Assembly (NCBI RefSeq): GCF_003443615.1
Contig: NZ_CP031967.1
Location: 1,054,001-1,118,000 of the forward strand
DNA from: Alteromonas sp. BL110
GTDB taxonomy: Bacteria; Pseudomonadota; Gammaproteobacteria; Enterobacterales; Alteromonadaceae
Direction of reading: 5' to 3'
DNA: 64,000 nt
In this document: positions 1 through 64,000 of the stretch, piece after piece
How positions within the stretch are numbered: the first letter of the stretch is position 1
How the letters are laid out: every line of letters starts with the position of its first letter
The notes under the pieces: model-generated
Seen by the model: the letters and a program-made list of their open reading frames with translations, nothing else
Told to the model about the DNA's origin: nothing
Database searches by the model: none
Position numbers and translations under genes: made by a program

Positions 1-1
1 T

Positions 2-169
2 GTCGCTGCGCTGTTTATTTTCAAGGCTTCAGGAATGCTTGTAAGCGAACATACCGGGGAAAATGCAGACTTCTCGGGGCAGATGCTTACCATTACGACT
101 ATGATTGCCTTCTTTGGCTTTTTGATTTCTCTCTTTGTTGGTTGGTTTCTTCGCGTGGTTCGAAACTAG
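2..169 (+). CDS. C-terminal end of a membrane protein (partial)
   Basis: An open frame enters from the left edge and runs 55 codons to a TAG stop. The visible part has a short soluble stretch rich in Glu, Asp and Gly, followed by one strongly hydrophobic segment of about 20 residues (roughly residues 30-50 of the visible part, beginning ITTMIAFFGFLISL), and ends with a short basic tail (FLRVVRN). This is the shape of the last membrane helix of an inner-membrane protein with a cytoplasmic C-terminus. I do not recognise the family from 55 residues. Its stop is followed by an imperfect hairpin at 199-228. The call depends on the frame staying open upstream of the window. Confidence 0.6.
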   Translation, partial: VAALFIFKASGMLVSEHTGENADFSGQMLTITTMIAFFGFLISLFVGWFLRVVRN

Positions 170-198
170 CTTCTGAGTTTAAATCTAAGTATCTAAAG

Positions 199-228
199 GC
201 GGATTGCACCACTAAAGTGCAATACCGC
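199..228 (+). terminator. possible terminator hairpin after the left-edge gene
   Basis: GCGG-ATTGCAC pairs with GTGCAAT-A-CCGC around a 7-base loop, with one bulged A. The sequence that follows (ttgcgatctttctt) is only moderately T-rich, so this is a weak intrinsic terminator or a leader hairpin of the next gene. Confidence 0.35.
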
Positions 229-397
229 TTGCGATCTTTCTTAACCTGCCCATCAGTTGTAACTCGTTACATACAATCAATTCTGCTTATCACCTGTAAA
301 AATCAGGTTTGCTAAGCATTCAGCGCATTACGCCCCCCATCTAAACCTTGCATAACTACATTCTTATAAACAGGGCATAAGTGTTGCTTAATTTATT

Positions 398-1816
398 GTG
401 CTTGAAAGCAATACTTCGCAAAAAACTATCAATAAAAAAGCGAATTGCGTAAACCAACATTTAGCAGGGCCTCTTATGCTGCACGAACCTGAACAAACCA
501 TTGCGCTTTGTAGCGATGCGACCAAACGTTTTTTGCTCGCCGCAAAACATGCAGAAATCACTGTGTTAGAACAGCTTTCTAGTAACTGTCGTATTGTTAT
601 TGCGGTTCGTGAGCTTATACATGAACTGCAAAAAGAGCGCGGAGCCAGCAATATCTTTCTTGCGTCTAAAGCCGAGCGCTACCAAGTTGAGCGAATGCAG
701 TATGTCAGTGCTAGTGAACAAGCAGAGTCAATGCTAAAAAGCCATTTGAAGTCTCTCTACTTAACTGATGAGATCACTTCTGGTAACCCGCGCCTATTAA
801 GCAGTATTACTTTAGCCATGCAGGCGACAGACTATTTGCCACGCTTAAGAGAACAAGTCAGTAAGCAGCAGCTAACGCCACTAGAATCAACACGAGCCTA
901 CAGCCGTTTAGTGGCAAGTTTACTTACTGTCATTTTTGAAGCAGCAGATATTGCAAGCGATCCAACCATTACCCGCTTACTGGTTGCTTTGTTCAACTTC
1001 ATGCAGGCCAAAGAATATGCAGGGCAAGAGCGAGCGTGGGGGGCAATTGGTTTTGCAGAAACCCATTTCGATGTGCGCCTATGTGAAAAGCTTACTGCGC
1101 TTCAGCATGCCCAAGAGCATCACTTCAATATATTCTGTGAATTTAGCTGTAAGCCGCATAAAGAGGCATTGGAAGCATTAAATAAAAGCCCTGCCGCAAT
1201 AGATATTACACAGCTTAGAAATATGATCGCGCAGCTAGGAGACGGCAGCCCTATTGCCGGCGAAATATCAGAAGTTTGGTTCGATGTTGCAACCCGACGT
1301 ATAGATGCAATGCAGGATATCGAGGTAGCATTGACCGAAGCCTTAACACAGCAAGCTAACAGTAAAGTAGCCAATGCAAAAAATGAAATGGCCAATCATC
1401 AACAGTTGCTTACACGCTTTAACAATGAGCACGCCAATGATGGCTCGCCGCTCACTTTACTGTTTGACCCCAGCATGCCCGGCTTAGCGGAAGATACAAA
1501 AGACGACGAGATTAAAACGCTGTCACTCGATGAGCAGACTAAAACCTTATCGGCCCACCGCTCTTTTTACGACTTACTGCGTTCACAAGCCCAGCATATA
1601 GAAGACATGGGACGAGAGCTTGAAGAGGCTAAGCGTGCAATTCAAGATCAGAAGCTGATAAGCCGAGCAAAGCTGGTAGTAATGGAACAATTTGGACTAA
1701 GCGAAAACAATGCGTATCGCCGACTGCAAAAACAAGCGATGAGCGAAAATACAACCATAGCGGCTATTGCCACTAAGATAGTAGATATTACTACGAAAAA
1801 TTCTTTGAGAAAGTAG
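398..1816 (+). CDS. NIT and ANTAR domain nitrate-type transcription antiterminator (NasR-like)
   Basis: Residues 30-300 resemble the all-helical NIT nitrate/nitrite-sensing domain; the typical helix signature is visible as LIHELQKERGASNIFLAS at residues 73-90. The last 65 residues look like an ANTAR RNA-binding domain (RAKLVVMEQFGLSENNAYRRL and following). This NIT-plus-ANTAR order is that of Klebsiella NasR, which binds nitrate and prevents termination in the leader of nitrate assimilation operons. The soluble protein has no membrane segment. The longest frame starts at a GTG at 398; an ATG at 476 (MLHEPEQ) would give 446 residues and still keep the whole NIT domain, so the start is uncertain. 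Its target operon is not in this window and would be expected to lie to the left or elsewhere; nitrate as ligand is inferred from the family. Confidence 0.8.
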   Translation: MLESNTSQKTINKKANCVNQHLAGPLMLHEPEQTIALCSDATKRFLLAAKHAEITVLEQLSSNCRIVIAVRELIHELQKERGASNIFLASKAERYQVERMQYVSASEQAESMLKSHLKSLYLTDEITSGNPRLLSSITLAMQATDYLPRLREQVSKQQLTPLESTRAYSRLVASLLTVIFEAADIASDPTITRLLVALFNFMQAKEYAGQERAWGAIGFAETHFDVRLCEKLTALQHAQEHHFNIFCEFSCKPHKEALEALNKSPAAIDITQLRNMIAQLGDGSPIAGEISEVWFDVATRRIDAMQDIEVALTEALTQQANSKVANAKNEMANHQQLLTRFNNEHANDGSPLTLLFDPSMPGLAEDTKDDEIKTLSLDEQTKTLSAHRSFYDLLRSQAQHIEDMGRELEEAKRAIQDQKLISRAKLVVMEQFGLSENNAYRRLQKQAMSENTTIAAIATKIVDITTKNSLRK

Positions 1817-1834
1817 CTACAGCTATTTCAGTCT

Positions 1835-2476
1835 TTATTCGCATAACTGCAGTAAAGGCCACACATCAAGCCAATTCTTAGATTCAAGTCGCTTACTAAA
1901 AATATCGGGTCTTGGATATTGGGGGTTAATACTTATGGTGCCCGCGAAATTTGCTGCTAAGCCAAATGGTGCAAGTACGTCTAAATCATCATTCGCTAAT
2001 AAGCGAACCGCTACGCAAGTTTCCCGCTCTATCCAATATGAAATGGCTTCGTGACTGCTTTTATAGGGAGAATGCCCGTGAGACAAATGCATACGCGCTT
2101 GGTTTTTCACCTGCCAATTAGCTTGGGGCATTATTTGGGTTAACTCGCGTTCAATGGCTTTTTCTTGGTTCTTTATTTCTGATTTAGCGGCTGCAGTTAT
2201 TAGTAAGTGTTCTTGTTGTTGAAATGCTGGTTCTGTTGAAGTCTGGGCTATTACAACATTCTGAGATACTGTGATTTCATCGTTAAAGTAAATCACATCA
2301 ATATCGTTAAGCGGGGTTGGTTTAACCCTTTCATGTAATTCATCCCATATTGCATTTCGCACAAACCCTGCACCTATGTAGCCCTGCGGTAAATCAAGCG
2401 ACCGCAAGGCATGAAGGCAGTCCATTTTGAAAGGATCCCGACTGATGATATCGCCAAGCCGTTTGAGATCTTGCAC
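1835..2476 (-). CDS. nucleotidyltransferase-like protein (PF06042 type)
   Basis: The protein begins with the family's usual pattern of a helical segment (RLGDIISRDPFKMDCLHAL), then LPQGYIGAGFVRNAIWDELH, and an acidic pair in NDIDVIYFND, which fits the metal-binding acidic residues of the nucleotidyltransferase fold. This matches the bacterial family of about 180-210 residues often annotated only as nucleotidyltransferase family protein; substrates are unknown. It starts at a GTG two bases beyond the stop of the PAP2 phosphatase, so it is probably translated by coupling as the last gene of the leftward group alkB-like, bolA, PAP2. No strong ribosome binding site precedes the GTG. Confidence 0.75.
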   Translation of the reverse strand: MQDLKRLGDIISRDPFKMDCLHALRSLDLPQGYIGAGFVRNAIWDELHERVKPTPLNDIDVIYFNDEITVSQNVVIAQTSTEPAFQQQEHLLITAAAKSEIKNQEKAIERELTQIMPQANWQVKNQARMHLSHGHSPYKSSHEAISYWIERETCVAVRLLANDDLDVLAPFGLAANFAGTISINPQYPRPDIFSKRLESKNWLDVWPLLQLCE

Positions 2477-2478
2477 GC

Positions 2479-3171
2479 TTAAGCTTTTTCTTTAATACGC
2501 AGCTTTCGTTTCCACTTAATAATATAAAAGCAAAATGCAGCCATGCTTCCGCCAGCAAACCAGCCTGCGATAATATCACTAGGCCAGTGCACGCCCAGTA
2601 AGACACGGCTAAGGCCAATGCAAAATACCAGCAGAGTAGTCGCAAGGTATATCCATACTCGTACCTTCGTACTTTGCGTTAAATGTGTGAGCAAATGAGC
2701 CACATAAAAGTAAACCAAGGTTGATAGGGTGGCGTGAGCCGAAGGAAAACTCTGGGTATACACATCAACATGCTGCATGGTCAGCGATGGGCGCGGTCTG
2801 TCGATACCCGCTTTAAGTAGAAAAGTCATCGCAATTCCCGCCGCAACGGCAATAATAAAGGTAACAGCCTTTTTCTTCTCTCCCGCCATACCCAAAGCAC
2901 CCGCGACAGCTGCCACAACAAAAATTAGCACCGTATTGCTGCCTAGCGCCGTGGTATCTCTAAGCACATCACGCTTCCACCCCGACACATCGCCTAACTC
3001 GCTAATTGTGTTAAACACTGCATTATCAAATGACGTTAGAACGCCCATGTAGACAAACAGCATCATTAACAAAAAGCCTGTTCCAAGTAGTAAAACTTGA
3101 ATAGCGGGTGTTTTAATCATGCTTAAATAATCGGCGATGGCGCCATTTTTTGTCTTTTCACTGCTTGTCAT
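2479..3171 (-). CDS. PAP2-family membrane phosphatase
   Basis: All three catalytic motifs of the type-2 phosphatidic acid phosphatase superfamily are present: K-x6-RP in KAGIDRPRPS, PSAH in FPSAHATLS, and SR-x5-H-x3-D in SRVLLGVHWPSD. About six hydrophobic segments surround them and place the active site at the periplasmic face. Family members remove phosphate from undecaprenyl pyrophosphate, phosphatidylglycerol phosphate or phosphatidic acid; the substrate cannot be told from sequence. The ATG is preceded by GGAAG seven bases upstream. The gene lies 32 bp after bolA and directly before the nucleotidyltransferase-like gene, in one leftward transcription unit. Confidence 0.9.
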   Translation of the reverse strand: MTSSEKTKNGAIADYLSMIKTPAIQVLLLGTGFLLMMLFVYMGVLTSFDNAVFNTISELGDVSGWKRDVLRDTTALGSNTVLIFVVAAVAGALGMAGEKKKAVTFIIAVAAGIAMTFLLKAGIDRPRPSLTMQHVDVYTQSFPSAHATLSTLVYFYVAHLLTHLTQSTKVRVWIYLATTLLVFCIGLSRVLLGVHWPSDIIAGWFAGGSMAAFCFYIIKWKRKLRIKEKA

Positions 3172-3203
3172 GTTTCTACTTCCATTTAGTACGATTGAGG
3201 GTG

Positions 3204-3524
3204 CTACTTATCGTGCTTGCTGCCGCCTAGACAGTTGGGCGATGCTAGCGATTCCCCACCTCGTGCTTCCCACTCGGCAGGTGTATACGTGTGAAGCGCC
3301 AAAGCATGAACAGGCCCTTGCAGCGCTTCTGCCGCAAGTCCGTTAATTTCTCTGTGCCTTGCTATTAATCGCTTACCTTCAAAGGCATCGCTCACAACGG
3401 TAACCTTAAAGTGACTCTGCGCGCCGTCTGGCACATTGTGCATGAAGCTTTCATCTACAACCTCGAGATAATGTGGACTAAGTGCAGACTCGATCGTAGT
3501 TTCTAGAAACGCTTTTACTTGCAT
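3204..3524 (-). CDS. bolA: BolA family stress regulator
   Basis: The 106-residue protein follows E. coli BolA closely: LEVVDESFMHNVPDGAQSHF is nearly the same as the E. coli stretch, followed by KVTVVSDAF and VHALALHTYTPAEWE. BolA proteins are small KH-like folds that bind monothiol glutaredoxins and share a [2Fe-2S] cluster through a conserved His; in E. coli BolA also acts as a transcription regulator of morphology and biofilm genes. The C-terminal tail (ASPNCLGG) matches the family's ASPPC region. The gene begins 5 bp after the AlkB-like gene ends, which suggests co-transcription. Confidence 0.93.
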   Translation of the reverse strand: MQVKAFLETTIESALSPHYLEVVDESFMHNVPDGAQSHFKVTVVSDAFEGKRLIARHREINGLAAEALQGPVHALALHTYTPAEWEARGGESLASPNCLGGSKHDK

Positions 3525-3529
3525 TTGGC

Positions 3530-4183
3530 TTACCTTGCTCTTTGAATAAGATGTCGAAATGTAAGATTAATTCTACCACCGATAGGCTTAGCCGTCTTTG
3601 CAATACCGTGCACATAGTGGCTTTGTGTTGCGCCCGCCATAATCAACACGCTACCGTGTTCAAGTACCTGCGTATGCTTTTCCTTTGTTTCTTTATGCTT
3701 AAAAACAAAGGGTCTTGCCTCACCTAGGGTAACTGATGCAATTACTGGGTTGATGCCTAGCTCTGGTTCATCATCGGAATGAAAGCTCATGCTGTCTTGC
3801 CCATTGCGATACCAGTTTGCTAACACGCTGTTGAACCTTGCTTTGTAATCTGAGGCGCACGATTTTTCACACAGTTGCTCACAGCGCGCTTTGATGTCTG
3901 CAAGGCTTTCAGTCCACGGGTTCGGCGACATGGTTAAATTTGAGTAGGTGTAAGTACATTCAGGGTCGCCATGCCAGCTTTGAAGCCGAGGGATTTTTAC
4001 CGGCTTGCCAAACAGCTTAATCATATCCTGACGCCAAGGTAACTCTGCCTGTAGCTTTGTAAAGAAGGTATCAGCAGAAGCCTGCGATAGCGCGTTAGGA
4101 AAATAAGTGACATCACCTTCAACTAACGGGAGCTTATAAGACGTGCGCTTGTCTTCAGCCGTGTCGAACAGGGAAAATTGCAT
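3530..4183 (-). CDS. AlkB-like 2-oxoglutarate/Fe(II) dioxygenase
   Basis: The iron ligands H-x-D and a distal H are visible in FHSDDEPELG and SHYVHGI, and the 2-oxoglutarate-binding Arg lies in GGRINLTFR. The nucleotide-recognition part (PRLQSWHGDPECTYTYSN) resembles the short ALKBH2/3-type bacterial proteins of about 200 residues rather than E. coli AlkB itself. Such enzymes demethylate 1-methyladenine and 3-methylcytosine in DNA or RNA by oxidation. It is the first gene of a leftward group with bolA, the PAP2 phosphatase and the nucleotidyltransferase-like gene. I see no Ada or other alkylation-response gene nearby. Confidence 0.88.
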   Translation of the reverse strand: MQFSLFDTAEDKRTSYKLPLVEGDVTYFPNALSQASADTFFTKLQAELPWRQDMIKLFGKPVKIPRLQSWHGDPECTYTYSNLTMSPNPWTESLADIKARCEQLCEKSCASDYKARFNSVLANWYRNGQDSMSFHSDDEPELGINPVIASVTLGEARPFVFKHKETKEKHTQVLEHGSVLIMAGATQSHYVHGIAKTAKPIGGRINLTFRHLIQRAR

Positions 4184-4489
4184 GTGTAAGAACTATAATT
4201 CCTTTGATATTTAATACTAGCTATCTACATAGCGGTTGACGGTGCCAATGCCCCCTTTAGAGCTTGTGTAATTACACCTTATTTTCAATGAGTACGCATG
4301 CTTTTCCAGTGCGGATTGCTCTGTCATCGTTAAATGTCGTGCTTTATACAAGGTGCATCCAATACCGAAGAATAACGGGTTATTCGCTAGAGCCAAGTGG
4401 TTGATATGATAAGATAGACATTAGCACGTAAACTGAATGAGCATTCCCTAGTAGATAATGCTTTGAGCCTTCTCTAAAAACAGACCCCA
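4184..4489. promoter_or_regulatory. 306-bp divergent intergenic region with a perfect palindrome
   Basis: The region separates the leftward AlkB-like gene from the rightward rlmG and must hold both promoters. The clearest structure is a perfect palindrome at 4370-4385, GAATAAC-GG-GTTATTC, about 104 bp before the rlmG start. It could be an operator or a small hairpin; no T-run follows it. I could not assign convincing -35/-10 pairs. Confidence 0.4.
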
Positions 4490-5722
4490 ATGAATACAGA
4501 ATTTATATTTGCCGACCGCCAGTTCTCGCTGATTCGCTACCCTGAAAAGCATCAGCACATAAGTCTTCAAGCATGGGATAGCGCCGATGAGCTTGTTATT
4601 GAGCACATCGAAACATTATTAAGTGAAACATCACTCTCAGTTGGCAGCAATGAGAATGATGGGTCAATGATGATCTTCAATGATGATTTTGGTGCGTTAG
4701 GCTGCTGGTTTTCCCATTTAGCGCCTTACTGGGTGTCCGATTCCTATATTTCATTGCGTTCACTGTTTGAGAATTTGAAAGCCAATAATTTACTGAATAG
4801 CGCAGAGACAAGCTACACAAGTGAGCTCCAAACCGCACCGCTGCAAACGTTAACCAGCGTACAAAGCTTAACGTTTAAACCAGAAACTGCACCTAACCTT
4901 ATTGTCATAAAGGTCCCTCGCGCCCTTGCTCTGCTGGAACAACAGCTTATCGATTTACAGAAATATGTTACGCCTGATACTCGTATCGTCGCAACGGGAA
5001 AAGTGAAAGCGATTACGAAGTCTGTACTTAACCTGTTTGAACGATATATTGGCCCTACAACCACCTCTCTTGCTAAAAAGAAATCTCGGCTTATTTTTGC
5101 AACGCCCCGTGCGTCTCTGAAACTCGCTGACTCTCCCTATCCCACGCGCTGGCAGTGTAAAAGCACCATGGGCACAGAGCTTACTATAGATAACCTTGCC
5201 AACACATTTGCTCGGCAGTCGCTAGATATTGGTGCACGTATTATGCTTGAGCACATGACGGTGAGTGCCAATGACGTAGTGGTAGATTTAGGTTGCGGCA
5301 ATGGTGTCCTGGGTGTAAACGCGCTGTCTCTCGCTCCTGACGCCAAAGTGATATTTGTGGATGAGTCATACATGGCTTTGGAAAGCGCTAGGCTTAATGT
5401 GCTAAACAACTTCCCGGATAAAATCGACCAGTGCGAGTTTGTGGCAAGTAACTGCTTAGAAACACTCATAAATCGTGAAAATAAACCTGCTGTTACCAAG
5501 ATTTTGTGTAACCCTCCCTTTCATCAGCAAAACGCAATTACCGATCATATTGCATGGCAAATGTTTACTGACTCTCGTGAATTGCTGATTAAAAGTGGTC
5601 ACTTGGTGGTGGTTGGCAACCGCCACCTCGACTATCACATTAAACTCAAAAAGCTATTTGGTGGCGCCAAGGTACTTGCCAGTGATAAAAAGTTCGTTAT
5701 CTTAGGCACTGCAAAACGCTAA
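4490..5722 (+). CDS. rlmG: 23S rRNA (guanine-1835-N2)-methyltransferase RlmG
   Basis: The product matches E. coli RlmG along its length: an N-terminal degenerate methyltransferase-like half (IVIKVPRALALLEQQL, GPTTTSLAKKKSRLI) and a C-terminal catalytic half with the SAM-binding motif VDLGCGNGVLG near residue 266 and the N-methyltransferase signature NPPFHQQ near residue 341. The ending VVVGNRHLDYHIKLKKLFGG is also almost that of the E. coli enzyme. RlmG methylates G1835 of 23S rRNA, using S-adenosylmethionine. At 410 residues it is about 30 longer than the E. coli protein, mostly from extra sequence in the first 140 residues. It stands alone behind a 306-bp upstream region. Confidence 0.95.
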   Translation: MNTEFIFADRQFSLIRYPEKHQHISLQAWDSADELVIEHIETLLSETSLSVGSNENDGSMMIFNDDFGALGCWFSHLAPYWVSDSYISLRSLFENLKANNLLNSAETSYTSELQTAPLQTLTSVQSLTFKPETAPNLIVIKVPRALALLEQQLIDLQKYVTPDTRIVATGKVKAITKSVLNLFERYIGPTTTSLAKKKSRLIFATPRASLKLADSPYPTRWQCKSTMGTELTIDNLANTFARQSLDIGARIMLEHMTVSANDVVVDLGCGNGVLGVNALSLAPDAKVIFVDESYMALESARLNVLNNFPDKIDQCEFVASNCLETLINRENKPAVTKILCNPPFHQQNAITDHIAWQMFTDSRELLIKSGHLVVVGNRHLDYHIKLKKLFGGAKVLASDKKFVILGTAKR

Positions 5723-5771
5723 GCGTATAAAAGAAGTACGCAAATTAAGGAATACATTTAAAGGCATTTTT

Positions 5772-6380
5772 ATGAAGAAAATACTTTTATCACTTATGAC
5801 CGCTTTTATGCTGATTGGCAGCAGCTCATCGGTTATGGCCAAGAAAGACGATGGGTCTCAGGTTCAGCCAGATAACTATTACCCACGAGTAAAGATTGAA
5901 ACGACCATGGGCGATATCGTGGTTGAGTTAGACAGAAGACGTGCACCAATTACGGTAAACAACTTTCTTCGTTACGTAGATAAGCGAGCCTATGAAGACA
6001 CAATTTTCCATCGCATCGTGCCCGGCTTTGTTGTGCAAGGTGGCGGCTACACCGCTGACTTCAATGGCAAGTCAAACTTCCCCGATATATTTAATGAATC
6101 AGGTAACGGTTTAACCAACGACCTACACACCATTGCTATGGCAAGACAAAATGACCCGCATACCGCAAACCGACAGTTTTTCTTTAATGTTAATGACAAC
6201 AGTAGCTTAAACCCAGGCAGAGACTGGGGCTATGCAGTTTTCGGCGTGATTGTGGAAGGCGAAGATATTGTTGATGCTATGTCGGAAGTAGAAACAGAGT
6301 ATTCAATTCGCCTGAACGCGAATAACGTCCCGATTGAGCCAATCATTATTAAAAAAGTAACTGTATTACCACCGCTGTGA
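5772..6380 (+). CDS. periplasmic peptidyl-prolyl cis-trans isomerase (cyclophilin)
   Basis: A signal peptide (MKKILLSLMTAFMLIGSSSS, cleaved after VMA) is followed by a cyclophilin domain: VKIETTMGDIVVELD, TIFHRIVPGFVVQGGGY and HTANRQFFFNVNDN are typical motifs of the small bacterial PpiA/PpiB group. The enzyme speeds isomerisation of Xaa-Pro bonds in exported proteins. The Trp of human cyclophilin that binds cyclosporin is not expected in this group and is not seen. It is encoded 49 bp after rlmG, on the same strand, and may be read through from it. The convergent GNAT gene begins 55 bp beyond the stop. Confidence 0.92.
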   Translation: MKKILLSLMTAFMLIGSSSSVMAKKDDGSQVQPDNYYPRVKIETTMGDIVVELDRRRAPITVNNFLRYVDKRAYEDTIFHRIVPGFVVQGGGYTADFNGKSNFPDIFNESGNGLTNDLHTIAMARQNDPHTANRQFFFNVNDNSSLNPGRDWGYAVFGVIVEGEDIVDAMSEVETEYSIRLNANNVPIEPIIIKKVTVLPPL

Positions 6381-6435
6381 AGTAAAGCGCCTTTGGCCGA
6401 AAATCGTCAGACAGGCAGCCATAGAGAGAACTCAT

Positions 6436-6954
6436 CTATGGCTGGAGATCCAACCTAAACAAATGCTGTTTTGGAAAGATTTTATCGAAGTAAAGGCCCT
6501 GCTTATTGAACCCTAGTCGCTGCAATAGCTTTTGCGATGCCTTATTGTCTGGATGCGTCATTGCGGTTAAAAAGCCATACCCTTTAGAAGCAGACCACGC
6601 TATAACCTTCCTGCAAGCCTCGTGGCATAAACCGCTTCCTCTTGCTTCAGGCAGCATGGCGAAGCCCAAATCTGGGCATTCAAAGGCAAAGCGATTAAAT
6701 AAACCACAAACTCCTAACGGCTGTTTAGTGTCATTTGACTCAACGGCAAGTAGACCGTACCCCCACTCTTCTCGTTGAGCATTGGTTTTTCCGATGTAGT
6801 CACAGGCATCATCTAACGTATTTACATTCTTACTTCCAATGAACTTAAGCCACAGCTCGTCTTGCTGTAACGTTAAAATCCAGCGTTGATCATCAAACGT
6901 GAGCGGTCTTAAGGTAATATTATCGGAGGTTAAAATTGATGTTTCTGTATTCAC
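6436..6954 (-). CDS. GNAT-family N-acetyltransferase (RimJ/RimL type)
   Basis: The order of elements is that of the ribosomal-protein-type acetyltransferases: start with ITLRPLTFDD, a central strand with LGVCGLF, the acetyl-CoA loop LPEARGSGLCHEACR (Q/RxxGxG/A-like), and near the end NKASQKLLQRLGFNKQG, a near-universal piece of this subfamily. It transfers acetyl from acetyl-CoA to an amine; many relatives act on protein N-termini or small amines and the substrate here is unknown. The next leftward gene upstream, a GGCT-like gene, ends 39 bp before it, so both may be one transcript. Confidence 0.85.
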   Translation of the reverse strand: MNTETSILTSDNITLRPLTFDDQRWILTLQQDELWLKFIGSKNVNTLDDACDYIGKTNAQREEWGYGLLAVESNDTKQPLGVCGLFNRFAFECPDLGFAMLPEARGSGLCHEACRKVIAWSASKGYGFLTAMTHPDNKASQKLLQRLGFNKQGLYFDKIFPKQHLFRLDLQP

Positions 6955-6993
6955 ACTAAACTCTCTGCCTAAGGGCGCCTGTTACCGCTAAAA

Positions 6994-7617
6994 CTAGCGC
7001 TTCGCTAGAATTCTGTCTATACGCTCAATAGTTTCATTATTTACTTTTGCTGCGCGCGGGTACTTAGGCTGTGTTCTGTCGTTTACTCTTGGATGCTCCC
7101 ATAGTGACGTATGCATTACAAATCGTTCTGCTTCTTTAATGCCACCATGCTCTAGACAACCTGCCATACAGGTATCAATATAGGTTTGGTTAACCGGGAA
7201 TGCTTCGCTTGCTGGCTCGCAAGCTAGTGTTTCACAAATCCAGAAAGTGAACTGCGAGAATCGCTCATTTAACGCATCTGTTACCTCACCTTGGTGAAGT
7301 TGAAAACTAAGCGATTTAGGACTTACTTCAACAAATCGATAGTCTTTCTCGCGCTCCTGTAATGCTGGGTTAATTTGCGTGGGGATAAGCTGAGCGTTCA
7401 GCTGGCTATGGGCGTTAGCTACGGCGCCTACATAGGTTTGCTGTTCATGAATGCTGCGCGTTACCCAAGCTCGTTCGAACCCTGATACGGTTACCGGGAT
7501 CCCTTTTGTGAAAATGTTCGAGTAGCGCTCTCGACTATCTTTGCTGAGTAAGCTTCCGTAACCTAAAACCATGTGCTTTTCGGTTTGCGTACTTAACCAC
7601 TTCGCTATCTCATTCAT
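6994..7617 (-). CDS. gamma-glutamylcyclotransferase-like fold protein
   Basis: GYGSLLS at residues 19-25 is the hallmark substrate loop (YGSL) of the gamma-glutamylcyclotransferase superfamily. The rest is divergent: VTVSGFERAWVTRS is consistent with the second strand of the fold. Relatives release 5-oxoproline from gamma-glutamyl peptides, but many bacterial members have no known substrate. I choose the ATG at 7617 because GAGG lies five bases upstream; a GTG two codons earlier is in frame but sits inside that binding site. The gene probably forms a pair with the acetyltransferase downstream. Confidence 0.7.
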   Translation of the reverse strand: MNEIAKWLSTQTEKHMVLGYGSLLSKDSRERYSNIFTKGIPVTVSGFERAWVTRSIHEQQTYVGAVANAHSQLNAQLIPTQINPALQEREKDYRFVEVSPKSLSFQLHQGEVTDALNERFSQFTFWICETLACEPASEAFPVNQTYIDTCMAGCLEHGGIKEAERFVMHTSLWEHPRVNDRTQPKYPRAAKVNNETIERIDRILAKR

Positions 7618-7753
7618 TCTCACCTCAACTTCATAGCTGCTTCATCATCACTATTTTAGGGCTGTTTATCTTTACTTTGTATAACCCAAAGAAAAAATTG
7701 CGTTACGCATTTTTTCATACCGCATAAATATTTTTTCACGCTTCATAAATGAT

Positions 7754-7783
7754 AAAGGCGGTGTAACAAGTTACACCGCCTTT
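7754..7783 (-). terminator. terminator hairpin after the TonB-dependent receptor
   Basis: A perfect 14-bp inverted repeat (AAAGGCGGTGTAAC / GTTACACCGCCTTT) with only two bases between the arms. It lies 24 bp past the receptor stop. On the leftward strand it is followed by TTTATCATTT, a short T-rich tract. Confidence 0.65.
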
Positions 7784-7806
7784 GCTTACTACAGTAAAAC
7801 TGTTAA

Positions 7807-10260
7807 TTAAAACAACGCTCGCACACCCATAGTAAAGTTTCTACCAGGAAGCGGGGCTTGGTCTTTTAAGAACGATGTATGAACACGAGCTTCTTCATCA
7901 GTCAGGTTTTCACCACGAGCAAATAGCACCCAGTCGATACCTTGCGAACCAAATTCGTATTGAACGCTAGCATTAACCAGTGTGTAGCCATCGGTTGAGG
8001 TTTCGAACGAGGCAACTTCATCTTGATCGTCGTACCATGTGAACCCTACGTCAGCACTTAAACCATTGTTCACATAGCTTAATTCACTACCAAAGCGCAT
8101 AGGTGGCGTGCGCGGAAGGTTGTCATCTTCTACTTCAGCGCGAATATAGTCACCAAATACAGTTAAGCGTAGCGTGTCTGTTAAGTCTACGTAAGTTTCT
8201 GCTTCAAAGCCCCATATGTCAGCGTCAGCCTGCTGGAAGTAATAAACCGGCGTGCCCTCTTCATCGCTGTGCTCTTCTTCAAGCTCGTCGTGCTCTTCTT
8301 CATGTTCGTGTTCGCTTAGGGCAAGCAAACCCGTACTCGACTGGAAAATATAGTCATCAGCCTGATTGTAGAAGAAAGATGCGCTGTAACCCCAGCTTCC
8401 GGTAAATTTACGGAAAGTAATATCTAAGTTTGTACTAACTTCTTCGTTTACGCTTCTTAAGTTTTCTTCAATATGGCCTTCTTCGTCCATATCGAATACC
8501 AAACCAACCTCGTAGCTTTGAGTTGCTAAGTGCTGACCTGCAGAGAAAAGCTCTTGCTGGCTAGGCGCGCGTTCGCTGCGTGATAAAGTCACTGCAATTG
8601 AGTGGCCTTCCTGATATTCCCAGTTGGCACCCGCTGAAAGCGACAGGCTGGTGAAGTCATAATCTGGGAAGTTGAAAGCAACAGCGTGCTCTTCATGTTC
8701 TTCATCCTCATGCTCCTCATCATGCTCTTCGCCTTCGTGCTCCTCATCTTCGTGTAAAACGTCTAGCTCTACTTCGCTTGCTTCAGCGTCCAAGGTTGTG
8801 CGTTCAAGTCTGCCGCCCAACTCAAAGGTAACGTCACCTACTTTTTTCTGCTCAACAACATAAAGTGCATAGCTTGACGTGGTATTGGCTGGTGTGAAAG
8901 CTTCTTCGCCAACAGCATTGTAATCGCTATGGTTAAACTGTAGCCCGAATACGCCGTGCCACCCGTTCACTTCTTCATGGTAAGCAGACACGCGGATGTC
9001 GCTTGATTCGTTTGTGAATACAGTACCCGGCTCTCCGTCTTCAATTTCCGCGTGCTCATAATCGGTATAGGCGGCCGCAAATTTAAGGTTAGTTAATCCT
9101 TCGAAAGGAGAATGCCACTCACCGGCAGCTTGGTAGCGAGTCATATCTACATCAAGTAGCACGCCTTCTTCTTCTTCATGATCGTGATCGTCTTCGTCAT
9201 GCTCACCATCAAGCTCATCTTCGTCATGTTCTTCTTCGTGCTCATGGCTGTGACCCGGTACGCCATATTCATTGTCTAACTGCTCAACCGCGAAACCGAA
9301 GTAACCTTCTTCTGCTACATAAGATAGGCCTGCAACCACGTTGCGCGTCTCCATGGCACTACTTTCTAGTTCACCGTAAGGCTCATCTTCATCTGGCTCA
9401 ACAGATGCGTACCCAGGAATATCTGCATTATCGGTATCGCGATAGAAGCCATCTACATGCCATACAATATTGCCGCTACCGCCGGTCACATCTGCGCGGG
9501 TGTACGAACCATTATTTACTGTGCTGTAGCTGGTTTCTGCTTCGCCTTCGACGCCGTCTATCTGGTACTGTGGAATACGCTTGTCAACCACGTTTACAAC
9601 GCCACCGATAGCGCCACTGCCGTATTGAAGGGTCGCAGGACCGCGAAGCACTTCCACTTGGGTTGCGCTTGAAAGCGTAGTCGCTACGTTATGGTCTGGT
9701 CCAACACGAGATACGTCAGAGACATCTAAGCCATTTTGAACTATTTTTACGCGAGGGCCATCGTTACCGCGGATAACTGGGCTACTTGATACTGGACCGA
9801 AATAGGTGCTGTGCACACCCGGTGCGTTTTTAAGGGTCTCGCCTAGGGTTGGCGCTTCAATTTTGCGCAGTTTTTCAGCGCCGATAACAGTTACAGGCGT
9901 AACCGATTCAAGTACAGATGATTGAAGCGCATTAGCGGTTACAACAATATTTTCGACAGATGCTGGCTGTAAAATAAAGTCGACGTTTTGATCTGCGTTT
10001 ACGTCACCTAAGTCGTTATCCCCATGGATATAATTTGAAGAATAAACATGTAAATGTATATGTGGCTGCTTAACATCGTCAAAACGGTACACACCGTTCA
10101 CATCGGTGTAAGCTACGCGGCGGCTGCCTTCAATTTTAACTTCTGCACCAGCTACAGGTTGGCCAGCAGTATCGGTTACTTTTCCAGTTACTGTGGTGGC
10201 ATACACAGGCGCACTTAACAGCCCTGCTATGGACAAACTTAGCAGTGAACGCATTTTCAT
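7807..10260 (-). CDS. TonB-dependent outer membrane receptor with His/Asp/Glu-rich segments (probable zinc receptor)
   Basis: An 817-residue receptor: signal peptide (residues 1-21), a carboxypeptidase-regulatory-like beta domain (TVTGKVTDTAGQPVAGAEV, about 22-105), a plug domain (about 115-225, with PVIRGNDGPRVKIVQNG) and a 22-strand barrel ending in the usual terminal Phe (GVRALF). Three low-complexity acidic His-rich segments lie near residues 337-364, 500-525 and 646-666, in positions expected for extracellular loops. Such His/Asp/Glu-rich loops are typical of ZnuD-type zinc receptors, which take up zinc using TonB energy. Two Zur-like palindromes just upstream support zinc as ligand. Nickel or copper uptake is an alternative. 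No ABC zinc transporter genes are adjacent. AGAGGA precedes the ATG. Confidence 0.88.
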   Translation of the reverse strand: MKMRSLLSLSIAGLLSAPVYATTVTGKVTDTAGQPVAGAEVKIEGSRRVAYTDVNGVYRFDDVKQPHIHLHVYSSNYIHGDNDLGDVNADQNVDFILQPASVENIVVTANALQSSVLESVTPVTVIGAEKLRKIEAPTLGETLKNAPGVHSTYFGPVSSSPVIRGNDGPRVKIVQNGLDVSDVSRVGPDHNVATTLSSATQVEVLRGPATLQYGSGAIGGVVNVVDKRIPQYQIDGVEGEAETSYSTVNNGSYTRADVTGGSGNIVWHVDGFYRDTDNADIPGYASVEPDEDEPYGELESSAMETRNVVAGLSYVAEEGYFGFAVEQLDNEYGVPGHSHEHEEEHDEDELDGEHDEDDHDHEEEEGVLLDVDMTRYQAAGEWHSPFEGLTNLKFAAAYTDYEHAEIEDGEPGTVFTNESSDIRVSAYHEEVNGWHGVFGLQFNHSDYNAVGEEAFTPANTTSSYALYVVEQKKVGDVTFELGGRLERTTLDAEASEVELDVLHEDEEHEGEEHDEEHEDEEHEEHAVAFNFPDYDFTSLSLSAGANWEYQEGHSIAVTLSRSERAPSQQELFSAGQHLATQSYEVGLVFDMDEEGHIEENLRSVNEEVSTNLDITFRKFTGSWGYSASFFYNQADDYIFQSSTGLLALSEHEHEEEHDELEEEHSDEEGTPVYYFQQADADIWGFEAETYVDLTDTLRLTVFGDYIRAEVEDDNLPRTPPMRFGSELSYVNNGLSADVGFTWYDDQDEVASFETSTDGYTLVNASVQYEFGSQGIDWVLFARGENLTDEEARVHTSFLKDQAPLPGRNFTMGVRALF

Positions 10261-10276
10261 GGGTATTCCTCTGAGG

Positions 10277-10309
10277 ATGTTATAACATTATTTAGTGATG
10301 TTATAACAT
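10277..10309 (-). promoter_or_regulatory. tandem Zur-like operator before the TonB-dependent receptor
   Basis: Two identical perfect 12-bp palindromes, ATGTTATAACAT, lie at 10277-10288 and 10298-10309, 21 bp centre to centre (two helical turns), ending 17 bp before the ATG. The half-site ATGTTATA is that of the gammaproteobacterial Zur box, whose usual form has the two halves as ATGTTATA-N-TATAACAT. The overlap of the halves here is unusual, so the Zur assignment is an inference supported by the His-rich receptor downstream. Confidence 0.65.
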
Positions 10310-10439
10310 TTTTCAGCATTGACCTGCTCATGTCAACAGCAGGACAACGTAACTTTTCACTTATCTAACGTTATTTAATGCTTTGTGACTATTTAAGGGC
10401 CAAGTTGCCAATTTTCGCCTCCTTATATGCAAAAAGCGT

Positions 10440-11408
10440 CTAGGCTCTGCTTACATTAAAATTAATGACTTCTTTAATGTGTGAAGCGCCTATTTTTAGC
10501 ATAAGTAATCTGTCGATACCTAAGGCTACGCCAGCACACGCGGGTAACCCCGCATTAAGAGCATCTAAAAAATTTTCATCAATGGGCTTTACGGGCAGTC
10601 CGGCTTCTTTGCGCTTCTTGTTATCAGTTTCAAAGCGCACTCGTTGCTCTTTAGCCGCACTTAGCTCGTGAAACCCATTGGCAAGTTCAGCGCCTTGGTA
10701 ATACACCTCAAAGCGTTCAGCAACCCGCTCATCAGCAGAACTTAACTTTGCAAGCGCAGCCTGAGAGGCCGGAAAGTTGTAGACAAAACAAGGCCGTTCA
10801 ATACCGATTTTAGGCTCGATAACATAACTGAATAAAAGTTGTAATTTGCTGTCATAGCTTAAGCTTTGCGGCGCATGAATATCTATATGGTGCTGCGCCA
10901 TTGCGCTTAGCAAAATTTCATCATCAGCGCTTAGTGGGTCAATATTTAGATAGCGCTGAAAGGCTTCTTGGTATGTCATTTTATCAGCAGAAGCCGTGTG
11001 TATTGTTTCTTTTAGCAATGCGTCTACTTCATCCATTAACGCGAAGTGATCAAAGCCTAAACGATACCACTCTAGCATGGTAAATTCTGGGTTGTGCCAG
11101 CGCCCTTCCCCTTCGTGGCGAAACGCCTTGCACACTTGATAAATACTGCCGCTATCAGCACATAGTAAGCGCTTCATAGCATATTCTGGCGAGGTCTGAA
11201 GATACAGCTTACTTGGCTTACCAGATGTGGCGAAATTAAACTGCGTATCAAAAGCATCTAGATGTTCATCGGTTACTGTGCCGTTTGAAAGTAAAGGTGT
11301 ATCTACCTCTAACACGTTTCTTGCGTAAAAAAACTCACGAATGGTTCTGAGTAATTCTGCACGCGCTACACGCGCATCATGTGTGGTAGTCGGCTGCCAA
11401 GATTGCAT
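10440..11408 (-). CDS. epmA: EF-P lysine lysyltransferase EpmA
   Basis: A class II lysyl-tRNA-synthetase catalytic core without the tRNA anticodon-binding domain: motif 2 is seen in FRHEGEGRWHNPEFTMLEWY and motif 3 in GVALGIDRLLML. Paralogue EpmA (GenX/PoxA/YjeA) activates (R)-beta-lysine and joins it to the conserved lysine of elongation factor P. The chosen ATG at 11408 gives 322 residues beginning MQSWQPTTTHDARVARAELL, which aligns with the E. coli start (325 residues); a longer frame from 11453 would add 15 unlike residues. The substrate protein EF-P is encoded 102 bp upstream on the same strand, and the beta-lysine-forming EpmB is divergent from efp. Confidence 0.94.
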   Translation of the reverse strand: MQSWQPTTTHDARVARAELLRTIREFFYARNVLEVDTPLLSNGTVTDEHLDAFDTQFNFATSGKPSKLYLQTSPEYAMKRLLCADSGSIYQVCKAFRHEGEGRWHNPEFTMLEWYRLGFDHFALMDEVDALLKETIHTASADKMTYQEAFQRYLNIDPLSADDEILLSAMAQHHIDIHAPQSLSYDSKLQLLFSYVIEPKIGIERPCFVYNFPASQAALAKLSSADERVAERFEVYYQGAELANGFHELSAAKEQRVRFETDNKKRKEAGLPVKPIDENFLDALNAGLPACAGVALGIDRLLMLKIGASHIKEVINFNVSRA

Positions 11409-11510
11409 TTGTTCAAACCTAAGAAGAATAGCTAAAACAAAAAACCGGTACACGAAGGCACCGGCTTTACACGTAAACAGAATGCGCTATATGCGCCTCA
11501 GTTTTAGATA

Positions 11511-12080
11511 TTATTTTTGTGCACGAGACACATATTCGCCAGAGCGCGTATCTACGCGGATAACTTCGCCTGTTTGAACGAATAGAGGAACGCGAACAAC
11601 TGCGCCTGTACTAAGTGTTGCTGGCTTACCGCCTGTACCCGCTGTATCACCTTTAAGGCCAGGGTCCGTTTCAGTGATTTCAAGCTCAACAAAGTTTGGT
11701 GGCGTTACTGTGATAGGTGAACCGTTCCACAGTGTAATAGTACAAACGTCGTTTTCTACCAACCACTTTTTATTCTCGCCTACCGCTTTTTCGTCTGCAG
11801 CGATTTGTTCGAATGTATCATTATTCATAAAGTGGTAGAATTCGCCGTCGGTGTACAGGTAGGCAAGCTCCGTATCCATTACGTCAGCGCCTTCTACTGA
11901 TTCACCTGAGCGGAAAGTTTTTTCTAAAACTTTACCTGAAATAAGCTTGCGGATTTTTACGCGGTTAAACGCTTGGCCCTTACCCGGCTTTACGTATTCG
12001 TTTTCTAGAATGTTGCAAGGTTCGCCGTCCAGCATGATTTTCAGGCCGCCTTTGAACTCGTTAGTGCTGTAATTAGCCAT
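11511..12080 (-). CDS. efp: translation elongation factor P
   Basis: The 189-residue product is near collinear with E. coli EF-P (188 residues). The modified lysine lies in the loop [11 protein letters not shown] as Lys34, and the C-terminal OB domain carries [20 protein letters not shown] and SGEYVSR. EF-P enters the ribosomal E site and rescues stalling at consecutive prolines; the beta-lysyl group on Lys34 reaches the peptidyl transferase centre. The start is the ATG at 12080, preceded by AGAGG; the open frame upstream adds 45 residues that have no counterpart in the family. Only 36 bp separate it from divergent epmB, so the two promoters must overlap or lie within the genes. Confidence 0.97.
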
Positions 12081-12116
12081 AATTCCTCTGTCTAAACATA
12101 AGGTACAAAAAGTTTC

Positions 12117-13142
12117 GTGGAACAAATAATACCTAAAAAACCGATTTCTGTAGAGCATAACTGGCAAAAAGAATTGGCAAGTAGCTATACCGATCCTGCA
12201 AAACTGTTGCAGCACTTAGATTTAGACGAAGAAAAATACGCACAACATATTAAAGCGCGCCGCCTTTTTCCAATGCGTGTTCCACGGCATTTCGCAGACC
12301 TAATGGAAAAGGGAAACCCTAACGACCCCCTGTTTTTACAGGTCATGCCGCTTAGCGACGAATTTCTAACGTCGCCTGGTTATAGCGAAGATCCGTTAGA
12401 CGAGCATGACACAGCAGGCAAGGGTATTTTGCACAAATACGATTCTCGGGTGTTATTGATGGTTCGCACTGGCTGTGCGATAAACTGCCGTTACTGTTTC
12501 CGCCGCCACTTTCCCTACGCCGACAATTCGGTAAGCAAACATCAATGGCTTGATGTACTCGAATACCTTCGCAGCAATAGCAAGATTAATGAGGTGATTT
12601 TTTCAGGTGGCGACCCACTGATGGCGAAAGATGACCATTTATCATGGTTAGCTAATGAAATTGCCGCTATTCCCCACATAAAACGCCTGCGCATACATAG
12701 CCGCTTGCCTGTGGTACTGCCAGAAAGAATCAGTCATGACTTTATTGAATGGTTCACTGCATTGCCTCTTCAAAAAGTGCTGGTGCTGCACGCGAACCAC
12801 GCGAATGAAATCTCTGAGCCATTAAAAATGCGGCTGCGCACATTGCGAGGTAAAGGCGTGACCTTGCTCAATCAGTCGGTATTACTAAAAGGAGTCAATG
12901 ACTCTGGCGGTGCAATTAGTGATTTAAGCGAGTCACTTTTTGAAGCGGGTGTCCTGCCTTACTACTTGCACGTTTTGGATAAAGTACAAGGCGCGAGTCA
13001 TTTTTATGTGAGTGATAATGAAGGTCGCCTGATTATGGAAGAAGCGATAAAGCGTCTGCCGGGCTTTTTAGTGCCAAAACTGGTAAGAGAAATTGGCGGT
13101 CAACCCGGCAAAACGCCTATCGACTTACATTTGCATCCGTAA
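12117..13142 (+). CDS. epmB: EF-P-(beta)-lysine synthesis enzyme, lysine 2,3-aminomutase-like EpmB
   Basis: A radical SAM enzyme with the cluster motif [13 protein letters not shown] (C-x3-C-x2-C) near residues 120-127, then [11 protein letters not shown] for SAM binding. Its 341 residues match E. coli EpmB (YjeK), which converts (S)-alpha-lysine to (R)-beta-lysine for EpmA, and needs pyridoxal phosphate; the PLP lysine is expected in the C-terminal part ([17 protein letters not shown]). It starts at a GTG with AAGG about 12 bases upstream. With efp and epmA next door the pathway for beta-lysylation is complete here except for the hydroxylase EpmC, which is not in the window. Confidence 0.94.
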
Positions 13143-13143
13143 C

Positions 13144-13335
13144 TTACGCGTAGGTATTGATGTTGGCGCCTAACGCGGGGTTTGAGGATGACGATTTTGG
13201 TACGTCAGCGGCTGATTCCAGCAGCTGAAGCGACGCTTTTCCCTCTTGCTCTTGTTGGCTTTTTGCCAACTTAAGAGAGGCCAACTCAAGTGACGCACCG
13301 GACGCTCCAGAGGCACTAGCACCTTGTAGATCCAT
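13144..13335 (-). CDS. small YjfB-like protein (putative motility protein family)
   Basis: A 63-residue product rich in Ala, Ser and Leu (begins MDLQGASASGASGASLELAS) that ends NPALGANINTYA. The pattern of a short helix pair followed by a terminal NP-x-LG-x-NI-D/N motif resembles the small YjfB proteins annotated as putative motility protein; function is not known. I use the ATG at 13335 because AAAGGA lies about eight bases upstream and this start gives the family length; a GTG at 13389 would extend the frame through a terminator-like hairpin. The stop is one base from the stop of convergent epmB. No flagellar genes are near. Confidence 0.6.
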   Translation of the reverse strand: MDLQGASASGASGASLELASLKLAKSQQEQEGKASLQLLESAADVPKSSSSNPALGANINTYA

Positions 13336-13365
13336 ACCATTTTCCTTTGTTGCTTGTAGCAAAGT

Positions 13366-13388
13366 AAAAAAATGGGCAGAATTGCCCA
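13366..13388 (-). terminator. intrinsic-terminator-like hairpin in the leader of the YjfB-like gene
   Basis: On the leftward strand TGGGCA-ATTC-TGCCCA is followed at once by seven T. This is a typical intrinsic terminator, but it lies about 20 bp before the ribosome binding site of the gene at 13144-13335 and has no gene upstream on that strand for over 600 bp. It may be an attenuator or the end of a small RNA. Confidence 0.65.
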
Positions 13389-13511
13389 CCCTTACGATGT
13401 GTTGATTATTACGTAACCAGCAAATTTTTGAGTGAATCGCAGGTTATGTAATTTACACTATCGACAAGTTATCGGCTTTGAAAGGCGAAACTTTAACCAT
13501 TATTTACCGTG

Positions 13512-13524
13512 ATACCAATTTGCA
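13512..13524 (+). repeat. half copy of the ATACCAATTTGCA repeat
   Basis: ATACCAATTTGCA shows the same 13-base end as one arm of the palindromic element at 41691-41748 (ATACCAGTTTGCA read from the other strand). Only one arm is present here, in the region between the YjfB-like gene and the next rightward gene. Confidence 0.4.
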
Positions 13525-13608
13525 CAAATAAGTGCGACACAAACTATTAAAACTAAGGTGTACAGGTAACACGTACACCGAATTACTTTAGAAACAAAAG
13601 GCGTGAAC

Positions 13609-13941
13609 ATGCAACAGAGCCAAGAGATGCAAGCTGTCCATCAACAACTTCAAGAAACACTTCAAACGCTACACCGAAAAGCCGTTGATGCCGACCAAGT
13701 TTTAGATAACTTACAGCGCAATCAAAAAGGTAAGTTTGCGGCCGTGTTTGCTGACGACAGTGGTTTTACTACATCCGCCAAGCGTTTTGGGCCTTATGTG
13801 CAAGAAATTGCAAACGACTGGCAATCGCTAAAGGAACTGGATGATAATGCGGCCAAACAAGCCCTAGCGCCATTGGTTAAAAAAATAGAGTTGGCTCTAG
13901 TAACCATTGCACAGTTTCAGCAGTCTCTTGCTAAAAAGTAG
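13609..13941 (+). CDS. small helical protein of unknown function
   Basis: A soluble 110-residue product, almost all predicted helix: the first 45 residues are Gln-rich with heptad-like spacing (QAVHQQLQETLQTLHRKAV), then a short FAAVFADDSGFTTSAKRF stretch and two more helices. I do not recognise a family. The ATG at 13609 is preceded by AAAGG at a good distance; the in-frame GTG two codons earlier lies too near that site. A strong terminator follows 24 bp after the stop, so it is a one-gene unit. It has ordinary codon use and looks like a genuine conserved small gene. Confidence 0.75.
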   Translation: MQQSQEMQAVHQQLQETLQTLHRKAVDADQVLDNLQRNQKGKFAAVFADDSGFTTSAKRFGPYVQEIANDWQSLKELDDNAAKQALAPLVKKIELALVTIAQFQQSLAKK

Positions 13942-13965
13942 CGTAGAACGGCAAGTGAGTAAAAC

Positions 13966-13993
13966 AAAGCCCGCTTTAACAGCGGGCTTTTTT
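13966..13993 (+). terminator. intrinsic terminator (works for both strands)
   Basis: AAAGCCCGCT-ttaac-AGCGGGCTTT followed by further T. It ends the rightward gene at 13609-13941. The opposite strand also has a T-rich tail (GGGCTTTGTTTT), so it can end leftward transcription from the gene at 14040-15335 too. Confidence 0.88.
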
Positions 13994-14039
13994 ATAGATT
14001 AGCGTCTCACTTTCGGCGCACTCTTACACGCCTAAGCGC

Positions 14040-15335
14040 TTATTGTTGGTAAAGCGGCAGCAAGCTGATTCTACGCTTAATTTCCTTTACTTCTTTTAAG
14101 TAGGCTTCACTGTCCACTCGCTGATATTGTTCAGTGAACGTTTGCTTACTCAAGCCTTCAGGCAGACCTTCGATGGGGGGAATGATTTCAAGTTCATTTT
14201 GAATACGTGCCATCGCGTTTTGAACATCCAGCGCTGTACTTGGATTAGTGGCGACTTTTGCGAACTCTGTGCCCGACATATCAGCCGCCAAATCAACAAA
14301 GCTATAGCCAGAGCCGCCATTGCCCCGGTCCATTAGCTCTTTGAACTCGCCAATTGCTAAGGACATACCTTGTTCGGCCATTAGCTCTAATGCCGCAGAG
14401 ATAATAAAGTGACGAGCCAAATCGTTACGTTTATGTAGCACAGCACCTCTGCGGGGTTTTAATGCCTTTTCGGAGTCCGGCTGAATGTCGCCCACCAAGG
14501 TACCAACTCGATGATGTCCCACGTAAACTGCTAAGGCTAAGATTACTGCGTTATTGTGCAATACTGCATCATCAGGTGTTTTGCTTTGCTCTCTTGCCCT
14601 TGCCATCCCTTCGCGTAAGTATTCTATGAGAGATACCGGTTTGTTCGACAGGGCTATTTCTCTTCCAGACAAATAACGAAGATAGTACGCAGATAACTGC
14701 TGAAGCTCGGTCTGTTCGCTGACCGACATGTTCGACGCCACCACGTTTAACTCGCTTAGCAGCTCATCTAAACGCCCAACATCAAGAGTAAGCTCGCCGC
14801 GCCCCATGGTCACGCGTTCAACCCGCGATAACGCAATGGTTGCTATTTCTGATTGGGTATAAGAGTTTACTGTGCGTTCTAAAAAGTCGAGTAAAAAGCG
14901 GCCTGGAATGGTTAGGTCACCTACTTGAACTTGTTCTATACGCAAGCTATCACCAGGTAATACTAATGCCGAGGCATTAATGTAATAGCCCATATTATCA
15001 ATGGCGTAAGTAACATTAACAGTGCCTCCCAATGGGGTGATGTTTACTACGCCTTTAAACTCAGGTAAGGCCCGCTGTAACACGCCCACCAAGCTTTCGA
15101 CTTGGGTTTCGGTGAGCGTTACCTGGTGACCTTCTTCTCGGCGTGAGAATGCCCGTTTTAACTGGCCGAGTAGCTCGTTAACACTGTCAGCACCATCGAG
15201 CTGCGTCGGCGCTGTCGATGCCACTAGGGGCGCTTTTTGTACCGCCATAACGGTAACCGTCGTCACGCCTACAACGAGAAGAACAACGATAATGGCGATA
15301 GTTATCAAAAGCCACTTAAGGCTACGCAAAATCAT
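14040..15335 (-). CDS. membrane-anchored periplasmic protein of unknown function
   Basis: One hydrophobic helix at residues 9-30 (WLLITIAIIVVLLVVGVTTV) is followed by about 400 soluble residues, so the protein is probably anchored in the inner membrane with its bulk in the periplasm. The body shows a beta-rich part (residues 85-150, GGTVNVTYAIDNMGYYINAS) and then a helical part with repeated Arg/Glu/Leu patterns and RHFIISAALELMAEQGMSLA. No catalytic motif stands out and I do not recognise the family. It is flanked by terminators or convergent genes and appears to be transcribed alone. Confidence 0.75.
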   Translation of the reverse strand: MILRSLKWLLITIAIIVVLLVVGVTTVTVMAVQKAPLVASTAPTQLDGADSVNELLGQLKRAFSRREEGHQVTLTETQVESLVGVLQRALPEFKGVVNITPLGGTVNVTYAIDNMGYYINASALVLPGDSLRIEQVQVGDLTIPGRFLLDFLERTVNSYTQSEIATIALSRVERVTMGRGELTLDVGRLDELLSELNVVASNMSVSEQTELQQLSAYYLRYLSGREIALSNKPVSLIEYLREGMARAREQSKTPDDAVLHNNAVILALAVYVGHHRVGTLVGDIQPDSEKALKPRRGAVLHKRNDLARHFIISAALELMAEQGMSLAIGEFKELMDRGNGGSGYSFVDLAADMSGTEFAKVATNPSTALDVQNAMARIQNELEIIPPIEGLPEGLSKQTFTEQYQRVDSEAYLKEVKEIKRRISLLPLYQQ

Positions 15336-15506
15336 AAGAAATCAGCTTTACCTGTAAATACAACTAATCAAAAAAACTTAGCGCCCAAATGCTTTGTTAC
15401 GAAACGAAACACAATAGGCGCTAAGGTGCTGGTTATACTACGTTATCTATTTTCGCGCCACCAGTGACAAGTGGAATGACAAGTAGTTCGTATGTAACTT
15501 TATTAG

Positions 15507-16211
15507 TTAACGCGACTTGAGCTCACTATCGCTCCATTCTTTCAAACTACCGTAACGCACGGTAGCACGGGACAAATCGTGATGCTGCGATAAGTCTGTC
15601 GGTATTACGATACAAGCTAGCCGTGCATCAAGTGCCGCTGACATGCCGGTATGCGTGTCTTCAATGGCTACACAGTCGCTGGACGATTTACCTAGCTTAT
15701 CCATTGCGAGGACATAACAATCGGGGGCGGGCTTACTGTTTTCTACGTCTTCTACGGCGACCACACAGGAAATATAATCACTCAACTCATATTGAGATAA
15801 CGTTTTTTCTACCGCCTTTTTACTTCCCCCGGTCACTATACCAATGGTAAAGCCATTTTCTGCACACTGTGTAATGGTTTCCTTAACAAATGGCATCAAA
15901 GGAAAAGCTTGCTTATCGAGGTAGTCACTCACGCTTTTGTGTTTCTGTTCAGCCAGTAACTGCGGTTCTATATCAATATTAAAATGCTCAACTAAGTCCA
16001 CCGCATTTTGTTTTACCGGTATTCCCGCCATTACTTCGCAATAAAAATCCTTGCTTAGCTCAACATCATATTTCAATAAAATGTCTTTCCAAAGGTCAAA
16101 ATGTACGGTTTCTGAGTCAATCAGGGTACCATCGTGATCAAATAATAGCGTTGTGGTGTTATCGCTCACCGCTAACTGGCGTGTAGATGAAGAAGCTGAA
16201 TGCAATGCCAA
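15507..16211 (-). CDS. HAD-superfamily phosphatase, subfamily IA
   Basis: Motif I is FDHDGTLIDSE (nucleophile Asp and the acid/base Asp two residues on), motif II is in GIVTGGSKKAV, motif III Lys near SKPAPDCYV, and motif IV VAIEDTHTGMSAA. The order and the helical cap between residues 45 and 110 fit the phosphoglycolate phosphatase / beta-phosphoglucomutase group; the substrate is unknown. The start is read as TTG at 16211: a perfect GGAGG lies six bases upstream and no ATG occurs before residue 70. This gives 234 residues. The longer frame from 16298 adds residues unlike the family. Confidence 0.88.
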   Translation of the reverse strand: MALHSASSSTRQLAVSDNTTTLLFDHDGTLIDSETVHFDLWKDILLKYDVELSKDFYCEVMAGIPVKQNAVDLVEHFNIDIEPQLLAEQKHKSVSDYLDKQAFPLMPFVKETITQCAENGFTIGIVTGGSKKAVEKTLSQYELSDYISCVVAVEDVENSKPAPDCYVLAMDKLGKSSSDCVAIEDTHTGMSAALDARLACIVIPTDLSQHHDLSRATVRYGSLKEWSDSELKSR

Positions 16212-16217
16212 AATAAA

Positions 16218-16222
16218 CCTCC
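16218..16222 (-). promoter_or_regulatory. strong ribosome binding site deciding a TTG start
   Basis: GGAGG on the leftward strand, six bases before TTG at 16211. It fixes the start of the HAD phosphatase, which has no ATG near its N-terminus. Confidence 0.8.
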
Positions 16223-16425
16223 TTGCTATTAAAACTAAATTTCGGTGTTGAAAAATACACAGAATGCTATCGGCACCGAAAAACCGATTTCCTTCCACGT
16301 TAAGATCCCGTCTTTATCCGTTATTTCTTAGCGCCCGCCTTACTCCTGTAAGCATAGGCGGACTGCTACGTGGTATACTGGAAGCCTCTCACCAGTTTAA
16401 ATATTGTTTACGTGGAGCTAACTGC

Positions 16426-17100
16426 GTGCTTTACCACATTTTAGGCTTTGCCAGTGCCGCGCTTTTTTTACTGACATGGTTAGGCTTATGGTCACAAATT
16501 AAAGCTATGACGCACCACCAAGTATCTGTCGCTAGCGAGCAGAGCGACGCTAACCACAGTCTGTCGCTAAACCAGTTTGGCTCTAGCTATTTTGCGTTTT
16601 TCTCTATTTTCCTATTCGGCATTTCGGTAGAGCCTTTTAACCATTACTTAGTTTGGACGCGTTTTGGCGCGCTCATTCTTACGCTCACAATAATTTGGAA
16701 AATATGGCAACTCAGGCGAAATACAATTTCAGGCTACGTTACCGCTATTGCTCTGCTTGCGCTTGTTGGCGGTACCCTTTCCATCGCTTTTCGCCCCTTC
16801 CCAACGCTTGCGCAACTTGGCGCAAATACGTTGATGCTGGTAGTCACCGTCATATTATTTCAAGGTTCGCTGCATCAGTGGCTTGTGTTGCAGCGCAGAC
16901 AAAAAGTAGGCTCGCTGTCGTTTGCGTTATTTCGGAACATCTTGATTAAAGACGTTAGCACCTTAATGTTCGGCTTAACAATGCCGTTAAGCCAAAGCTG
17001 GCCGCTACTCATCTTAAACGGCACCAGTGTTATAATGCGTGGCAGTATTTTATTGCAGATGCACAAACTAAAACGCCGAGAAATTTCCGTATCAGGATAA
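16426..17100 (+). CDS. seven-helix integral membrane protein of unknown function
   Basis: The start is taken as GTG at 16426, with GGAG eight bases upstream, giving a 224-residue product made almost entirely of about seven hydrophobic segments, with a short hydrophilic loop after the first (ASEQSDANHS). Helix 1 ends GLWSQIKAMTHHQV, a distant echo of the PQ-loop transporter pattern, but the proline is missing and I do not assign the family. The open frame extends upstream to 16264 into sequence shared with the divergent HAD leader, which I regard as noncoding. The last codons (KRREI) form the left arm of the terminator hairpin. Confidence 0.7.
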   Translation: MLYHILGFASAALFLLTWLGLWSQIKAMTHHQVSVASEQSDANHSLSLNQFGSSYFAFFSIFLFGISVEPFNHYLVWTRFGALILTLTIIWKIWQLRRNTISGYVTAIALLALVGGTLSIAFRPFPTLAQLGANTLMLVVTVILFQGSLHQWLVLQRRQKVGSLSFALFRNILIKDVSTLMFGLTMPLSQSWPLLILNGTSVIMRGSILLQMHKLKRREISVSG

Positions 17101-17113
17101 TTTCTCGGCGTTT
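17071..17113 (+). terminator. terminator overlapping the 3' end of the membrane protein gene
   Basis: A perfect 14-bp stem (AAACGCCGAGAAAT / ATTTCTCGGCGTTT) with a 15-base loop, followed by T-rich sequence. The left arm encodes the last residues of the membrane protein. The opposite strand ends in TTTTAGTTT and may serve parE as well. Confidence 0.85.
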
Positions 17114-17212
17114 TCTATTTGTTTTGTGTAGCAAGGAGGTTGCCTGTTTAGCAGTCACTTGTTTGAACAGAGATATCAATACAATTATATAAACAAGCCC
17201 AAAACCGGCAAG

Positions 17213-19123
<1,911 letters not shown>

Positions 19124-19233
19124 TTAAGCCAGCAATAAGGAAAGAAAGCACGCACTACTATGGTCAGTTACAGTAATCACAGCACTCAGCGTATATTTGA
19201 TGTTAGCAGGGCTAGTAAAGACTAGCAATGCGC

Positions 19234-19815
19234 TTATTTAAGCAAAAACTCAGCGATAGCTGGCAAATGATTTTCATAACCCACAAAGCTGTGATCTCCA
19301 CCTTCTTCAATAACTAAATGACTATGCTGGTACTTCTCTGCAGCCAAGCGATAATCTAGCGTTTCATCTTCAGTCTGAAGCAGCACTTTGTAACTAGTTG
19401 GCTGTTTAATTGAAGCAGACTCTAAGGCTTTTATAACCCCCATATCGCTTTCTACTATCTCAAATTTTTCTCTGCTATATGGGTTCTCATGAGTGCCTAT
19501 GAAGTTTTGCAACAGTTCATAAGGCCGTACCGCTGGATTTATTAATACGGCTTTGCCACCGAACTTTTCAAGTAAAAATGTAGAGAGATAGCCGCCCATA
19601 GAGCTACCAATCAGTTTAAGCCCGTTTTCAAGCAGTGCTGGGGTGCTATCAATAAGCTCAAGCAGCTGGCTTTCAACTTTACTAGGAAAATTAGACAGTT
19701 CAGGAATATGTAAGGTGACGTTTGAGTGATGCTGCTCAAAATATTGTTTAGTGGCTTGTGCCTTTATGGACTTCGGGGAGCTCAAAAAGCCATGAAGATA
19801 TAAGATGTGCTGCAT
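19234..19815 (-). CDS. yqiA: YqiA-like alpha/beta-hydrolase esterase
   Basis: Begins LYLHGFLSSPKSIKAQ, the oxyanion loop of the family, with the nucleophile elbow GSSMGGYLST and the C-terminal His in GGDHSFVGYE; an Asp in the ETLDY region probably completes the triad. The length, 193 residues, is that of E. coli YqiA, which cleaves short acyl esters such as palmitoyl-CoA; its physiological substrate is unknown. It lies between cpdA and parE as in E. coli. The 61-bp leader before its ATG contains an imperfect 15-bp tandem repeat. Confidence 0.9.
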   Translation of the reverse strand: MQHILYLHGFLSSPKSIKAQATKQYFEQHHSNVTLHIPELSNFPSKVESQLLELIDSTPALLENGLKLIGSSMGGYLSTFLLEKFGGKAVLINPAVRPYELLQNFIGTHENPYSREKFEIVESDMGVIKALESASIKQPTSYKVLLQTEDETLDYRLAAEKYQHSHLVIEEGGDHSFVGYENHLPAIAEFLLK

Positions 19816-19817
19816 GC

Positions 19818-19856
19818 TGTTCTCTACTATGTTGCTCTCTACTGTGTTGTTCTCTG
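19818..19856. repeat. imperfect 15-bp tandem repeat before yqiA
   Basis: Two full units and a partial third: TGTTCTCTACTATGT, TGCTCTCTACTGTGT, TGTTCTCTGTGCT. It fills most of the 61-bp gap between cpdA and yqiA. In the leftward transcript each unit brings a purine stretch (AGAGA/AGAGC), the last one directly before the yqiA ATG. Confidence 0.7.
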
Positions 19857-19876
19857 TGCTTTGGACTATTTGAAAC

Positions 19877-20746
19877 CTAGACCTCGGTAACGTTAACGTC
19901 TATCGTTCCATTATCCATTAGATTAATTACCTGGTACCCAGGTGCCTCTTCGCTTACACCAAATTCATCGCACATTTGCCACTGCCAGCAAGTCGATGGG
20001 CTTCCGTAAGAAGGCGTGCTATTCGTTCCTATTTCTTGGCGCAATGGCGAATGAATATGTCCGTGAATTAACGCCTTTATTTGCGGGTTTTCGTTTATAA
20101 GCGATTCTAGGTGCTGTGCATTAGCCAAAAAATGTTTATCCATCCAGCTTTTTGAAGGCAATATATGGTGATGGAGCGCAACAAGATGATTAAAGTGCGG
20201 TAATGCATCTAGCGATTGCTTTAATGCAATTAAATCGCTTTCTTTTACCTCGCCCGCTGCTGTGTGCATATTGCCTGAAGTTCGGGTATCCATACCGTGT
20301 ATTTGCCAGTTCGAAAAGCTTATCGGGTTGGCGCTCTGTAAGTGACGACTGCCAAGGTAGCTTTCGAAATGTGGATTATTGTCGTGATTTCCAGCGAGAA
20401 CAAACCAGTCTATATTTTCTGACTCAATATATTGCTCCATCAGTGCGGTAAAATGCTGATAGCTTTCGGGGGAGTTATCGCCACTGATGTCTCCAGTTAC
20501 CAGCACTATCATTTTCTGTTCTTGCCCGTTATTTCCTTGATTAGCGATTTGATTTTTTGAGTCAGTAATATCTGCTACGTACTGTTGAACCGCGCTAAGT
20601 ACACGCGTCAATGAATGATAGGGCGCTATACCCGCGTAACCGGTCTTGTCTTTGTCCTTAAATAAGTGGCAATCACTTATCTGTATTAGTGATATCACGC
20701 TTCGGAGGTAACGTTTGTTGAATGTTGCAGGCAAAAGTTTAACCAC
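19877..20746 (-). CDS. cpdA: 3',5'-cyclic-AMP phosphodiesterase CpdA
   Basis: A calcineurin-like metallophosphoesterase with the ordered metal motifs ISDCHLF (D-x-H), VTGDISGD (GD), LAGNHDNN (GNHD), LHHHILP and IHGHIHSP (GHxH). These fit the class III cAMP phosphodiesterases; CpdA lowers cAMP and so modulates CRP. The frame opens at a GTG at 20746, overlapping the end of the yqiB-like gene by 52 bp. An in-frame GTG at 20698 would overlap its stop by four bases (GTGA), a common coupling arrangement, but has no good binding site; the longer form better matches the E. coli N-terminus length. Position between yqiB and yqiA supports the call. Confidence 0.92.
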   Translation of the reverse strand: MVKLLPATFNKRYLRSVISLIQISDCHLFKDKDKTGYAGIAPYHSLTRVLSAVQQYVADITDSKNQIANQGNNGQEQKMIVLVTGDISGDNSPESYQHFTALMEQYIESENIDWFVLAGNHDNNPHFESYLGSRHLQSANPISFSNWQIHGMDTRTSGNMHTAAGEVKESDLIALKQSLDALPHFNHLVALHHHILPSKSWMDKHFLANAQHLESLINENPQIKALIHGHIHSPLRQEIGTNSTPSYGSPSTCWQWQMCDEFGVSEEAPGYQVINLMDNGTIDVNVTEV

Positions 20747-21147
20747 TCAGCTAAAAAGATATTTACCATATGCTTTTCGTTGCGCTGGCGCATTTTCAGA
20801 TTAGGGTATTCATAAGAAGGCTCAAGAGCCCCTGTATTTTGACTGTTTATCACCTCAGCCATGCGGGCATCATGATATAGGCGAACCGTCATACTTGGCG
20901 TTAGGTACGAAGGCATGTCTTTAGTGGTTTGTTTTATGCTCAACGTGCTGGTGTAGCGAGCAGAGTCCACTATCCTAATTTCATAGGCCAACCCCACACC
21001 AACGGAAAATTCATAACTCAAGTCTTCCGTATCGCAGTCAGGTAGCATTTTAAGAACATAAGCATAGTTCAGTTCGCAAAGCGCCTGCATTGACGGCAGA
21101 TGAGGGATGTATTTTCGTTGATTGCGTTGTATCACGATGTCTGCCAT
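20695..21147 (-). CDS. DUF1249 family protein (YqiB-like)
   Basis: A 150-residue product (SMQALCELNYAYVLKMLPD, YEIRIVDSARYTSTLSIKQ, MTVRLYHDARMAEVINSQ) that fits the family of E. coli YqiB, found in gammaproteobacteria always between nudF and cpdA. Function is unknown. The C-terminal half has conserved Arg/Asn (NLKMRQRNEKHMVNIFLAEWLNFCL). Its start overlaps the 3' end of nudF by 16 bp, and cpdA overlaps its own 3' end, so the three are tightly coupled. Confidence 0.9.
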   Translation of the reverse strand: MADIVIQRNQRKYIPHLPSMQALCELNYAYVLKMLPDCDTEDLSYEFSVGVGLAYEIRIVDSARYTSTLSIKQTTKDMPSYLTPSMTVRLYHDARMAEVINSQNTGALEPSYEYPNLKMRQRNEKHMVNIFLAEWLNFCLQHSTNVTSEA

Positions 21148-21758
21148 TGCTCCAGAAGTTGTGTCTTATGCATAAAGAACCATTGTAGCGCAATTACTGC
21201 TGCGGCGTTGTCTATATGGCCATTTTCCAGCCATTCAAGGGCGGTATTCTCTTTTACACGATGCACTTTGATATCTTCAGACTCGCTTTCAAGCCCGTGA
21301 ATACCTTTTGCCAAGCTTGCGTCAGTCTTTGCTATAAATATATGTAATCTTTCCGTAGTACCACCTGGACTAGATAGATAGCTTAGGGCCTTGGTCAAGT
21401 TTTGTAACTTTATACCCGCCTCTTCCATTGATTCTCGATGGCACACATTTTCAGGTGTTTCACCCTTATCTATCATGCCTGCAATAATTTCTATTAACCA
21501 AGGGCTTGAAGATGTGGCTAACGCCCCAATTCTAACCTGCTCAATTAGCACGAATTCTTGGAGAATGGGGTCATAGGGCAAAACGCCTACCGCATGACCG
21601 CGTTCAAAAATTTCGCGTGTAACCGTGTCGCTCCATTCTCCATTAAAACACTTGTGCTTAAATTGATACTGATTCATGGTAAAGAAACCACGATACACTG
21701 GCTTAATGTCGGTGATTTCGACGTCATTTGAGGTAAATGAAAGGAATTCCTTGCTCAT
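21132..21758 (-). CDS. nudF: ADP-ribose pyrophosphatase NudF
   Basis: A Nudix hydrolase with the box G-x5-E-x7-RE-x2-EE-x-G between residues 98 and 120 of the product (GMIDKGE ... RESMEEAG); a Ser takes the place of the usual aliphatic residue in the REUxEE part. The N-terminal domain-swap strand region (FTMNQYQFKHKCFNGEWSD) is typical of ADP-ribose pyrophosphatases, which split ADP-ribose to AMP and ribose 5-phosphate. I prefer the ATG at 21758; a TTG at 21779 is also in frame. It heads the nudF-yqiB-cpdA-yqiA-parE series, divergent from tolC, as in E. coli. Confidence 0.9.
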   Translation of the reverse strand: MSKEFLSFTSNDVEITDIKPVYRGFFTMNQYQFKHKCFNGEWSDTVTREIFERGHAVGVLPYDPILQEFVLIEQVRIGALATSSSPWLIEIIAGMIDKGETPENVCHRESMEEAGIKLQNLTKALSYLSSPGGTTERLHIFIAKTDASLAKGIHGLESESEDIKVHRVKENTALEWLENGHIDNAAAVIALQWFFMHKTQLLEQWQTS

Positions 21759-21920
21759 TTGCTGACACTTATGGTTCAAATAGATTTATCATACATAGTA
21801 CATTTACACACCAACCATGTATACGCATGAAAAATGCGATATTGAGTGTGTACGAATAACAGAAAACTCATATTACAAGTCGTCTATTACTATAAAAATT
21901 GCGTGGGTAGATCACATATT

Positions 21921-21947
21921 CTGTTACAGTTAATCGAATACTGTTAC
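21921..21947 (+). promoter_or_regulatory. direct repeat in the nudF-tolC divergent region
   Basis: CTGTTAC occurs twice, at 21921-21927 and 21941-21947, 20 bp apart (two helical turns), about 110 bp before tolC. The spacing fits a tandem activator or repressor site or part of the tolC promoter. I cannot assign a regulator. Confidence 0.35.
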
Positions 21948-22054
21948 GAGTTTGGACTTTCGGTTTGTGGTTGAATTTTCATACACTTGGTTTTAATAAG
22001 TCGTCTTAACGAATAAATGACGACGCAACTTGAACACAACAGGAAGACGTAAGC

Positions 22055-23452
22055 ATGAAACGAACACTTCTGTCGCTGGTTATCGGTGTTTCGATGACAA
22101 CTGGTGCACTGGCCGATGACCTAATGCAGGTATATCAACAAGCACTGGCAAACGATCCATTGGTAAACCAAGCGAAAGCGCAACGTGATGCTGCGTTTGA
22201 AGGAATTAGTATTAGCCGTGCAAGTCTGCTACCGCAAATCTCTGGCTCTGTGGGCTACACCATGTCAGATTCAGAACGTTTTCAACAGGCAGCGGGCGAC
22301 AATGGCCTTCAGGTATTCACGACAGATACAGAAGTAGACACCATCGACTACGGGTTAACACTTTCTATGTCGTTGTACGACCACGCTAACTGGTTGGGCT
22401 TAGACCGTGCTGAAAAAATTGCTGAGCAAAGCGATGCGCAGCTAGCAGCTAGCATGCAGGACGTTATTGTACGTACGGTTACGGCTTACTTTGACGTATT
22501 GCGCGCCCGTGACAACGTAGAGTTTGTAGGCTCAGAAAAACGTGCGATTGAACGTCAACTTGAGCAAACCCGTCAGCGTTTCGAGGTTGGTTTAACTGCT
22601 ATTACTGATGTGCATGAAGCACAAGCAAACTACGACAGCACAGTTGCCCAAGAAATTCAGGCTAAAAACGAACTTGAATTTGCCCTTGAAGCGCTGCGTG
22701 TGATTACAGGTAAATATCACGACCGTCTTTACGGCCTTAATAAAGATAATTTCTCAGCCACAATGCCGGTACCTGAAACCGTAGATAGCTGGCTAGAAAC
22801 TGCCCAAGAGAAAAACTTAGCATTGTTGGTAGACCGTTTAGCTATGGATGTGGCGAAAGAAGATATTGCCATTGCACGTTCTGGCCATCTACCGACTCTG
22901 TCTTTGTCAGGCAGCTATGGTCGCTCTAAAGACGATGTAGACGCTGAAATTCTTAACGATGATGGCTCAACGACCCCGTTTGGTTATGAAACGCCGTACT
23001 TAAACAGTCAGTCTATTGGCGTGACACTAAGCGTGCCTATTTACCAAGGCGGTAGCGTTAGCGCACAAACGTCGCAGGCGAAGTACAACTATGTTGCTGC
23101 GAGCCAAGCCGCAGAGCAAACGTATCGACAAACTGTACAATCGGTTCGTAGCTCGTTTAATAATGTAAAAGCATCTATCTCGACTATTCGCGCGCTTGAG
23201 CAGTCTGTTGTGTCAGCAGATAGCGCACTTAAAGCAACAGAAGCTGGGTTTGATGTAGGTACACGTACTATCGTCGATGTACTTGATAGCACACGTAATT
23301 TGTTTGACGCCCGTCGTAATCTTGCTGGTGCACGCTACGACTTCATTCAGTCGGTTATTACACTTAAGCAAGCGGCGGGAACCCTTACAGGTGAAGATGT
23401 GGCCATAATAAACCGCGGTCTCAAGCCGGTAGAGAGCAATAGCAACAAATAG
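22055..23452 (+). CDS. tolC: outer membrane channel protein TolC
   Basis: The 465-residue product has a signal peptide (MKRTLLSLVIGVSMTTGALA) and two copies of the outer-membrane efflux protein repeat: DLMQVYQQALANDP ... ARDNVEFVGSEKRAIERQL in the first half and LALLVDRLAMDVAKEDIAIA ... VGTRTIVDVLDSTRNLFDARR in the second, typical of TolC with its tunnel helices. As a trimer TolC gives the outer-membrane duct for RND, ABC and MFS pumps and type I secretion. The RND pump at the right end of the window could use it. A good terminator lies 39 bp past the stop; nudF is divergent. Confidence 0.95.
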   Translation: MKRTLLSLVIGVSMTTGALADDLMQVYQQALANDPLVNQAKAQRDAAFEGISISRASLLPQISGSVGYTMSDSERFQQAAGDNGLQVFTTDTEVDTIDYGLTLSMSLYDHANWLGLDRAEKIAEQSDAQLAASMQDVIVRTVTAYFDVLRARDNVEFVGSEKRAIERQLEQTRQRFEVGLTAITDVHEAQANYDSTVAQEIQAKNELEFALEALRVITGKYHDRLYGLNKDNFSATMPVPETVDSWLETAQEKNLALLVDRLAMDVAKEDIAIARSGHLPTLSLSGSYGRSKDDVDAEILNDDGSTTPFGYETPYLNSQSIGVTLSVPIYQGGSVSAQTSQAKYNYVAASQAAEQTYRQTVQSVRSSFNNVKASISTIRALEQSVVSADSALKATEAGFDVGTRTIVDVLDSTRNLFDARRNLAGARYDFIQSVITLKQAAGTLTGEDVAIINRGLKPVESNSNK

Positions 23453-23490
23453 GTTTTGTTATATCGCTAGGTAAGCATTGAATACATCGT

Positions 23491-23520
23491 AAAAAGGGTG
23501 GCTACTGGCTGCCCTTTTTT
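23491..23520 (+). terminator. intrinsic terminator after tolC
   Basis: AAAAAGGG pairs with CCCTTTTT around a loop that can itself pair weakly (tggctactggctg). The right arm runs into a T-run. Confidence 0.8.
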
Positions 23521-23568
23521 GTACGCGTCGGGTGTTTATAAGCCGTGTTTTGTTATTTAAAAGAATGT

Positions 23569-23721
23569 TTATTTGCCGCAAGAAAACTTTTGTAAAGCAC
23601 CTAGCAGCTGCCGGTACTCAGCACATAAGGCTTCAGCATTTTGCTTTGTCATTACAAAGTTAGATAAACGCGTTGAAACGACGCGTAATTTCTCTTGCAA
23701 CAGCTGTAACTCATCATCCAT
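23569..23721 (-). CDS. 50-residue small protein
   Basis: A short leftward frame starting ATG GAT GAT GAG at 23721, with AGGG about eight bases upstream, and ending TAA at 23569. The product begins MDDELQLLQEKLRVVSTRLS and ends LGALQKFSCGK; it is Leu-rich and heptad-like over its length, so a single helix or coiled coil is likely. I do not recognise a family. It is in the gap between tolC and the ion channel gene and would converge on the tolC terminator. Support is the binding site, the helical periodicity and the absence of another gene here. Confidence 0.55.
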   Translation of the reverse strand: MDDELQLLQEKLRVVSTRLSNFVMTKQNAEALCAEYRQLLGALQKFSCGK

Positions 23722-23908
23722 GATTATGCCCTTTAACTTTTCTCTACCTTTGGTGATGTTATTTCTGCCGGGTTTAAGGCTTTAAATTCGCCTTTTTGAC
23801 CCTACATTTTGGCGCATAAAGCGTGCGACCAACGACTTTAGTATAACGCCAGGTAAGCTTACGACAAGCCTCTTGGTTTATTGTTTTTTTCTTGAGTGAT
23901 AAATAAAA

Positions 23909-24745
23909 ATGCAAGCCTCTGAACTACAAAATAAATTTGAGCGCATAAGAGCAAATAAATGGTTTGAAGCCTTTGTTATCAGCGTCATCGTGATATCGGC
24001 GCTATTAGTCGGAGCAAAGACCTACGAACTACCTACCGGCATGTCGTCTATTACGTTGTTTTTAGACTGGTTTATCAGCGCGTTCTTTTTAACTGAAATC
24101 ACCATTCGCTTTTTAGCTGAAAAGCAGAAGCGTTACTTTTTCAAAAGCTTCTGGAACTGGTTTGATACCCTCATTGTAGTTATCAGTCTGATCCCGGCAG
24201 ACGACACTGAACTTGCGCTGATTGCGCGTTTAGTGCGGGTCTTCCGCGTACTTCGTATGATTTCAATTATCCCAGAGCTTCGAATACTACTCGTTTCTCT
24301 AGTGAAAGCTTTGCCCCAACTAGGCTATGTCATGTTGTTGATGTTTATCATTTTCTACATTTACGCAGCTATAGGCAGTACTTTATTCGAAACCATCAAT
24401 CCCGTGTTGTGGGGCGATATCACTATCTCGATGCTAACGCTCTTTAGAATTATGACCTTCGAAGATTGGACCGATGTAATGTACGAGACTCAGGAGGTTT
24501 ACTCGCTAAGCTGGATTTTCTACCTTACCTTTATTTTCTTTACTGCGTTCGCGTTCTTGAACATGGTCATTGGCATTGTGGTAAATGTGATGGAAAGAGA
24601 AAACGAGAAGGCAAGAGCAGAAAAAGAAGCAGCCTTACTTGAAGAGCAAATCGCACAAGGCAATATTGAGCCCACATTGCATGATGTTCTCAAAGAGTTG
24701 CGAGAGCTAAAAGCGCAGGTCGCGTCACAAAATAGTAAACCGTAG
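23909..24745 (+). CDS. voltage-gated cation channel of the NaChBac/NavAb type
   Basis: A single-domain six-helix channel. The voltage sensor S4 has four Arg at every third place (ARLVRVFRVLRM, about residues 105-116). The pore follows with the filter TFEDWTD at residues 183-189 and then S6 (FLNMVIGIVVNVME). A basic/acidic coiled coil of about 45 residues closes the protein (ENEKARAEKEAALLEEQI), as in tetramer-forming bacterial channels. Known BacNav channels carry a filter of the TLESW type and pass sodium; here Asp follows the Glu and another Asp stands three residues later, the positions altered in the calcium-selective NavAb derivative CavAb (TLDDWSD). Calcium permeability is therefore an inference worth testing. 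Confidence 0.9.
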   Translation: MQASELQNKFERIRANKWFEAFVISVIVISALLVGAKTYELPTGMSSITLFLDWFISAFFLTEITIRFLAEKQKRYFFKSFWNWFDTLIVVISLIPADDTELALIARLVRVFRVLRMISIIPELRILLVSLVKALPQLGYVMLLMFIIFYIYAAIGSTLFETINPVLWGDITISMLTLFRIMTFEDWTDVMYETQEVYSLSWIFYLTFIFFTAFAFLNMVIGIVVNVMERENEKARAEKEAALLEEQIAQGNIEPTLHDVLKELRELKAQVASQNSKP

Positions 24746-24779
24746 GTAACTAAGGCGGCAGATGCCTTAGCAAACATAA

Positions 24780-24814
24780 AAAGAAGGCCACAACACAAAG
24801 TGGCCTTCTTTCGT
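24780..24814. terminator. bidirectional terminator between the channel and the TPR lipoprotein
   Basis: AAAGAAGGCCAC-aacacaaa-GTGGCCTTCTTT, a 12-bp stem with T-rich tails on both strands. The two flanking genes converge on it. Confidence 0.88.
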
Positions 24815-24872
24815 TTCAGTTTTTGTTATTAAAGAAAGCTAACTAGGTTAGCTAAACCTTTATTAAAGCGCT

Positions 24873-27647
24873 TTATACGCCAAATTGCTGCTTAAGGCTT
24901 TCTACTCTTTGCTTCGCAGCTTCAGAAGTAAACTCCCTACTTGCTAAGCGTCGCTTTGCTAGAGCCTTTTTATCGAGCTCAAGCAATAAGGCCACGTGAT
25001 TTAGATACACTTCATCGCTAGCAATGGGCCCTGTTGATATTTGCTCATACAGGGTTAGCGCTTCTTCTTTCTCACCTTTAGCGATATAAATCTGCGCTAG
25101 TGTGTCTACAGCATCAGCATTTTCACTTTGCAGCGATACCGCTTTTTTGGCTAGCTCTTCTGCTCGCTGAAGGTCTTTATCTTCAAACGCTAAATACGCC
25201 AGGTTGTTAAGCACCACAAAATTATCTGGCGTTTTAGTAAGTATAAGCTCATAGGTATCAATGGCTGCGGCTCTATCACTACCAATTTGACGCTCAGCTA
25301 ACAACATCGCACTTTGTACGTCGTTATTGTGCGCATTTACGTGCTTTTGTAGGAAGCTAAACGCTTGCTCTTTTTTACCTGACATCTCAAGGGCTGCAAC
25401 AAGCAGCAACGCATTGTCTGAGTTTGAAGTAGCATCATAAGCCGCTTTGGCGTGGTCAACGGCCTGCTCTGGCGCTTTATCTATAAGATGTAAACGTGCA
25501 ATAACGCCCCTTACAAACGGCAATGCTTTAACCTCTTCAGAGACATTATTGATGATCTCCCATGCCGGTTTTGATTGACCAAGACGGCTATGAAAATACG
25601 CTTTCAAGAGCGTTAGTTGTGCGTCTGGTCGCTTAGACAAAACCTTGTTCGTTAACTCCAATCCTTGCTTGAATTGCTTTTGAGAGTCGACGATAAGCAG
25701 CTTGCCCAACACCGCATTTTTATCTTGCGGGTAGAACGATAACCAGCGGTCAAAAAAGGTCGTTGCTTCTTTTACGTTATTAGCGGCAATAAGCGCCTGA
25801 CCTTTTAAACTCCAAAAGGTCTGGGGTGATGACTCGTCACCTTCAACAGCCGTCAACAGCGAAACAGTTTTATCTAGCTGGTTATTCAGCGAGTACATTC
25901 TCGCGAGTAAAAGGCGCAGATTAATATCGCCCTTATTAGCAGCAAACTGTGCTTGTGCATGCTCAATGACGTCGTCGGCATTTCCACTTTCCATTGCCAA
26001 CGCAAACCATAGCGCCAAGGCTTGGACGTCAGCAGGGTTCTCATCGATAAAAGCGCGGATAAACGCTACTGCATTTTCTTTTTTGCCCTCTGCAACAAGT
26101 AATTTAGCTCTGGAGTACGTAACCTCATTACCCGCATCGCTAAGCTCGCTCGCTTCATCTAAGTATTTCGCCGCTTCTTGGTAAGCGCCTTCTGCTGTTG
26201 CAATGTTTCCCAAATAAATTAAGGGCACTGCTTTTTCTGGCGAAGCCTCATGCCACTCTTTTGCCGCACTTTTCGCTTTATCAAGTTGATTGGTCGCTAT
26301 ATATGCCCGCAGTAAGGTTGCTTGTGAAGTTACTGATTCTGGTGACTGTTCAACCGCTTGTTCAAGGTTAACTAAACCATCAATGTCGTTTAATGAAAGC
26401 TGTAAAACACCTAAGCGTGACAAGTCTTCGGCTGTAGTACTAACCCCTTCTGATTTTTCTATCATCTGCTGGGCACCAACTACGTTGCCTTCTCTAAGCA
26501 ACTGATAACTCGCTTTCGAAAACAGGGCCGCATCAACACCTTGTTCACCTTCAACTCTAGCTAGAACCTCAAGGGCTTCATCGTTTTCACCAAGTTGGAG
26601 CATGCTGTCTGCCAGCATTCGAAGGCCTGGGTGATTATCAGGCAAGCTAGACGCCACCATGGTTAAGTGGCGCTGGGCCGCCTCGAAATCTTGAATTTGA
26701 TACGCACTAAAACCCGCAACCAAACGCACAACCTGATCACTCCTACCGTTTTGAACGGCGATTTCCAGGTGTTTAAGGGCTTTCGCGTAATTTTCGTTGG
26801 CCGACTCAATAATGCCTTTAAAAGTATTTAGCAACGGATGGTTTTCATTCAGCACCAACAGTTCATCCACAACAGGCTGGGCTTTATCTAGATCTCTTAT
26901 CTCAATAAGAAGCGCGGCATACGCAAATTTGCTGGTGACGTCATCTGGAAACTGAATAACATAAACGCCGTATACCTCTGCAGCTTTTTCAGGTTCGCCA
27001 TTTTGCAGGTAAATCTTGGCAAGCTGTTGCAAAACGTCTTTGTTGGTCGGCGCTTGCTCGCGCAACGCTTCTGTCGCGGCTAAGGCGCCTTCCATATCGT
27101 TGTCTAACACAAACGCATAGCTATCAATAAGCCCTTTGTATACCGAACTGGTATCAAGGGTAGCGAGTTCTGCTTGAAGCGCTTGCGCCTCTTCGTTTTT
27201 ACCAAGCTGCATAAGTGCTTGAAGCTTATAAAAGCCCACTTCTGCTGATTCAACCGCGGTCATTCCCTCTGCACGATAATCAACTTCAGCGAGGGCGTTT
27301 TCTGCTCCTGACTGTTGATAGGCCACGGATAACAGTGGAATAACTTGACTAACGGGGTGGCCTAAATCCATCGCCTTGTTGAGTTCTTTTTCTGCCGCCG
27401 CATAATTGCTTTGTTGCAGGTACAGTTTTCCTAGCTCAAAGCGAGGCTGGGCCGCATTAGGGCCCTTTTGAATAGCGTTTTTGTATTCAACGATGGCGGC
27501 ATCAAGCTGCTGTTGAGAGGCATAGTTTCTCGCATCAGCCAAATGGCTTTCCATCGACTTCTCGCTACACCCTGACAAAAGTACACTGGTTAACATAACT
27601 GCTAACGTTGTGCGTTTAATTAATTTATTAGTTCTATGCTTTGTCAT
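24873..27647 (-). CDS. PrsT-like TPR-repeat lipoprotein of the PEP-CTERM type
   Basis: A lipoprotein signal peptide with lipobox LLSGC (Cys27) is followed by about 25 consecutive 34-residue TPR-like helix pairs over almost 900 residues, such as DAAIVEYKNAIQKGPNAAQP, AAAEKELNKAMDLG and AEELAKKAVSLQSENADA. Total length and the start (SHLADARNYASQQQLDAAI) agree with the TIGR02917 family PrsT, which goes with exosortase/PEP-CTERM and exopolysaccharide loci. It would sit on the periplasmic side of a membrane as a protein-interaction scaffold. No exosortase, PEP-CTERM protein or exopolysaccharide gene is present in the window, so its partner is elsewhere or different. Confidence 0.85.
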   Translation of the reverse strand: MTKHRTNKLIKRTTLAVMLTSVLLSGCSEKSMESHLADARNYASQQQLDAAIVEYKNAIQKGPNAAQPRFELGKLYLQQSNYAAAEKELNKAMDLGHPVSQVIPLLSVAYQQSGAENALAEVDYRAEGMTAVESAEVGFYKLQALMQLGKNEEAQALQAELATLDTSSVYKGLIDSYAFVLDNDMEGALAATEALREQAPTNKDVLQQLAKIYLQNGEPEKAAEVYGVYVIQFPDDVTSKFAYAALLIEIRDLDKAQPVVDELLVLNENHPLLNTFKGIIESANENYAKALKHLEIAVQNGRSDQVVRLVAGFSAYQIQDFEAAQRHLTMVASSLPDNHPGLRMLADSMLQLGENDEALEVLARVEGEQGVDAALFSKASYQLLREGNVVGAQQMIEKSEGVSTTAEDLSRLGVLQLSLNDIDGLVNLEQAVEQSPESVTSQATLLRAYIATNQLDKAKSAAKEWHEASPEKAVPLIYLGNIATAEGAYQEAAKYLDEASELSDAGNEVTYSRAKLLVAEGKKENAVAFIRAFIDENPADVQALALWFALAMESGNADDVIEHAQAQFAANKGDINLRLLLARMYSLNNQLDKTVSLLTAVEGDESSPQTFWSLKGQALIAANNVKEATTFFDRWLSFYPQDKNAVLGKLLIVDSQKQFKQGLELTNKVLSKRPDAQLTLLKAYFHSRLGQSKPAWEIINNVSEEVKALPFVRGVIARLHLIDKAPEQAVDHAKAAYDATSNSDNALLLVAALEMSGKKEQAFSFLQKHVNAHNNDVQSAMLLAERQIGSDRAAAIDTYELILTKTPDNFVVLNNLAYLAFEDKDLQRAEELAKKAVSLQSENADAVDTLAQIYIAKGEKEEALTLYEQISTGPIASDEVYLNHVALLLELDKKALAKRRLASREFTSEAAKQRVESLKQQFGV

Positions 27648-27952
27648 TGTAATTCCTTGCCCTTCCTCAGATTTTTGTCGTCACATTCCTGCTTTTTTTC
27701 AAAAGCACGGGCTAAACTGCTTATTATTTCATCGAATTTGTGCAATTTCGTGGCAACCTGTCCATTATTCGAATATAATACTGTTTTTTGCAACACTGCT
27801 GGCAAGCATATCGCGAAATACGCTAAGAATACGCTTCATTAACTCGCCGGACAGGCCAGTTCAACGCTGTATAGCGTCTTGCGATAATAAACCGAAAAAG
27901 TACGGTTTAGTCGTATGCCGCACCCTCCTTACTTAATGCACCAGGACCCTTA
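27648..27952. promoter_or_regulatory. 305-bp divergent region: deaD promoter and structured leader
   Basis: The region lies between the leftward TPR lipoprotein gene and rightward deaD. A perfect TATAAT at 27774-27779 has a weak -35 (gtggca, 27750-27755) 18 bp upstream, giving a predicted leader of about 165 bases. In it two small hairpins occur: ACGCT-gtat-AGCGT at 27864-27877 and TAAACCG-aaaaagta-CGGTTTA at 27888-27909. A long structured leader is also known for E. coli deaD, where it controls cold-shock expression. Confidence 0.5.
27750..27779 (+). promoter_or_regulatory. likely sigma-70 promoter of deaD
   Basis: Consensus -10 TATAAT (27774-27779) with a 4/6 match to the -35 hexamer 18 bp upstream. 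Start of transcription would fall near 27786. Confidence 0.5.
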
Positions 27953-29761
27953 ATGACAACAACTGTCGACATGACATTTAAAGACCTCAATTTACCAGAA
28001 CCAATCTTACAAGCCCTTGAAAAAGTTGGCTACGAGAAACCGTCTCCTATTCAGGCTGAGAGTATTCCTCTTATTCTTGAAGGGCACGATTTACTCGGTC
28101 AGGCACAGACAGGGACAGGAAAAACCGCTGCGTTTGCCCTGCCTATGTTGGCAAATATCGATCCTGAGCAACGTAAGCCGCAATTACTGGTATTGGCCCC
28201 AACCCGTGAACTAGCTATTCAGGTTGCAGAGGCGTTTCAGGTTTATGCGAGCTTTAGTCAAAAAATTAAAGTACTTCCAGTATACGGCGGTCAGTCGTAC
28301 GACAACCAAATTCGCCAGCTTAAGCGCGGCGTTCAAGTGGTTGTGGGTACACCAGGCCGTATCATCGACCACATAAAGCGCAAGACACTAGACTTAAGCG
28401 AACTTAAGTTCCTAGTGTTAGACGAAGCCGACGAAATGCTTCGCATGGGCTTTATTGATGACGTTGAACTTATTCTTAGCCATGCACCAGAAGAACGCCA
28501 AACTGCGCTATTCTCGGCAACTATGCCTGGTCCAATTAAGAAAATTACTCAGCGTTACTTAAAAGATCCTAAGCACGTTAAAATTGCCTCAAAGGTAAGC
28601 ACTGCTAGCACAATCCGCCAGCGTTACTGCCAAATCGCACCGCACCACAAACTTGAGGCGCTAACCCGCATCATGGAAGTGGAAGTGTTCGACGGTATGA
28701 TCATTTTCGTACGCACGAAAACCGCTACGGTTGAACTAGCTGATAAACTTTCTGCTCGTGGTTACGATGTAGAGCCGCTAAACGGTGACATTCCTCAGGC
28801 AGCCCGTGAGCGTACCGTTGAAAAGCTTAAACAGGGTAACATTGATATCCTTGTTGCTACCGACGTAGTAGCCCGTGGTCTTGACGTTGAGCGTGTAAGC
28901 CACGTTATCAACTACGATATCCCGTATGACAGCGAGTCTTACGTACATCGTATTGGTCGTACAGGTCGTGCTGGTCGTCAAGGTGACGCAATCCTGTTTA
29001 TTTCTCACCGTGAAAAGCGCTTGTTGTTCTCTATTGAGAAAACCACTAAGCAGCCTATTGAAGCGATGCCAATTCCTTCAATTAGCGAAATCAATGAAAC
29101 ACGCTTAAGCCGTTTTAAACAGTCGGTTGCCGAAGCTACTCAAGACGATAGCATTGAATCATTAATGCCTATTGTTGAGATGATTAAAGAAGAAAATGAA
29201 GCATCGCCTGAAACCATCATGGCTGCGCTACTTAAAATTGCGCAAGGCGACGAGCCGTTAATTCTTAAAGAGTCAGACCGACCAGACATCAATAGCAAGC
29301 CTCCGCGCGATAATCGTGATAGAAACTCTCGCGATGGTCGTGATGGTCGCGAAAGAAAGCCAAGAGTGCCACGTGGTAACCGCAAGCCAGAAGAAGGCAT
29401 GCAGCGCTTCCGTATTGAAGTGGGTCACGTACATGGTGCAAAGCCTGGCAACATCGTTGGCGCTATTGCGAACGAAGCAAACATAAACTCGAAGCACATT
29501 GGTGCTATCGAAATTTATGACAACTTCAGCACGGTAGACCTTCCTGACGGCATGCCTAAGGAAACCCGCGATACGCTTCAAGGCACACGTGTTGCAGGTC
29601 AGCGTTTAAATATTCGCGAATGGTCTGATACGCCACCGGCTAAGCGAGAAGGTCGTGGCGATCGTGGTAATCGCGGTGACAGAGCACCTCGCGGCAACCG
29701 TGAAGACCGAGGCAATCGCGGAGACCGCGAAAACCGCGAAAACCGCAAGCGTAAGAACTAA
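27953..29761 (+). CDS. deaD: ATP-dependent DEAD-box RNA helicase DeaD (CsdA)
   Basis: The helicase motifs follow in order: Q motif (EKPSPIQAESIP), AQTGTGKT (I), PTRELAIQ (Ia), VLDEADEML (II), LFSATMP (III), ATDVVARGLDVE (V) and HRIGRTGRAGR (VI). After residue 460 a basic linker leads to a DbpA-type RNA-binding domain (MQRFRIEVGHVHGAKPGNIV ... IEIYDNFSTVDLP) and a tail of Arg-Gly-Asn-Asp repeats. This is the DeaD/CsdA layout. In E. coli it aids ribosome assembly and RNA unwinding in the cold. The product, 602 residues, is near the E. coli length (629). A terminator follows 13 bp past the stop. Confidence 0.95.
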   Translation: MTTTVDMTFKDLNLPEPILQALEKVGYEKPSPIQAESIPLILEGHDLLGQAQTGTGKTAAFALPMLANIDPEQRKPQLLVLAPTRELAIQVAEAFQVYASFSQKIKVLPVYGGQSYDNQIRQLKRGVQVVVGTPGRIIDHIKRKTLDLSELKFLVLDEADEMLRMGFIDDVELILSHAPEERQTALFSATMPGPIKKITQRYLKDPKHVKIASKVSTASTIRQRYCQIAPHHKLEALTRIMEVEVFDGMIIFVRTKTATVELADKLSARGYDVEPLNGDIPQAARERTVEKLKQGNIDILVATDVVARGLDVERVSHVINYDIPYDSESYVHRIGRTGRAGRQGDAILFISHREKRLLFSIEKTTKQPIEAMPIPSISEINETRLSRFKQSVAEATQDDSIESLMPIVEMIKEENEASPETIMAALLKIAQGDEPLILKESDRPDINSKPPRDNRDRNSRDGRDGRERKPRVPRGNRKPEEGMQRFRIEVGHVHGAKPGNIVGAIANEANINSKHIGAIEIYDNFSTVDLPDGMPKETRDTLQGTRVAGQRLNIREWSDTPPAKREGRGDRGNRGDRAPRGNREDRGNRGDRENRENRKRKN

Positions 29762-29774
29762 ATAGCAACACATT

Positions 29775-29814
29775 CAGCCTTTATATAACTAATTGCAATA
29801 TGAAGGCTGTTTTC
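29775..29814 (+). terminator. intrinsic terminator after deaD
   Basis: CAGCCTTTATAT pairs with ATATGAAGGCTG (one G-T pair), followed by TTTTCGTTGTTTT. Confidence 0.78.
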
Positions 29815-29890
29815 GTTGTTTTCTAATTAAAAAGAATTGGCGCAAAATAGTGTCAGTTCTTTTTTTGTATTTAAAGCTAAGAAAACCTTT

Positions 29891-31276
29891 ATGGATTACT
29901 TTCCGCTATTCCTAGACGCTAGAAAACTCAATGTCCTTATTGTTGGGGCCGGTGAAGTGGCAGCCCGTAAGCTAGAGCTTATTATGAAGACGCCTGCAAC
30001 CATTACAGTGGTTGCACCTTGGGTTTGTGACACGGTTAAGCAACTAGCGTTAAATGAGAAAGTCACGCTGATAGAACGTGAGTTTGAAAATAGCGACCTT
30101 ACCCATAAAGACATGGTGTTTATTGCCACCGACAAGGGCGATGTTAACCAGCATATTCATGACTTAGCTCGCGCCAACAAAGTGTTGGTTAATGTGGTAG
30201 ATAACACGCCACTATGCCAGTTTATTACCCCTTCTATTGTTGACCGCTCTCCCATTATTATTGCTATGAGTAGTGGCGGTGTTGCGCCAGTTTTGCTGCG
30301 TTATTTACGACAAAAATTAGAGACTGTTCTGCCGGCCAATTTAAGTCGATTGGGCGCGTTTTCTGAAAAATTCCGCGAAAAAGTAAAACAGACACTTAAC
30401 GGTGTAACTGCAAGACGTTACTTTTGGGAGGACGTTCTTGACGGCGACATTGCAGAAATGGTTGAAAAAGGCCAAGACCAAAAAGCTGATGAAGCATTTG
30501 ACTTAGCATTGCAAGCTGCCGCTGAAGACAAAAAAGTCGAAGGACAAGTGTATTTGGTAGGGGCAGGTCCTGGCGATCCAGACCTACTTACCTTTCGTGC
30601 CCTTCGCTTAATGCAAAAAGCTGACGTTGTTGTTTACGACCGCTTAGTTTCCCCACAAATTCTTGAGCTTGTGCGTCGCGATGCTGAGAAAATCTATGTA
30701 GGTAAGGCCAAAAGCAATCACACGCTTCCTCAGGACGATATTAATCAGCTAATGGTTGATGAAGCGAAAAAAGGTAATCGCGTGGTGCGCTTGAAAGGCG
30801 GCGACCCTTTCATATTTGGTCGTGGCGGAGAGGAAATTCAAACCCTTATTCAGCATGGTATTGAGTTTCAAGTAGTTCCCGGTATTACCGCAGCAAGCGG
30901 CGCATCAAGCTATGCTGGCATTCCGCTTACCCATAGAGACCATGCACAGTCTGTCGTATTTGCTACAGGCCATTTAAAAAACGGCACTATAGAACTTAAC
31001 TGGCCTGCCCTTGCGCAAAAAAATCAAACCGCTGTGTTTTATATGGGGCTAACAGGTCTGCCTATCATTTGTGAAAAAATGATTGAACATGGACTTGATG
31101 CCTCAACGCCAATAGCACTAGTTCAGTCGGCCACCACTGAAAAGCAGCAGGTGTTAACGGGTACGCTTGAAGACATTGTGGCTAAGCAGGAAAGAGCCCA
31201 GCTTCAGCCGCCAACACTTATTATTGTAGGTAGCGTAGTAAGCCTTCACGATGAATTAAACTGGTTTAAAGAATAG
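29891..31276 (+). CDS. cysG: siroheme synthase CysG
   Basis: A fusion of two enzymes: an N-terminal precorrin-2 dehydrogenase/sirohydrochlorin ferrochelatase (FPLFLDARKLNVLIVGAGEV, AMSSGGVAPVLLRYLRQKLE, with the Ser regulated by phosphorylation in Salmonella) and a C-terminal SAM uroporphyrinogen-III methyltransferase (VYLVGAGPGDPDLLT, VRLKGGDPFIFGRGGEE, VVPGITAASG). It makes siroheme for sulfite and nitrite reductases. The ATG at 29891 is used since MDYFPLFLDARK aligns with the E. coli start; the frame upstream adds 18 residues without match. It could serve assimilatory nitrite reduction, which agrees with the nitrate-type regulator at the left end, but the link is only thematic. Confidence 0.95.
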   Translation: MDYFPLFLDARKLNVLIVGAGEVAARKLELIMKTPATITVVAPWVCDTVKQLALNEKVTLIEREFENSDLTHKDMVFIATDKGDVNQHIHDLARANKVLVNVVDNTPLCQFITPSIVDRSPIIIAMSSGGVAPVLLRYLRQKLETVLPANLSRLGAFSEKFREKVKQTLNGVTARRYFWEDVLDGDIAEMVEKGQDQKADEAFDLALQAAAEDKKVEGQVYLVGAGPGDPDLLTFRALRLMQKADVVVYDRLVSPQILELVRRDAEKIYVGKAKSNHTLPQDDINQLMVDEAKKGNRVVRLKGGDPFIFGRGGEEIQTLIQHGIEFQVVPGITAASGASSYAGIPLTHRDHAQSVVFATGHLKNGTIELNWPALAQKNQTAVFYMGLTGLPIICEKMIEHGLDASTPIALVQSATTEKQQVLTGTLEDIVAKQERAQLQPPTLIIVGSVVSLHDELNWFKE

Positions 31277-31296
31277 GCGACACATGTCGCCTTTTT
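31275..31296 (+). terminator. intrinsic terminator after cysG
   Basis: AGGCGACA-ca-TGTCGCCT followed by TTTT; the left arm begins at the stop codon. The perfect stem means the loop must open by one or two pairs. Confidence 0.7.
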
Positions 31297-31484
31297 CAAT
31301 TAAAAAACATTTCGACACGATCGCGTTTTTCAATCCCCCCAAATCGAATTCAGCATAAACTTGTTTTTTACCCATAGGCGCGCATACTCAGTAATGAGAT
31401 AAATATGTGAGATATGATGTGGTAAATCGTGTGAAGTGCGTTGCACAGACAATGATTAGAAATGCGTTGAAAAGATATGTATTC

Positions 31485-32462
31485 ATGTCTCAATTTCACG
31501 CGCTTAGCACATTAAAACCAGTCAGCATGCTTATGCTGTCTTCTAGCCTCTTTTTATTGACTGCTGCACATGGCGAGCAACTCAAATACAGCAAAGTTAG
31601 CACGGATACTGGAGTTAATTTGCGCTATGAATGGCTAGATAACGATAACACGCGCCAATCTATTTCTTTTGAGTTATCTAATAGTGCATTGAAAGAAGCG
31701 CCCTCTCAGCAAGCTAACTATAAACCGAAAATAGCACAGCGATACATCATTGTTGCATTAACCAAAGAGGCAAAAAAAATAGACCCAAAAGTTGCGCGTG
31801 TGAAAATAACGCCAAAAAGAGAGTCTATTGATATCCAAGTTACAGGCTCAGACGAAGCGCAAGTTGAAGAAATACTCAATAATTTAAAAGCTATTCAGCA
31901 GAAAGAGTACGATAAGTACTTGCGAGATCATTACTTTACTCGCTTCACTACCTTGTTTAATCAAAAAGCGATAAAACCGGATCACGTTCGATATGTCGCT
32001 GAGTCGGTAAAACCTTTGATAGCAGCGTCCCAAGCGTTTTATGAAAAGGTAGCTTCAAAATCAGATTCCAGAGCCTATTTTTCATTACTCCTTAGTTGGC
32101 TTCAAAGTATCCCTTACGACACATTGGAAGACAGAGTTATAAGTAATGGCTCTGGCTATGCGCCGCCTGTCAGTGTACTTATGCAGAACCTTGGTGATTG
32201 CGATAGTAAGGCAGTACTGGCATCGTCGATGGTGCGCGCATTTTTACCTTCTACAAAAATGATCATGGTATTTTTACCTAATCATGCCTTGCTCGGGGTT
32301 GCTTTAACGCCCATGACCGATGACAGAACCATAGAGTACGACGGCGACATCTATGTTCTCTACGACCCAACTGGCCCAGCACTTATTCCATTTGGACAAG
32401 TATCTGAGGATACCGAACGCCACATTGTAACCGGGCGCTATCAAGTTGAAACTGTCGAGTAA
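31485..32462 (+). CDS. secreted transglutaminase-like protein of unknown function
   Basis: A signal peptide is plausible from the ATG at 31485 (MSQFHALSTLKPVSMLMLSS ... AAHG). The second half has the order Cys-His-Asp of the papain/transglutaminase fold: NLGDCDSKAVLASSMVRAF, then NHALLGVALTP, then YVLYDPTGPA. This pattern (DCDSKAVL) is that of bacterial transglutaminase-like cysteine peptidases. The first half (KVARVKITPKRESIDIQVT and a charged helical linker) has no match that I know. A longer reading from a GTG at 31407 adds 26 residues before the signal peptide and has no better binding site. Function and substrate are unknown. Confidence 0.75.
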   Translation: MSQFHALSTLKPVSMLMLSSSLFLLTAAHGEQLKYSKVSTDTGVNLRYEWLDNDNTRQSISFELSNSALKEAPSQQANYKPKIAQRYIIVALTKEAKKIDPKVARVKITPKRESIDIQVTGSDEAQVEEILNNLKAIQQKEYDKYLRDHYFTRFTTLFNQKAIKPDHVRYVAESVKPLIAASQAFYEKVASKSDSRAYFSLLLSWLQSIPYDTLEDRVISNGSGYAPPVSVLMQNLGDCDSKAVLASSMVRAFLPSTKMIMVFLPNHALLGVALTPMTDDRTIEYDGDIYVLYDPTGPALIPFGQVSEDTERHIVTGRYQVETVE

Positions 32463-32521
32463 TAGGAATTAATTCACCCCTTAGGGTATTGGGAGAATAT
32501 CTTCACTGAAGGTGAAAATAA

Positions 32522-32548
32522 AAAGCGCCTTTTCGATTAAGGCGCTTT
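32522..32548. terminator. bidirectional terminator
   Basis: AAAGCGCCTT-ttcgatt-AAGGCGCTTT between the convergent transglutaminase-like and phoH genes. The leftward strand has the better tail (CTTTTTATTTT), so it is chiefly the phoH terminator. Confidence 0.85.
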
Positions 32549-32576
32549 AAATAAAATAACTGATAAGAGTTAATCG

Positions 32577-33974
32577 CTAGAGGTTTTCTTCTGCAAAGCT
32601 CGCTAGTCGACTCCTTACTACGCCATCTAGGTTAATAGTGGCACTGCCTGAGAAGTCTTTAAACTTCTCAACTAGGTAGGTTAAGCCCGAGGTCACAGCA
32701 CTTAAGTAGTTACTGTCTATTTGTGCCAGGTTACCGCCTACAATGAGCTTAGTACCTTCACCACAACGCGTGATGATAGTTTTAAGCTGTGACGCCGTTA
32801 AGTTTTGCGATTCATCCAAAATCACGATAGCGTTTTGAATGCTTCGCCCCCGCATAAAGTTTACCGACTTATACTGAATATTGGCTTTTTCCATGATGTA
32901 GTTCATAGAGCCTTTGGTGTTTTCATCATGCTTGTGAAGTACTTCAAGTGAGTCAGTAATCGCCGCCAACCAAGGCAGCATTTTTTCTTCTTCCGTACCC
33001 GGTAAGAAGCCGATAGATTCAGCAATTTCTGGTGTACTTCGCGTAACAATGATTTTGTCATACATGTTGCGCTCTACCACCATTTCAAGGGCAGCCGCTA
33101 GCGCAAGTAACGTTTTACCACTGCCTGCAGGGCCTGTGAGAATAACCATATCAATATGCGGGTCTAGGAGGGCATGAAGCGCCATTGCCTGACCGATATT
33201 TTTTGGTGTAATGCCCCAAGCGTGGCGACCCATTAAGCGTTCGTAACCTAAATCCAGTACTTCTAAATGCTCATCGGTAATTTCTTCAACAAGGCCCGCA
33301 AACTGCCTAGTTTCATCGAGTAAGAACTCGTTTACGTACGCCTCAGGCAGCATGGATTTAGGGATGGTGTGAATGGTGTCTCGACCTTCACTGCGGCTAT
33401 CCACGCTTTTTACGCTGTCCCAAAAATTACCTTCAAAGGTATGAAACCCTCGAGATAAATATTTGATGTCAGTAATAAGCTGGTCAGTGCGGTAGTCTTC
33501 AACATGAGCAAGGCCTGCCCCTTTCGCCTTAAGACGCATGTTTAAGTCTTTGGTTACCAACACCACTTTTTGCGGCGCGAAGGTCTTTTGCAAGTGCAGC
33601 GCAACGTTGATAATACGGTTGTCGTTCTCATTGCTGGTAAAAACTTGCTGGGCTTCGACCATATTGAGATCAGCGAAGATAGATAAACTACCTGTAGGTG
33701 CCGTTTGACCCGCGCCCAACCCTTCCATCGATACGCCTGCAAGCATATCTTCTGGTGTTGCGTTGTGGAGCAAATCCTCCATCGCCCGAATGGATACCCG
33801 AGCATCGCGAGCCACGTCTTTTTTACTGTCTTTGATATAGTCGAGCTCTTCCAATACGGTCATTGGAATAACAACATCATGTTCTTTAAAGGAGAGAAAA
33901 GCGTGAGGTTCGTGCAGCAATATGTTGGTATCGAGGACGTAAATCTTAGTATCGGTAGAATTTTTTTTTGGCAT
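32577..33974 (-). CDS. PIN domain and PhoH ATPase fusion protein
   Basis: Residues 10-150 form a PIN nuclease-like domain with its acidic residues (YVLDTNILLHEP, VLEELDYIK, DNRIINVAL, LVTKDLNMRLKAKG). Residues 250-465 are a PhoH-like P-loop ATPase: LTGPAGSGKTLLAL (Walker A), VILDESQNLTASQL (Walker B) and sensor motifs around ITRCGEGTKLIVGGN. This PhoH2-type layout is linked to RNA unwinding and cleavage in other bacteria; the family is not the same as plain E. coli PhoH. GGAG stands six bases before the ATG. Codons 2-5 contain a run of nine A (33961-33969), a possible slippage site. The 303-bp region upstream probably holds its promoter. Confidence 0.92.
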   Translation of the reverse strand: MPKKNSTDTKIYVLDTNILLHEPHAFLSFKEHDVVIPMTVLEELDYIKDSKKDVARDARVSIRAMEDLLHNATPEDMLAGVSMEGLGAGQTAPTGSLSIFADLNMVEAQQVFTSNENDNRIINVALHLQKTFAPQKVVLVTKDLNMRLKAKGAGLAHVEDYRTDQLITDIKYLSRGFHTFEGNFWDSVKSVDSRSEGRDTIHTIPKSMLPEAYVNEFLLDETRQFAGLVEEITDEHLEVLDLGYERLMGRHAWGITPKNIGQAMALHALLDPHIDMVILTGPAGSGKTLLALAAALEMVVERNMYDKIIVTRSTPEIAESIGFLPGTEEEKMLPWLAAITDSLEVLHKHDENTKGSMNYIMEKANIQYKSVNFMRGRSIQNAIVILDESQNLTASQLKTIITRCGEGTKLIVGGNLAQIDSNYLSAVTSGLTYLVEKFKDFSGSATINLDGVVRSRLASFAEENL

Positions 33975-34277
33975 CCTTCACTCCGGTAAATAAAGCCAGG
34001 TTAGGCGTATAGTTCATTTGTGAACGCACGCGCTAACAAGCTACAGTTACGGTTGTAGGAGAATGCCGCTCGAAACAGGACTTCTTCCCCTACTCGCGTC
34101 GACTGAGAAGCAGTACTACACTTTCTGCCTCAAAGGTTCGTCAGTTGAATTAGCGAACCCTTAATTCCACCATAATCCAGTTTTTAAGATTTAGCACTGT
34201 TTTTTCTTTTTTATTTTGTACGCCACTCAGCACTATCCATTTTCCATACACTCAATAATAACTATGGTGCAAGCCTT
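33975..34277. promoter_or_regulatory. 303-bp gap between the solute-binding fusion gene and phoH
   Basis: Both neighbours are leftward. A stem AAAGGTTCG / CGAACCCTT with one G-T pair lies at 34132-34163 and could end transcription of the upstream gene, but has no T-run. A T-rich stretch lies at 34200-34220 on the plus strand. I cannot assign a promoter with confidence. Confidence 0.35.
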
Positions 34278-36374
34278 CTACTTTTCCTTTTCTGCGAAAT
34301 ACCCAGCCCGCTCTAAAATTATCTCTGTTTGATTTTGGGCGCTTTCTAACGCTGCTTTAACGCTCGTTTTACCGGTAACTACATCATTAATTTGTGCACC
34401 TACTGCGTAACCAATAGCAGTAAACTCTGGGATAGGAATAAACTGGCTCCCTATCAAGGATTCACTCGGCTCATCGCTTGAAAGTAACTTTAACGCTTGA
34501 TGCTCAAAAGCAGCATAGGGCACAGCTTGCTGATAGGCGTCGGAATAGGTTGAGTGCCTAGTACCTGAAGGGGCTGCGTATTCACCGCGGACTTTTTTAA
34601 GGTCATCAATAAAGGCTTTTGATGTTAAAAAATGCGCAAGTCGCTGGGACTCTTTCACATAGCGCGATTGTTTCGGAATGGCAAAATTCCATGACCAAAA
34701 CCACTGCGCCCCTTTTTGTTGCTTTCCGAGCGGCGCATAAGTAACGCCAGTGAATTGAGTAACTTTAGAAAAGCTTTTGTCAAATAGCGCGCCACCTAAA
34801 GAAGAAGCGTCAATGAAAAACGCTAATTTGCCTTGAGCAAAGAGTTTTTGGTTCTCTTGCCACCCCATATCTTCGTTTTCTGGGGGGCCAAAGTTCTTTG
34901 CAAGGTCAGCGTACATACTCACTGCATTAAACCACGCTTTGCTGTCTAACGTGGGCCGCATTTTTTCATCTAACCACGAAGCCCCATAGGTATTGGCCAT
35001 AGTACTCACTAATGCCATATTCTGCCCCCACCCCACTCGCGTTCTAAGCCCTACCCCATAAACTTCCTTTTCGGGTATATGTATTTGTTTAGCGAGCGCC
35101 TTAATGTCGGTATATGTAAGCACTGAGGGAAGGCTTAAATTAAACTTATCTAGCAGGTCCTTTCGGTAAAAAGTTAATGTAGTTTCAGCGACAAACGGCA
35201 AGCCGTAGAGCTGTCCGTCAACGGTATTGGCATGTAGGGCAGCAGGAATGACATCATTGATATCATAATTGTCTGGATGCGTTTTAAAAGGAACGAGAAT
35301 GTCTCGCTTCGCCCAAATGGGAAGCCCGTAGTTGCCAATTAGTACCAAGTCAAAGCTATTTTCATTTACTGAAAAATTACCGAGTAACCTACGACGCAAA
35401 ACGGTTTCATCCATTATTCGCCATTGGATATTTGACTGTGACAGGGGGGAGTCGTATTTATCCAGGTATGCTTTTGCATGAAAAACAGCATTAATATCTG
35501 GCGCACCAACAATTAAGGCGTCTTCGTTTAGTGAGGCCTTATATACGCCATATTTTTCAAGTGTGTGAGTTAAAAGCCCATTCTGTTTTTGTTTCTGTAA
35601 CGCTAGGTTGAATTTCTCAATTAATTTGGAAGATTCAGGGCTTTGTTTTGAAAGCGCTAGATGAAAAGAGCTTTGCACTTCCTCTTTAGGGATAAATATA
35701 AACTCACCTATGAGGCTAGGACGCTCATTAACTAATGCCTCTTTGGCGCTATATTTATCAATAAATAAAACATCAATTCTCTCTCTTCCCAATAAATCTA
35801 ATAAATTAACCGTAGACTTTCCTGGGTACATATTGAAAAACGCTTCATTTGATAAAAATTGAGGTGCTACTGTGCCTCTTAGGTACCCAATTCCTCGCAA
35901 GTTTTGTCGTTTGAGCCATTCAACTAGATTAGGTATTTCACTCCTATCCTTAAAGTCTTTCGTCCTAATTAGGAATCCACTTGCTCCCGCTGGAATAGCA
36001 TCAGATAGAAGAAATGCGTCATTGACGCGCTCGTAGTCGTGAACAGGGAATACACCGTCTATGGCTCCCTTCTCCGCCAACAGTAGAGCCCTGGCATGAG
36101 GATAGCGCTCTACATTAAGCTGTTCCCCTAACTCTTCAAAGGCCCTTATTACCACTTCATTCACATAGCCTTTTGACACATCTTTGCCGTCGCTGAATGG
36201 GCTTACCTCAGATGTTGCCAGCGTAATAGAGCGTGCATAAGTAAAATTGGTGCAAAGTAGAAAAACCAAACATAGCAAGTACAACCCTATCGCCTTTTTA
36301 GGTACCGACGTACGGGTAAGAAGGTGAACAACATCACCCGCTAAATTTGGCATTATATAATTTCCAGTATTCAT
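34278..36374 (-). CDS. fused double extracellular solute-binding protein
   Basis: After a signal anchor/peptide (about residues 27-47, GLYLLCLVFLLCTNFTYA) two periplasmic binding domains stand in series. Residues 48-285 resemble the amino-acid type (SBP_bac_3: LATSEVSPFSDG, GYVNEVVIRAFEELG, DGVFPVHDYERV). Residues 290-690 resemble the sugar type (SBP_bac_1: LPFVAETTLTFYRKDLLDKF, KLAFFIDASSLGG, GAQWFWSWNFAIPKQSR). No ABC permease or ATPase gene is adjacent, so the fusion may be a sensor or a free scavenger. Another ATG at 36353 is possible. It is divergent from a secreted metallopeptidase. Ligands are unknown. Confidence 0.75.
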   Translation of the reverse strand: MNTGNYIMPNLAGDVVHLLTRTSVPKKAIGLYLLCLVFLLCTNFTYARSITLATSEVSPFSDGKDVSKGYVNEVVIRAFEELGEQLNVERYPHARALLLAEKGAIDGVFPVHDYERVNDAFLLSDAIPAGASGFLIRTKDFKDRSEIPNLVEWLKRQNLRGIGYLRGTVAPQFLSNEAFFNMYPGKSTVNLLDLLGRERIDVLFIDKYSAKEALVNERPSLIGEFIFIPKEEVQSSFHLALSKQSPESSKLIEKFNLALQKQKQNGLLTHTLEKYGVYKASLNEDALIVGAPDINAVFHAKAYLDKYDSPLSQSNIQWRIMDETVLRRRLLGNFSVNENSFDLVLIGNYGLPIWAKRDILVPFKTHPDNYDINDVIPAALHANTVDGQLYGLPFVAETTLTFYRKDLLDKFNLSLPSVLTYTDIKALAKQIHIPEKEVYGVGLRTRVGWGQNMALVSTMANTYGASWLDEKMRPTLDSKAWFNAVSMYADLAKNFGPPENEDMGWQENQKLFAQGKLAFFIDASSLGGALFDKSFSKVTQFTGVTYAPLGKQQKGAQWFWSWNFAIPKQSRYVKESQRLAHFLTSKAFIDDLKKVRGEYAAPSGTRHSTYSDAYQQAVPYAAFEHQALKLLSSDEPSESLIGSQFIPIPEFTAIGYAVGAQINDVVTGKTSVKAALESAQNQTEIILERAGYFAEKEK

Positions 36375-36431
36375 TAGATGTAAGTTTAAATAGCAGATAA
36401 AAACAAAAAGTGCGTTACTATCCCTAGATAA

Positions 36432-36466
36432 ATTAACATTAAATCAGTCAACACTCATTAACATTA
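36432..36466. promoter_or_regulatory. direct repeat in divergent promoter region
   Basis: ATTAACATTA occurs at 36432-36441 and 36457-36466, 25 bp apart, between the solute-binding fusion gene and the metallopeptidase gene. It may be a shared operator or A/T-rich promoter sequence. Confidence 0.3.
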
Positions 36467-36571
36467 TTTTAACGCCGCTTGCGGAAAATACGCGCTAACG
36501 ATGATATTAGCTACAGTAGTAATACGCGAAAGTAAGCCATTATCACTACACTTAAAAAGGATCTTTTAATT

Positions 36572-37936
36572 GTGACTTCCCCACTACGAACTACAGTTTC
36601 CCCCTTTCTTACTCTTTTTGTGTTGTTAATCACAAACTTTACGAGTGGCGTGAGTCTCGCTAAACAGGTCGACACCGTAATTGAAAAAATTCAGACAGAG
36701 AGCGGTGCTACCTGGGAGTTAAGCTATACCCTTGATACGCCCTCACAACAGCTAGTATTTGTCCGAAATCCTGACGCTTCTAGAACCACTCGCTGGCTAC
36801 CCAAAAGTAGTGACATTGAGATTGTCTATGACGTCGCTGCACAACAGGAGATTGTGCGATCCAAAACGGGAAAGCCCATCTCTAAGGTTTCCTTTGTTTT
36901 AACTCCCACCTACAAACACTTAAGCAAAGACTATGCGCCGTTTTCACCCTTTTCAAACGGTGGCAATGCCTTTCATTCTGGTCGCCTGTTTGCTTGTGCT
37001 AATACTTGTAAAGATGAACATAATGAATGGCCTATAACCCTTAAAGCGCCAAGCGGCGAACATATCGTTTTAAACGGAAAAGTAGTTAGTGGCAGCGCCT
37101 CATGGGTAGATAAAAATAATGGCAGGCAGGTTTATGTAGGTAAGCAGCAACCTATTATCACCGACAGCGCTGTTGCTCTTATCGACACTGCTCTACCTGA
37201 AAGCATACTAGCGAAGCTTAAGTACGACATGCCCAATTTAATGGCTTATTTCTCTCACTCCCTTGCCCCACTTGCCACTGAGAAACCTATGCTATTTGCT
37301 TCCTACGCCATGGTTGACGGTCATTCTTCACAAGGCGGCACGCTGCCAAATCAAATCTTTATGCACTGGAACAGAAATGATTTGGACAAGCGCGCTGAGA
37401 ATAGCGACTTTGCCAATAAGACGTTGTGGTTCTTTGCCCATGAAGCTGCACATTTATATCAGCCGGGTAATACTGCCGGTGTTTCAGAGAATGACGAACA
37501 ATCATGGTTACATGAAGGTAGCGCCGACTACTTTGCGGCACTCGCTATGAACTATCTTTATGAAGATGCCAAAAGCTATGTAAAAAGGCGTATAACCCAC
37601 GCGTTTGAAAGCTGCACGCAAGGTTTAACGCAAAGCACACTTGCCAACGCTTACAAGAGCGGACACTTCAACCTTTATTATTCTTGCGGAATGGTAATAC
37701 ACCGCGCCATCGACAGCGTAGTGCAGCAAAAAACGTTAGGTGAGGAGTCGCTGTTCACCGTATGGAAACGACTTCAAAAAGCAGTGAGTAGAGGCATGCC
37801 GCCTGGCACAGCAACCTTCATAGCATTACTTGAGCCTTATAACGCACCGGAACTTATTGACGCCATAAATAATGCAACGAGTGATGATGCTTTAAAAGCC
37901 ATTCAAGGAGTTGAAGCGCTATATCAGATGAACTAG
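36572..37936 (+). CDS. secreted zinc metallopeptidase-like protein (HExxH)
   Basis: A signal peptide (LTLFVLLITNFTSGVSLA) precedes a 420-residue body. HEAAH at residues 290-294 is followed after 20 residues by Glu in WLHEGSADYFAALAMNYLY, the gluzincin layout HExxH-(x~20)-E that binds one zinc ion. The N-terminal 230 residues look beta-rich, as in M1-type or peptidase-MA-like proteins, with a Cys pair (FACANTC) able to form a disulfide in the periplasm. GTG start with AAAGGA about ten bases upstream. Substrate unknown. It is divergent from the double solute-binding protein, so the two could belong to one peptide-use function, but this is only inference. Confidence 0.75.
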   Translation: MTSPLRTTVSPFLTLFVLLITNFTSGVSLAKQVDTVIEKIQTESGATWELSYTLDTPSQQLVFVRNPDASRTTRWLPKSSDIEIVYDVAAQQEIVRSKTGKPISKVSFVLTPTYKHLSKDYAPFSPFSNGGNAFHSGRLFACANTCKDEHNEWPITLKAPSGEHIVLNGKVVSGSASWVDKNNGRQVYVGKQQPIITDSAVALIDTALPESILAKLKYDMPNLMAYFSHSLAPLATEKPMLFASYAMVDGHSSQGGTLPNQIFMHWNRNDLDKRAENSDFANKTLWFFAHEAAHLYQPGNTAGVSENDEQSWLHEGSADYFAALAMNYLYEDAKSYVKRRITHAFESCTQGLTQSTLANAYKSGHFNLYYSCGMVIHRAIDSVVQQKTLGEESLFTVWKRLQKAVSRGMPPGTATFIALLEPYNAPELIDAINNATSDDALKAIQGVEALYQMN

Positions 37937-38043
37937 TCCTTTCAACGCCTATGTAGTAAAAACGACAACCAATGGTCTAGTATTAATGACTTATCACAAC
38001 GCAATGCGTACAATACCGCCCCCGAAAAATAGGTTGGTGATTT

Positions 38044-40917
38044 ATGAGTTCAGATAGTCAATTTTTAGTTGGTCAGCGTTGGTTAAGCAACACAGAAATA
38101 GAGCTGGGGCTGGGCGTAGTTATCGGTAACGATTTCCGTTCAGTTGAAGTGTTGTATCCGGCAACAGGCGAAGCGCGAAAATACACGAAGCAAGACGCGC
38201 CGCTTACGCGACTAATATTCGAAATTGGCGAAACGGTCAAAAGCCAAGACGGCTGGGAAATGACCATTACTGAAAAAGAAGAAAGCCAAGGTTTATTTGT
38301 ATATCACGGGCTCCGGGAAGATACCAAGGCCCAAGTGCGTTTACCTGAAACCATGCTAGACAGCCACATTCGCTTAAACCAACCTGAAAAGCGCCTGTTC
38401 AGTCAGCAACTAGACAATCCGAAATGGTTCGACTTACGGGAACGCGCCCTAGATCATCAATACGAATATTTGCGTTCAAGTACTATCGGTCTTGCCGGTG
38501 CCCGCATATCGCTTATCCCACACCAGCTACACATAGCATCAGAGGTAGGCGGCAGACACGCGCCTCGCGTGTTGCTTGCTGATGAAGTAGGGCTTGGTAA
38601 AACCATTGAAGCAGCATTAATTATTCACCAGCAGCTTAAAACAGGCCGGGCCGAGCGCGTGCTTATCTTGGTTCCAGACTCGCTTATGCATCAATGGCTA
38701 GTTGAAATGCTACGCCGTGTGAACCTTCCTTTTGCCATTTACGATGAGAGTCGTTGCGAAGCAATAGAGAAGAGTGAAGGATTAAGTGAAGGCTTAGAAG
38801 ATGACGAAGCGTCTGCTACAAGCACAGTAAATCCATTTGAAAGCGATCAGCTGGTACTTTGCAGTATCGACTTCCTCAGTAAAAGTGAAAAACGCCAACA
38901 GCAAATTCAAGCCGCAGGTTGGGACTTAATGGTTGTCGATGAAGCCCACCACCTTGCTTGGTCAAGTGAAGCTCCCTCTGCCGAATACCTGTGTGTTGAA
39001 GCATTAGCCAACCAAACACCTGGCGTATTGCTACTTACCGCAACGCCTGATCAACTTGGTCACGAAAGCCACTTTGCACGCTTACGCCTACTCGACCCGG
39101 CACGCTTTCATAGTTACGACGCTTTCTTAGATGAAGAATCGAAATACAGCCAACTCGCCGATGCGGTAGCGCCATTACTTTCAGACGCCGAGCCTAACGA
39201 CAAACAGCGCAGCAAACTTGCTGAGTTTGCGCCCGACGTTATGGAACATGCGGGAGACTTAAACTCGCAAGAAAATCGCCATGCGTTGCTGCATCAACTT
39301 ATTGACTGTCACGGTACAGGTCGCATGTTGTTCAGAAACCGTCGCGCCAATATTGAAGGCTTTCCAATGCGTAAACTAAGCGCTTATGAATTGGCACTGC
39401 CTGAAGTTTATTCAGAGGCAGTTAGCGGCGCCGACTTAACCTATTCACTCTATCCTGAGCGTATGGCAAGTGTGGTTAACAGCTGGACTAAGCACGACCC
39501 TCGCGTTGAGTGGCTGCTAGACTTTATGCAAAGCGTTAAGCCAGAAAAAATTCTGCTTATTTGCGCCAGCGCTCGTACGGCACAAGAACTAGGCGAAGTT
39601 ATTCGCACGCAAACCGGCATACGCCATAGTGTATTCCACGAAGGCATGAGCATAGTAGAGCGCGATAAGGCGGCCCATTACTTTGCCGACGAAGAAGATG
39701 GCGCACAAATTTTACTGTGCAGTGAAATAGGCAGCGAAGGCCGCAACTTCCAGTTTGCTCACCACTTAGTATTGTTTGATTTACCTATTACGCCAGACCT
39801 GCTTGAACAACGCATTGGGCGTCTTGATCGTATCGGGCAAACCCAAACTGTACAAATTCACGTGCCGTATTTAGCGAAAACCGCTCAGCACGTATTGTTA
39901 GATTGGTATCACGAAGGGCTTAATGCCTTTGAGAAGACCTGTCCGACCGGCTCTGGCGTGTTCGACGACGTCAAACCTTTGCTTATTGGTGCCTGCTTAC
40001 ATCCTGACGATATGAGCGCCCGTGACGAGCTTGTAAACATGAGTGTTACGCTAAATAGCCAACTGGTGGCACAGCTTGAAGCCGGTCGCGATCGTCTTCT
40101 TGAGCTTAATGCCTCTGGCGAAGGCCGTGTGGAGCAATTGCTTGAAGATATTATCACCCTTGATAGCGAACAAGATTTATCGCGTTTTATGGGCCGTGTC
40201 TTTGACGCTATTGGCGTCCAGCAAGACGAAAAAGGCAACGACTGCTTTATCCTTATGCCAACCGAATCGATGGTGAGTCAGCTTCCAGGGCTTGATCCAG
40301 AGGGTATGACGGTGACTTACAAACGCCGTGTTGCTACCACGCTCGAAAACGTACAGTTTCTTAGCTGGGACCATCCGCTCGTACATACCGCTATTGATGT
40401 AGTGCTGACCGACGTTCACGGAAAAAGTAGCATGGGCTTTATTGCTGAGCCTTCTTTGCCGAAAGGCGCCTACTGGATAGAAACCCTTTTCGTGCTGCAT
40501 GCACAAGCGCCGAAAGCGCTTCAATTGGGGCGCTTCTTGCCACAAACGCCGGTACGCGTTTGTTTAGATGCGCAGGGCAATCCATCTGATTTGAGCTTTG
40601 ATGTTAAGCGTAAAATTGGTCGCAAGATTTCTTCTCAACTTCTAAAAGCACTGCAGCAGCCGCTTGAGCTTGCTATCGAGAAAGCACGTAAGCTTGCCCA
40701 TCATGAGGCTAACCAAAAGCAGCATGATGCTCTTAACGATATGCACAGCACATTGAATGATGAAATACAGCGCTTGCGCGATCTTCAAAAGCGCAATCCT
40801 GCTGTGCGCGATAGCGAAATTGAATTTATTGAAACACAAATGAATGCGCTCGATAAGGTCATTCAGGAAGCTGATGTTCAGCTAGATGCCATACGTATTG
40901 TGGTGAACAACCCGTAG
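38044..40917 (+). CDS. rapA: RNA polymerase-associated SWI2/SNF2 ATPase RapA
   Basis: A 957-residue protein like E. coli RapA (968): N-terminal Tudor-like region (SDSQFLVGQRWLSNTEIELG), SNF2 ATPase core with LADEVGLGKTIEAAL (Walker A), VVDEAHHLAW (DEAH), LLTATPDQLG (III) and DLLEQRIGRLDRIGQ (VI), then RapA-specific spacer and C-terminal domains. RapA binds RNA polymerase and helps its recycling after termination. rluA follows 50 bp downstream on the same strand, a pairing also known from E. coli. Confidence 0.96.
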   Translation: MSSDSQFLVGQRWLSNTEIELGLGVVIGNDFRSVEVLYPATGEARKYTKQDAPLTRLIFEIGETVKSQDGWEMTITEKEESQGLFVYHGLREDTKAQVRLPETMLDSHIRLNQPEKRLFSQQLDNPKWFDLRERALDHQYEYLRSSTIGLAGARISLIPHQLHIASEVGGRHAPRVLLADEVGLGKTIEAALIIHQQLKTGRAERVLILVPDSLMHQWLVEMLRRVNLPFAIYDESRCEAIEKSEGLSEGLEDDEASATSTVNPFESDQLVLCSIDFLSKSEKRQQQIQAAGWDLMVVDEAHHLAWSSEAPSAEYLCVEALANQTPGVLLLTATPDQLGHESHFARLRLLDPARFHSYDAFLDEESKYSQLADAVAPLLSDAEPNDKQRSKLAEFAPDVMEHAGDLNSQENRHALLHQLIDCHGTGRMLFRNRRANIEGFPMRKLSAYELALPEVYSEAVSGADLTYSLYPERMASVVNSWTKHDPRVEWLLDFMQSVKPEKILLICASARTAQELGEVIRTQTGIRHSVFHEGMSIVERDKAAHYFADEEDGAQILLCSEIGSEGRNFQFAHHLVLFDLPITPDLLEQRIGRLDRIGQTQTVQIHVPYLAKTAQHVLLDWYHEGLNAFEKTCPTGSGVFDDVKPLLIGACLHPDDMSARDELVNMSVTLNSQLVAQLEAGRDRLLELNASGEGRVEQLLEDIITLDSEQDLSRFMGRVFDAIGVQQDEKGNDCFILMPTESMVSQLPGLDPEGMTVTYKRRVATTLENVQFLSWDHPLVHTAIDVVLTDVHGKSSMGFIAEPSLPKGAYWIETLFVLHAQAPKALQLGRFLPQTPVRVCLDAQGNPSDLSFDVKRKIGRKISSQLLKALQQPLELAIEKARKLAHHEANQKQHDALNDMHSTLNDEIQRLRDLQKRNPAVRDSEIEFIETQMNALDKVIQEADVQLDAIRIVVNNP

Positions 40918-40967
40918 ATGCGAAATATTAGACACTAAAAGAACATCCTTGAAGTAACGAGTACATA

Positions 40968-41684
40968 ATGGCAAACCCGAGTTTTGTTTATAACCCGCCT
41001 ATGACGCCTTATCTTGATATTCTGTATCAAGATGAGGATATGGTGGTAACTCATAAGCCTAGCGGGCTATTGAGCGTGCCTGGTAAGGCTTTAGAGCACC
41101 GCGACTCGCTCATTAGCCGGGTGAACTCTGTATACCCCACTGCTACGGTAGTTCATCGGCTAGATATGGCGACATCGGGTATCTTAGTGCTGGCACTGAA
41201 TAAAGAGAGTCATCGCCATATATCAAAACAATTTGAGCTTAGACAAACCAAAAAGCGGTATTTCGCACGGGTACACGGTCATGTAGCACAAGACAGTGGA
41301 GAGATTAATTTACCCCTTATTTGCGACTGGCCGAACAGACCGAAGCAAATGGTAGATTTCGAGCGCGGTAAGAAAGCAGTAACGCATTTTGACGTTGTCG
41401 AGCGTACCCATGATGAAAAAGGTTTGCCCTACTCTTTAATTGCCCTTTACCCCATCACAGGTCGCTCTCACCAATTGCGCGTGCATATGCTTGCTTTAGG
41501 CCACCCTATTTTAGGTGACAGACTTTATGCCCATGAAGAAGCATTATCTATGGCATCTCGCTTACAGCTACATGCAGAAAGCTTAAGCTTTTCCCACCCT
41601 ACACTCAGGCATTGGCAGCATTTCCACATCCCTATTCCTTTTAGCCAGTACCAACCCAAAGCACTTTCTGAAAGTATTGAGTAG
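40968..41684 (+). CDS. rluA: pseudouridine synthase RluA (23S rRNA U746 and tRNA U32)
   Basis: Collinear with E. coli RluA: DILYQDEDMVVTHKPSGLLS, the catalytic Asp motif VHRLDMATSGILVLAL, LICDWPNRPKQ, and PITGRSHQLRVHMLALGHPI. RluA is the dual-specificity enzyme that isomerises U746 of 23S rRNA and U32 of some tRNAs. 238 residues against 219 in E. coli, with additional residues at both ends. It probably shares a transcript with rapA. A palindromic repeat element starts 7 bp after the stop. Confidence 0.95.
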   Translation: MANPSFVYNPPMTPYLDILYQDEDMVVTHKPSGLLSVPGKALEHRDSLISRVNSVYPTATVVHRLDMATSGILVLALNKESHRHISKQFELRQTKKRYFARVHGHVAQDSGEINLPLICDWPNRPKQMVDFERGKKAVTHFDVVERTHDEKGLPYSLIALYPITGRSHQLRVHMLALGHPILGDRLYAHEEALSMASRLQLHAESLSFSHPTLRHWQHFHIPIPFSQYQPKALSESIE

Positions 41685-41690
41685 TGTGTT

Positions 41691-41748
41691 ATACCAATCC
41701 GCATAGATAACTCTCACTAAGTGGGTAATTATCTATGCAAACTGGTAT
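41691..41748. repeat. palindromic repeat element after rluA
   Basis: Arms of 20 bases, ATACCAATCCGCATAGATAA and (reversed) ATACCAGTTTGCATAGATAA, match at 17 of 20 positions around an 18-base centre. The whole can fold to a long hairpin. Such ATACCAATTTGCATAGATAA-type palindromes recur in intergenic DNA of marine gammaproteobacteria as far as I know; a half copy lies at 13512-13524 in this window. It may also end the rluA transcript. Confidence 0.65.
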
Positions 41749-41876
41749 TGTCTATAGACTTCATTTCAGTTTTATAAGGTTCTGCCGATAACCTTTGTAG
41801 AATGCTTGGTGTATGAATTGATTTGATGCTGCCTCGACTGCGCAAATCAAAAATAGGTAAAGGCAAACCGTTTTTT

Positions 41877-42764
41877 ATGAAAAGGCACGCTCTCCTTATA
41901 ACATTTGCAGTTATCGTCTCGCTGCTGCCTGTGACGGCTCATTGTGATTTTTTCACAGATGTAAGTAATGCCTATTTGCCCGGTGAAGTGGACACGTTAA
42001 TGGTAGGCGAAGACAAAGCCCCTGTTATTTTCATTGAGGCACAAACTCCGCTCCCTTTGGGTGTTGCAGTGGTACTCACTGAGCCCTTTCCATCTAGTCT
42101 TACTCTTGCTCAAGGTAACAGCTTAGCGAGTATGCTTGCTGAGAAAGGATGGAACGTAGTTATCAGCCCATTTAATTTGTCGACAAACTTACCATCAGTT
42201 CTAACTACTGAAGAACAAACCAGTGAAGCGCGAGCAGAAAGCGCATCTCCATCGATGGATAGCGAATCAATCATCCACCCTAGAAGTGATCAACTGACTC
42301 AGTACCTTGACTTTGAATCAACGACGACGGCACTAACCCTGCAACTCAGTGCTTTAGATAATTATTTGCAAGATAAAACCGGATACCGCATGGTCATTGC
42401 GCAAGGAATGCTTGCTTCGGCCTACTTGACTGCAATAGAAGTGCAGCCTGGTTTACAACCAGACTCGCTTGTCGCTATATCGCCATTTTGGCCACAAGAA
42501 AAAACAAATAACTTAGTGATTGATACTATCGCGAAAGCGAGCTTTCCTATTCTTGACCTGTCTTTAATAAACTTTAACGACTGGGAAGCAAGCACCGCAC
42601 TGAAAAGAAAGGTTCGCGCAAAAAACGAACTAAAGTTGCATTATAGACAAGTCCACCTGCCAAATAATTCTTTAACCTTTAGTATAAAAGAAATCAACAA
42701 AACTCCAAACATTCATATAGTTGCAAATACCATCATAGGCTGGACCAGACATCTAGGCTGGTAA
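41877..42764 (+). CDS. DUF3530-like secreted protein
   Basis: The ATG at 41877 opens a signal peptide (KRHALLITFAVIVSLLPVTA) and gives 295 residues; the frame upstream is open but adds a short basic extension with no signal sequence. The mature part resembles the DUF3530 group of alpha/beta-hydrolase-fold proteins: PLGVAVVLTEPFPSS, LASMLAEKGWNVVIS, YRMVIAQGMLASAYL and ISPFWPQEKTNN. The nucleophile position (AQGMLAS) carries Gly-Met instead of a G-x-S-x-G, so enzymatic activity is doubtful. Function unknown; it stands alone. Confidence 0.65.
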   Translation: MKRHALLITFAVIVSLLPVTAHCDFFTDVSNAYLPGEVDTLMVGEDKAPVIFIEAQTPLPLGVAVVLTEPFPSSLTLAQGNSLASMLAEKGWNVVISPFNLSTNLPSVLTTEEQTSEARAESASPSMDSESIIHPRSDQLTQYLDFESTTTALTLQLSALDNYLQDKTGYRMVIAQGMLASAYLTAIEVQPGLQPDSLVAISPFWPQEKTNNLVIDTIAKASFPILDLSLINFNDWEASTALKRKVRAKNELKLHYRQVHLPNNSLTFSIKEINKTPNIHIVANTIIGWTRHLGW

Positions 42765-42907
42765 TTCCTCTATCTTAGGATTAGGCTAAATCAGTATCCA
42801 AAACAGTTACCTACCCATATTCAGACGAATAATGGGATGTTGTAGTCAATGGTAATCATGTTATGGGCTATACTATTTTTTAGCAAACAACGGCGGTTGA
42901 GTGACTT

Positions 42908-43231
42908 GTGAATGTTCAGGAATTTGTAGATAACAAAGCGAAACAGCTGTGTTTCTATTTGAGAGCATTTTGGCACGGAGAGCTTCCTATCGAGGAGATC
43001 GAGCTATTCTTTTGGGATAGCATGGAAGAATGGGGGCAAATTGAATGCACACTAACCCAGCCATATACGCAAAAAGAGCGTGTTTTTTGGCATTTGCTTC
43101 ATCAAGTGCATTACTGGAATGAAGATAAACTAACAAAGGACCAGTTTCTTGTTGATGAGTTGACAAACTGCGTTAATTTTCTGGAAGGTTTAGGGCATTG
43201 TCCTCTAGACTGTGTCGGTATACGTCCGTGA
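42908..43231 (+). CDS. small soluble protein of unknown function
   Basis: 107 residues from a GTG start (42908): MNVQEFVDNKAKQLCFYLRA, FFWDSMEEWGQIE, QKERVFWHLLHQVHYWNED. It is rich in Trp, Phe and acidic residues and mostly helical, with four Cys, two of which (GHCPLDC) are close to the C-terminus. No signal peptide. I do not recognise it, but the codon use, compact length and conserved-looking aromatic pattern suggest a real gene. It is followed at 102 bp by the AmpG-like permease. Confidence 0.6.
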   Translation: MNVQEFVDNKAKQLCFYLRAFWHGELPIEEIELFFWDSMEEWGQIECTLTQPYTQKERVFWHLLHQVHYWNEDKLTKDQFLVDELTNCVNFLEGLGHCPLDCVGIRP

Positions 43232-43333
43232 ACACGGTTCACACCGTGGCTCACCTCACACTATTAGCTTCTCCTGCTTACCTCTAATTTATTGATATCG
43301 CCTTCACAGTTTTATTGCTAAACACAGTAGTTC

Positions 43334-44680
43334 GTGGCTCAATACCCTTTTGAGTTACCGCTGAAGGCCGAAGTATTGCTTACTGCATTAAAAACGTTCA
43401 ACGACAAACGCTACCTAACGATTTTTCTATTTGGCATTTCCAGTGGTTTTCCTTGGATCATGATTGGTTCAGTGTTATCGGCTTGGCTAAAAGATGAAGG
43501 TTTATCGCGTTCGGCAATTGGTCTTTTTGGTATTATCTTCGCCACCTACTCATTTAATTTTCTATGGTCGCCTCTTGTCGATAAGCTTAAGCCACCCTTG
43601 TTAGGACAACGGCGCGGCTGGATCTTTTTGATGCAAAGCGGTGTTGTTTTACTGTGTCTGGCCATGTCCCAACTTACCGCAAACCAAGACTTATTCTACG
43701 TAGCCTTAATTGGTTTATTAATTGCCATTGCTTCTGCCACCCAAGATATTGCTATTGATGGATTTCGTATTGATTGCATTGAAAAAGAAGATAAAGATGG
43801 TATGTCTGCTGCTTCATCTGTGGCAACAGCCGGGTGGTGGACGGGCTATGGTGGCCTTGGCGCTATCCCCTTTTTCTTGGCCGACCTCACTTCTTGGACA
43901 TGGCCAGATATTTACTTATTGCTTGGCGTTATCATGGCTTCTTTGGCAATAGCTACCGCCTTCGCAAACGAACCCGCTGTTAATAGGGAAGCCTTGCTGG
44001 AGAAGGTAACGAGTCCAGACGCTAATAAATCTGCTGTAATTAACTGGATAAGCACAACACTCATAACACCATTTTCGGAGTTCTTTAACCGAAACGGTGT
44101 AAAGCTGGCCGCTTCATTCTTGTTGTTTATTTTTCTTTTTAAAATTGGTGAAGCTTTTTTAGGTCGTATGAGCATTGTCTTCTACAAAGAAGTCGGTTTT
44201 TCCAATAGCGATATCGCCACTTACTCAAAGTTACTTAACTGGTGGGTGACCATTATATTCTCTCTACTTGGCGGGTTAGTAAACATTCGCTATGGCATTT
44301 ACCGAGGGCTGATGATTGCGGGTGTCGCCATGGCGGCTTCAAACCTACTCTTTGCTCTTATCGCACAGACTGGACCTTCAACTTCACTGTTAGCCATCAC
44401 AGTAATTGTCGATGGTTTTACCGGAGCATGGAGCACTGTTGCTATGGTCGCCTTTATATCGCTATTATGTAACCGCGCTTTTAGCGCAACACAATATGCA
44501 CTTATGGCCTCACTAAGTGTTGCAGGACGAACATTAGTTGCTTCTAGCAGTGGTTTGGTTGTTGATAGCCTTAACGGAAACTGGAGTTTGTTTTTCATTT
44601 TGACAGCTGTCATGGTGATGCCTAGCCTTTGCTTTTTATATTCAATAAGGGAGCATATAAAGCGCGTTGAAGCGCCATAA
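43334..44680 (+). CDS. AmpG-like major facilitator permease
   Basis: Twelve to fourteen hydrophobic segments. The start resembles AmpG: FLFGISSGFPWIMIGSVLSA, AWLKDEGLSRSAIGLFGI, then ASATQDIAIDGFRIDCI, a close match to AmpG's SATQDIAFDA-type loop. AmpG brings anhydro-muropeptides into the cytoplasm for cell wall recycling and, in some species, for beta-lactamase induction. This protein is somewhat shorter than E. coli AmpG (491), so a paralogous role is possible. It begins at a GTG with a weak binding site. Confidence 0.8.
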   Translation: MAQYPFELPLKAEVLLTALKTFNDKRYLTIFLFGISSGFPWIMIGSVLSAWLKDEGLSRSAIGLFGIIFATYSFNFLWSPLVDKLKPPLLGQRRGWIFLMQSGVVLLCLAMSQLTANQDLFYVALIGLLIAIASATQDIAIDGFRIDCIEKEDKDGMSAASSVATAGWWTGYGGLGAIPFFLADLTSWTWPDIYLLLGVIMASLAIATAFANEPAVNREALLEKVTSPDANKSAVINWISTTLITPFSEFFNRNGVKLAASFLLFIFLFKIGEAFLGRMSIVFYKEVGFSNSDIATYSKLLNWWVTIIFSLLGGLVNIRYGIYRGLMIAGVAMAASNLLFALIAQTGPSTSLLAITVIVDGFTGAWSTVAMVAFISLLCNRAFSATQYALMASLSVAGRTLVASSSGLVVDSLNGNWSLFFILTAVMVMPSLCFLYSIREHIKRVEAP

Positions 44681-44785
44681 ATTCCTTACATTTCCAAGCA
44701 ATCTACATTTAGTTACCTTGCAAGTTTGAGTTAGTTGCCTACATTTAAAGAAGGTAGTAAATGCAAACTCTTGCAAGGAAGGAAA

Positions 44786-46966
44786 TTGAGCGCAAACAAG
44801 GCTGATCCACCGCAACGTAAGTCATCATTGGTATCCACCGCTTTTACCTCTTCAAAAGTAAACGCTACGGCAATGTTTTTCGGTGTCATTATTATCTCAA
44901 TTTTGTTTGCGCTGAACATCGAACAGCAGTCTTTTATCACTAACCTCAAGCAAAAGAGTGATTTAGAAGACAGTATAATCACCGCTGAATATCGAATTCG
45001 CCAATTCAACAGCCATACGCAAAGTAATAATGGCACTCATACCGCTTTAGCCCATCAATTACAGGTAACGTACCAAGGATTAAATCGATATCTACAAGAC
45101 AGATGGAGGGTCAGCAGCGCTCTAGCCCCCGTTTCTAAAGAAGAGTTTACAAAAGCATATAGTGGCTTAAATAGAGCCACAGCCGAAGAAAGCGCCAAAA
45201 TAACGCAAATATTGCTATACACGCTTATAGTGCTCCCCCCTACTGAAATGAAACCCTATATCGATGATGGCTTTAGCCTTCTTCCTCTTCTAACTACCTT
45301 ACAAACGGACGAAAATGCGGCGCTACTCCGAATCCAGGGCCTGCGTAAAAAGATGTTGATAACTACCTTACTTGGCGCGGTTGTTCTGGCTCTTTGGTAT
45401 CTTGGTGCTTGGCTTGCTAGCAAAAGCACACCCAAGAAATCTCTGCGAAAGCTCAACAAGTCAAATGTACGGCTTGAGTTTGCTGATAATGGACAAGACT
45501 TGCAGAACAAAGAATTTTTGAAGCTTATTAGCCATGAGTTTCGAGCGCCGATTAGCGCCATAATAAGCGCCTTAGAGCTTATTCCGAACTTGGAAGACCA
45601 GCGTACTAGGTTAATTCAACAAGCCGAGCAATCAAGCTATCGACTACTTAATCTAACCAGTAACCTTACAGATATACTCAGTAATCATGTAGAGGATGAT
45701 CTTCTGGTTTCAAAGGTAGACTTGATTAGTTTGTTAGACGAATGCATCTCGCCTTTTTCGGTAAGAGTTAAAGACAAAAAACTCGAACTTAACATGCATT
45801 GTAGTCATAGCGTGCCAAGTTATGCTGAAACCGACGCTATGGCCCTTTCCAAAGTTATAGTGAATATACTTGATAATGCCGTGAAGTTTACTTCGACGGG
45901 ATTAATTGACGTGACGGTTACAACGTTGGTTAAAGACAAAAGAGTCTTTCTAGAAATCATTGTTAATGACACCGGTATTGGCATTGATGAACAAACCCAA
46001 AAACACATGTTCGAGCGTTTTTATCGAGGTGAGCACTCGCAAAGTCAGCGCTACCCGGGGGCGGGAATTGGGCTATCGGTTGCTAAACGCAGTCTTGATA
46101 AACTTGGCGGTACATTACAGGTGAACAGTACGGTAGGTGTCGGTTCCGAGTTCAATATATCACTGCCAATTACGCCCCTAGAAGACTCGCCATCCGTAAC
46201 ATCGACGCCTTCTAATGCCAAGTTTGCCATCGTCGATGATTTAGAAATATCAAGGCTACATTTACAGTCTATAGTCACGAAAGAAGGCTTTAGCGTACGC
46301 ACATTCTCATCTGGCGCCAACCTTTTAAATCTTCACGAAGAATTGCTTCAGTTCTCCGGCATCATCGCCGACCTCTATATGCCAGGAATGAATGGTCTTG
46401 AACTGGTTAAAACACTCAACGCCATTTACGGGGAGCGCGTACCGCCGGTCATCGTATTGTCTGCCACACCGGATATTGCCAATATTATCGCCAAAAGTGA
46501 GCTACCTATATTTCAGAGTTTTGTTAAGCCCATTGACAGAAACCGGTTTGTAGATGCCATCCACCAACTCACAGGGAATAAAACAAAGGCCATCAAAGTG
46601 CAGGCCAAAGCTAACATTTTAGTGGTAGAGGATGAGCCAATAAATGCAGAAATGGTGGAGTACATGCTACAAAGTATGGGCCACGATGTTACCGTAAGCT
46701 ACACCGGCGACGACGCAATAGGCCGGGTAAACGAGACGACTTTTGACTGTATATTACTTGATATTAATCTGCCTGACATTAGCGGTTTGGAAGTGGCGAG
46801 TATTATAAAAGAGGGGCACCCTGACCTTCCCATCATAGCGCTAACTGCCAACGCCCACAGGAACGACAAAGAGGCTTCACTTCAGGCAGGTATTCGCTAT
46901 CACCTCGTGAAGCCTGTTACCTTTCAAGAACTCAAAAACACTTTACGTCTTGCGCTTACCAAGTAG
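44786..46966 (+). CDS. membrane hybrid histidine kinase with two receiver domains
   Basis: Two transmembrane helices (about residues 30-50 and 190-215 of the frame) bracket a periplasmic sensor domain of about 140 residues without a named fold. Then HisKA (LISHEFRAPISAI), HATPase (VNILDNAVKFT, DTGIGIDEQT, GAGIGLSVAKRSLD), a first receiver (FAIVDDLEISR, IIADLYMPGMNG, FVKPID) and a second (ILVVEDEPINA, ILLDINLPDISG, LVKPVT). Phosphotransfer runs from His through the receivers to a separate HPt or output protein. The start is TTG at 44786, with AAGGA six bases upstream; the frame is open to 44735 from another TTG. It converges with the GGDEF gene, stops 8 bp apart. Confidence 0.88.
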   Translation: MSANKADPPQRKSSLVSTAFTSSKVNATAMFFGVIIISILFALNIEQQSFITNLKQKSDLEDSIITAEYRIRQFNSHTQSNNGTHTALAHQLQVTYQGLNRYLQDRWRVSSALAPVSKEEFTKAYSGLNRATAEESAKITQILLYTLIVLPPTEMKPYIDDGFSLLPLLTTLQTDENAALLRIQGLRKKMLITTLLGAVVLALWYLGAWLASKSTPKKSLRKLNKSNVRLEFADNGQDLQNKEFLKLISHEFRAPISAIISALELIPNLEDQRTRLIQQAEQSSYRLLNLTSNLTDILSNHVEDDLLVSKVDLISLLDECISPFSVRVKDKKLELNMHCSHSVPSYAETDAMALSKVIVNILDNAVKFTSTGLIDVTVTTLVKDKRVFLEIIVNDTGIGIDEQTQKHMFERFYRGEHSQSQRYPGAGIGLSVAKRSLDKLGGTLQVNSTVGVGSEFNISLPITPLEDSPSVTSTPSNAKFAIVDDLEISRLHLQSIVTKEGFSVRTFSSGANLLNLHEELLQFSGIIADLYMPGMNGLELVKTLNAIYGERVPPVIVLSATPDIANIIAKSELPIFQSFVKPIDRNRFVDAIHQLTGNKTKAIKVQAKANILVVEDEPINAEMVEYMLQSMGHDVTVSYTGDDAIGRVNETTFDCILLDINLPDISGLEVASIIKEGHPDLPIIALTANAHRNDKEASLQAGIRYHLVKPVTFQELKNTLRLALTK

Positions 46967-46974
46967 GTGTTTTT

Positions 46975-47949
46975 CTAAGTGTAGATACGGTACTGATTTC
47001 GACCGTTTTCTTTCGCCTGATAAAGCGCTTGGTCAGCGCATTCAAGCCATGCCATCGATTCCTTGAAGTCGGGAGAGAACTGGGCAAGCCCAAGGCTTAC
47101 CGTGAAATTTATCGACTCGCCCTCATGCTCAACCACTAAGCGCTGTGCAAATTGACGAATGCGCTCGGCTACCGCTTTTGCATCGTCTACCGTTGAATCG
47201 TTGAGGATAATAGCAAATTCCTCACCGCCATAACGCCCCGCAAGATCGGTTTCCCGCACACAGCGTTTAATCAATGCAGCAAGCATTTTTATCACTTTGT
47301 CGCCAGCCTGATGCCCGTAGGTATCATTAATGCGCTTAAAATGGTCGATATCCAGCATAAGTGCGGTACTGGGCTTTTCACGGCGAACGCATAGCTTGTG
47401 CATTTCATCAAAGCGTTCTTGCCAATAGCGGCGGTTAAATAGCCCAGTAAGCCCATCGACCCGGCTTGCCGTTTTCAACTCTTCGTTAAGATGCTCCATC
47501 CCTAATTTACCCAGGGCCTGTTCGGTAACATCGTAAACCAGCATACAAAACCGCTCTACTCGCCCGCTTTTATCTACGATAGGGAACATGGTCACGTTTT
47601 GGTACATAAATTCTGCGGCGCAAGTGACCGGACGATTACAATCGAATTTTAATAAGTAAGGGCGTTGCTCCCAAATGATAAACACTGGGCTTTTTAAATT
47701 AAATACAGGGTCAATTTTGGTCCGCAGCCACTTCTCTTCTATTTCTGGAAAGTGTGAAAATAAGCTAGTACCAATAATAGCGTTTGCTTTCTTAGCACTA
47801 TGGTTCTCGAGAAACTTATTCCAAACTTGCACGTTGAAGTTGCGATCAATTACCGCAATGCCTACTTCAATTGAATCGAGTAATTGTGCAGGTACGTGAG
47901 GTGAACTAACGAGAGCCTCTGCAGCGAGTGTACCAATTGAAGCGTTCAT
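46975..47949 (-). CDS. diguanylate cyclase with N-terminal PAS domain
   Basis: Residues 18-145 look like a PAS sensor domain (LLDSIEVGIAVIDRNFNVQV, then FCMLVYDVTEQA). The GGDEF domain follows: SRVDGLTGLFNRRYWQERFD, LDIDHFKRINDTYGHQAGD and the active loop GRYGGEEFAIIL. An RxxD inhibitory site (RETD) stands five residues before GGEEF, as in enzymes under product feedback. It makes cyclic di-GMP from two GTP. Its ATG overlaps the stop of the REC-CheC gene by four bases (ATGA), so the two are translated together and presumably act in one pathway. Confidence 0.93.
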   Translation of the reverse strand: MNASIGTLAAEALVSSPHVPAQLLDSIEVGIAVIDRNFNVQVWNKFLENHSAKKANAIIGTSLFSHFPEIEEKWLRTKIDPVFNLKSPVFIIWEQRPYLLKFDCNRPVTCAAEFMYQNVTMFPIVDKSGRVERFCMLVYDVTEQALGKLGMEHLNEELKTASRVDGLTGLFNRRYWQERFDEMHKLCVRREKPSTALMLDIDHFKRINDTYGHQAGDKVIKMLAALIKRCVRETDLAGRYGGEEFAIILNDSTVDDAKAVAERIRQFAQRLVVEHEGESINFTVSLGLAQFSPDFKESMAWLECADQALYQAKENGRNQYRIYT

Positions 47950-49016
47950 AGACTTTCCTTGTCTTGTTTTATAAAGCCATCATCGAACAGCCGCGCATAA
48001 ATGTGACTCATAGCATCACCAGGGAACAACAATAGAAGGTCAAAGGAAATATCTTTCGACTTTATTGCATAGCCAATCTCAATAGCCATTAATTTCCCCC
48101 AGCGCTGTACGTTATCACTTAAAAGCGTTGATAAGCCTTGGTGCTGCCCGAGTAAGATAGGATGCGTGTGACTAAAAGCAACATTGAGCTGTTCTGACAA
48201 GCCATTTAAACAAGCACCGATTAGAATATTCGATACGTCCATAAGGGCTTCTAGGGCAAGTTTATCTGATGAGGCAGACGATGGGTATTTCAACAGCTCA
48301 ACAATGTTTTGCGTATTTGTATCGTTGAAAATAACCAGGGCTTCACCACTTATACCCTCGCTAATAAACCCTTTTGAAACCGCAGAAACGCTGTCATTAC
48401 GATTAATCTCGGCAATCGCCATAGACAGTTCGTTGCTTTCAATTAAGTTAACATTGGGTATGGGTAAGTCAATAAACTCACCTAGCAGCTGGGCTAGATT
48501 TTCTCCCGCGCGCCCCATCGCGATATTGACCATTTCACGGCATGCGTCTAATTGCTCTTCTTTACTTGTTAAACCTTTAGCTTTGGGCGCACTTGACTCA
48601 CTCAGCCCCTGCACCTTTTGCAACCTAGCACCAGATGAATGGCTTTCACCGCTATAGATGCCGTAGGAAGATAAGATATAACTGAGCTTTTCATTATCAA
48701 TTGGCTTTCGGATGAAGTCTAAAGCACCTAGGGCAAGCATTTTTTCCCGCGCTTGCGCCTGAACATCACCAGACACTACCACCACCAAGCACGGCAGGTC
48801 CTGTTGACGAATGGCTTCCATGGTTTGGTAGCCATCCATCACCGGCATGTTTAAATCGAGAAAGACCACGTCGCCCTTACCTTCTTTGATAAGAGCTAGG
48901 GCTTGTTCACCATTTTCGGCAAACGAGACATCTACATCCCACCCATCGGGTAAACTGCGCGCCATTTGTCGCCTTGCGAAGCCCGAGTCATCGCAAATCA
49001 ATATTGGAGTACTCAT
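47946..49016 (-). CDS. response regulator receiver fused to a CheC-like phosphatase domain
   Basis: Residues 1-120 are a receiver domain: ILICDDSGFARR, the phosphorylation Asp in VVFLDLNMPVMDG and Lys in FIRKPID. Residues 160-350 resemble CheC: two copies of the D/E-x3-N-x2-x-G helix, CREMVNIAMGRAGENLAQLL and LALEALMDVSNILIGACLNG, the acidic-Asn pairs that dephosphorylate CheY-P. Such REC-CheC proteins may act as regulated CheY phosphatases. It is the first gene of a pair with the diguanylate cyclase, with 9 bp after the thyA stop. The convergent hybrid kinase could phosphorylate it, though this is inferred from place only. Confidence 0.9.
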   Translation of the reverse strand: MSTPILICDDSGFARRQMARSLPDGWDVDVSFAENGEQALALIKEGKGDVVFLDLNMPVMDGYQTMEAIRQQDLPCLVVVVSGDVQAQAREKMLALGALDFIRKPIDNEKLSYILSSYGIYSGESHSSGARLQKVQGLSESSAPKAKGLTSKEEQLDACREMVNIAMGRAGENLAQLLGEFIDLPIPNVNLIESNELSMAIAEINRNDSVSAVSKGFISEGISGEALVIFNDTNTQNIVELLKYPSSASSDKLALEALMDVSNILIGACLNGLSEQLNVAFSHTHPILLGQHQGLSTLLSDNVQRWGKLMAIEIGYAIKSKDISFDLLLLFPGDAMSHIYARLFDDGFIKQDKESL

Positions 49017-49025
49017 GGTAACTCC

Positions 49026-49859
49026 TTAAATAGCGACAGGGGCTTTAATATGCGGGTGTGACTGATAATTCTTTAGCGTGAAGTCTTCGTAGGAAAAACC
49101 AAAGATATCTTTAATATCTGGGTTAATTTCCATCGTTGGGCGGGCAAAAGGTTCGCGACTAAGCTGAAGTTCTACCTGCTCAAGGTGATTTGAATACAAG
49201 TGCGCATCACCTAGCGTATGGATAAAATCTCCCGGCTCTAAGTCACACACTTGTGCAATCATCATGGTAAGCAGTGCGTAGCTTGCAATGTTAAACGGAA
49301 CGCCAAGAAAGATATCACCGCTACGCTGGTAAAGCTGGCAGCTTAGCTTGCCTTCTAAAACGTAAAACTGAAAAAGCGTATGGCAGGGAGGTAACGCCTG
49401 CTTGCCCATTGCCGCATTTTCTTTTGGTGAATAGCTAGTATCAGGCAATACCGCAGGGTTCCAGCCGCTAACGATAAGACGACGTGAATCAGGGTTATTT
49501 TTAATTTGCTCTACCACTTCGGCAATTTGGTCAACGGAGGTACCGTCACCGCGATCCCAACTACGCCATTGATGGCCATAAACAGGGCCAAGCTCGCCTT
49601 CATCGGTAGCCCATTCATCCCAAATTTTTACCCCATGCTCTTTTAAATAGGCAATATTTGTTTCGCCTTTTAAGAACCACAGTAGTTCGTGAATGATTGA
49701 TTTTAAGTGACATTTTTTTGTTGTCACCAAAGGGAAACCTTCCTGCAAATTAAAGCGCATCTGATAGCCGAATACACTTAATGTACCTGTACCAGTTCGA
49801 TCTTCCTTTTTCACACCCGTATCACGTACATGGCGCATTAGTGCGAGATATTCTTTCAT
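49026..49859 (-). CDS. thyA: thymidylate synthase
   Basis: A folate-dependent dUMP methylase: [20 protein letters not shown] at the start, the nucleophile Cys in [12 protein letters not shown], and [15 protein letters not shown] and [14 protein letters not shown] for dUMP/folate binding. 277 residues; the region before the active Cys has an extra loop of about 13 residues ([13 protein letters not shown]) compared with E. coli ThyA. It follows lgt by 8 bp in a leftward series from rppH, the same pairing as in E. coli and Vibrio. Confidence 0.97.
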
Positions 49860-49867
49860 CGTTATTC

Positions 49868-50692
49868 TTATATTTTTTGTTGTTCAACACGGTCTTTTCC
49901 GCGCATGTATGCACGGACTATTAATCCTATTCCTAAAGCTATCATAGGTAAACAAAGAAGTTGCCCCTGGCTTAGGCCCATTTGGTATAAGCCGATATGA
50001 GCGTCAGGTTCTCTGAAGTACTCGACGACAAACCTAAAACTACCGTAACCAAGTAAGAATAAACCACTTACCGCCCCTACCGGACGTTTTTTAGCAGAGT
50101 AAAGCCATAGGATAATAAAGAGCAGTACGCCCTCTAAAGCAAATTCATACAGCTGAGATGGGTGACGAGGAACATAACCTGCGTTAGGGAAAATGACAGC
50201 CCAAGGTACATCCGTTGTACGCCCCCAAAGCTCTGCGTTGAGGAAGTTACCGATACGACCAGCTCCCAAGCCAATGGGTACCAGTGGCGCCACGAAATCA
50301 CCTAATCTTAGGAACGTGGTATTCATACACTTCGCTCGCCAGAAAAGCGCCGTTAATACCCCCAACAAGCCTCCGTGGAAAGACATTCCACCCGCCCAAA
50401 TTTTAAATAGGTACAAAGGGTCATCTAAGAACATGCCAAACTGGTAGAAAAACACATAACCGATGCGGCCGCCCAAAATTACACCCACAAAGCTCCAGAA
50501 TAGCAGGTCGCTTAACTGCTCTCTGCTCCAGTTGGTTTGTGATAGGCGCTTTTGTGCCAACAAATACGCTGCGATAAACCCTACCAAATACATTAAGCCG
50601 TACCAGCGTACACTTAATGGACCGACACTGAAGATAACGGGGTCGATACTGGGAAATACCAGATAACTGCTCTGTTCCATTACTTTATTCAA
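49868..50692 (-). CDS. lgt: phosphatidylglycerol-prolipoprotein diacylglyceryl transferase
   Basis: An inner-membrane enzyme with about seven helices. Conserved Lgt pieces are [16 protein letters not shown], the essential His in MSFHGGLLG, and [13 protein letters not shown], the family signature. It joins diacylglycerol to the lipobox Cys of lipoproteins, such as the TPR lipoprotein coded at 24873-27647. Its start overlaps the TauE-like gene by 8 bp. Confidence 0.96.
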
Positions 50693-51491
50693 TTCCTAAA
50701 ATCATTCTAATACTTACTAAAACAAGTAAACATGCCAACATCGCTTTTAAAACACGTATATTAACGCGCTGTCCAAGCTTCGCTCCTATGTTTGCGGTAA
50801 ACATGGAGGTTGCAACAATACCAGCTGTAGCAGGCAGATAAACATAACCCATACTGTATTCTGGTACATCTATCTCACCCCACCCAGCTATAACGAAACT
50901 GGTGGTACCAAAGACGGCAATAACTAGCCCACAAAAAGCGGCACAACCTATGGACGCGCGTACATTAACACGAAACCACACTAAAGCGGGTACAAGTAAA
51001 GCGCCACCGCCGATCCCCATTAACGCACTTAACATACCGGCTCCGGCACCAACAGTGGCTAACGCCCCTTTGGAGGCTTCGTTTCCAGACGCTTTTTGTT
51101 TGCCAAAAATCATCTGTAGGGCTATCAATATAACCAGTACGGCGAACACATCTTTTAGCAATTCACCTGAGATATGGCTTGCTACTTGAGCACCGGCAAT
51201 TGCACCAAACGCAATCCCTAGCCCTGTATAAAGCACGATATGCCGTTGAATATTACCCAGTTTATAATGCGCTAGAGCCGACGACATACCCGTAAAAATA
51301 ATAGTAGATAAAGAGGTTGCAATAGCGACAGGCATAACCGTTTCGGTGGTCATCCCTAGAAAGTGAATCATTAAATATGACAGCGCGGGCACGATAATTA
51401 AGCCGCCGCCAATGCCCAGCATTCCCGCAAGGATCCCGACAACAGAACCTAAGATCAGACAGCTGACAACAATTACAACAAGTGGATCCAT
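50685..51491 (-). CDS. TauE/SafE family permease
   Basis: Eight or so hydrophobic segments, with the family's repeated glycine-rich motif: [20 protein letters not shown] near the start and [20 protein letters not shown] after the middle, which shows the internal duplication. Proteins of this family export sulfite, sulfoacetate or other organosulfur anions or serve as importers; the substrate is unknown. It lies between ptsP and lgt with 3 bp and an overlap, so it is in the same operon. Confidence 0.88.
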
Positions 51492-51494
51492 TTG

Positions 51495-53813
51495 TTAAGC
51501 ACCTGCTCGGATAAGGCCTCCTAGGCCCTTAGTTTCAAGATATTGATTCAAGTGCACAAAAACTTCGTCTTGGCTAACAGAGGTTAGCGCTAATGCAAGT
51601 AACTGCTTACACTCATCAAGCGTTACTTTTCGAATAAGCCAGTTTATTTTTCTTAAGTTGAAACCATTCATACTCAAGCGGCGGTAGCCCATACCCATTA
51701 ACAGCAGCGCCCCCGCTGGCTCCCCCGCGATTTCTCCGCAGATAGTCACGGGCACTTGGCTTTGATTAGCTTTTTGAACCACATCGTAAAGGGCCCCTAA
51801 AACGGCCGGATGATAGCTATTATAAAGCCCCGCCACCCGCGTGTTGTTTCTATCTACTGCCAATAGGTATTGGGTTAAGTCATTGCTGCCTACTGAAAAG
51901 AAATCGACATGCTTGGCCAGCTGAGGTAGCTGATAAAGTACCGACGGCACTTCAAGCATAATACCCAATTTTGGCTTATTTAGGGTTTGCCCTGATTCTG
52001 CAATTTCGTCAGATATCTCATAGAACGCCTGATTAATGAGGCGTTTGGACTCCTGCACTTCAGATACCGTAGAAATCATGGGTAGCATAATTTGCAAGTT
52101 GCTTAGCCCTACACTCGCCCGAAGCATAGCGCGGACTTGTACCAAGAATATTTCGGGATGATCAAGGGTAAGTCTAATACCACGCCAGCCTAAAAACGGA
52201 TTCTCTTCGTTAATAGGAAAGTAGGGGAGTGGCTTATCGCCCCCCACATCCAAAGTACGCATGGTGATGGGTAACGATGGAGCAGCCTCAAGAACTTGGC
52301 GATACAGGGTTACCTGCTCTTGCTCCGAAGGAAACCGTTCGCGCAGCATGAAAGGTATTTCTGTACGATATAAACCAACCCCTGCCCCAATCTGCTCTGC
52401 GTTAAGCTCTACTTCAGCTGAAAGACCCGCGTTGATATAAAGAGACATTCTACAACCATCAACGCTTTCGCAGGGTTTATCTGCCTCTGCGTCTATTTTC
52501 TCTGCAATGGCCGACTCTTCATCAATAAGCTGAATAAATTCAGTCTTAATATTGCGTTCGGGTGAAACAATAACTTCGCCAGAATAGCCATCAAGCAATA
52601 TTTCTTTGTCTTCAAGTAACGCGGGCGTGACGTTTTGACAGCCCATCACTGCGGGCACGCCCATAGCCCTTGCTAATATTGCGGCGTGAGAGTTATTTGA
52701 CCCGCGAATAGAAATAATGCCTTTAAGCTTCCCTCGCGGGAATTCGGCGAGCATAGGCGCTGATACTTCATCAGCAACTAGAATACTGGCTTCGGTTATC
52801 GTTTTTTCAGCAGCCTTCTGGCCATTCGCTTCATACAAAATGTTGGCAAGAATACGGTCGGATAAATCGACAATATCAATAGCACGCTCTTGCATGTAAG
52901 GGTCGTCCATAGCCCGAAATCGAGCGGCGTAGCTTTCGACTACCATTTTCAGAGACGAGGCAGCATCCCAACCTTGACGAATTTTTTCTTCTACTTCACG
53001 ACCTAAACTGTTGGCATCTAACAGATGATGATAGAGCTGGAAAATAGATTTAACGTCATCGGGAATACCATCATCTAATCGGTTAGATAGTGCGTCTACG
53101 TGGCCTCGTGTTACCTCAACGCCTTTGCGGTAAAGCTGAATTTGCTCTTGCGGTGATTGTGTACGCTTCACCACCCAGTTTTTGAGGTTGATAGACTTAT
53201 CTGGTGAGACTCCTTTACCAATAGCTAATCCTGGTGAGCCTGCGATACCACGAACGTTTTTTTGACGTGCCGTGTTGTCGTTAGAGTTTGATAACGTCAA
53301 TGCACCACGTATATCGGCATTGGTGATCTCTAGCGCAAGCTGTGCAGCGAGGGTAACTAAAAATGCCTCTTCATCTTCGCTAAAGCGTCGCATCTGAGAT
53401 TGCTGAAGTGTGATAACACCCAGTACGCGCCTTTGATTGATAATAGGCGTACCTAGAAAAGCGTTATACTTTTCTTCTTTTACTTCGGGGTAGTGTTTGA
53501 ATCTAGGGTGGTTGTGGGCATTGACGATATTTAGCGGTTCTTCACGCTGGCCAACTAAACCGATAAGACCTTCTGAAAAACCAATGCGAACTTGTTCCAC
53601 CGCATCGGGGTGGAGTCCGTCAGTGGCTTTAAGGGTAAACTCCTGAGTATCGTAATCAGCGAGGTAAATAGAGCATGAATCAACACTGAGAGTGTGCTTT
53701 ACACGAGAGGCTAGCCTAAACAATGCGGTATCGAGTGCAGAAATTTGATTCATTTCCTGCACGATACGTTTTAATGTGGTTAACATTGCGCCTTGTTGGC
53801 TCTGAGGGCTCAC
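51495..53813 (-). CDS. ptsP: phosphoenolpyruvate-protein phosphotransferase of the nitrogen PTS (EI-Ntr)
   Basis: N-terminal GAF domain (about residues 20-165: LDTALFRLASRVKHTLSVDS, LGVITLQQSQMRRFSEDEE) followed by a complete PTS enzyme I: the active His in SNNSHAAILARAMGVPAVMG, PEP-binding GVGLYRTEIPFM and RTLDVGGDKPLPYF, and CGEIAGEPAG near the end. GAF plus EI is EI-Ntr, which passes phosphate from PEP to NPr and then PtsN, linking nitrogen status with potassium and other controls. 772 residues against 748 in E. coli. It is preceded by rppH 107 bp upstream, as in E. coli. Confidence 0.96.
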   Translation of the reverse strand: MSPQSQQGAMLTTLKRIVQEMNQISALDTALFRLASRVKHTLSVDSCSIYLADYDTQEFTLKATDGLHPDAVEQVRIGFSEGLIGLVGQREEPLNIVNAHNHPRFKHYPEVKEEKYNAFLGTPIINQRRVLGVITLQQSQMRRFSEDEEAFLVTLAAQLALEITNADIRGALTLSNSNDNTARQKNVRGIAGSPGLAIGKGVSPDKSINLKNWVVKRTQSPQEQIQLYRKGVEVTRGHVDALSNRLDDGIPDDVKSIFQLYHHLLDANSLGREVEEKIRQGWDAASSLKMVVESYAARFRAMDDPYMQERAIDIVDLSDRILANILYEANGQKAAEKTITEASILVADEVSAPMLAEFPRGKLKGIISIRGSNNSHAAILARAMGVPAVMGCQNVTPALLEDKEILLDGYSGEVIVSPERNIKTEFIQLIDEESAIAEKIDAEADKPCESVDGCRMSLYINAGLSAEVELNAEQIGAGVGLYRTEIPFMLRERFPSEQEQVTLYRQVLEAAPSLPITMRTLDVGGDKPLPYFPINEENPFLGWRGIRLTLDHPEIFLVQVRAMLRASVGLSNLQIMLPMISTVSEVQESKRLINQAFYEISDEIAESGQTLNKPKLGIMLEVPSVLYQLPQLAKHVDFFSVGSNDLTQYLLAVDRNNTRVAGLYNSYHPAVLGALYDVVQKANQSQVPVTICGEIAGEPAGALLLMGMGYRRLSMNGFNLRKINWLIRKVTLDECKQLLALALTSVSQDEVFVHLNQYLETKGLGGLIRAGA

Positions 53814-53920
53814 CGGTTTTTCCTTGTGTAATCGCAGTTTGCTCGTCGCTTACTGTTGCATATCGCTACCTTTAATACCTCTAGCATCTTTGCCACCTCA
53901 CACTTTTTCCCATTCCACGC

Positions 53921-54463
53921 TTAACCGCGCCGGCGTTTTTTACCACGCTTATGCGGGGCTACATTTTGGCGCTGTTGAGGTCGATGTTGCGCAGACATAA
54001 CTACAGGCGAGAATTCTTTCATCACTCGTCTGTATACATCTCGCTTGAACGACACAACATTTCTAATGGGATACCAGTAACTTACCCACCTCCAATCATC
54101 AAATTCAGGATGGCCCGTTTTAAGCACATTAACATCGCGCTCGTTGCAATCTAGCTGCAACAAGAACCATTTTTGTTTTTGCCCTATACAAACAGGGTTG
54201 CTGCCTTGTCGAATTAATCGCTTCGGTAGCTTATATCTAAGCCAGTTACGGGTAACACTTAAAATGGTGACATCTTTCGGTGTCAGCCCTACTTCTTCGT
54301 GAAGCTCGCGGTACATAGCTTGTTCAGCAGATTCCCCTTCATCAATTCCGCCTTGAGGGAACTGCCATGAATGTTGACCATAACGTCTTGCCCAAAATAC
54401 TTGACCCATTTTGTTGCAAATCACTATGCCCACATTCGCACGGAATCCATCGGCATCTATCAC
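53921..54463 (-). CDS. rppH: RNA 5'-pyrophosphohydrolase RppH
   Basis: Near collinear with E. coli Rpp[39 protein letters not shown], the Nudix residues in [24 protein letters not shown] and [14 protein letters not shown], and a basic tail rich in Arg and Lys. It removes pyrophosphate from mRNA 5' ends and starts decay by RNase E. The frame runs to an ATG at 54502, but the GTG at 54463 has GGGAG five bases upstream and matches the E. coli N-terminus (VIDADGF for MIDDDGY), so I use it; this gives 180 residues. mutH is divergent, as in E. coli and Vibrio. Confidence 0.95.
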
Positions 54464-54575
54464 ATAGACTCCCGGGCACACTATACTTGTATATGTTTTC
54501 ATTCTTCCACAAACTATGCTCCAATCATAGTCTTAATGTTCGCCTTCGCTTTTAAACAGGAAATTAACCACCGTT

Positions 54576-55253
54576 ATGCAACCCCCTTCATCGCCTCCCT
54601 CTTCACCAGACACTCTTTTAGCGCGATGTCACGCCATTGCGGGTTTAACTTTGGGAGAGTTGGCTGACATGGCCAATGTTGCCATCCCTGCCAATTTACA
54701 GCGTCACAAAGGATGGCCAGGCATGCTTATTGAAAAATGGCTAGGCGCAAGCGCAGGTTCAAAGCCTCAACAGGACTTCCCTGAGTTAGGCATAGAACTT
54801 AAAACTATCCCCATCGATGCAAACTTTTCGCCACTAGAAACTACTTATGTCTGTTTTGCGCCCCTTTTAATGGCGCCGGGAATTACGTGGAAAACCTCGA
54901 ATGTGCGAAACAAACTACAGCAGGTGTTGTGGCTACCCATTGAAGGCGACAGAGCCATTCCTTTAGCACATCGGCGTGTGGCTACTGGGTTTTACTGGCG
55001 CCCCAATGAGATTGAAGACACAATACTCAAGCATGATTGGGAAGAGTTGGTAGAGCACATTGCTACGGGACAGGTGGAATCTATTACTTCTCGACAAGGC
55101 GAGGCACTTCATATTCGCCCTAAAGCAGCTAACGGTAAGGTGCTTACTGATGCATTAGGACCAGAGGGTCAGCGTATTAAAACTCGCCCTAGAGGCTTTT
55201 ACTTGCGCAAAACCTTTACCCACCAAATACTGCGCAATGCATTTGGTGTTTGA
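54576..55253 (+). CDS. mutH: DNA mismatch repair endonuclease MutH
   Basis: The catalytic D-x6-E-x-K signature is seen as DFPELGIELK near residue 67-76, preceded by the family stretch HKGWPGMLIEKWLGASAGSK and followed by FYWRPNEIEDTILKHDWEE. The end, RGFYLRKTFTHQILRNAF, matches the known C-terminus. MutH nicks the unmethylated strand at hemimethylated GATC after MutS/MutL activation, so the organism should use Dam-directed repair. 225 residues, the E. coli length is 229. A short terminator stands at 55266-55284. Confidence 0.96.
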   Translation: MQPPSSPPSSPDTLLARCHAIAGLTLGELADMANVAIPANLQRHKGWPGMLIEKWLGASAGSKPQQDFPELGIELKTIPIDANFSPLETTYVCFAPLLMAPGITWKTSNVRNKLQQVLWLPIEGDRAIPLAHRRVATGFYWRPNEIEDTILKHDWEELVEHIATGQVESITSRQGEALHIRPKAANGKVLTDALGPEGQRIKTRPRGFYLRKTFTHQILRNAFGV

Positions 55254-55265
55254 AGTACACGTTGC

Positions 55266-55284
55266 AAGCGTAATAACGCTTTTT
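55266..55284 (+). terminator. short intrinsic terminator after mutH
   Basis: AAGCGT-aata-ACGCTT followed by TTT. It touches the stop of the convergent regulator gene. Confidence 0.6.
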
Positions 55285-56362
55285 ACTTTGTAGGCGCGGT
55301 ATTCAAATGCTTTACGAGGTACTCGCTTAAAAATTTCTCTGAATTAACGCCAAGACGTTTTGCTACAGCTTCTAGTTTAGCGTCACTGTGAAGCAGTACT
55401 TTTTTCGCGTACTCCAGGCGATAGTGGAATATAAACCGCCTAAAGTTTTTCTTTTCAGTAAGCTGAAGCGCAATAGCCAAAGATGTAGGGTCGATATCAG
55501 CCCCTTTGCAAAATTCACTGAGCGTAAGGAAACGGGTCTTATAGGCTTTTGACTCAATGGTATAGCGCTCTGCTTTAGAAATAATACTGCTTATCTCATA
55601 GGGTGTGGCTTTGCCTTCATCCAGTCGTTCGTAGTTTAGTGGTGAAGGCGCAGTTCGGCGAATAAAGGTCAATGAAAACAATACCACTAACAGCGCACAA
55701 CCAATCATTAAGTGATGAAAGCTTTCCCAAAAAGGTACGGGGAAAAAGCCAAAGGTTGCGGCGGTAACAAGTAAAATACTCATGAAGGCAACACCGACTA
55801 AGCTCCCCATTACACCGGCTAGCTTAGGCATTTTTAAATTTTTAATGTCCACCGCCTGCTCAGGTAAATGTCTGTGATACATTTGAATGTGTTCAGTAAT
55901 AAGAATGCCAATAAGCAAAACACTGAATCCTGTTAGAAGTGAAGCAAAATAGGCAGGCCATAGCAATAAAGGGTTACCGCTCGGCGACGATGAAAGCCAT
56001 TGTTGCTTGTCATCAATCGGTATGAGGAGCACGGTACACTGAAAAACTGCCGTCACCACTGCAGGCCACCATAGCCGTTTTCTTGCCGTTGGATAAGCTA
56101 ATAGCATAGGCTTTATGGCGCGATAACAACAAGTAATTGCGATTACCGCAAACACGTCAGATAAACCATACAAGATAGCTAATACGCTCGCCTGAGCTAT
56201 TCTCAGCCATTCATCTAGCATAAATAGTGGCCAGCAAATAAACGCGCCGATTAGCCAGCGCATGCTGCTTAAATTTACTTTCTGAACGAACAGGCGCGCA
56301 AAACAGAAAATATAAACGCCCAGTAGCGAATAAAGAAAGTATTCATAGTAGTTTGAAGTCAT
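55283..56362 (-). CDS. membrane-anchored AraC-like transcription regulator
   Basis: Seven hydrophobic segments over about 230 residues (SLLGVYIFCFARLFV, LIGAFICWPLFMLDEWL and further) lead by a short linker to a C-terminal DNA-binding part of about 110 residues. This shows an AraC-like order: LTLSEFCKGADIDPTSLAIAL (first HTH) and FRRFIFHYRLEYAKKVLLHS ... EAVAKRLGVNSEKFLSEYLV (second). It stops a little short of the usual AraC end (the last FxxxFK part is reduced to FLSEYLVKHL). Membrane-fused AraC proteins sense signals directly in the membrane; the target is unknown. It converges with mutH. Confidence 0.75.
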   Translation of the reverse strand: MTSNYYEYFLYSLLGVYIFCFARLFVQKVNLSSMRWLIGAFICWPLFMLDEWLRIAQASVLAILYGLSDVFAVIAITCCYRAIKPMLLAYPTARKRLWWPAVVTAVFQCTVLLIPIDDKQQWLSSSPSGNPLLLWPAYFASLLTGFSVLLIGILITEHIQMYHRHLPEQAVDIKNLKMPKLAGVMGSLVGVAFMSILLVTAATFGFFPVPFWESFHHLMIGCALLVVLFSLTFIRRTAPSPLNYERLDEGKATPYEISSIISKAERYTIESKAYKTRFLTLSEFCKGADIDPTSLAIALQLTEKKNFRRFIFHYRLEYAKKVLLHSDAKLEAVAKRLGVNSEKFLSEYLVKHLNTAPTK

Positions 56363-56421
56363 CAGCGCCCTCCTTCCCTGAGATAAAATCGGCTAACGCA
56401 ATACGGGTCCAGCGACATGGG

Positions 56422-57927
56422 TTACCAGTAGATTTCACGTTGCATAGCCACAGTGCGCGTTCGCTCCATAATTCGAATTAACGTACTGAGTTTCTCTGCT
56501 GTCCATTTGCGTACCTCATCGTGAGAGTCCACTTCCGCATCGTCTATTGATTGCTTCAGCATGAGCAGTGCGTTCAGCTCATCAATACCGGTAAGCAAGT
56601 CTAACCAGGGCGCACGAAAGTTACCCCGCTCTTCAACAAACAGATCGCCAAGCAAAAAGCCACTCCATAGGGTTTGCCTTAGCATTATTTCCACTGCACT
56701 GTAATTAGCTGGCCCCATGGTTTTACTCAGGGGCATGCTTTGTTGCACGGTTTGCCACCCTTGCGACAACCATCCTTTTGCATGATCAAGTACAGGGTGG
56801 TCAAATCCCGTTGCTACCTTTTGCCAAGGCTTATTTTGTATAAGACTTATAGCGTGAAGTTTAATATCTGTAGCGTCATTGTCGAAAAATAACTTTTCAG
56901 GCTCGTGGGCCTGCATTAAACCGGTTTGTCGCCCTTGCAGGTAGCTTACTACCGCTGGGTGTTTGCTTAAGGTTTTGTTAAACATGCTCTTTTTAGACAG
57001 TAAGTAACGCAAGCTCTGTAAATCGTCTTGCCAGCCCCACTTTTGCGCATGGGTTACCAGTTTTTTATGCAGGGCTAATAGCTCTGGGCACTGCAAAACA
57101 GGTAGATAAAGCGACACACTCTGCAGCAGCAACCTAACGCTTTTAGCAACCTCAGCCAGCATTTTTATCGAGCCGCTCTCGCAGAATACATGCTCGTGAT
57201 GCTGCCAATGTGCCAGAGCCGTCTGCACGGCTTGGCCAAATGCCTCTTCAGTAGTGGTGGTTTCCTCAAGGGCTAAAAAGTCTGGTAGGTGACGCACCTT
57301 AGCGTTAAAGCCGTGGAGTAATTGATAGCCTTGAGCGGCTTTTGACACATCGCTTAGACGCACTGGCATATTGTCGTTTATTAGCACAGCGAGAGAAAAC
57401 AGACTGTTGAGATCCCCTGACATCAACTCAAGCTCAATCTCATTGATGGGAGAGCTGGCTTTATCCGTACTCGCCTCACCGCAGTCTAAGACAATTTCAA
57501 CCAGGCTATCGCCTAAAGCAACCACATAAGCATTGCGCGTAAAGTGTGTACTAAACTGTTTAGATAGACTCGCATTCTTTGTTGTGATGTCCCAACCTTC
57601 GGGCCATACATTTGACTCGAACAACGTGAGATCCGGTCTTGCGTTATCAAGACTTACGTTATATTCCATGCGTTTGTGCAAGCCACCGCTTACCACACCA
57701 TTGGTCTTAAGCGTTTGTTCATACTCGCCGTTATTACCACGCACCCGAAAGCCCATTTTGTTATTTTGAAAGTCGAGCTTATCCGTATCGTAATAGTCAT
57801 TCTCTAAGCGCATTTCGCGGTGAGAATTAACCTGGATATTGTGTTTTTCAAAAAGAGGGAGTACGCGTTGGGTAAACGCTTGGTGAGCATTGTCACCCGT
57901 TACAAATTTTAATTCTATTTCTGACAT
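56422..57927 (-). CDS. CYTH-CHAD inorganic triphosphatase (YgiF-like)
   Basis: The CYTH tunnel enzyme domain occupies about residues 1-205: the ExExK strand EIELKF starts the protein, then NDYYDTDKLDFQ and MGFRVRGNN, and EIELELMSGD near the end of the domain. The CHAD helical domain follows (LLQSVSLYLPVLQ, MLRQTLWSGFLLGD) with fewer His than usual. E. coli YgiF hydrolyses inorganic triphosphate. The chosen ATG at 57927 gives the start MSEIELKF; an upstream frame from 57942 adds five residues. Its divergent neighbour is a YgiM-like gene, the E. coli order. Confidence 0.9.
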   Translation of the reverse strand: MSEIELKFVTGDNAHQAFTQRVLPLFEKHNIQVNSHREMRLENDYYDTDKLDFQNNKMGFRVRGNNGEYEQTLKTNGVVSGGLHKRMEYNVSLDNARPDLTLFESNVWPEGWDITTKNASLSKQFSTHFTRNAYVVALGDSLVEIVLDCGEASTDKASSPINEIELELMSGDLNSLFSLAVLINDNMPVRLSDVSKAAQGYQLLHGFNAKVRHLPDFLALEETTTTEEAFGQAVQTALAHWQHHEHVFCESGSIKMLAEVAKSVRLLLQSVSLYLPVLQCPELLALHKKLVTHAQKWGWQDDLQSLRYLLSKKSMFNKTLSKHPAVVSYLQGRQTGLMQAHEPEKLFFDNDATDIKLHAISLIQNKPWQKVATGFDHPVLDHAKGWLSQGWQTVQQSMPLSKTMGPANYSAVEIMLRQTLWSGFLLGDLFVEERGNFRAPWLDLLTGIDELNALLMLKQSIDDAEVDSHDEVRKWTAEKLSTLIRIMERTRTVAMQREIYW

Positions 57928-58099
57928 GGTTGCGCTAAGCACAGCTTATTATGCTGACACCTTACCTTTGTCGCTCACTTTTCGCAATGTTGCTGCTGTT
58001 AAACACGTCGTTTAAATTAGACAAAAGTGGAACAAACTTGCCTTTATCGCGGTCAACCAATACCATCTTCACGTTTTAAATTCTAAAATTGGACTTCAT

Positions 58100-58702
58100 A
58101 TGATTCGAAAGTGGTTAGCAGCAGCCCTTATTGCGTGCTCTTTTCAAGCATTTTCGCTACAAGATACCGCTGATTTAGAAGCATCTTCTTCGCATTATAT
58201 TAGAGATGACTTGTTTATCTTTATGCATACTGGACCTGGTCGTAATTATCGTATCCTAGGTTCTATTGAAGCTGGTACACCTATTACTGTGCTTTCCCGC
58301 GACAATGATGCTGAATTCACGCAAATTACCGACGACGAAGGACGTAAAGGCTGGGTTGAAAGTAAATTTGTGTCTAATACTATGTCGCAAGCTGAACAGC
58401 TTCCTATTGTTAGTGAGAAGCTTGCTGAAAGCCAAAGCGGTCTTCAAGCTGCGCAATCAGAAAACGCCAGACTTCGTCAGCAGCTTAACGATGCTCGCCA
58501 AAAGGTGTCTAAACTTACCACCACAAACGACGAGCAAGCGTCTCAAATTATTCGTTTAACCGCCAAGGTTGAAAGCGCGAATAAAGATGAGCTTGTTACT
58601 TGGTTTACTCGCGGTGGCATAGTGGCAGGCGTGGGGATATTGCTTGGTGTAATGCTAACCTATCTGCCTAAGCGCAAACGCAGAAACAGCGAATGGATGT
58701 AG
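58100..58702 (+). CDS. YgiM-like SH3-domain protein (TIGR04211 family)
   Basis: Signal peptide (LAAALIACSFQAFS), bacterial SH3 domain at about residues 30-95 (YIRDDLFIFMHTGPGRNYRI, LGSIEAGTPITVLSRD, GRKGWVESKFVS), a coiled coil of about 60 residues (LAESQSGLQAAQSENARLRQ) and one C-terminal membrane helix (GGIVAGVGILLGVMLTYL) with a basic tail. This is the layout of E. coli YgiM. The protein should be anchored at the inner membrane with the SH3 domain in the periplasm, possibly bound to cell wall. Next to the CYTH-CHAD gene, divergent, as in E. coli. Confidence 0.9.
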   Translation: MIRKWLAAALIACSFQAFSLQDTADLEASSSHYIRDDLFIFMHTGPGRNYRILGSIEAGTPITVLSRDNDAEFTQITDDEGRKGWVESKFVSNTMSQAEQLPIVSEKLAESQSGLQAAQSENARLRQQLNDARQKVSKLTTTNDEQASQIIRLTAKVESANKDELVTWFTRGGIVAGVGILLGVMLTYLPKRKRRNSEWM

Positions 58703-58731
58703 TGCTAGTATTTATAAAAAATGCTTAAACG

Positions 58732-58764
58732 AAAAAAACGCCGATGTAAACATTGGCGTTTTTT
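58732..58764. terminator. bidirectional terminator
   Basis: AAAAAACGCCGATGT pairs with ACATTGGCGTTTTTT (one G-T pair) between the convergent YgiM-like and histidine kinase genes. The A-run on the left arm gives a T-run for the leftward strand. Confidence 0.88.
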
Positions 58765-58830
58765 GTAGGTGCCTTTGGGGGGCTATCAATAATAGTATAT
58801 TTACTTATTCGTGCGTGCCCTGTTTGCAGG

Positions 58831-60165
58831 TTACTGTAGCTTAAGCACAACACCATACCCCTTTGCCTCAGAGTCCGTATCTCCTCGGCTTCTAGGTGTA
58901 TCCCGAGCAATGACTTTCTTGTGTGAATATCCCCATTCTAGCTTCGCACATAACTTATCAATGAGTTTTAAGCCTATTCCAAAACCGCCATCTAATTTAC
59001 TATTTTGCGTTACCGATAAGGAAGTACTTTCGTCTTGCTCTACGCCATTTTCTTCATTAAGCACGGTAAGCGTTGAATCTGAAAGCGTGATAGTGACATT
59101 GCCTTGCTGCGTGTGCTGGTAAGCATTTCGAATAACGTTTCCTATCACTATTTCGCTCGCTGTTTTCGGTAGCAATAGTACACATTCACTCAAGTGTAAA
59201 TGCACATTCACCTCTTTACCTGACAGCAAATACATTAAGTCTTGGCTAAGTGCCTCAACCATCGTTTTTAAATTGACTTTTTCTTTGGGCAGCGCTGTCT
59301 CTTCATTTCTTCCTAACCACAATAAAGTTTCTGTCAAATCTGCCATGGTTTTTGAGGCATGATCCACCCGTGCTAGTGCGTTATTGCCTTTGGTATTCCC
59401 ACTATCTATCACTCGGTGCAGCAATGCTGCACTACTTCTAATAACGGCAATGGGCGTTCTAAGTTCGTGACTGGCGTGATTGACAAACTCCCGCTCTCGG
59501 TTAAGCGTAGTACGTACGTTTTGCAAGCTGCCGTGTATTATCGCCGCAAGCGCGTTAAGCTCCTTGTAGCGAAATTCTGGAATAGGCTTGTCGAGTTCTT
59601 TCTCATCAAGGGAGGCCGCCCAGCGTTGCAATGATTCTATGGGACGGGACACGCTGCGCATTAGAAATAGCAGCGCGACAGAAAAGGAAATAAGCGCAGC
59701 GACACCTACAATAGCACTGTAAATGGTATGGTTTATTCTCACGTGTTTTTTGCCATCAGACGGAGGCGCGAAAAATATTTGGGTAACATAGCGCTGGTTG
59801 CCATCATCTAACGGGACCAATACCGCAAAATGCGCCGAAACAGGGCGAGAAAACCAATCAGGTTTGTTGATATTTTTTAATAACGTATATGGCTTAAAGC
59901 TGGTTTTGGAAAAACTTTGCTTTACCTCATCAGGCAAATCATCGTAATGAGCATAAACGTGCAAATCGAGGATCTGCGCATGATTGTTCTTATCAAGCTC
60001 TGTACTTTTTGCGGCCCGAATCATGGTATTTCTCAGCATGCCGTCCATTCCATCGAAAAAGCTATCACTACTTTGTATAGAAAAGAGCACAATGACTATG
60101 GTCGCTAAACTCAGTAACGACCATAAAACGTAGCGTCTTAAGCTAATGCGAAGGCCGTTTACCAT
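58831..60165 (-). CDS. two-component sensor histidine kinase
   Basis: An N-terminal membrane helix (VLWSLLSLATIVIVLFS), a periplasmic domain of about 120 residues, a second helix (YSAIVGVAALISFSVALLFL), a HAMP-like linker, HisKA with FVNHASHELRTPIAVIRS (phosphorylated His), and HATPase with VIGNVIRNAYQHT and FGIGLKLIDKL. This is a QseC/EnvZ-type kinase of 444 residues. It is encoded directly after its response regulator (TAATG overlap), and both after an RND pump, so it probably senses a compound or envelope stress that the pump handles. Confidence 0.92.
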   Translation of the reverse strand: MVNGLRISLRRYVLWSLLSLATIVIVLFSIQSSDSFFDGMDGMLRNTMIRAAKSTELDKNNHAQILDLHVYAHYDDLPDEVKQSFSKTSFKPYTLLKNINKPDWFSRPVSAHFAVLVPLDDGNQRYVTQIFFAPPSDGKKHVRINHTIYSAIVGVAALISFSVALLFLMRSVSRPIESLQRWAASLDEKELDKPIPEFRYKELNALAAIIHGSLQNVRTTLNREREFVNHASHELRTPIAVIRSSAALLHRVIDSGNTKGNNALARVDHASKTMADLTETLLWLGRNEETALPKEKVNLKTMVEALSQDLMYLLSGKEVNVHLHLSECVLLLPKTASEIVIGNVIRNAYQHTQQGNVTITLSDSTLTVLNEENGVEQDESTSLSVTQNSKLDGGFGIGLKLIDKLCAKLEWGYSHKKVIARDTPRSRGDTDSEAKGYGVVLKLQ

Positions 60166-60899
60166 TAATCAGTTTCCTTATTTTCGCTTACTGGTAATGT
60201 GTCATTAAAACCCTCATTTGCCGTTTGGTCAGTTTTTAGCGCAGCACAAAACCCTGCGCCCGGTACGGCTTTAATTTCTATGTTTGCGTTAGCTTGCGCT
60301 AGCGATTTGCGCAAATTGTGAAGGTGGACTTTTAGTGCATTACTTTCGGGTGCATCCTCTCCCCAAACCGCATCAAGTAACCGCTGTCGTGACATAACCT
60401 TTCCGTGCTGCTGCAATAATGTTTTTAGTAAGGTATAGCCAGTAGGACTTAGCTTAATAGGCGTGTTATTAACATTGACCACCTCGCTGCCCAATTCTAA
60501 ACTTACATTACCGAGGCTCAACTTTTTCACCTGCGATGAGCGCCTGTGCGCCAGCACTGAAACCCGTGCTACCAGTTCAGGCATATCAAAAGGTTTTACT
60601 AGATAATCATCAGCTCCCTTTTCAAATCCTTCGAGCTTATTTTCCAACTGATCTCGGGCGGTGAGCATAATGATAGGGGTATCGTTGCCGTCACCGCGCA
60701 CTTTTTCGCATACGCTTAAGCCATCGAGCTTTGGTAAATTGATGTCTAACACCACAACATCAAACGGGTGTTTTTGAATAAATGACAGGGCGGCTATACC
60801 GTTCGCAGCGTGGTCGCATACCATGTCTTCAAGCTCTAAATAGTCGATGATATTGCCAGCGAGGCCCATATCATCTTCCACTAGTAACACGCGAATCAT
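60165..60899 (-). CDS. OmpR-family response regulator
   Basis: Receiver domain (VLLVEDDMGLAGNIID, phosphorylation Asp in VVVLDINLPKLDG, Lys in DYLVKPFD) and a winged-helix DNA-binding domain (LSPTGYTLLKTLLQQHGKVM, LLDAVWGEDAPESNALKVHL). The C-terminal tail extends about 20 residues past the domain. The start overlaps the end of the RND pump gene by 29 bp, and its stop overlaps the kinase start by one base, so the three are one operon. It probably controls the pump's own promoter, which lies beyond the right edge. Confidence 0.93.
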   Translation of the reverse strand: MIRVLLVEDDMGLAGNIIDYLELEDMVCDHAANGIAALSFIQKHPFDVVVLDINLPKLDGLSVCEKVRGDGNDTPIIMLTARDQLENKLEGFEKGADDYLVKPFDMPELVARVSVLAHRRSSQVKKLSLGNVSLELGSEVVNVNNTPIKLSPTGYTLLKTLLQQHGKVMSRQRLLDAVWGEDAPESNALKVHLHNLRKSLAQANANIEIKAVPGAGFCAALKTDQTANEGFNDTLPVSENKETD

Positions 60900-63800
60900 T
60901 TACCGTACTCTCCGTTAAGGGTTTAACCAAATACTTTGCCATTAAACGGCTTACATCATCATAAATTAACAGTAATGCCGGGATTAATAAAAGCGTGATG
61001 ACGGTGGCAAACAAAATACCGTAACCCAATGACGCCGCCGCCGGAATTAAGAATTGCGCCTGTACCGAAGTTTCCCCCAAAATAGGGTATAAGCCTACAA
61101 AGGTAGTGATTGAGGTCAAAAGGACAGCACGCAAGCGACTGGTACACGCTTCAATTACCGCCGATTCCACCGCCATTCCCTCTTCTCGCAAGGCGTTAAA
61201 TCGAGAAACTAACAACAAGCTATCGTTAACCACCACGCCACTGAGCGCCAATATGCCGTTTAGCGACAGTAGGCTTATCATCAGTCCATTTGACCAGTGC
61301 CCGATAATAGCGCCAACAATACCAAAGGGGATTGCAGTCATAATAATGAGCGGCTGCACGTAAGATTTGAGCGGTATTGCCAACAACGCAAAAATAGACA
61401 ACAAGGCTAAGATGAACACGCTTTCCATTGAGCTTTGCGTTTCCGCTTGCTGCTCAGCTTCCCCGGCAAAGTAAAGCGATAAATCTTGGTATTGACGTTC
61501 TAACTGAGGTACAAACTCACTATTAAGATAGTTAACTAACTCTGTAGAAGTAATAACATCGCTATCTACCGACGCACTCACGGTAAGGGCGCGTAGGCCA
61601 TTAATACGTACAACCTGTTTTTCTTGTACATCTTGAATAACATTCGCCACTACAGAAAGTGGCACCACTGTGCCATCGTCTAGACGTACTTGGCTATTCA
61701 TTACGTCTGACGGGTTCATCCTTTCCTTTTCAGGATAACGCACCCGCACTTTCACTTCATTTTTATCGCGCAAATAGCGCTGAACAATTTCTCCACCAAA
61801 TGCTTTTAATAGCTGCTGCGATAAGCTTTGCGTATTTAGTCCCAACGCTCGTCCTTCGGGAGTAAGTTCGAAACGCATCATGGCTTCACCGGGTGTTAGC
61901 GAGCTCTCTACCGCATACACGCCGTCAATACTGTTGAGCACCTCAACAAAGGCGTCATTAGCAGCAGTCAGGGTATCGTCGTTTATGCTTTTAATTTCAA
62001 TGTTAAACCCGTCGACTATCTCTCGTCGAGAGCGTATTTTAAGGCTTTTAACGCCCTCTAAATTGCCGGTTAGCGCATTCCAGCGTGCCGACAGCTCGTC
62101 CAAAGAATAAGAAGAATCTTCATCAAGCGATATAGTGATTGTGCCGCTTTGATCCCCACTTGCCGTTACTTGCAAACTACTAATACCACTTTTATCTGCG
62201 CCGTTTTCTTGAGTTAATTGGCGGTCTGCCTCAAGTGCGTTTTGCTCTAGCAGCATTAAGTTGCGCTCGTTTTGCCCATAGCTGGCATCGCTGTAAAGCG
62301 ACATGTTGGCCGAAACGGTATCGCCTTGCATACTGGGGAAGAAGCTCACCCTTATCGCGCCTGTAAGCGGTAAGCTAACCACCATGACAAACAAGGCGAT
62401 AAACAAGAGTACGGCTGCATAGCGGTAGGCTACAGTGACTCTCAACACCCGTCGATATACGCGGTAGTTAAACCACTGAAGTCCACCATCTGCTTTTTGC
62501 TGCACTTTATTCCACAGGCCGCCCATTCCCTTCCGAGCTTTTTGCTTAGTTGGTAGATGAGCTAAATGGGAGGGCAAGATTAGTTTTGATTCCACCACCG
62601 ACAACAACAAGCACAAGGTAACGATAGTGCCAAACTGTGAGTACAAGGTACCCAAGCCGCCAGATACGTTCGATAAAGCGAAGAAAGTTGCTACCGTGGT
62701 TAACACCCCAAACAGTGTGGGCACCGCTACTTTATGGGTACCTAAAATTGTATTTTGCAGTGTATCGCCGTGCTGTTTTCGCGTGGCGTAAATGCTCTCC
62801 CCCACCACAACGGCATCGTCCACCACAATGCCTAGGGCCATAATAAAACCGAATGTGGTCATCTCGTTTAACGTCATTCCCGTGTAACTATCGGTCATGA
62901 AGTACAAGGTCCCGAAAAAGATAAACGGCAAGCCGGCCGCCACCCAAAAAGCGACGCGTAAATTAAGAAACACCGCAAGGGTGACAAAAACCAACACAAT
63001 GCCCATGAGTGCGTTACTAGTGAGTAGCTCCAAACGCTCGGTAATCAACGTGCTTTTGTCATACCAGGTTTCAATTTCTACGCCTTCAGGCAGTAAGCCT
63101 TTGTCGTGCCAAGCGTCCACGACTTCGTGAGCCTGCTGCACCATTTTGGTTACGTCGCCGTATTCGTCCATGAGTACCTGAATACCATACCCATTGGTTC
63201 CGTTGTAGCGGGCCAAGTAATAGCTGTCATCGGCAAACATATCGCGCACTATGGCGACATCGCCAACGGTAAGTATGACGCCATTTACATCGGTGATGAG
63301 CGGAATGTCGGCAAAGTCTTTCGCCCAATAAGACTGCTCAGAGGCTTTTAAGCGAATGACCTTCTCTTTGTTACGCAAACTAGTTGTAAGGGCGGTATTA
63401 GATTCTTGATTTACTGCATCTGCGACATCTGACAGCGTTAACCCATAGGCCTGTAGCTTACCTTCATCTATCTCAATAGACATCATGGGTTCGACAAAGC
63501 TGCCCGCACTGACTTCTCGAATGTCATCTTTTGCCAACAAATCACGTTCTAATTGTTCACCTAGATACTGAAGTGTAGCGTGATCCACATCACCATAAAG
63601 CTGCACCCAAATAGCGTGTTCTTGACGACGCGCTTTGCTGATAACGGGGTTTTCGGCATCAGATGGGAAGTTAGAAATACTGTCTACTTCGGTTTTGATG
63701 TCGTTGAAAAGCGTATCTAAATCGTATTCGGTTTCTTTTTCCACCTGTACACTTGCGCCGCTGGCGTTCGAGGTAGAGGTAATTCGCTTAATACCGGGAA

Positions 63801-64000
63801 TCGCCTCTAAAGCGGATTCAATTTTGATGGCAATCCCTTCTTCAGCTTGCTTGGGGTCACCGCTATCGTATGTCATTGAAATAGTAACGAAGCGTGGCTC
63901 CATGCTTGGAAACGCCTCTTTTCGAATATCGTTCATGGAAACCAAGCCAAGCACAATAAGGCTGACCATTAGCAAATTGGCCGCCACTGAATTCTGTGCA
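60871..64000 (-). CDS. RND-family efflux pump permease (partial, 5' end missing)
   Basis: At least 1042 residues of an AcrB-type permease. The visible start, AQNSVAANLLMVSLIVLGLV, is the first membrane helix, so only about ten residues are missing beyond the right edge. Two long periplasmic loops follow helices 1 and 7. The proton-relay Asp pair of helix 4 is seen in GIVVDDAVVVGESIYATRKQ, and a second set of helices (LLSLNGILALSGVVVNDSLL) closes the protein. It drives drug or metabolite export with proton force and needs a membrane fusion protein, probably upstream, and TolC. It is close to the hydrophobic-amphiphilic group by its pattern, not the metal group. The regulator genes follow in one operon. 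Confidence 0.93.
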   Translation of the reverse strand, partial: AQNSVAANLLMVSLIVLGLVSMNDIRKEAFPSMEPRFVTISMTYDSGDPKQAEEGIAIKIESALEAIPGIKRITSTSNASGASVQVEKETEYDLDTLFNDIKTEVDSISNFPSDAENPVISKARRQEHAIWVQLYGDVDHATLQYLGEQLERDLLAKDDIREVSAGSFVEPMMSIEIDEGKLQAYGLTLSDVADAVNQESNTALTTSLRNKEKVIRLKASEQSYWAKDFADIPLITDVNGVILTVGDVAIVRDMFADDSYYLARYNGTNGYGIQVLMDEYGDVTKMVQQAHEVVDAWHDKGLLPEGVEIETWYDKSTLITERLELLTSNALMGIVLVFVTLAVFLNLRVAFWVAAGLPFIFFGTLYFMTDSYTGMTLNEMTTFGFIMALGIVVDDAVVVGESIYATRKQHGDTLQNTILGTHKVAVPTLFGVLTTVATFFALSNVSGGLGTLYSQFGTIVTLCLLLSVVESKLILPSHLAHLPTKQKARKGMGGLWNKVQQKADGGLQWFNYRVYRRVLRVTVAYRYAAVLLFIALFVMVVSLPLTGAIRVSFFPSMQGDTVSANMSLYSDASYGQNERNLMLLEQNALEADRQLTQENGADKSGISSLQVTASGDQSGTITISLDEDSSYSLDELSARWNALTGNLEGVKSLKIRSRREIVDGFNIEIKSINDDTLTAANDAFVEVLNSIDGVYAVESSLTPGEAMMRFELTPEGRALGLNTQSLSQQLLKAFGGEIVQRYLRDKNEVKVRVRYPEKERMNPSDVMNSQVRLDDGTVVPLSVVANVIQDVQEKQVVRINGLRALTVSASVDSDVITSTELVNYLNSEFVPQLERQYQDLSLYFAGEAEQQAETQSSMESVFILALLSIFALLAIPLKSYVQPLIIMTAIPFGIVGAIIGHWSNGLMISLLSLNGILALSGVVVNDSLLLVSRFNALREEGMAVESAVIEACTSRLRAVLLTSITTFVGLYPILGETSVQAQFLIPAAASLGYGILFATVITLLLIPALLLIYDDVSRLMAKYLVKPLTESTVNDSRVTSGR

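Follow-up and report, generated by a model that had tools for sequence, protein, structure and literature searches.

Whether a bacterial voltage-gated channel carrying the acidic selectivity filter TFEDWTD passes Ca2+ or Na+ is the question raised by one gene of Alteromonas sp. BL110, located in the window (the whole stretch of 64,000 nucleotides that was analysed). The first-pass annotation had proposed that this channel may pass Ca2+, as a natural example of what was engineered in CavAb. The features considered here are as follows.

23909..24745, + strand: channel gene, 278 aa, a one-domain voltage-gated cation channel of the BacNav superfamily (ORF, PF00520, and fold match)
24227..24256, + strand: S4 arginines Arg107, Arg110, Arg113, and Arg116, every third residue, putative gating charges (present in 148/148 aligned rows)
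24419..24454, + strand: P1 pore helix, residues 171-182 (AlphaFold2 model)
24455..24475, + strand: selectivity filter TFEDWTD, residues 183-189 (sequence)
24467..24499, + strand: P2 pore helix, residues 187-197 (AlphaFold2 model)
24509..24655, + strand: long S6 helix continuing into a C-terminal stalk, residues 201-249 (AlphaFold2 model)
24677..24733, + strand: C-terminal helix, residues 257-275 (AlphaFold2 model)
24780..24811, no strand assigned: terminator-like inverted repeat (in either orientation) separating the channel and TPR-protein genes (region scan)

The gene begins with ATG, and its product matches PF00520 (Ion_trans) over residues 16-235 (1.2e-44). AlphaFold2 was run with 40 sequences (the Alteromonas sp. 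BL110 channel, 37 named relatives, and two relatives from viral contigs). The best of five single-chain models had a mean pLDDT of 84.9 (65.5-75.6 in the other four) and a pTM of 0.65, with pLDDT values of 93-96 in the blocks of residues 171-200 and 72-89 in the voltage-sensor part. In this model, the site annotated as the filter is a turn flanked by the P1 and P2 helices. TFEDWTD indeed occupies residues 183-189, although the annotated start (24452) was one codon early and took in Met182. In a fold search with the model, NavRh (4dxw_B) was the first match, with a TM-score of 0.82 by target length, and later matches included NavMs, NaChBac, CavAb, and NavAb; identity to NaChBac is 39% in the aligned part. 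The earlier description is upheld in that this is a one-domain voltage-gated channel of bacterial type, with an E-D-W-x-D filter similar to those of channels engineered for Ca2+. Two marks of the BacNav superfamily, namely a single Ion_trans domain with P1-filter-P2 and an S4 arginine repeat with acidic countercharges, are present, and the predicted architecture is what a working BacNav-type channel would show. By analogy with the family, the S4 arginines would serve in gating, and the C-terminal helix is a possible tetramerising coiled coil.

Animal T-type Ca2+ channels, which stand at the top of the PDB sequence table, were considered as the closest kin and rejected: their best single domain among those listed scores 83.3 bits versus 195.5 for NavRh, and their lead was discounted because the table sums the scores of several domains and NavRh heads the fold search. 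The second-domain filter of a T-type channel in that table is TQEDW. The first-pass annotation had pointed to the E-D-W order in domain II of eukaryotic calcium channels (TGEDW, the L-type filter).

The genome consists of one contig of 4,458,618 bases, in which two Ion_trans matches and none further were found; the second looks like a K+ channel because it reads TVGYGD. A single TrkH was also found in a search, irrelevant to the channel question. Upstream of the channel gene lies an outer-membrane efflux gene (PF02321, OEP/TolC-like), and downstream a converging TPR-protein gene. The terminator-like scan of the region is weak (4 sites vs. a mean of 2.0, sd 1.5, in shuffles), and an Rfam search near the channel gene gave no match. 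The gene neighbourhood was rejected as a clue to function: of 81 loci, 33-35 carry the OEP/TolC-like, NUDIX, and TPR families, and almost all of these belong to Alteromonadaceae, and among the 18 clusters shown, inspected by eye, no family recurred across the wider set except antisense frames of the channel.

At an E-value of 0.001, 33 of 40 relatives had a match. At 1e-20, the genomes with a match numbered 84 of 247 at the level of the order, 98 of 369 for the class, and 127 of 398 for the phylum, these sets overlapping and including the own genome. From among the matches, 40 regions of the order and 100 of the class and phylum were picked for spread and read, together with 14 of the first set of relatives; the total sample comprised 157 relatives and the Alteromonas sp. 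BL110 channel (158 rows). Among the 138 rows above 155 bits, 122 have Asp at both filter positions 4 and 7 (here Asp186 and Asp189), 12 combine Ser4 with Ser, Thr, Gln, or Asn at position 7, three have Gly4, and one has Asn4; TFEDWTD (91 rows) and TLEDWTD (31 rows) are the commonest filters. Below 155 bits, TLESWSM is the commonest (12/20). Thr183, Trp187, the four S4 arginines, Glu63, and Asp86 are invariant in the 148 aligned rows of the branch, Asn218 of the S6 helix is kept in all of them, and Asp186 and Asp189 are found in 129 and 130, respectively. TFEDWTD is thus no chance string, since filter and voltage-sensor residues are conserved across these rows. The filter had been called unusually acidic, which holds against TLESW-type channels but not within its own branch, and the idea that it is peculiar to the Alteromonas sp. 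BL110 protein was discarded because 122 of the 138 rows share both Asp. Homologues with non-acidic residues at the two Asp positions had been named as evidence against Ca2+ permeation; 122 of the 138 rows keep both, while some combine Ser4 with Ser7 or Thr7 (TFESWTS, TFESWAT).

Within the genus, all 18 loci of one set (including Alteromonas sp. BL110) have TFEDWTD, and nine more same-genus matches lie outside that set. In a scan of named loci, the best 80 of 578 confirmed comprised 79 with TFEDWTD and one (Vibrio) with TFESWTS, a biased result, as one of the two patterns used spans the filter. The nearest named relative among the matches listed, from which records close to the own genome were possibly left out, is 96% identical and belongs to Alteromonas portus. 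The genera of the listed named relatives are presumably mostly marine. Eight Pseudoalteromonas replicons of 0.68-0.91 Mb (plasmid records) also carry channel relatives, at about 61% identity.

A quick tree without an outgroup separates a NavAb-like branch (16 rows, 11 of them TLESWSM, support 99) from the 82-row branch of the channel. Acidic filters form two branches, one mainly TFEDWTD and the other mainly TLEDWTD, which are not united in the unrooted tree to the exclusion of the NavAb-like rows; the trees were built without NavPp, CavMr, and Bacillus sequences. Two sequences that pair on long branches, L142 (TLSSWET) and L111 (TMSSWEN), have NavRh-like filters with an acid at position 6 and come from genomes of 1.2 and 1.3 Mb. 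An odd filter, TFDNWAH, was seen at L250:6204-7091 (the same gene as L094), on a bacterial-looking contig of 8.5 kb; by eye, it is directly preceded by a MATE-type efflux gene, with cytochrome c oxidase-type genes some 3 kb off.

The two filter Asp residues change together, with modest support. Asp4 is accompanied by Asp7 in 124 of 124 rows of the 158, and Asp7 occurs in 127 of 158, where the three rows lacking Asp4 have Gly4. In a 127-row quick tree, eight independent pairs differ at Asp4 on starred branches, and Asp7 differs in the same way in 7.4 of them on average and in the opposite way in 0 (median p 0.016). The 106-row tree, built without NavAb-like rows, gave seven pairs, of which 6.0 changed the same way, 0 the opposite way, and 1.0 showed no difference (median p 0.031). 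Both tests rest on quick trees with 45 open forks each and some long branches. Both residues are replaced together on several branches (L029, L044, L046, L093, L133, L135, L136, L150, L048, L049, and L057), yielding TFESWTS, TFESWAT, TLESWTS, TLESWTQ, and TLEGWTQ; the TFESWAT rows have one extra residue in the alignment, and position 7 is non-acidic in either register. L029 (TFESWTS) and L030 (TFEDWTD) are sisters with support 82 in the 127-row tree.

Some genomes carry two channels. Seven (G317, G364, G462, G507, G550, G559, and G642) were chosen because, besides an acidic-filter channel, they had another match at 30-37% identity, and in all seven this second copy has TLESWSM. Such a combination fits different roles, possibly with different ions passed. 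Two acidic-filter copies are present in G038, G097, G318, and G403; those of G097 are divergent and adjacent (L036:1660-2478 on the - strand and L036:2806-3636 on the + strand), both with TFEDWTD, and G170 shows the same divergent neighbouring-copy arrangement.

Channel relatives were also found on three contigs of the IMG/VR collection, while 50,697 named phage records gave zero matches. Two of the genes are full length with the S4 arginines:

L239:4959-5792: phage-like channel gene on IMGVR_UViG_3300003086_000114 (97,072 bp)
L243:9553-10404: phage-like channel gene on IMGVR_UViG_3300028177_000028 (26,986 bp)

Their filters are TFEDWTD and TFDNWSE, respectively, and the proteins are 65% identical and form a starred pair within the bacterial branch. 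The larger contig encodes a phage-family B DNA polymerase, a 5'-3' exonuclease, GTP cyclohydrolase I, and S-adenosylmethionine synthetase, and 5 of its 10 scanned proteins had no PHROGs match; the smaller one has a groEL of a phage family. A groES is found on both, and the two share a gene downstream of the channel (55%). Judged by these genes, the contigs appear to be related and phage-like. Against a phage origin stand the lack of matches in the named phage records and a terminase (PF03237) search of the 97 kb and 40 kb viral records, which gave none; a T4-capsid (PF07068) search was uninformative, as it matched nowhere, controls included. Literature searches on these phage-like channel contigs returned nothing evidently related. 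On the third contig (IMGVR_UViG_2693429859_000001), a TFEDWTD gene (L238:4977-5798) lies at the contig edge, some 630 bases beyond a tail gene whose matches include the central tail fibre J family; because this channel clusters with bacterial rows, it may belong to host DNA flanking a prophage.

Measured channels offer the basis for judging ion preference. Shimomura et al. 2020 gathered prokaryotic channels with extra filter acids, named them AnclNavs, and expressed four (PMC7041947). NavPp from Plesiocystis pacifica (TLEDWTD) prefers Na+, with a PCa/PNa of 0.308, and is blocked by Ca2+; its selectivity is modest, and its activation voltage is also shifted by Ca2+ (PMC7041947). The same paper reports that filters making NavAb and NaChBac Ca2+-selective gave NavPp no Ca2+ permeability, and that its TLEDWSD and TLEDWAD versions kept the Ca2+ block or lost inward current (PMC7041947). 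CavMr from Meiothermus ruber (TLEGWVD), filed in the AnclNav group, is native and Ca2+-selective; Gly4 is needed for this selectivity and also confers it on NavPp, and a Gly4-to-Asp change in CavMr works against it (PMC7041947). Channels of Halomonas elongata and Teredinibacter turnerae with NavPp-like filters are described there as giving zero current (PMC7041947). The authors also state that the NavPp filter is identical to the one that Liebeskind et al. 2013 predicted for the BacNav ancestor, in which Asp and Ser are equally probable at position 4 (PMC7041947). Phe at filter position 2 was noted in some BacNav and AnclNav channels by Irie et al. 2023, where the current of NavAb L176F, in a TLESW background, was not reduced by Ca2+ (PMC10349818). 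In a search of open-licence literature, two papers used the term AnclNav, and none was found that treats the selectivity filter of bacterial sodium channels together with Alteromonas. TFEDWTD is TLESW-like with extra negative charges, as in AnclNavs; it is acidic at positions 3, 4, and 7 (Glu185, Asp186, and Asp189), the CavAb-like places, and has Asp186 instead of the Gly4 of CavMr. The channel is a further example of an already known acidic-filter type, and the idea of a first native prokaryotic Ca2+ channel was dropped, CavMr having been reported in 2020.

With slightly better than even confidence, we favour a homotetrameric voltage-gated BacNav-superfamily channel that behaves like NavPp, with Na+ preferred and Ca2+ a minor permeant ion and blocker. 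Four subunits would build three acidic filter rings from Glu185, Asp186, and Asp189 (12 carboxylates per tetramer), and depolarisation would move the four-arginine S4 and open the pore. By analogy with NavPp, Na+ would pass best, Ca2+ would bind in the acidic vestibule and permeate to a small but real extent, and millimolar Ca2+ would block the Na+ current. The absence of Gly4, needed by CavMr, also points this way, and Phe in place of Leu at position 2 is probably minor because NavAb gains no Ca2+ block from L176F, an argument limited by the non-acidic background of that mutant. On the other hand, the behaviour of NavPp may be specific to its scaffold and may not transfer, since similar filters make NavAb and NaChBac Ca2+-selective and the Alteromonas channel is 39% identical to the latter; the currentless Halomonas and Teredinibacter channels also count against it. 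For this scaffold dependence, it is conceivable, though somewhat unlikely, that the channel is natively Ca2+-selective like CavAb, with Asp186 as an outer Ca2+ site, Glu185 next, and Asp189 lending negative charge to the outer mouth. With a single Asp at position 4 of NavAb (TLESWSM to TLEDWSM), the permeability to Ca2+ relative to Na+ rose about 100-fold, and a 2023 review ties Asp at this 'beacon' place to Ca2+-selective channels or to Na+ channels blocked by millimolar Ca2+ (PMC10120453). The mixed channel pairs in seven genomes also suggest different ions, but four genomes hold two acidic copies instead, so that the mixed pair is not universal. The step from filter to natural CavAb taken by the first-pass annotation is not supported by NavPp and its two variants, and the effect of Asp in CavMr also speaks against it (PMC7041947).

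It is distinctly unlikely that the pore is a weakly selective cation pathway whose acidic mouth concentrates cations or senses divalents, Ca2+ being more regulator than cargo. The modest selectivity and Ca2+-shifted activation of NavPp would fit (PMC7041947), and the joint loss of both Asp in several relatives implies that the pore tolerates it, but their retention in most rows suggests more than a loose mouth. A broader idea, speculative and on the whole unlikely, is that the branch represents an extensive natural collection of voltage-gated channels permeable to Ca2+; its two outer acidic rings would act as one evolutionary switch between Ca2+ and Na+ handling, gained or lost jointly; some genomes would keep both forms, and two related marine-type phages would bring one to hosts. 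The single Alteromonas gene is by itself an ordinary result. Ca2+ versus Na+ preference has mostly been studied in engineered mutants, while nature offers relatives differing at both outer rings, such as L029 and L030, and such pairs could bear on scaffold versus filter, where NavPp and engineered channels disagree.

Among known systems, NavPp, compared by filter alone, is likewise a one-domain voltage-gated channel and shares six of seven filter positions and the three acidic rings; its second filter residue is Leu rather than Phe, and its host is a myxobacterium. CavMr, also one-domain, shares Glu3 and Asp7, but has Gly4 and Val6, reported to be needed for Ca2+ selectivity, where the Alteromonas channel has Asp4 and Thr6. 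The closest solved one-domain structure is NavRh (PDB 4dxw; fold rank 1, 43% identity, 195.5 bits), whose filter TLSSWET is neutral at positions 3 and 4 and acidic at position 6. CavAb (PDB 5klb, TLDDWSD), engineered on the NavAb scaffold and 30% identical, bears acids at the same three positions but has Asp rather than Glu at position 3. Canonical NavAb-like BacNavs (TLESWSM) have the same fold and occur beside acidic-filter channels in seven genomes, whereas they are neutral at positions 4 and 7 and form a separate starred branch.
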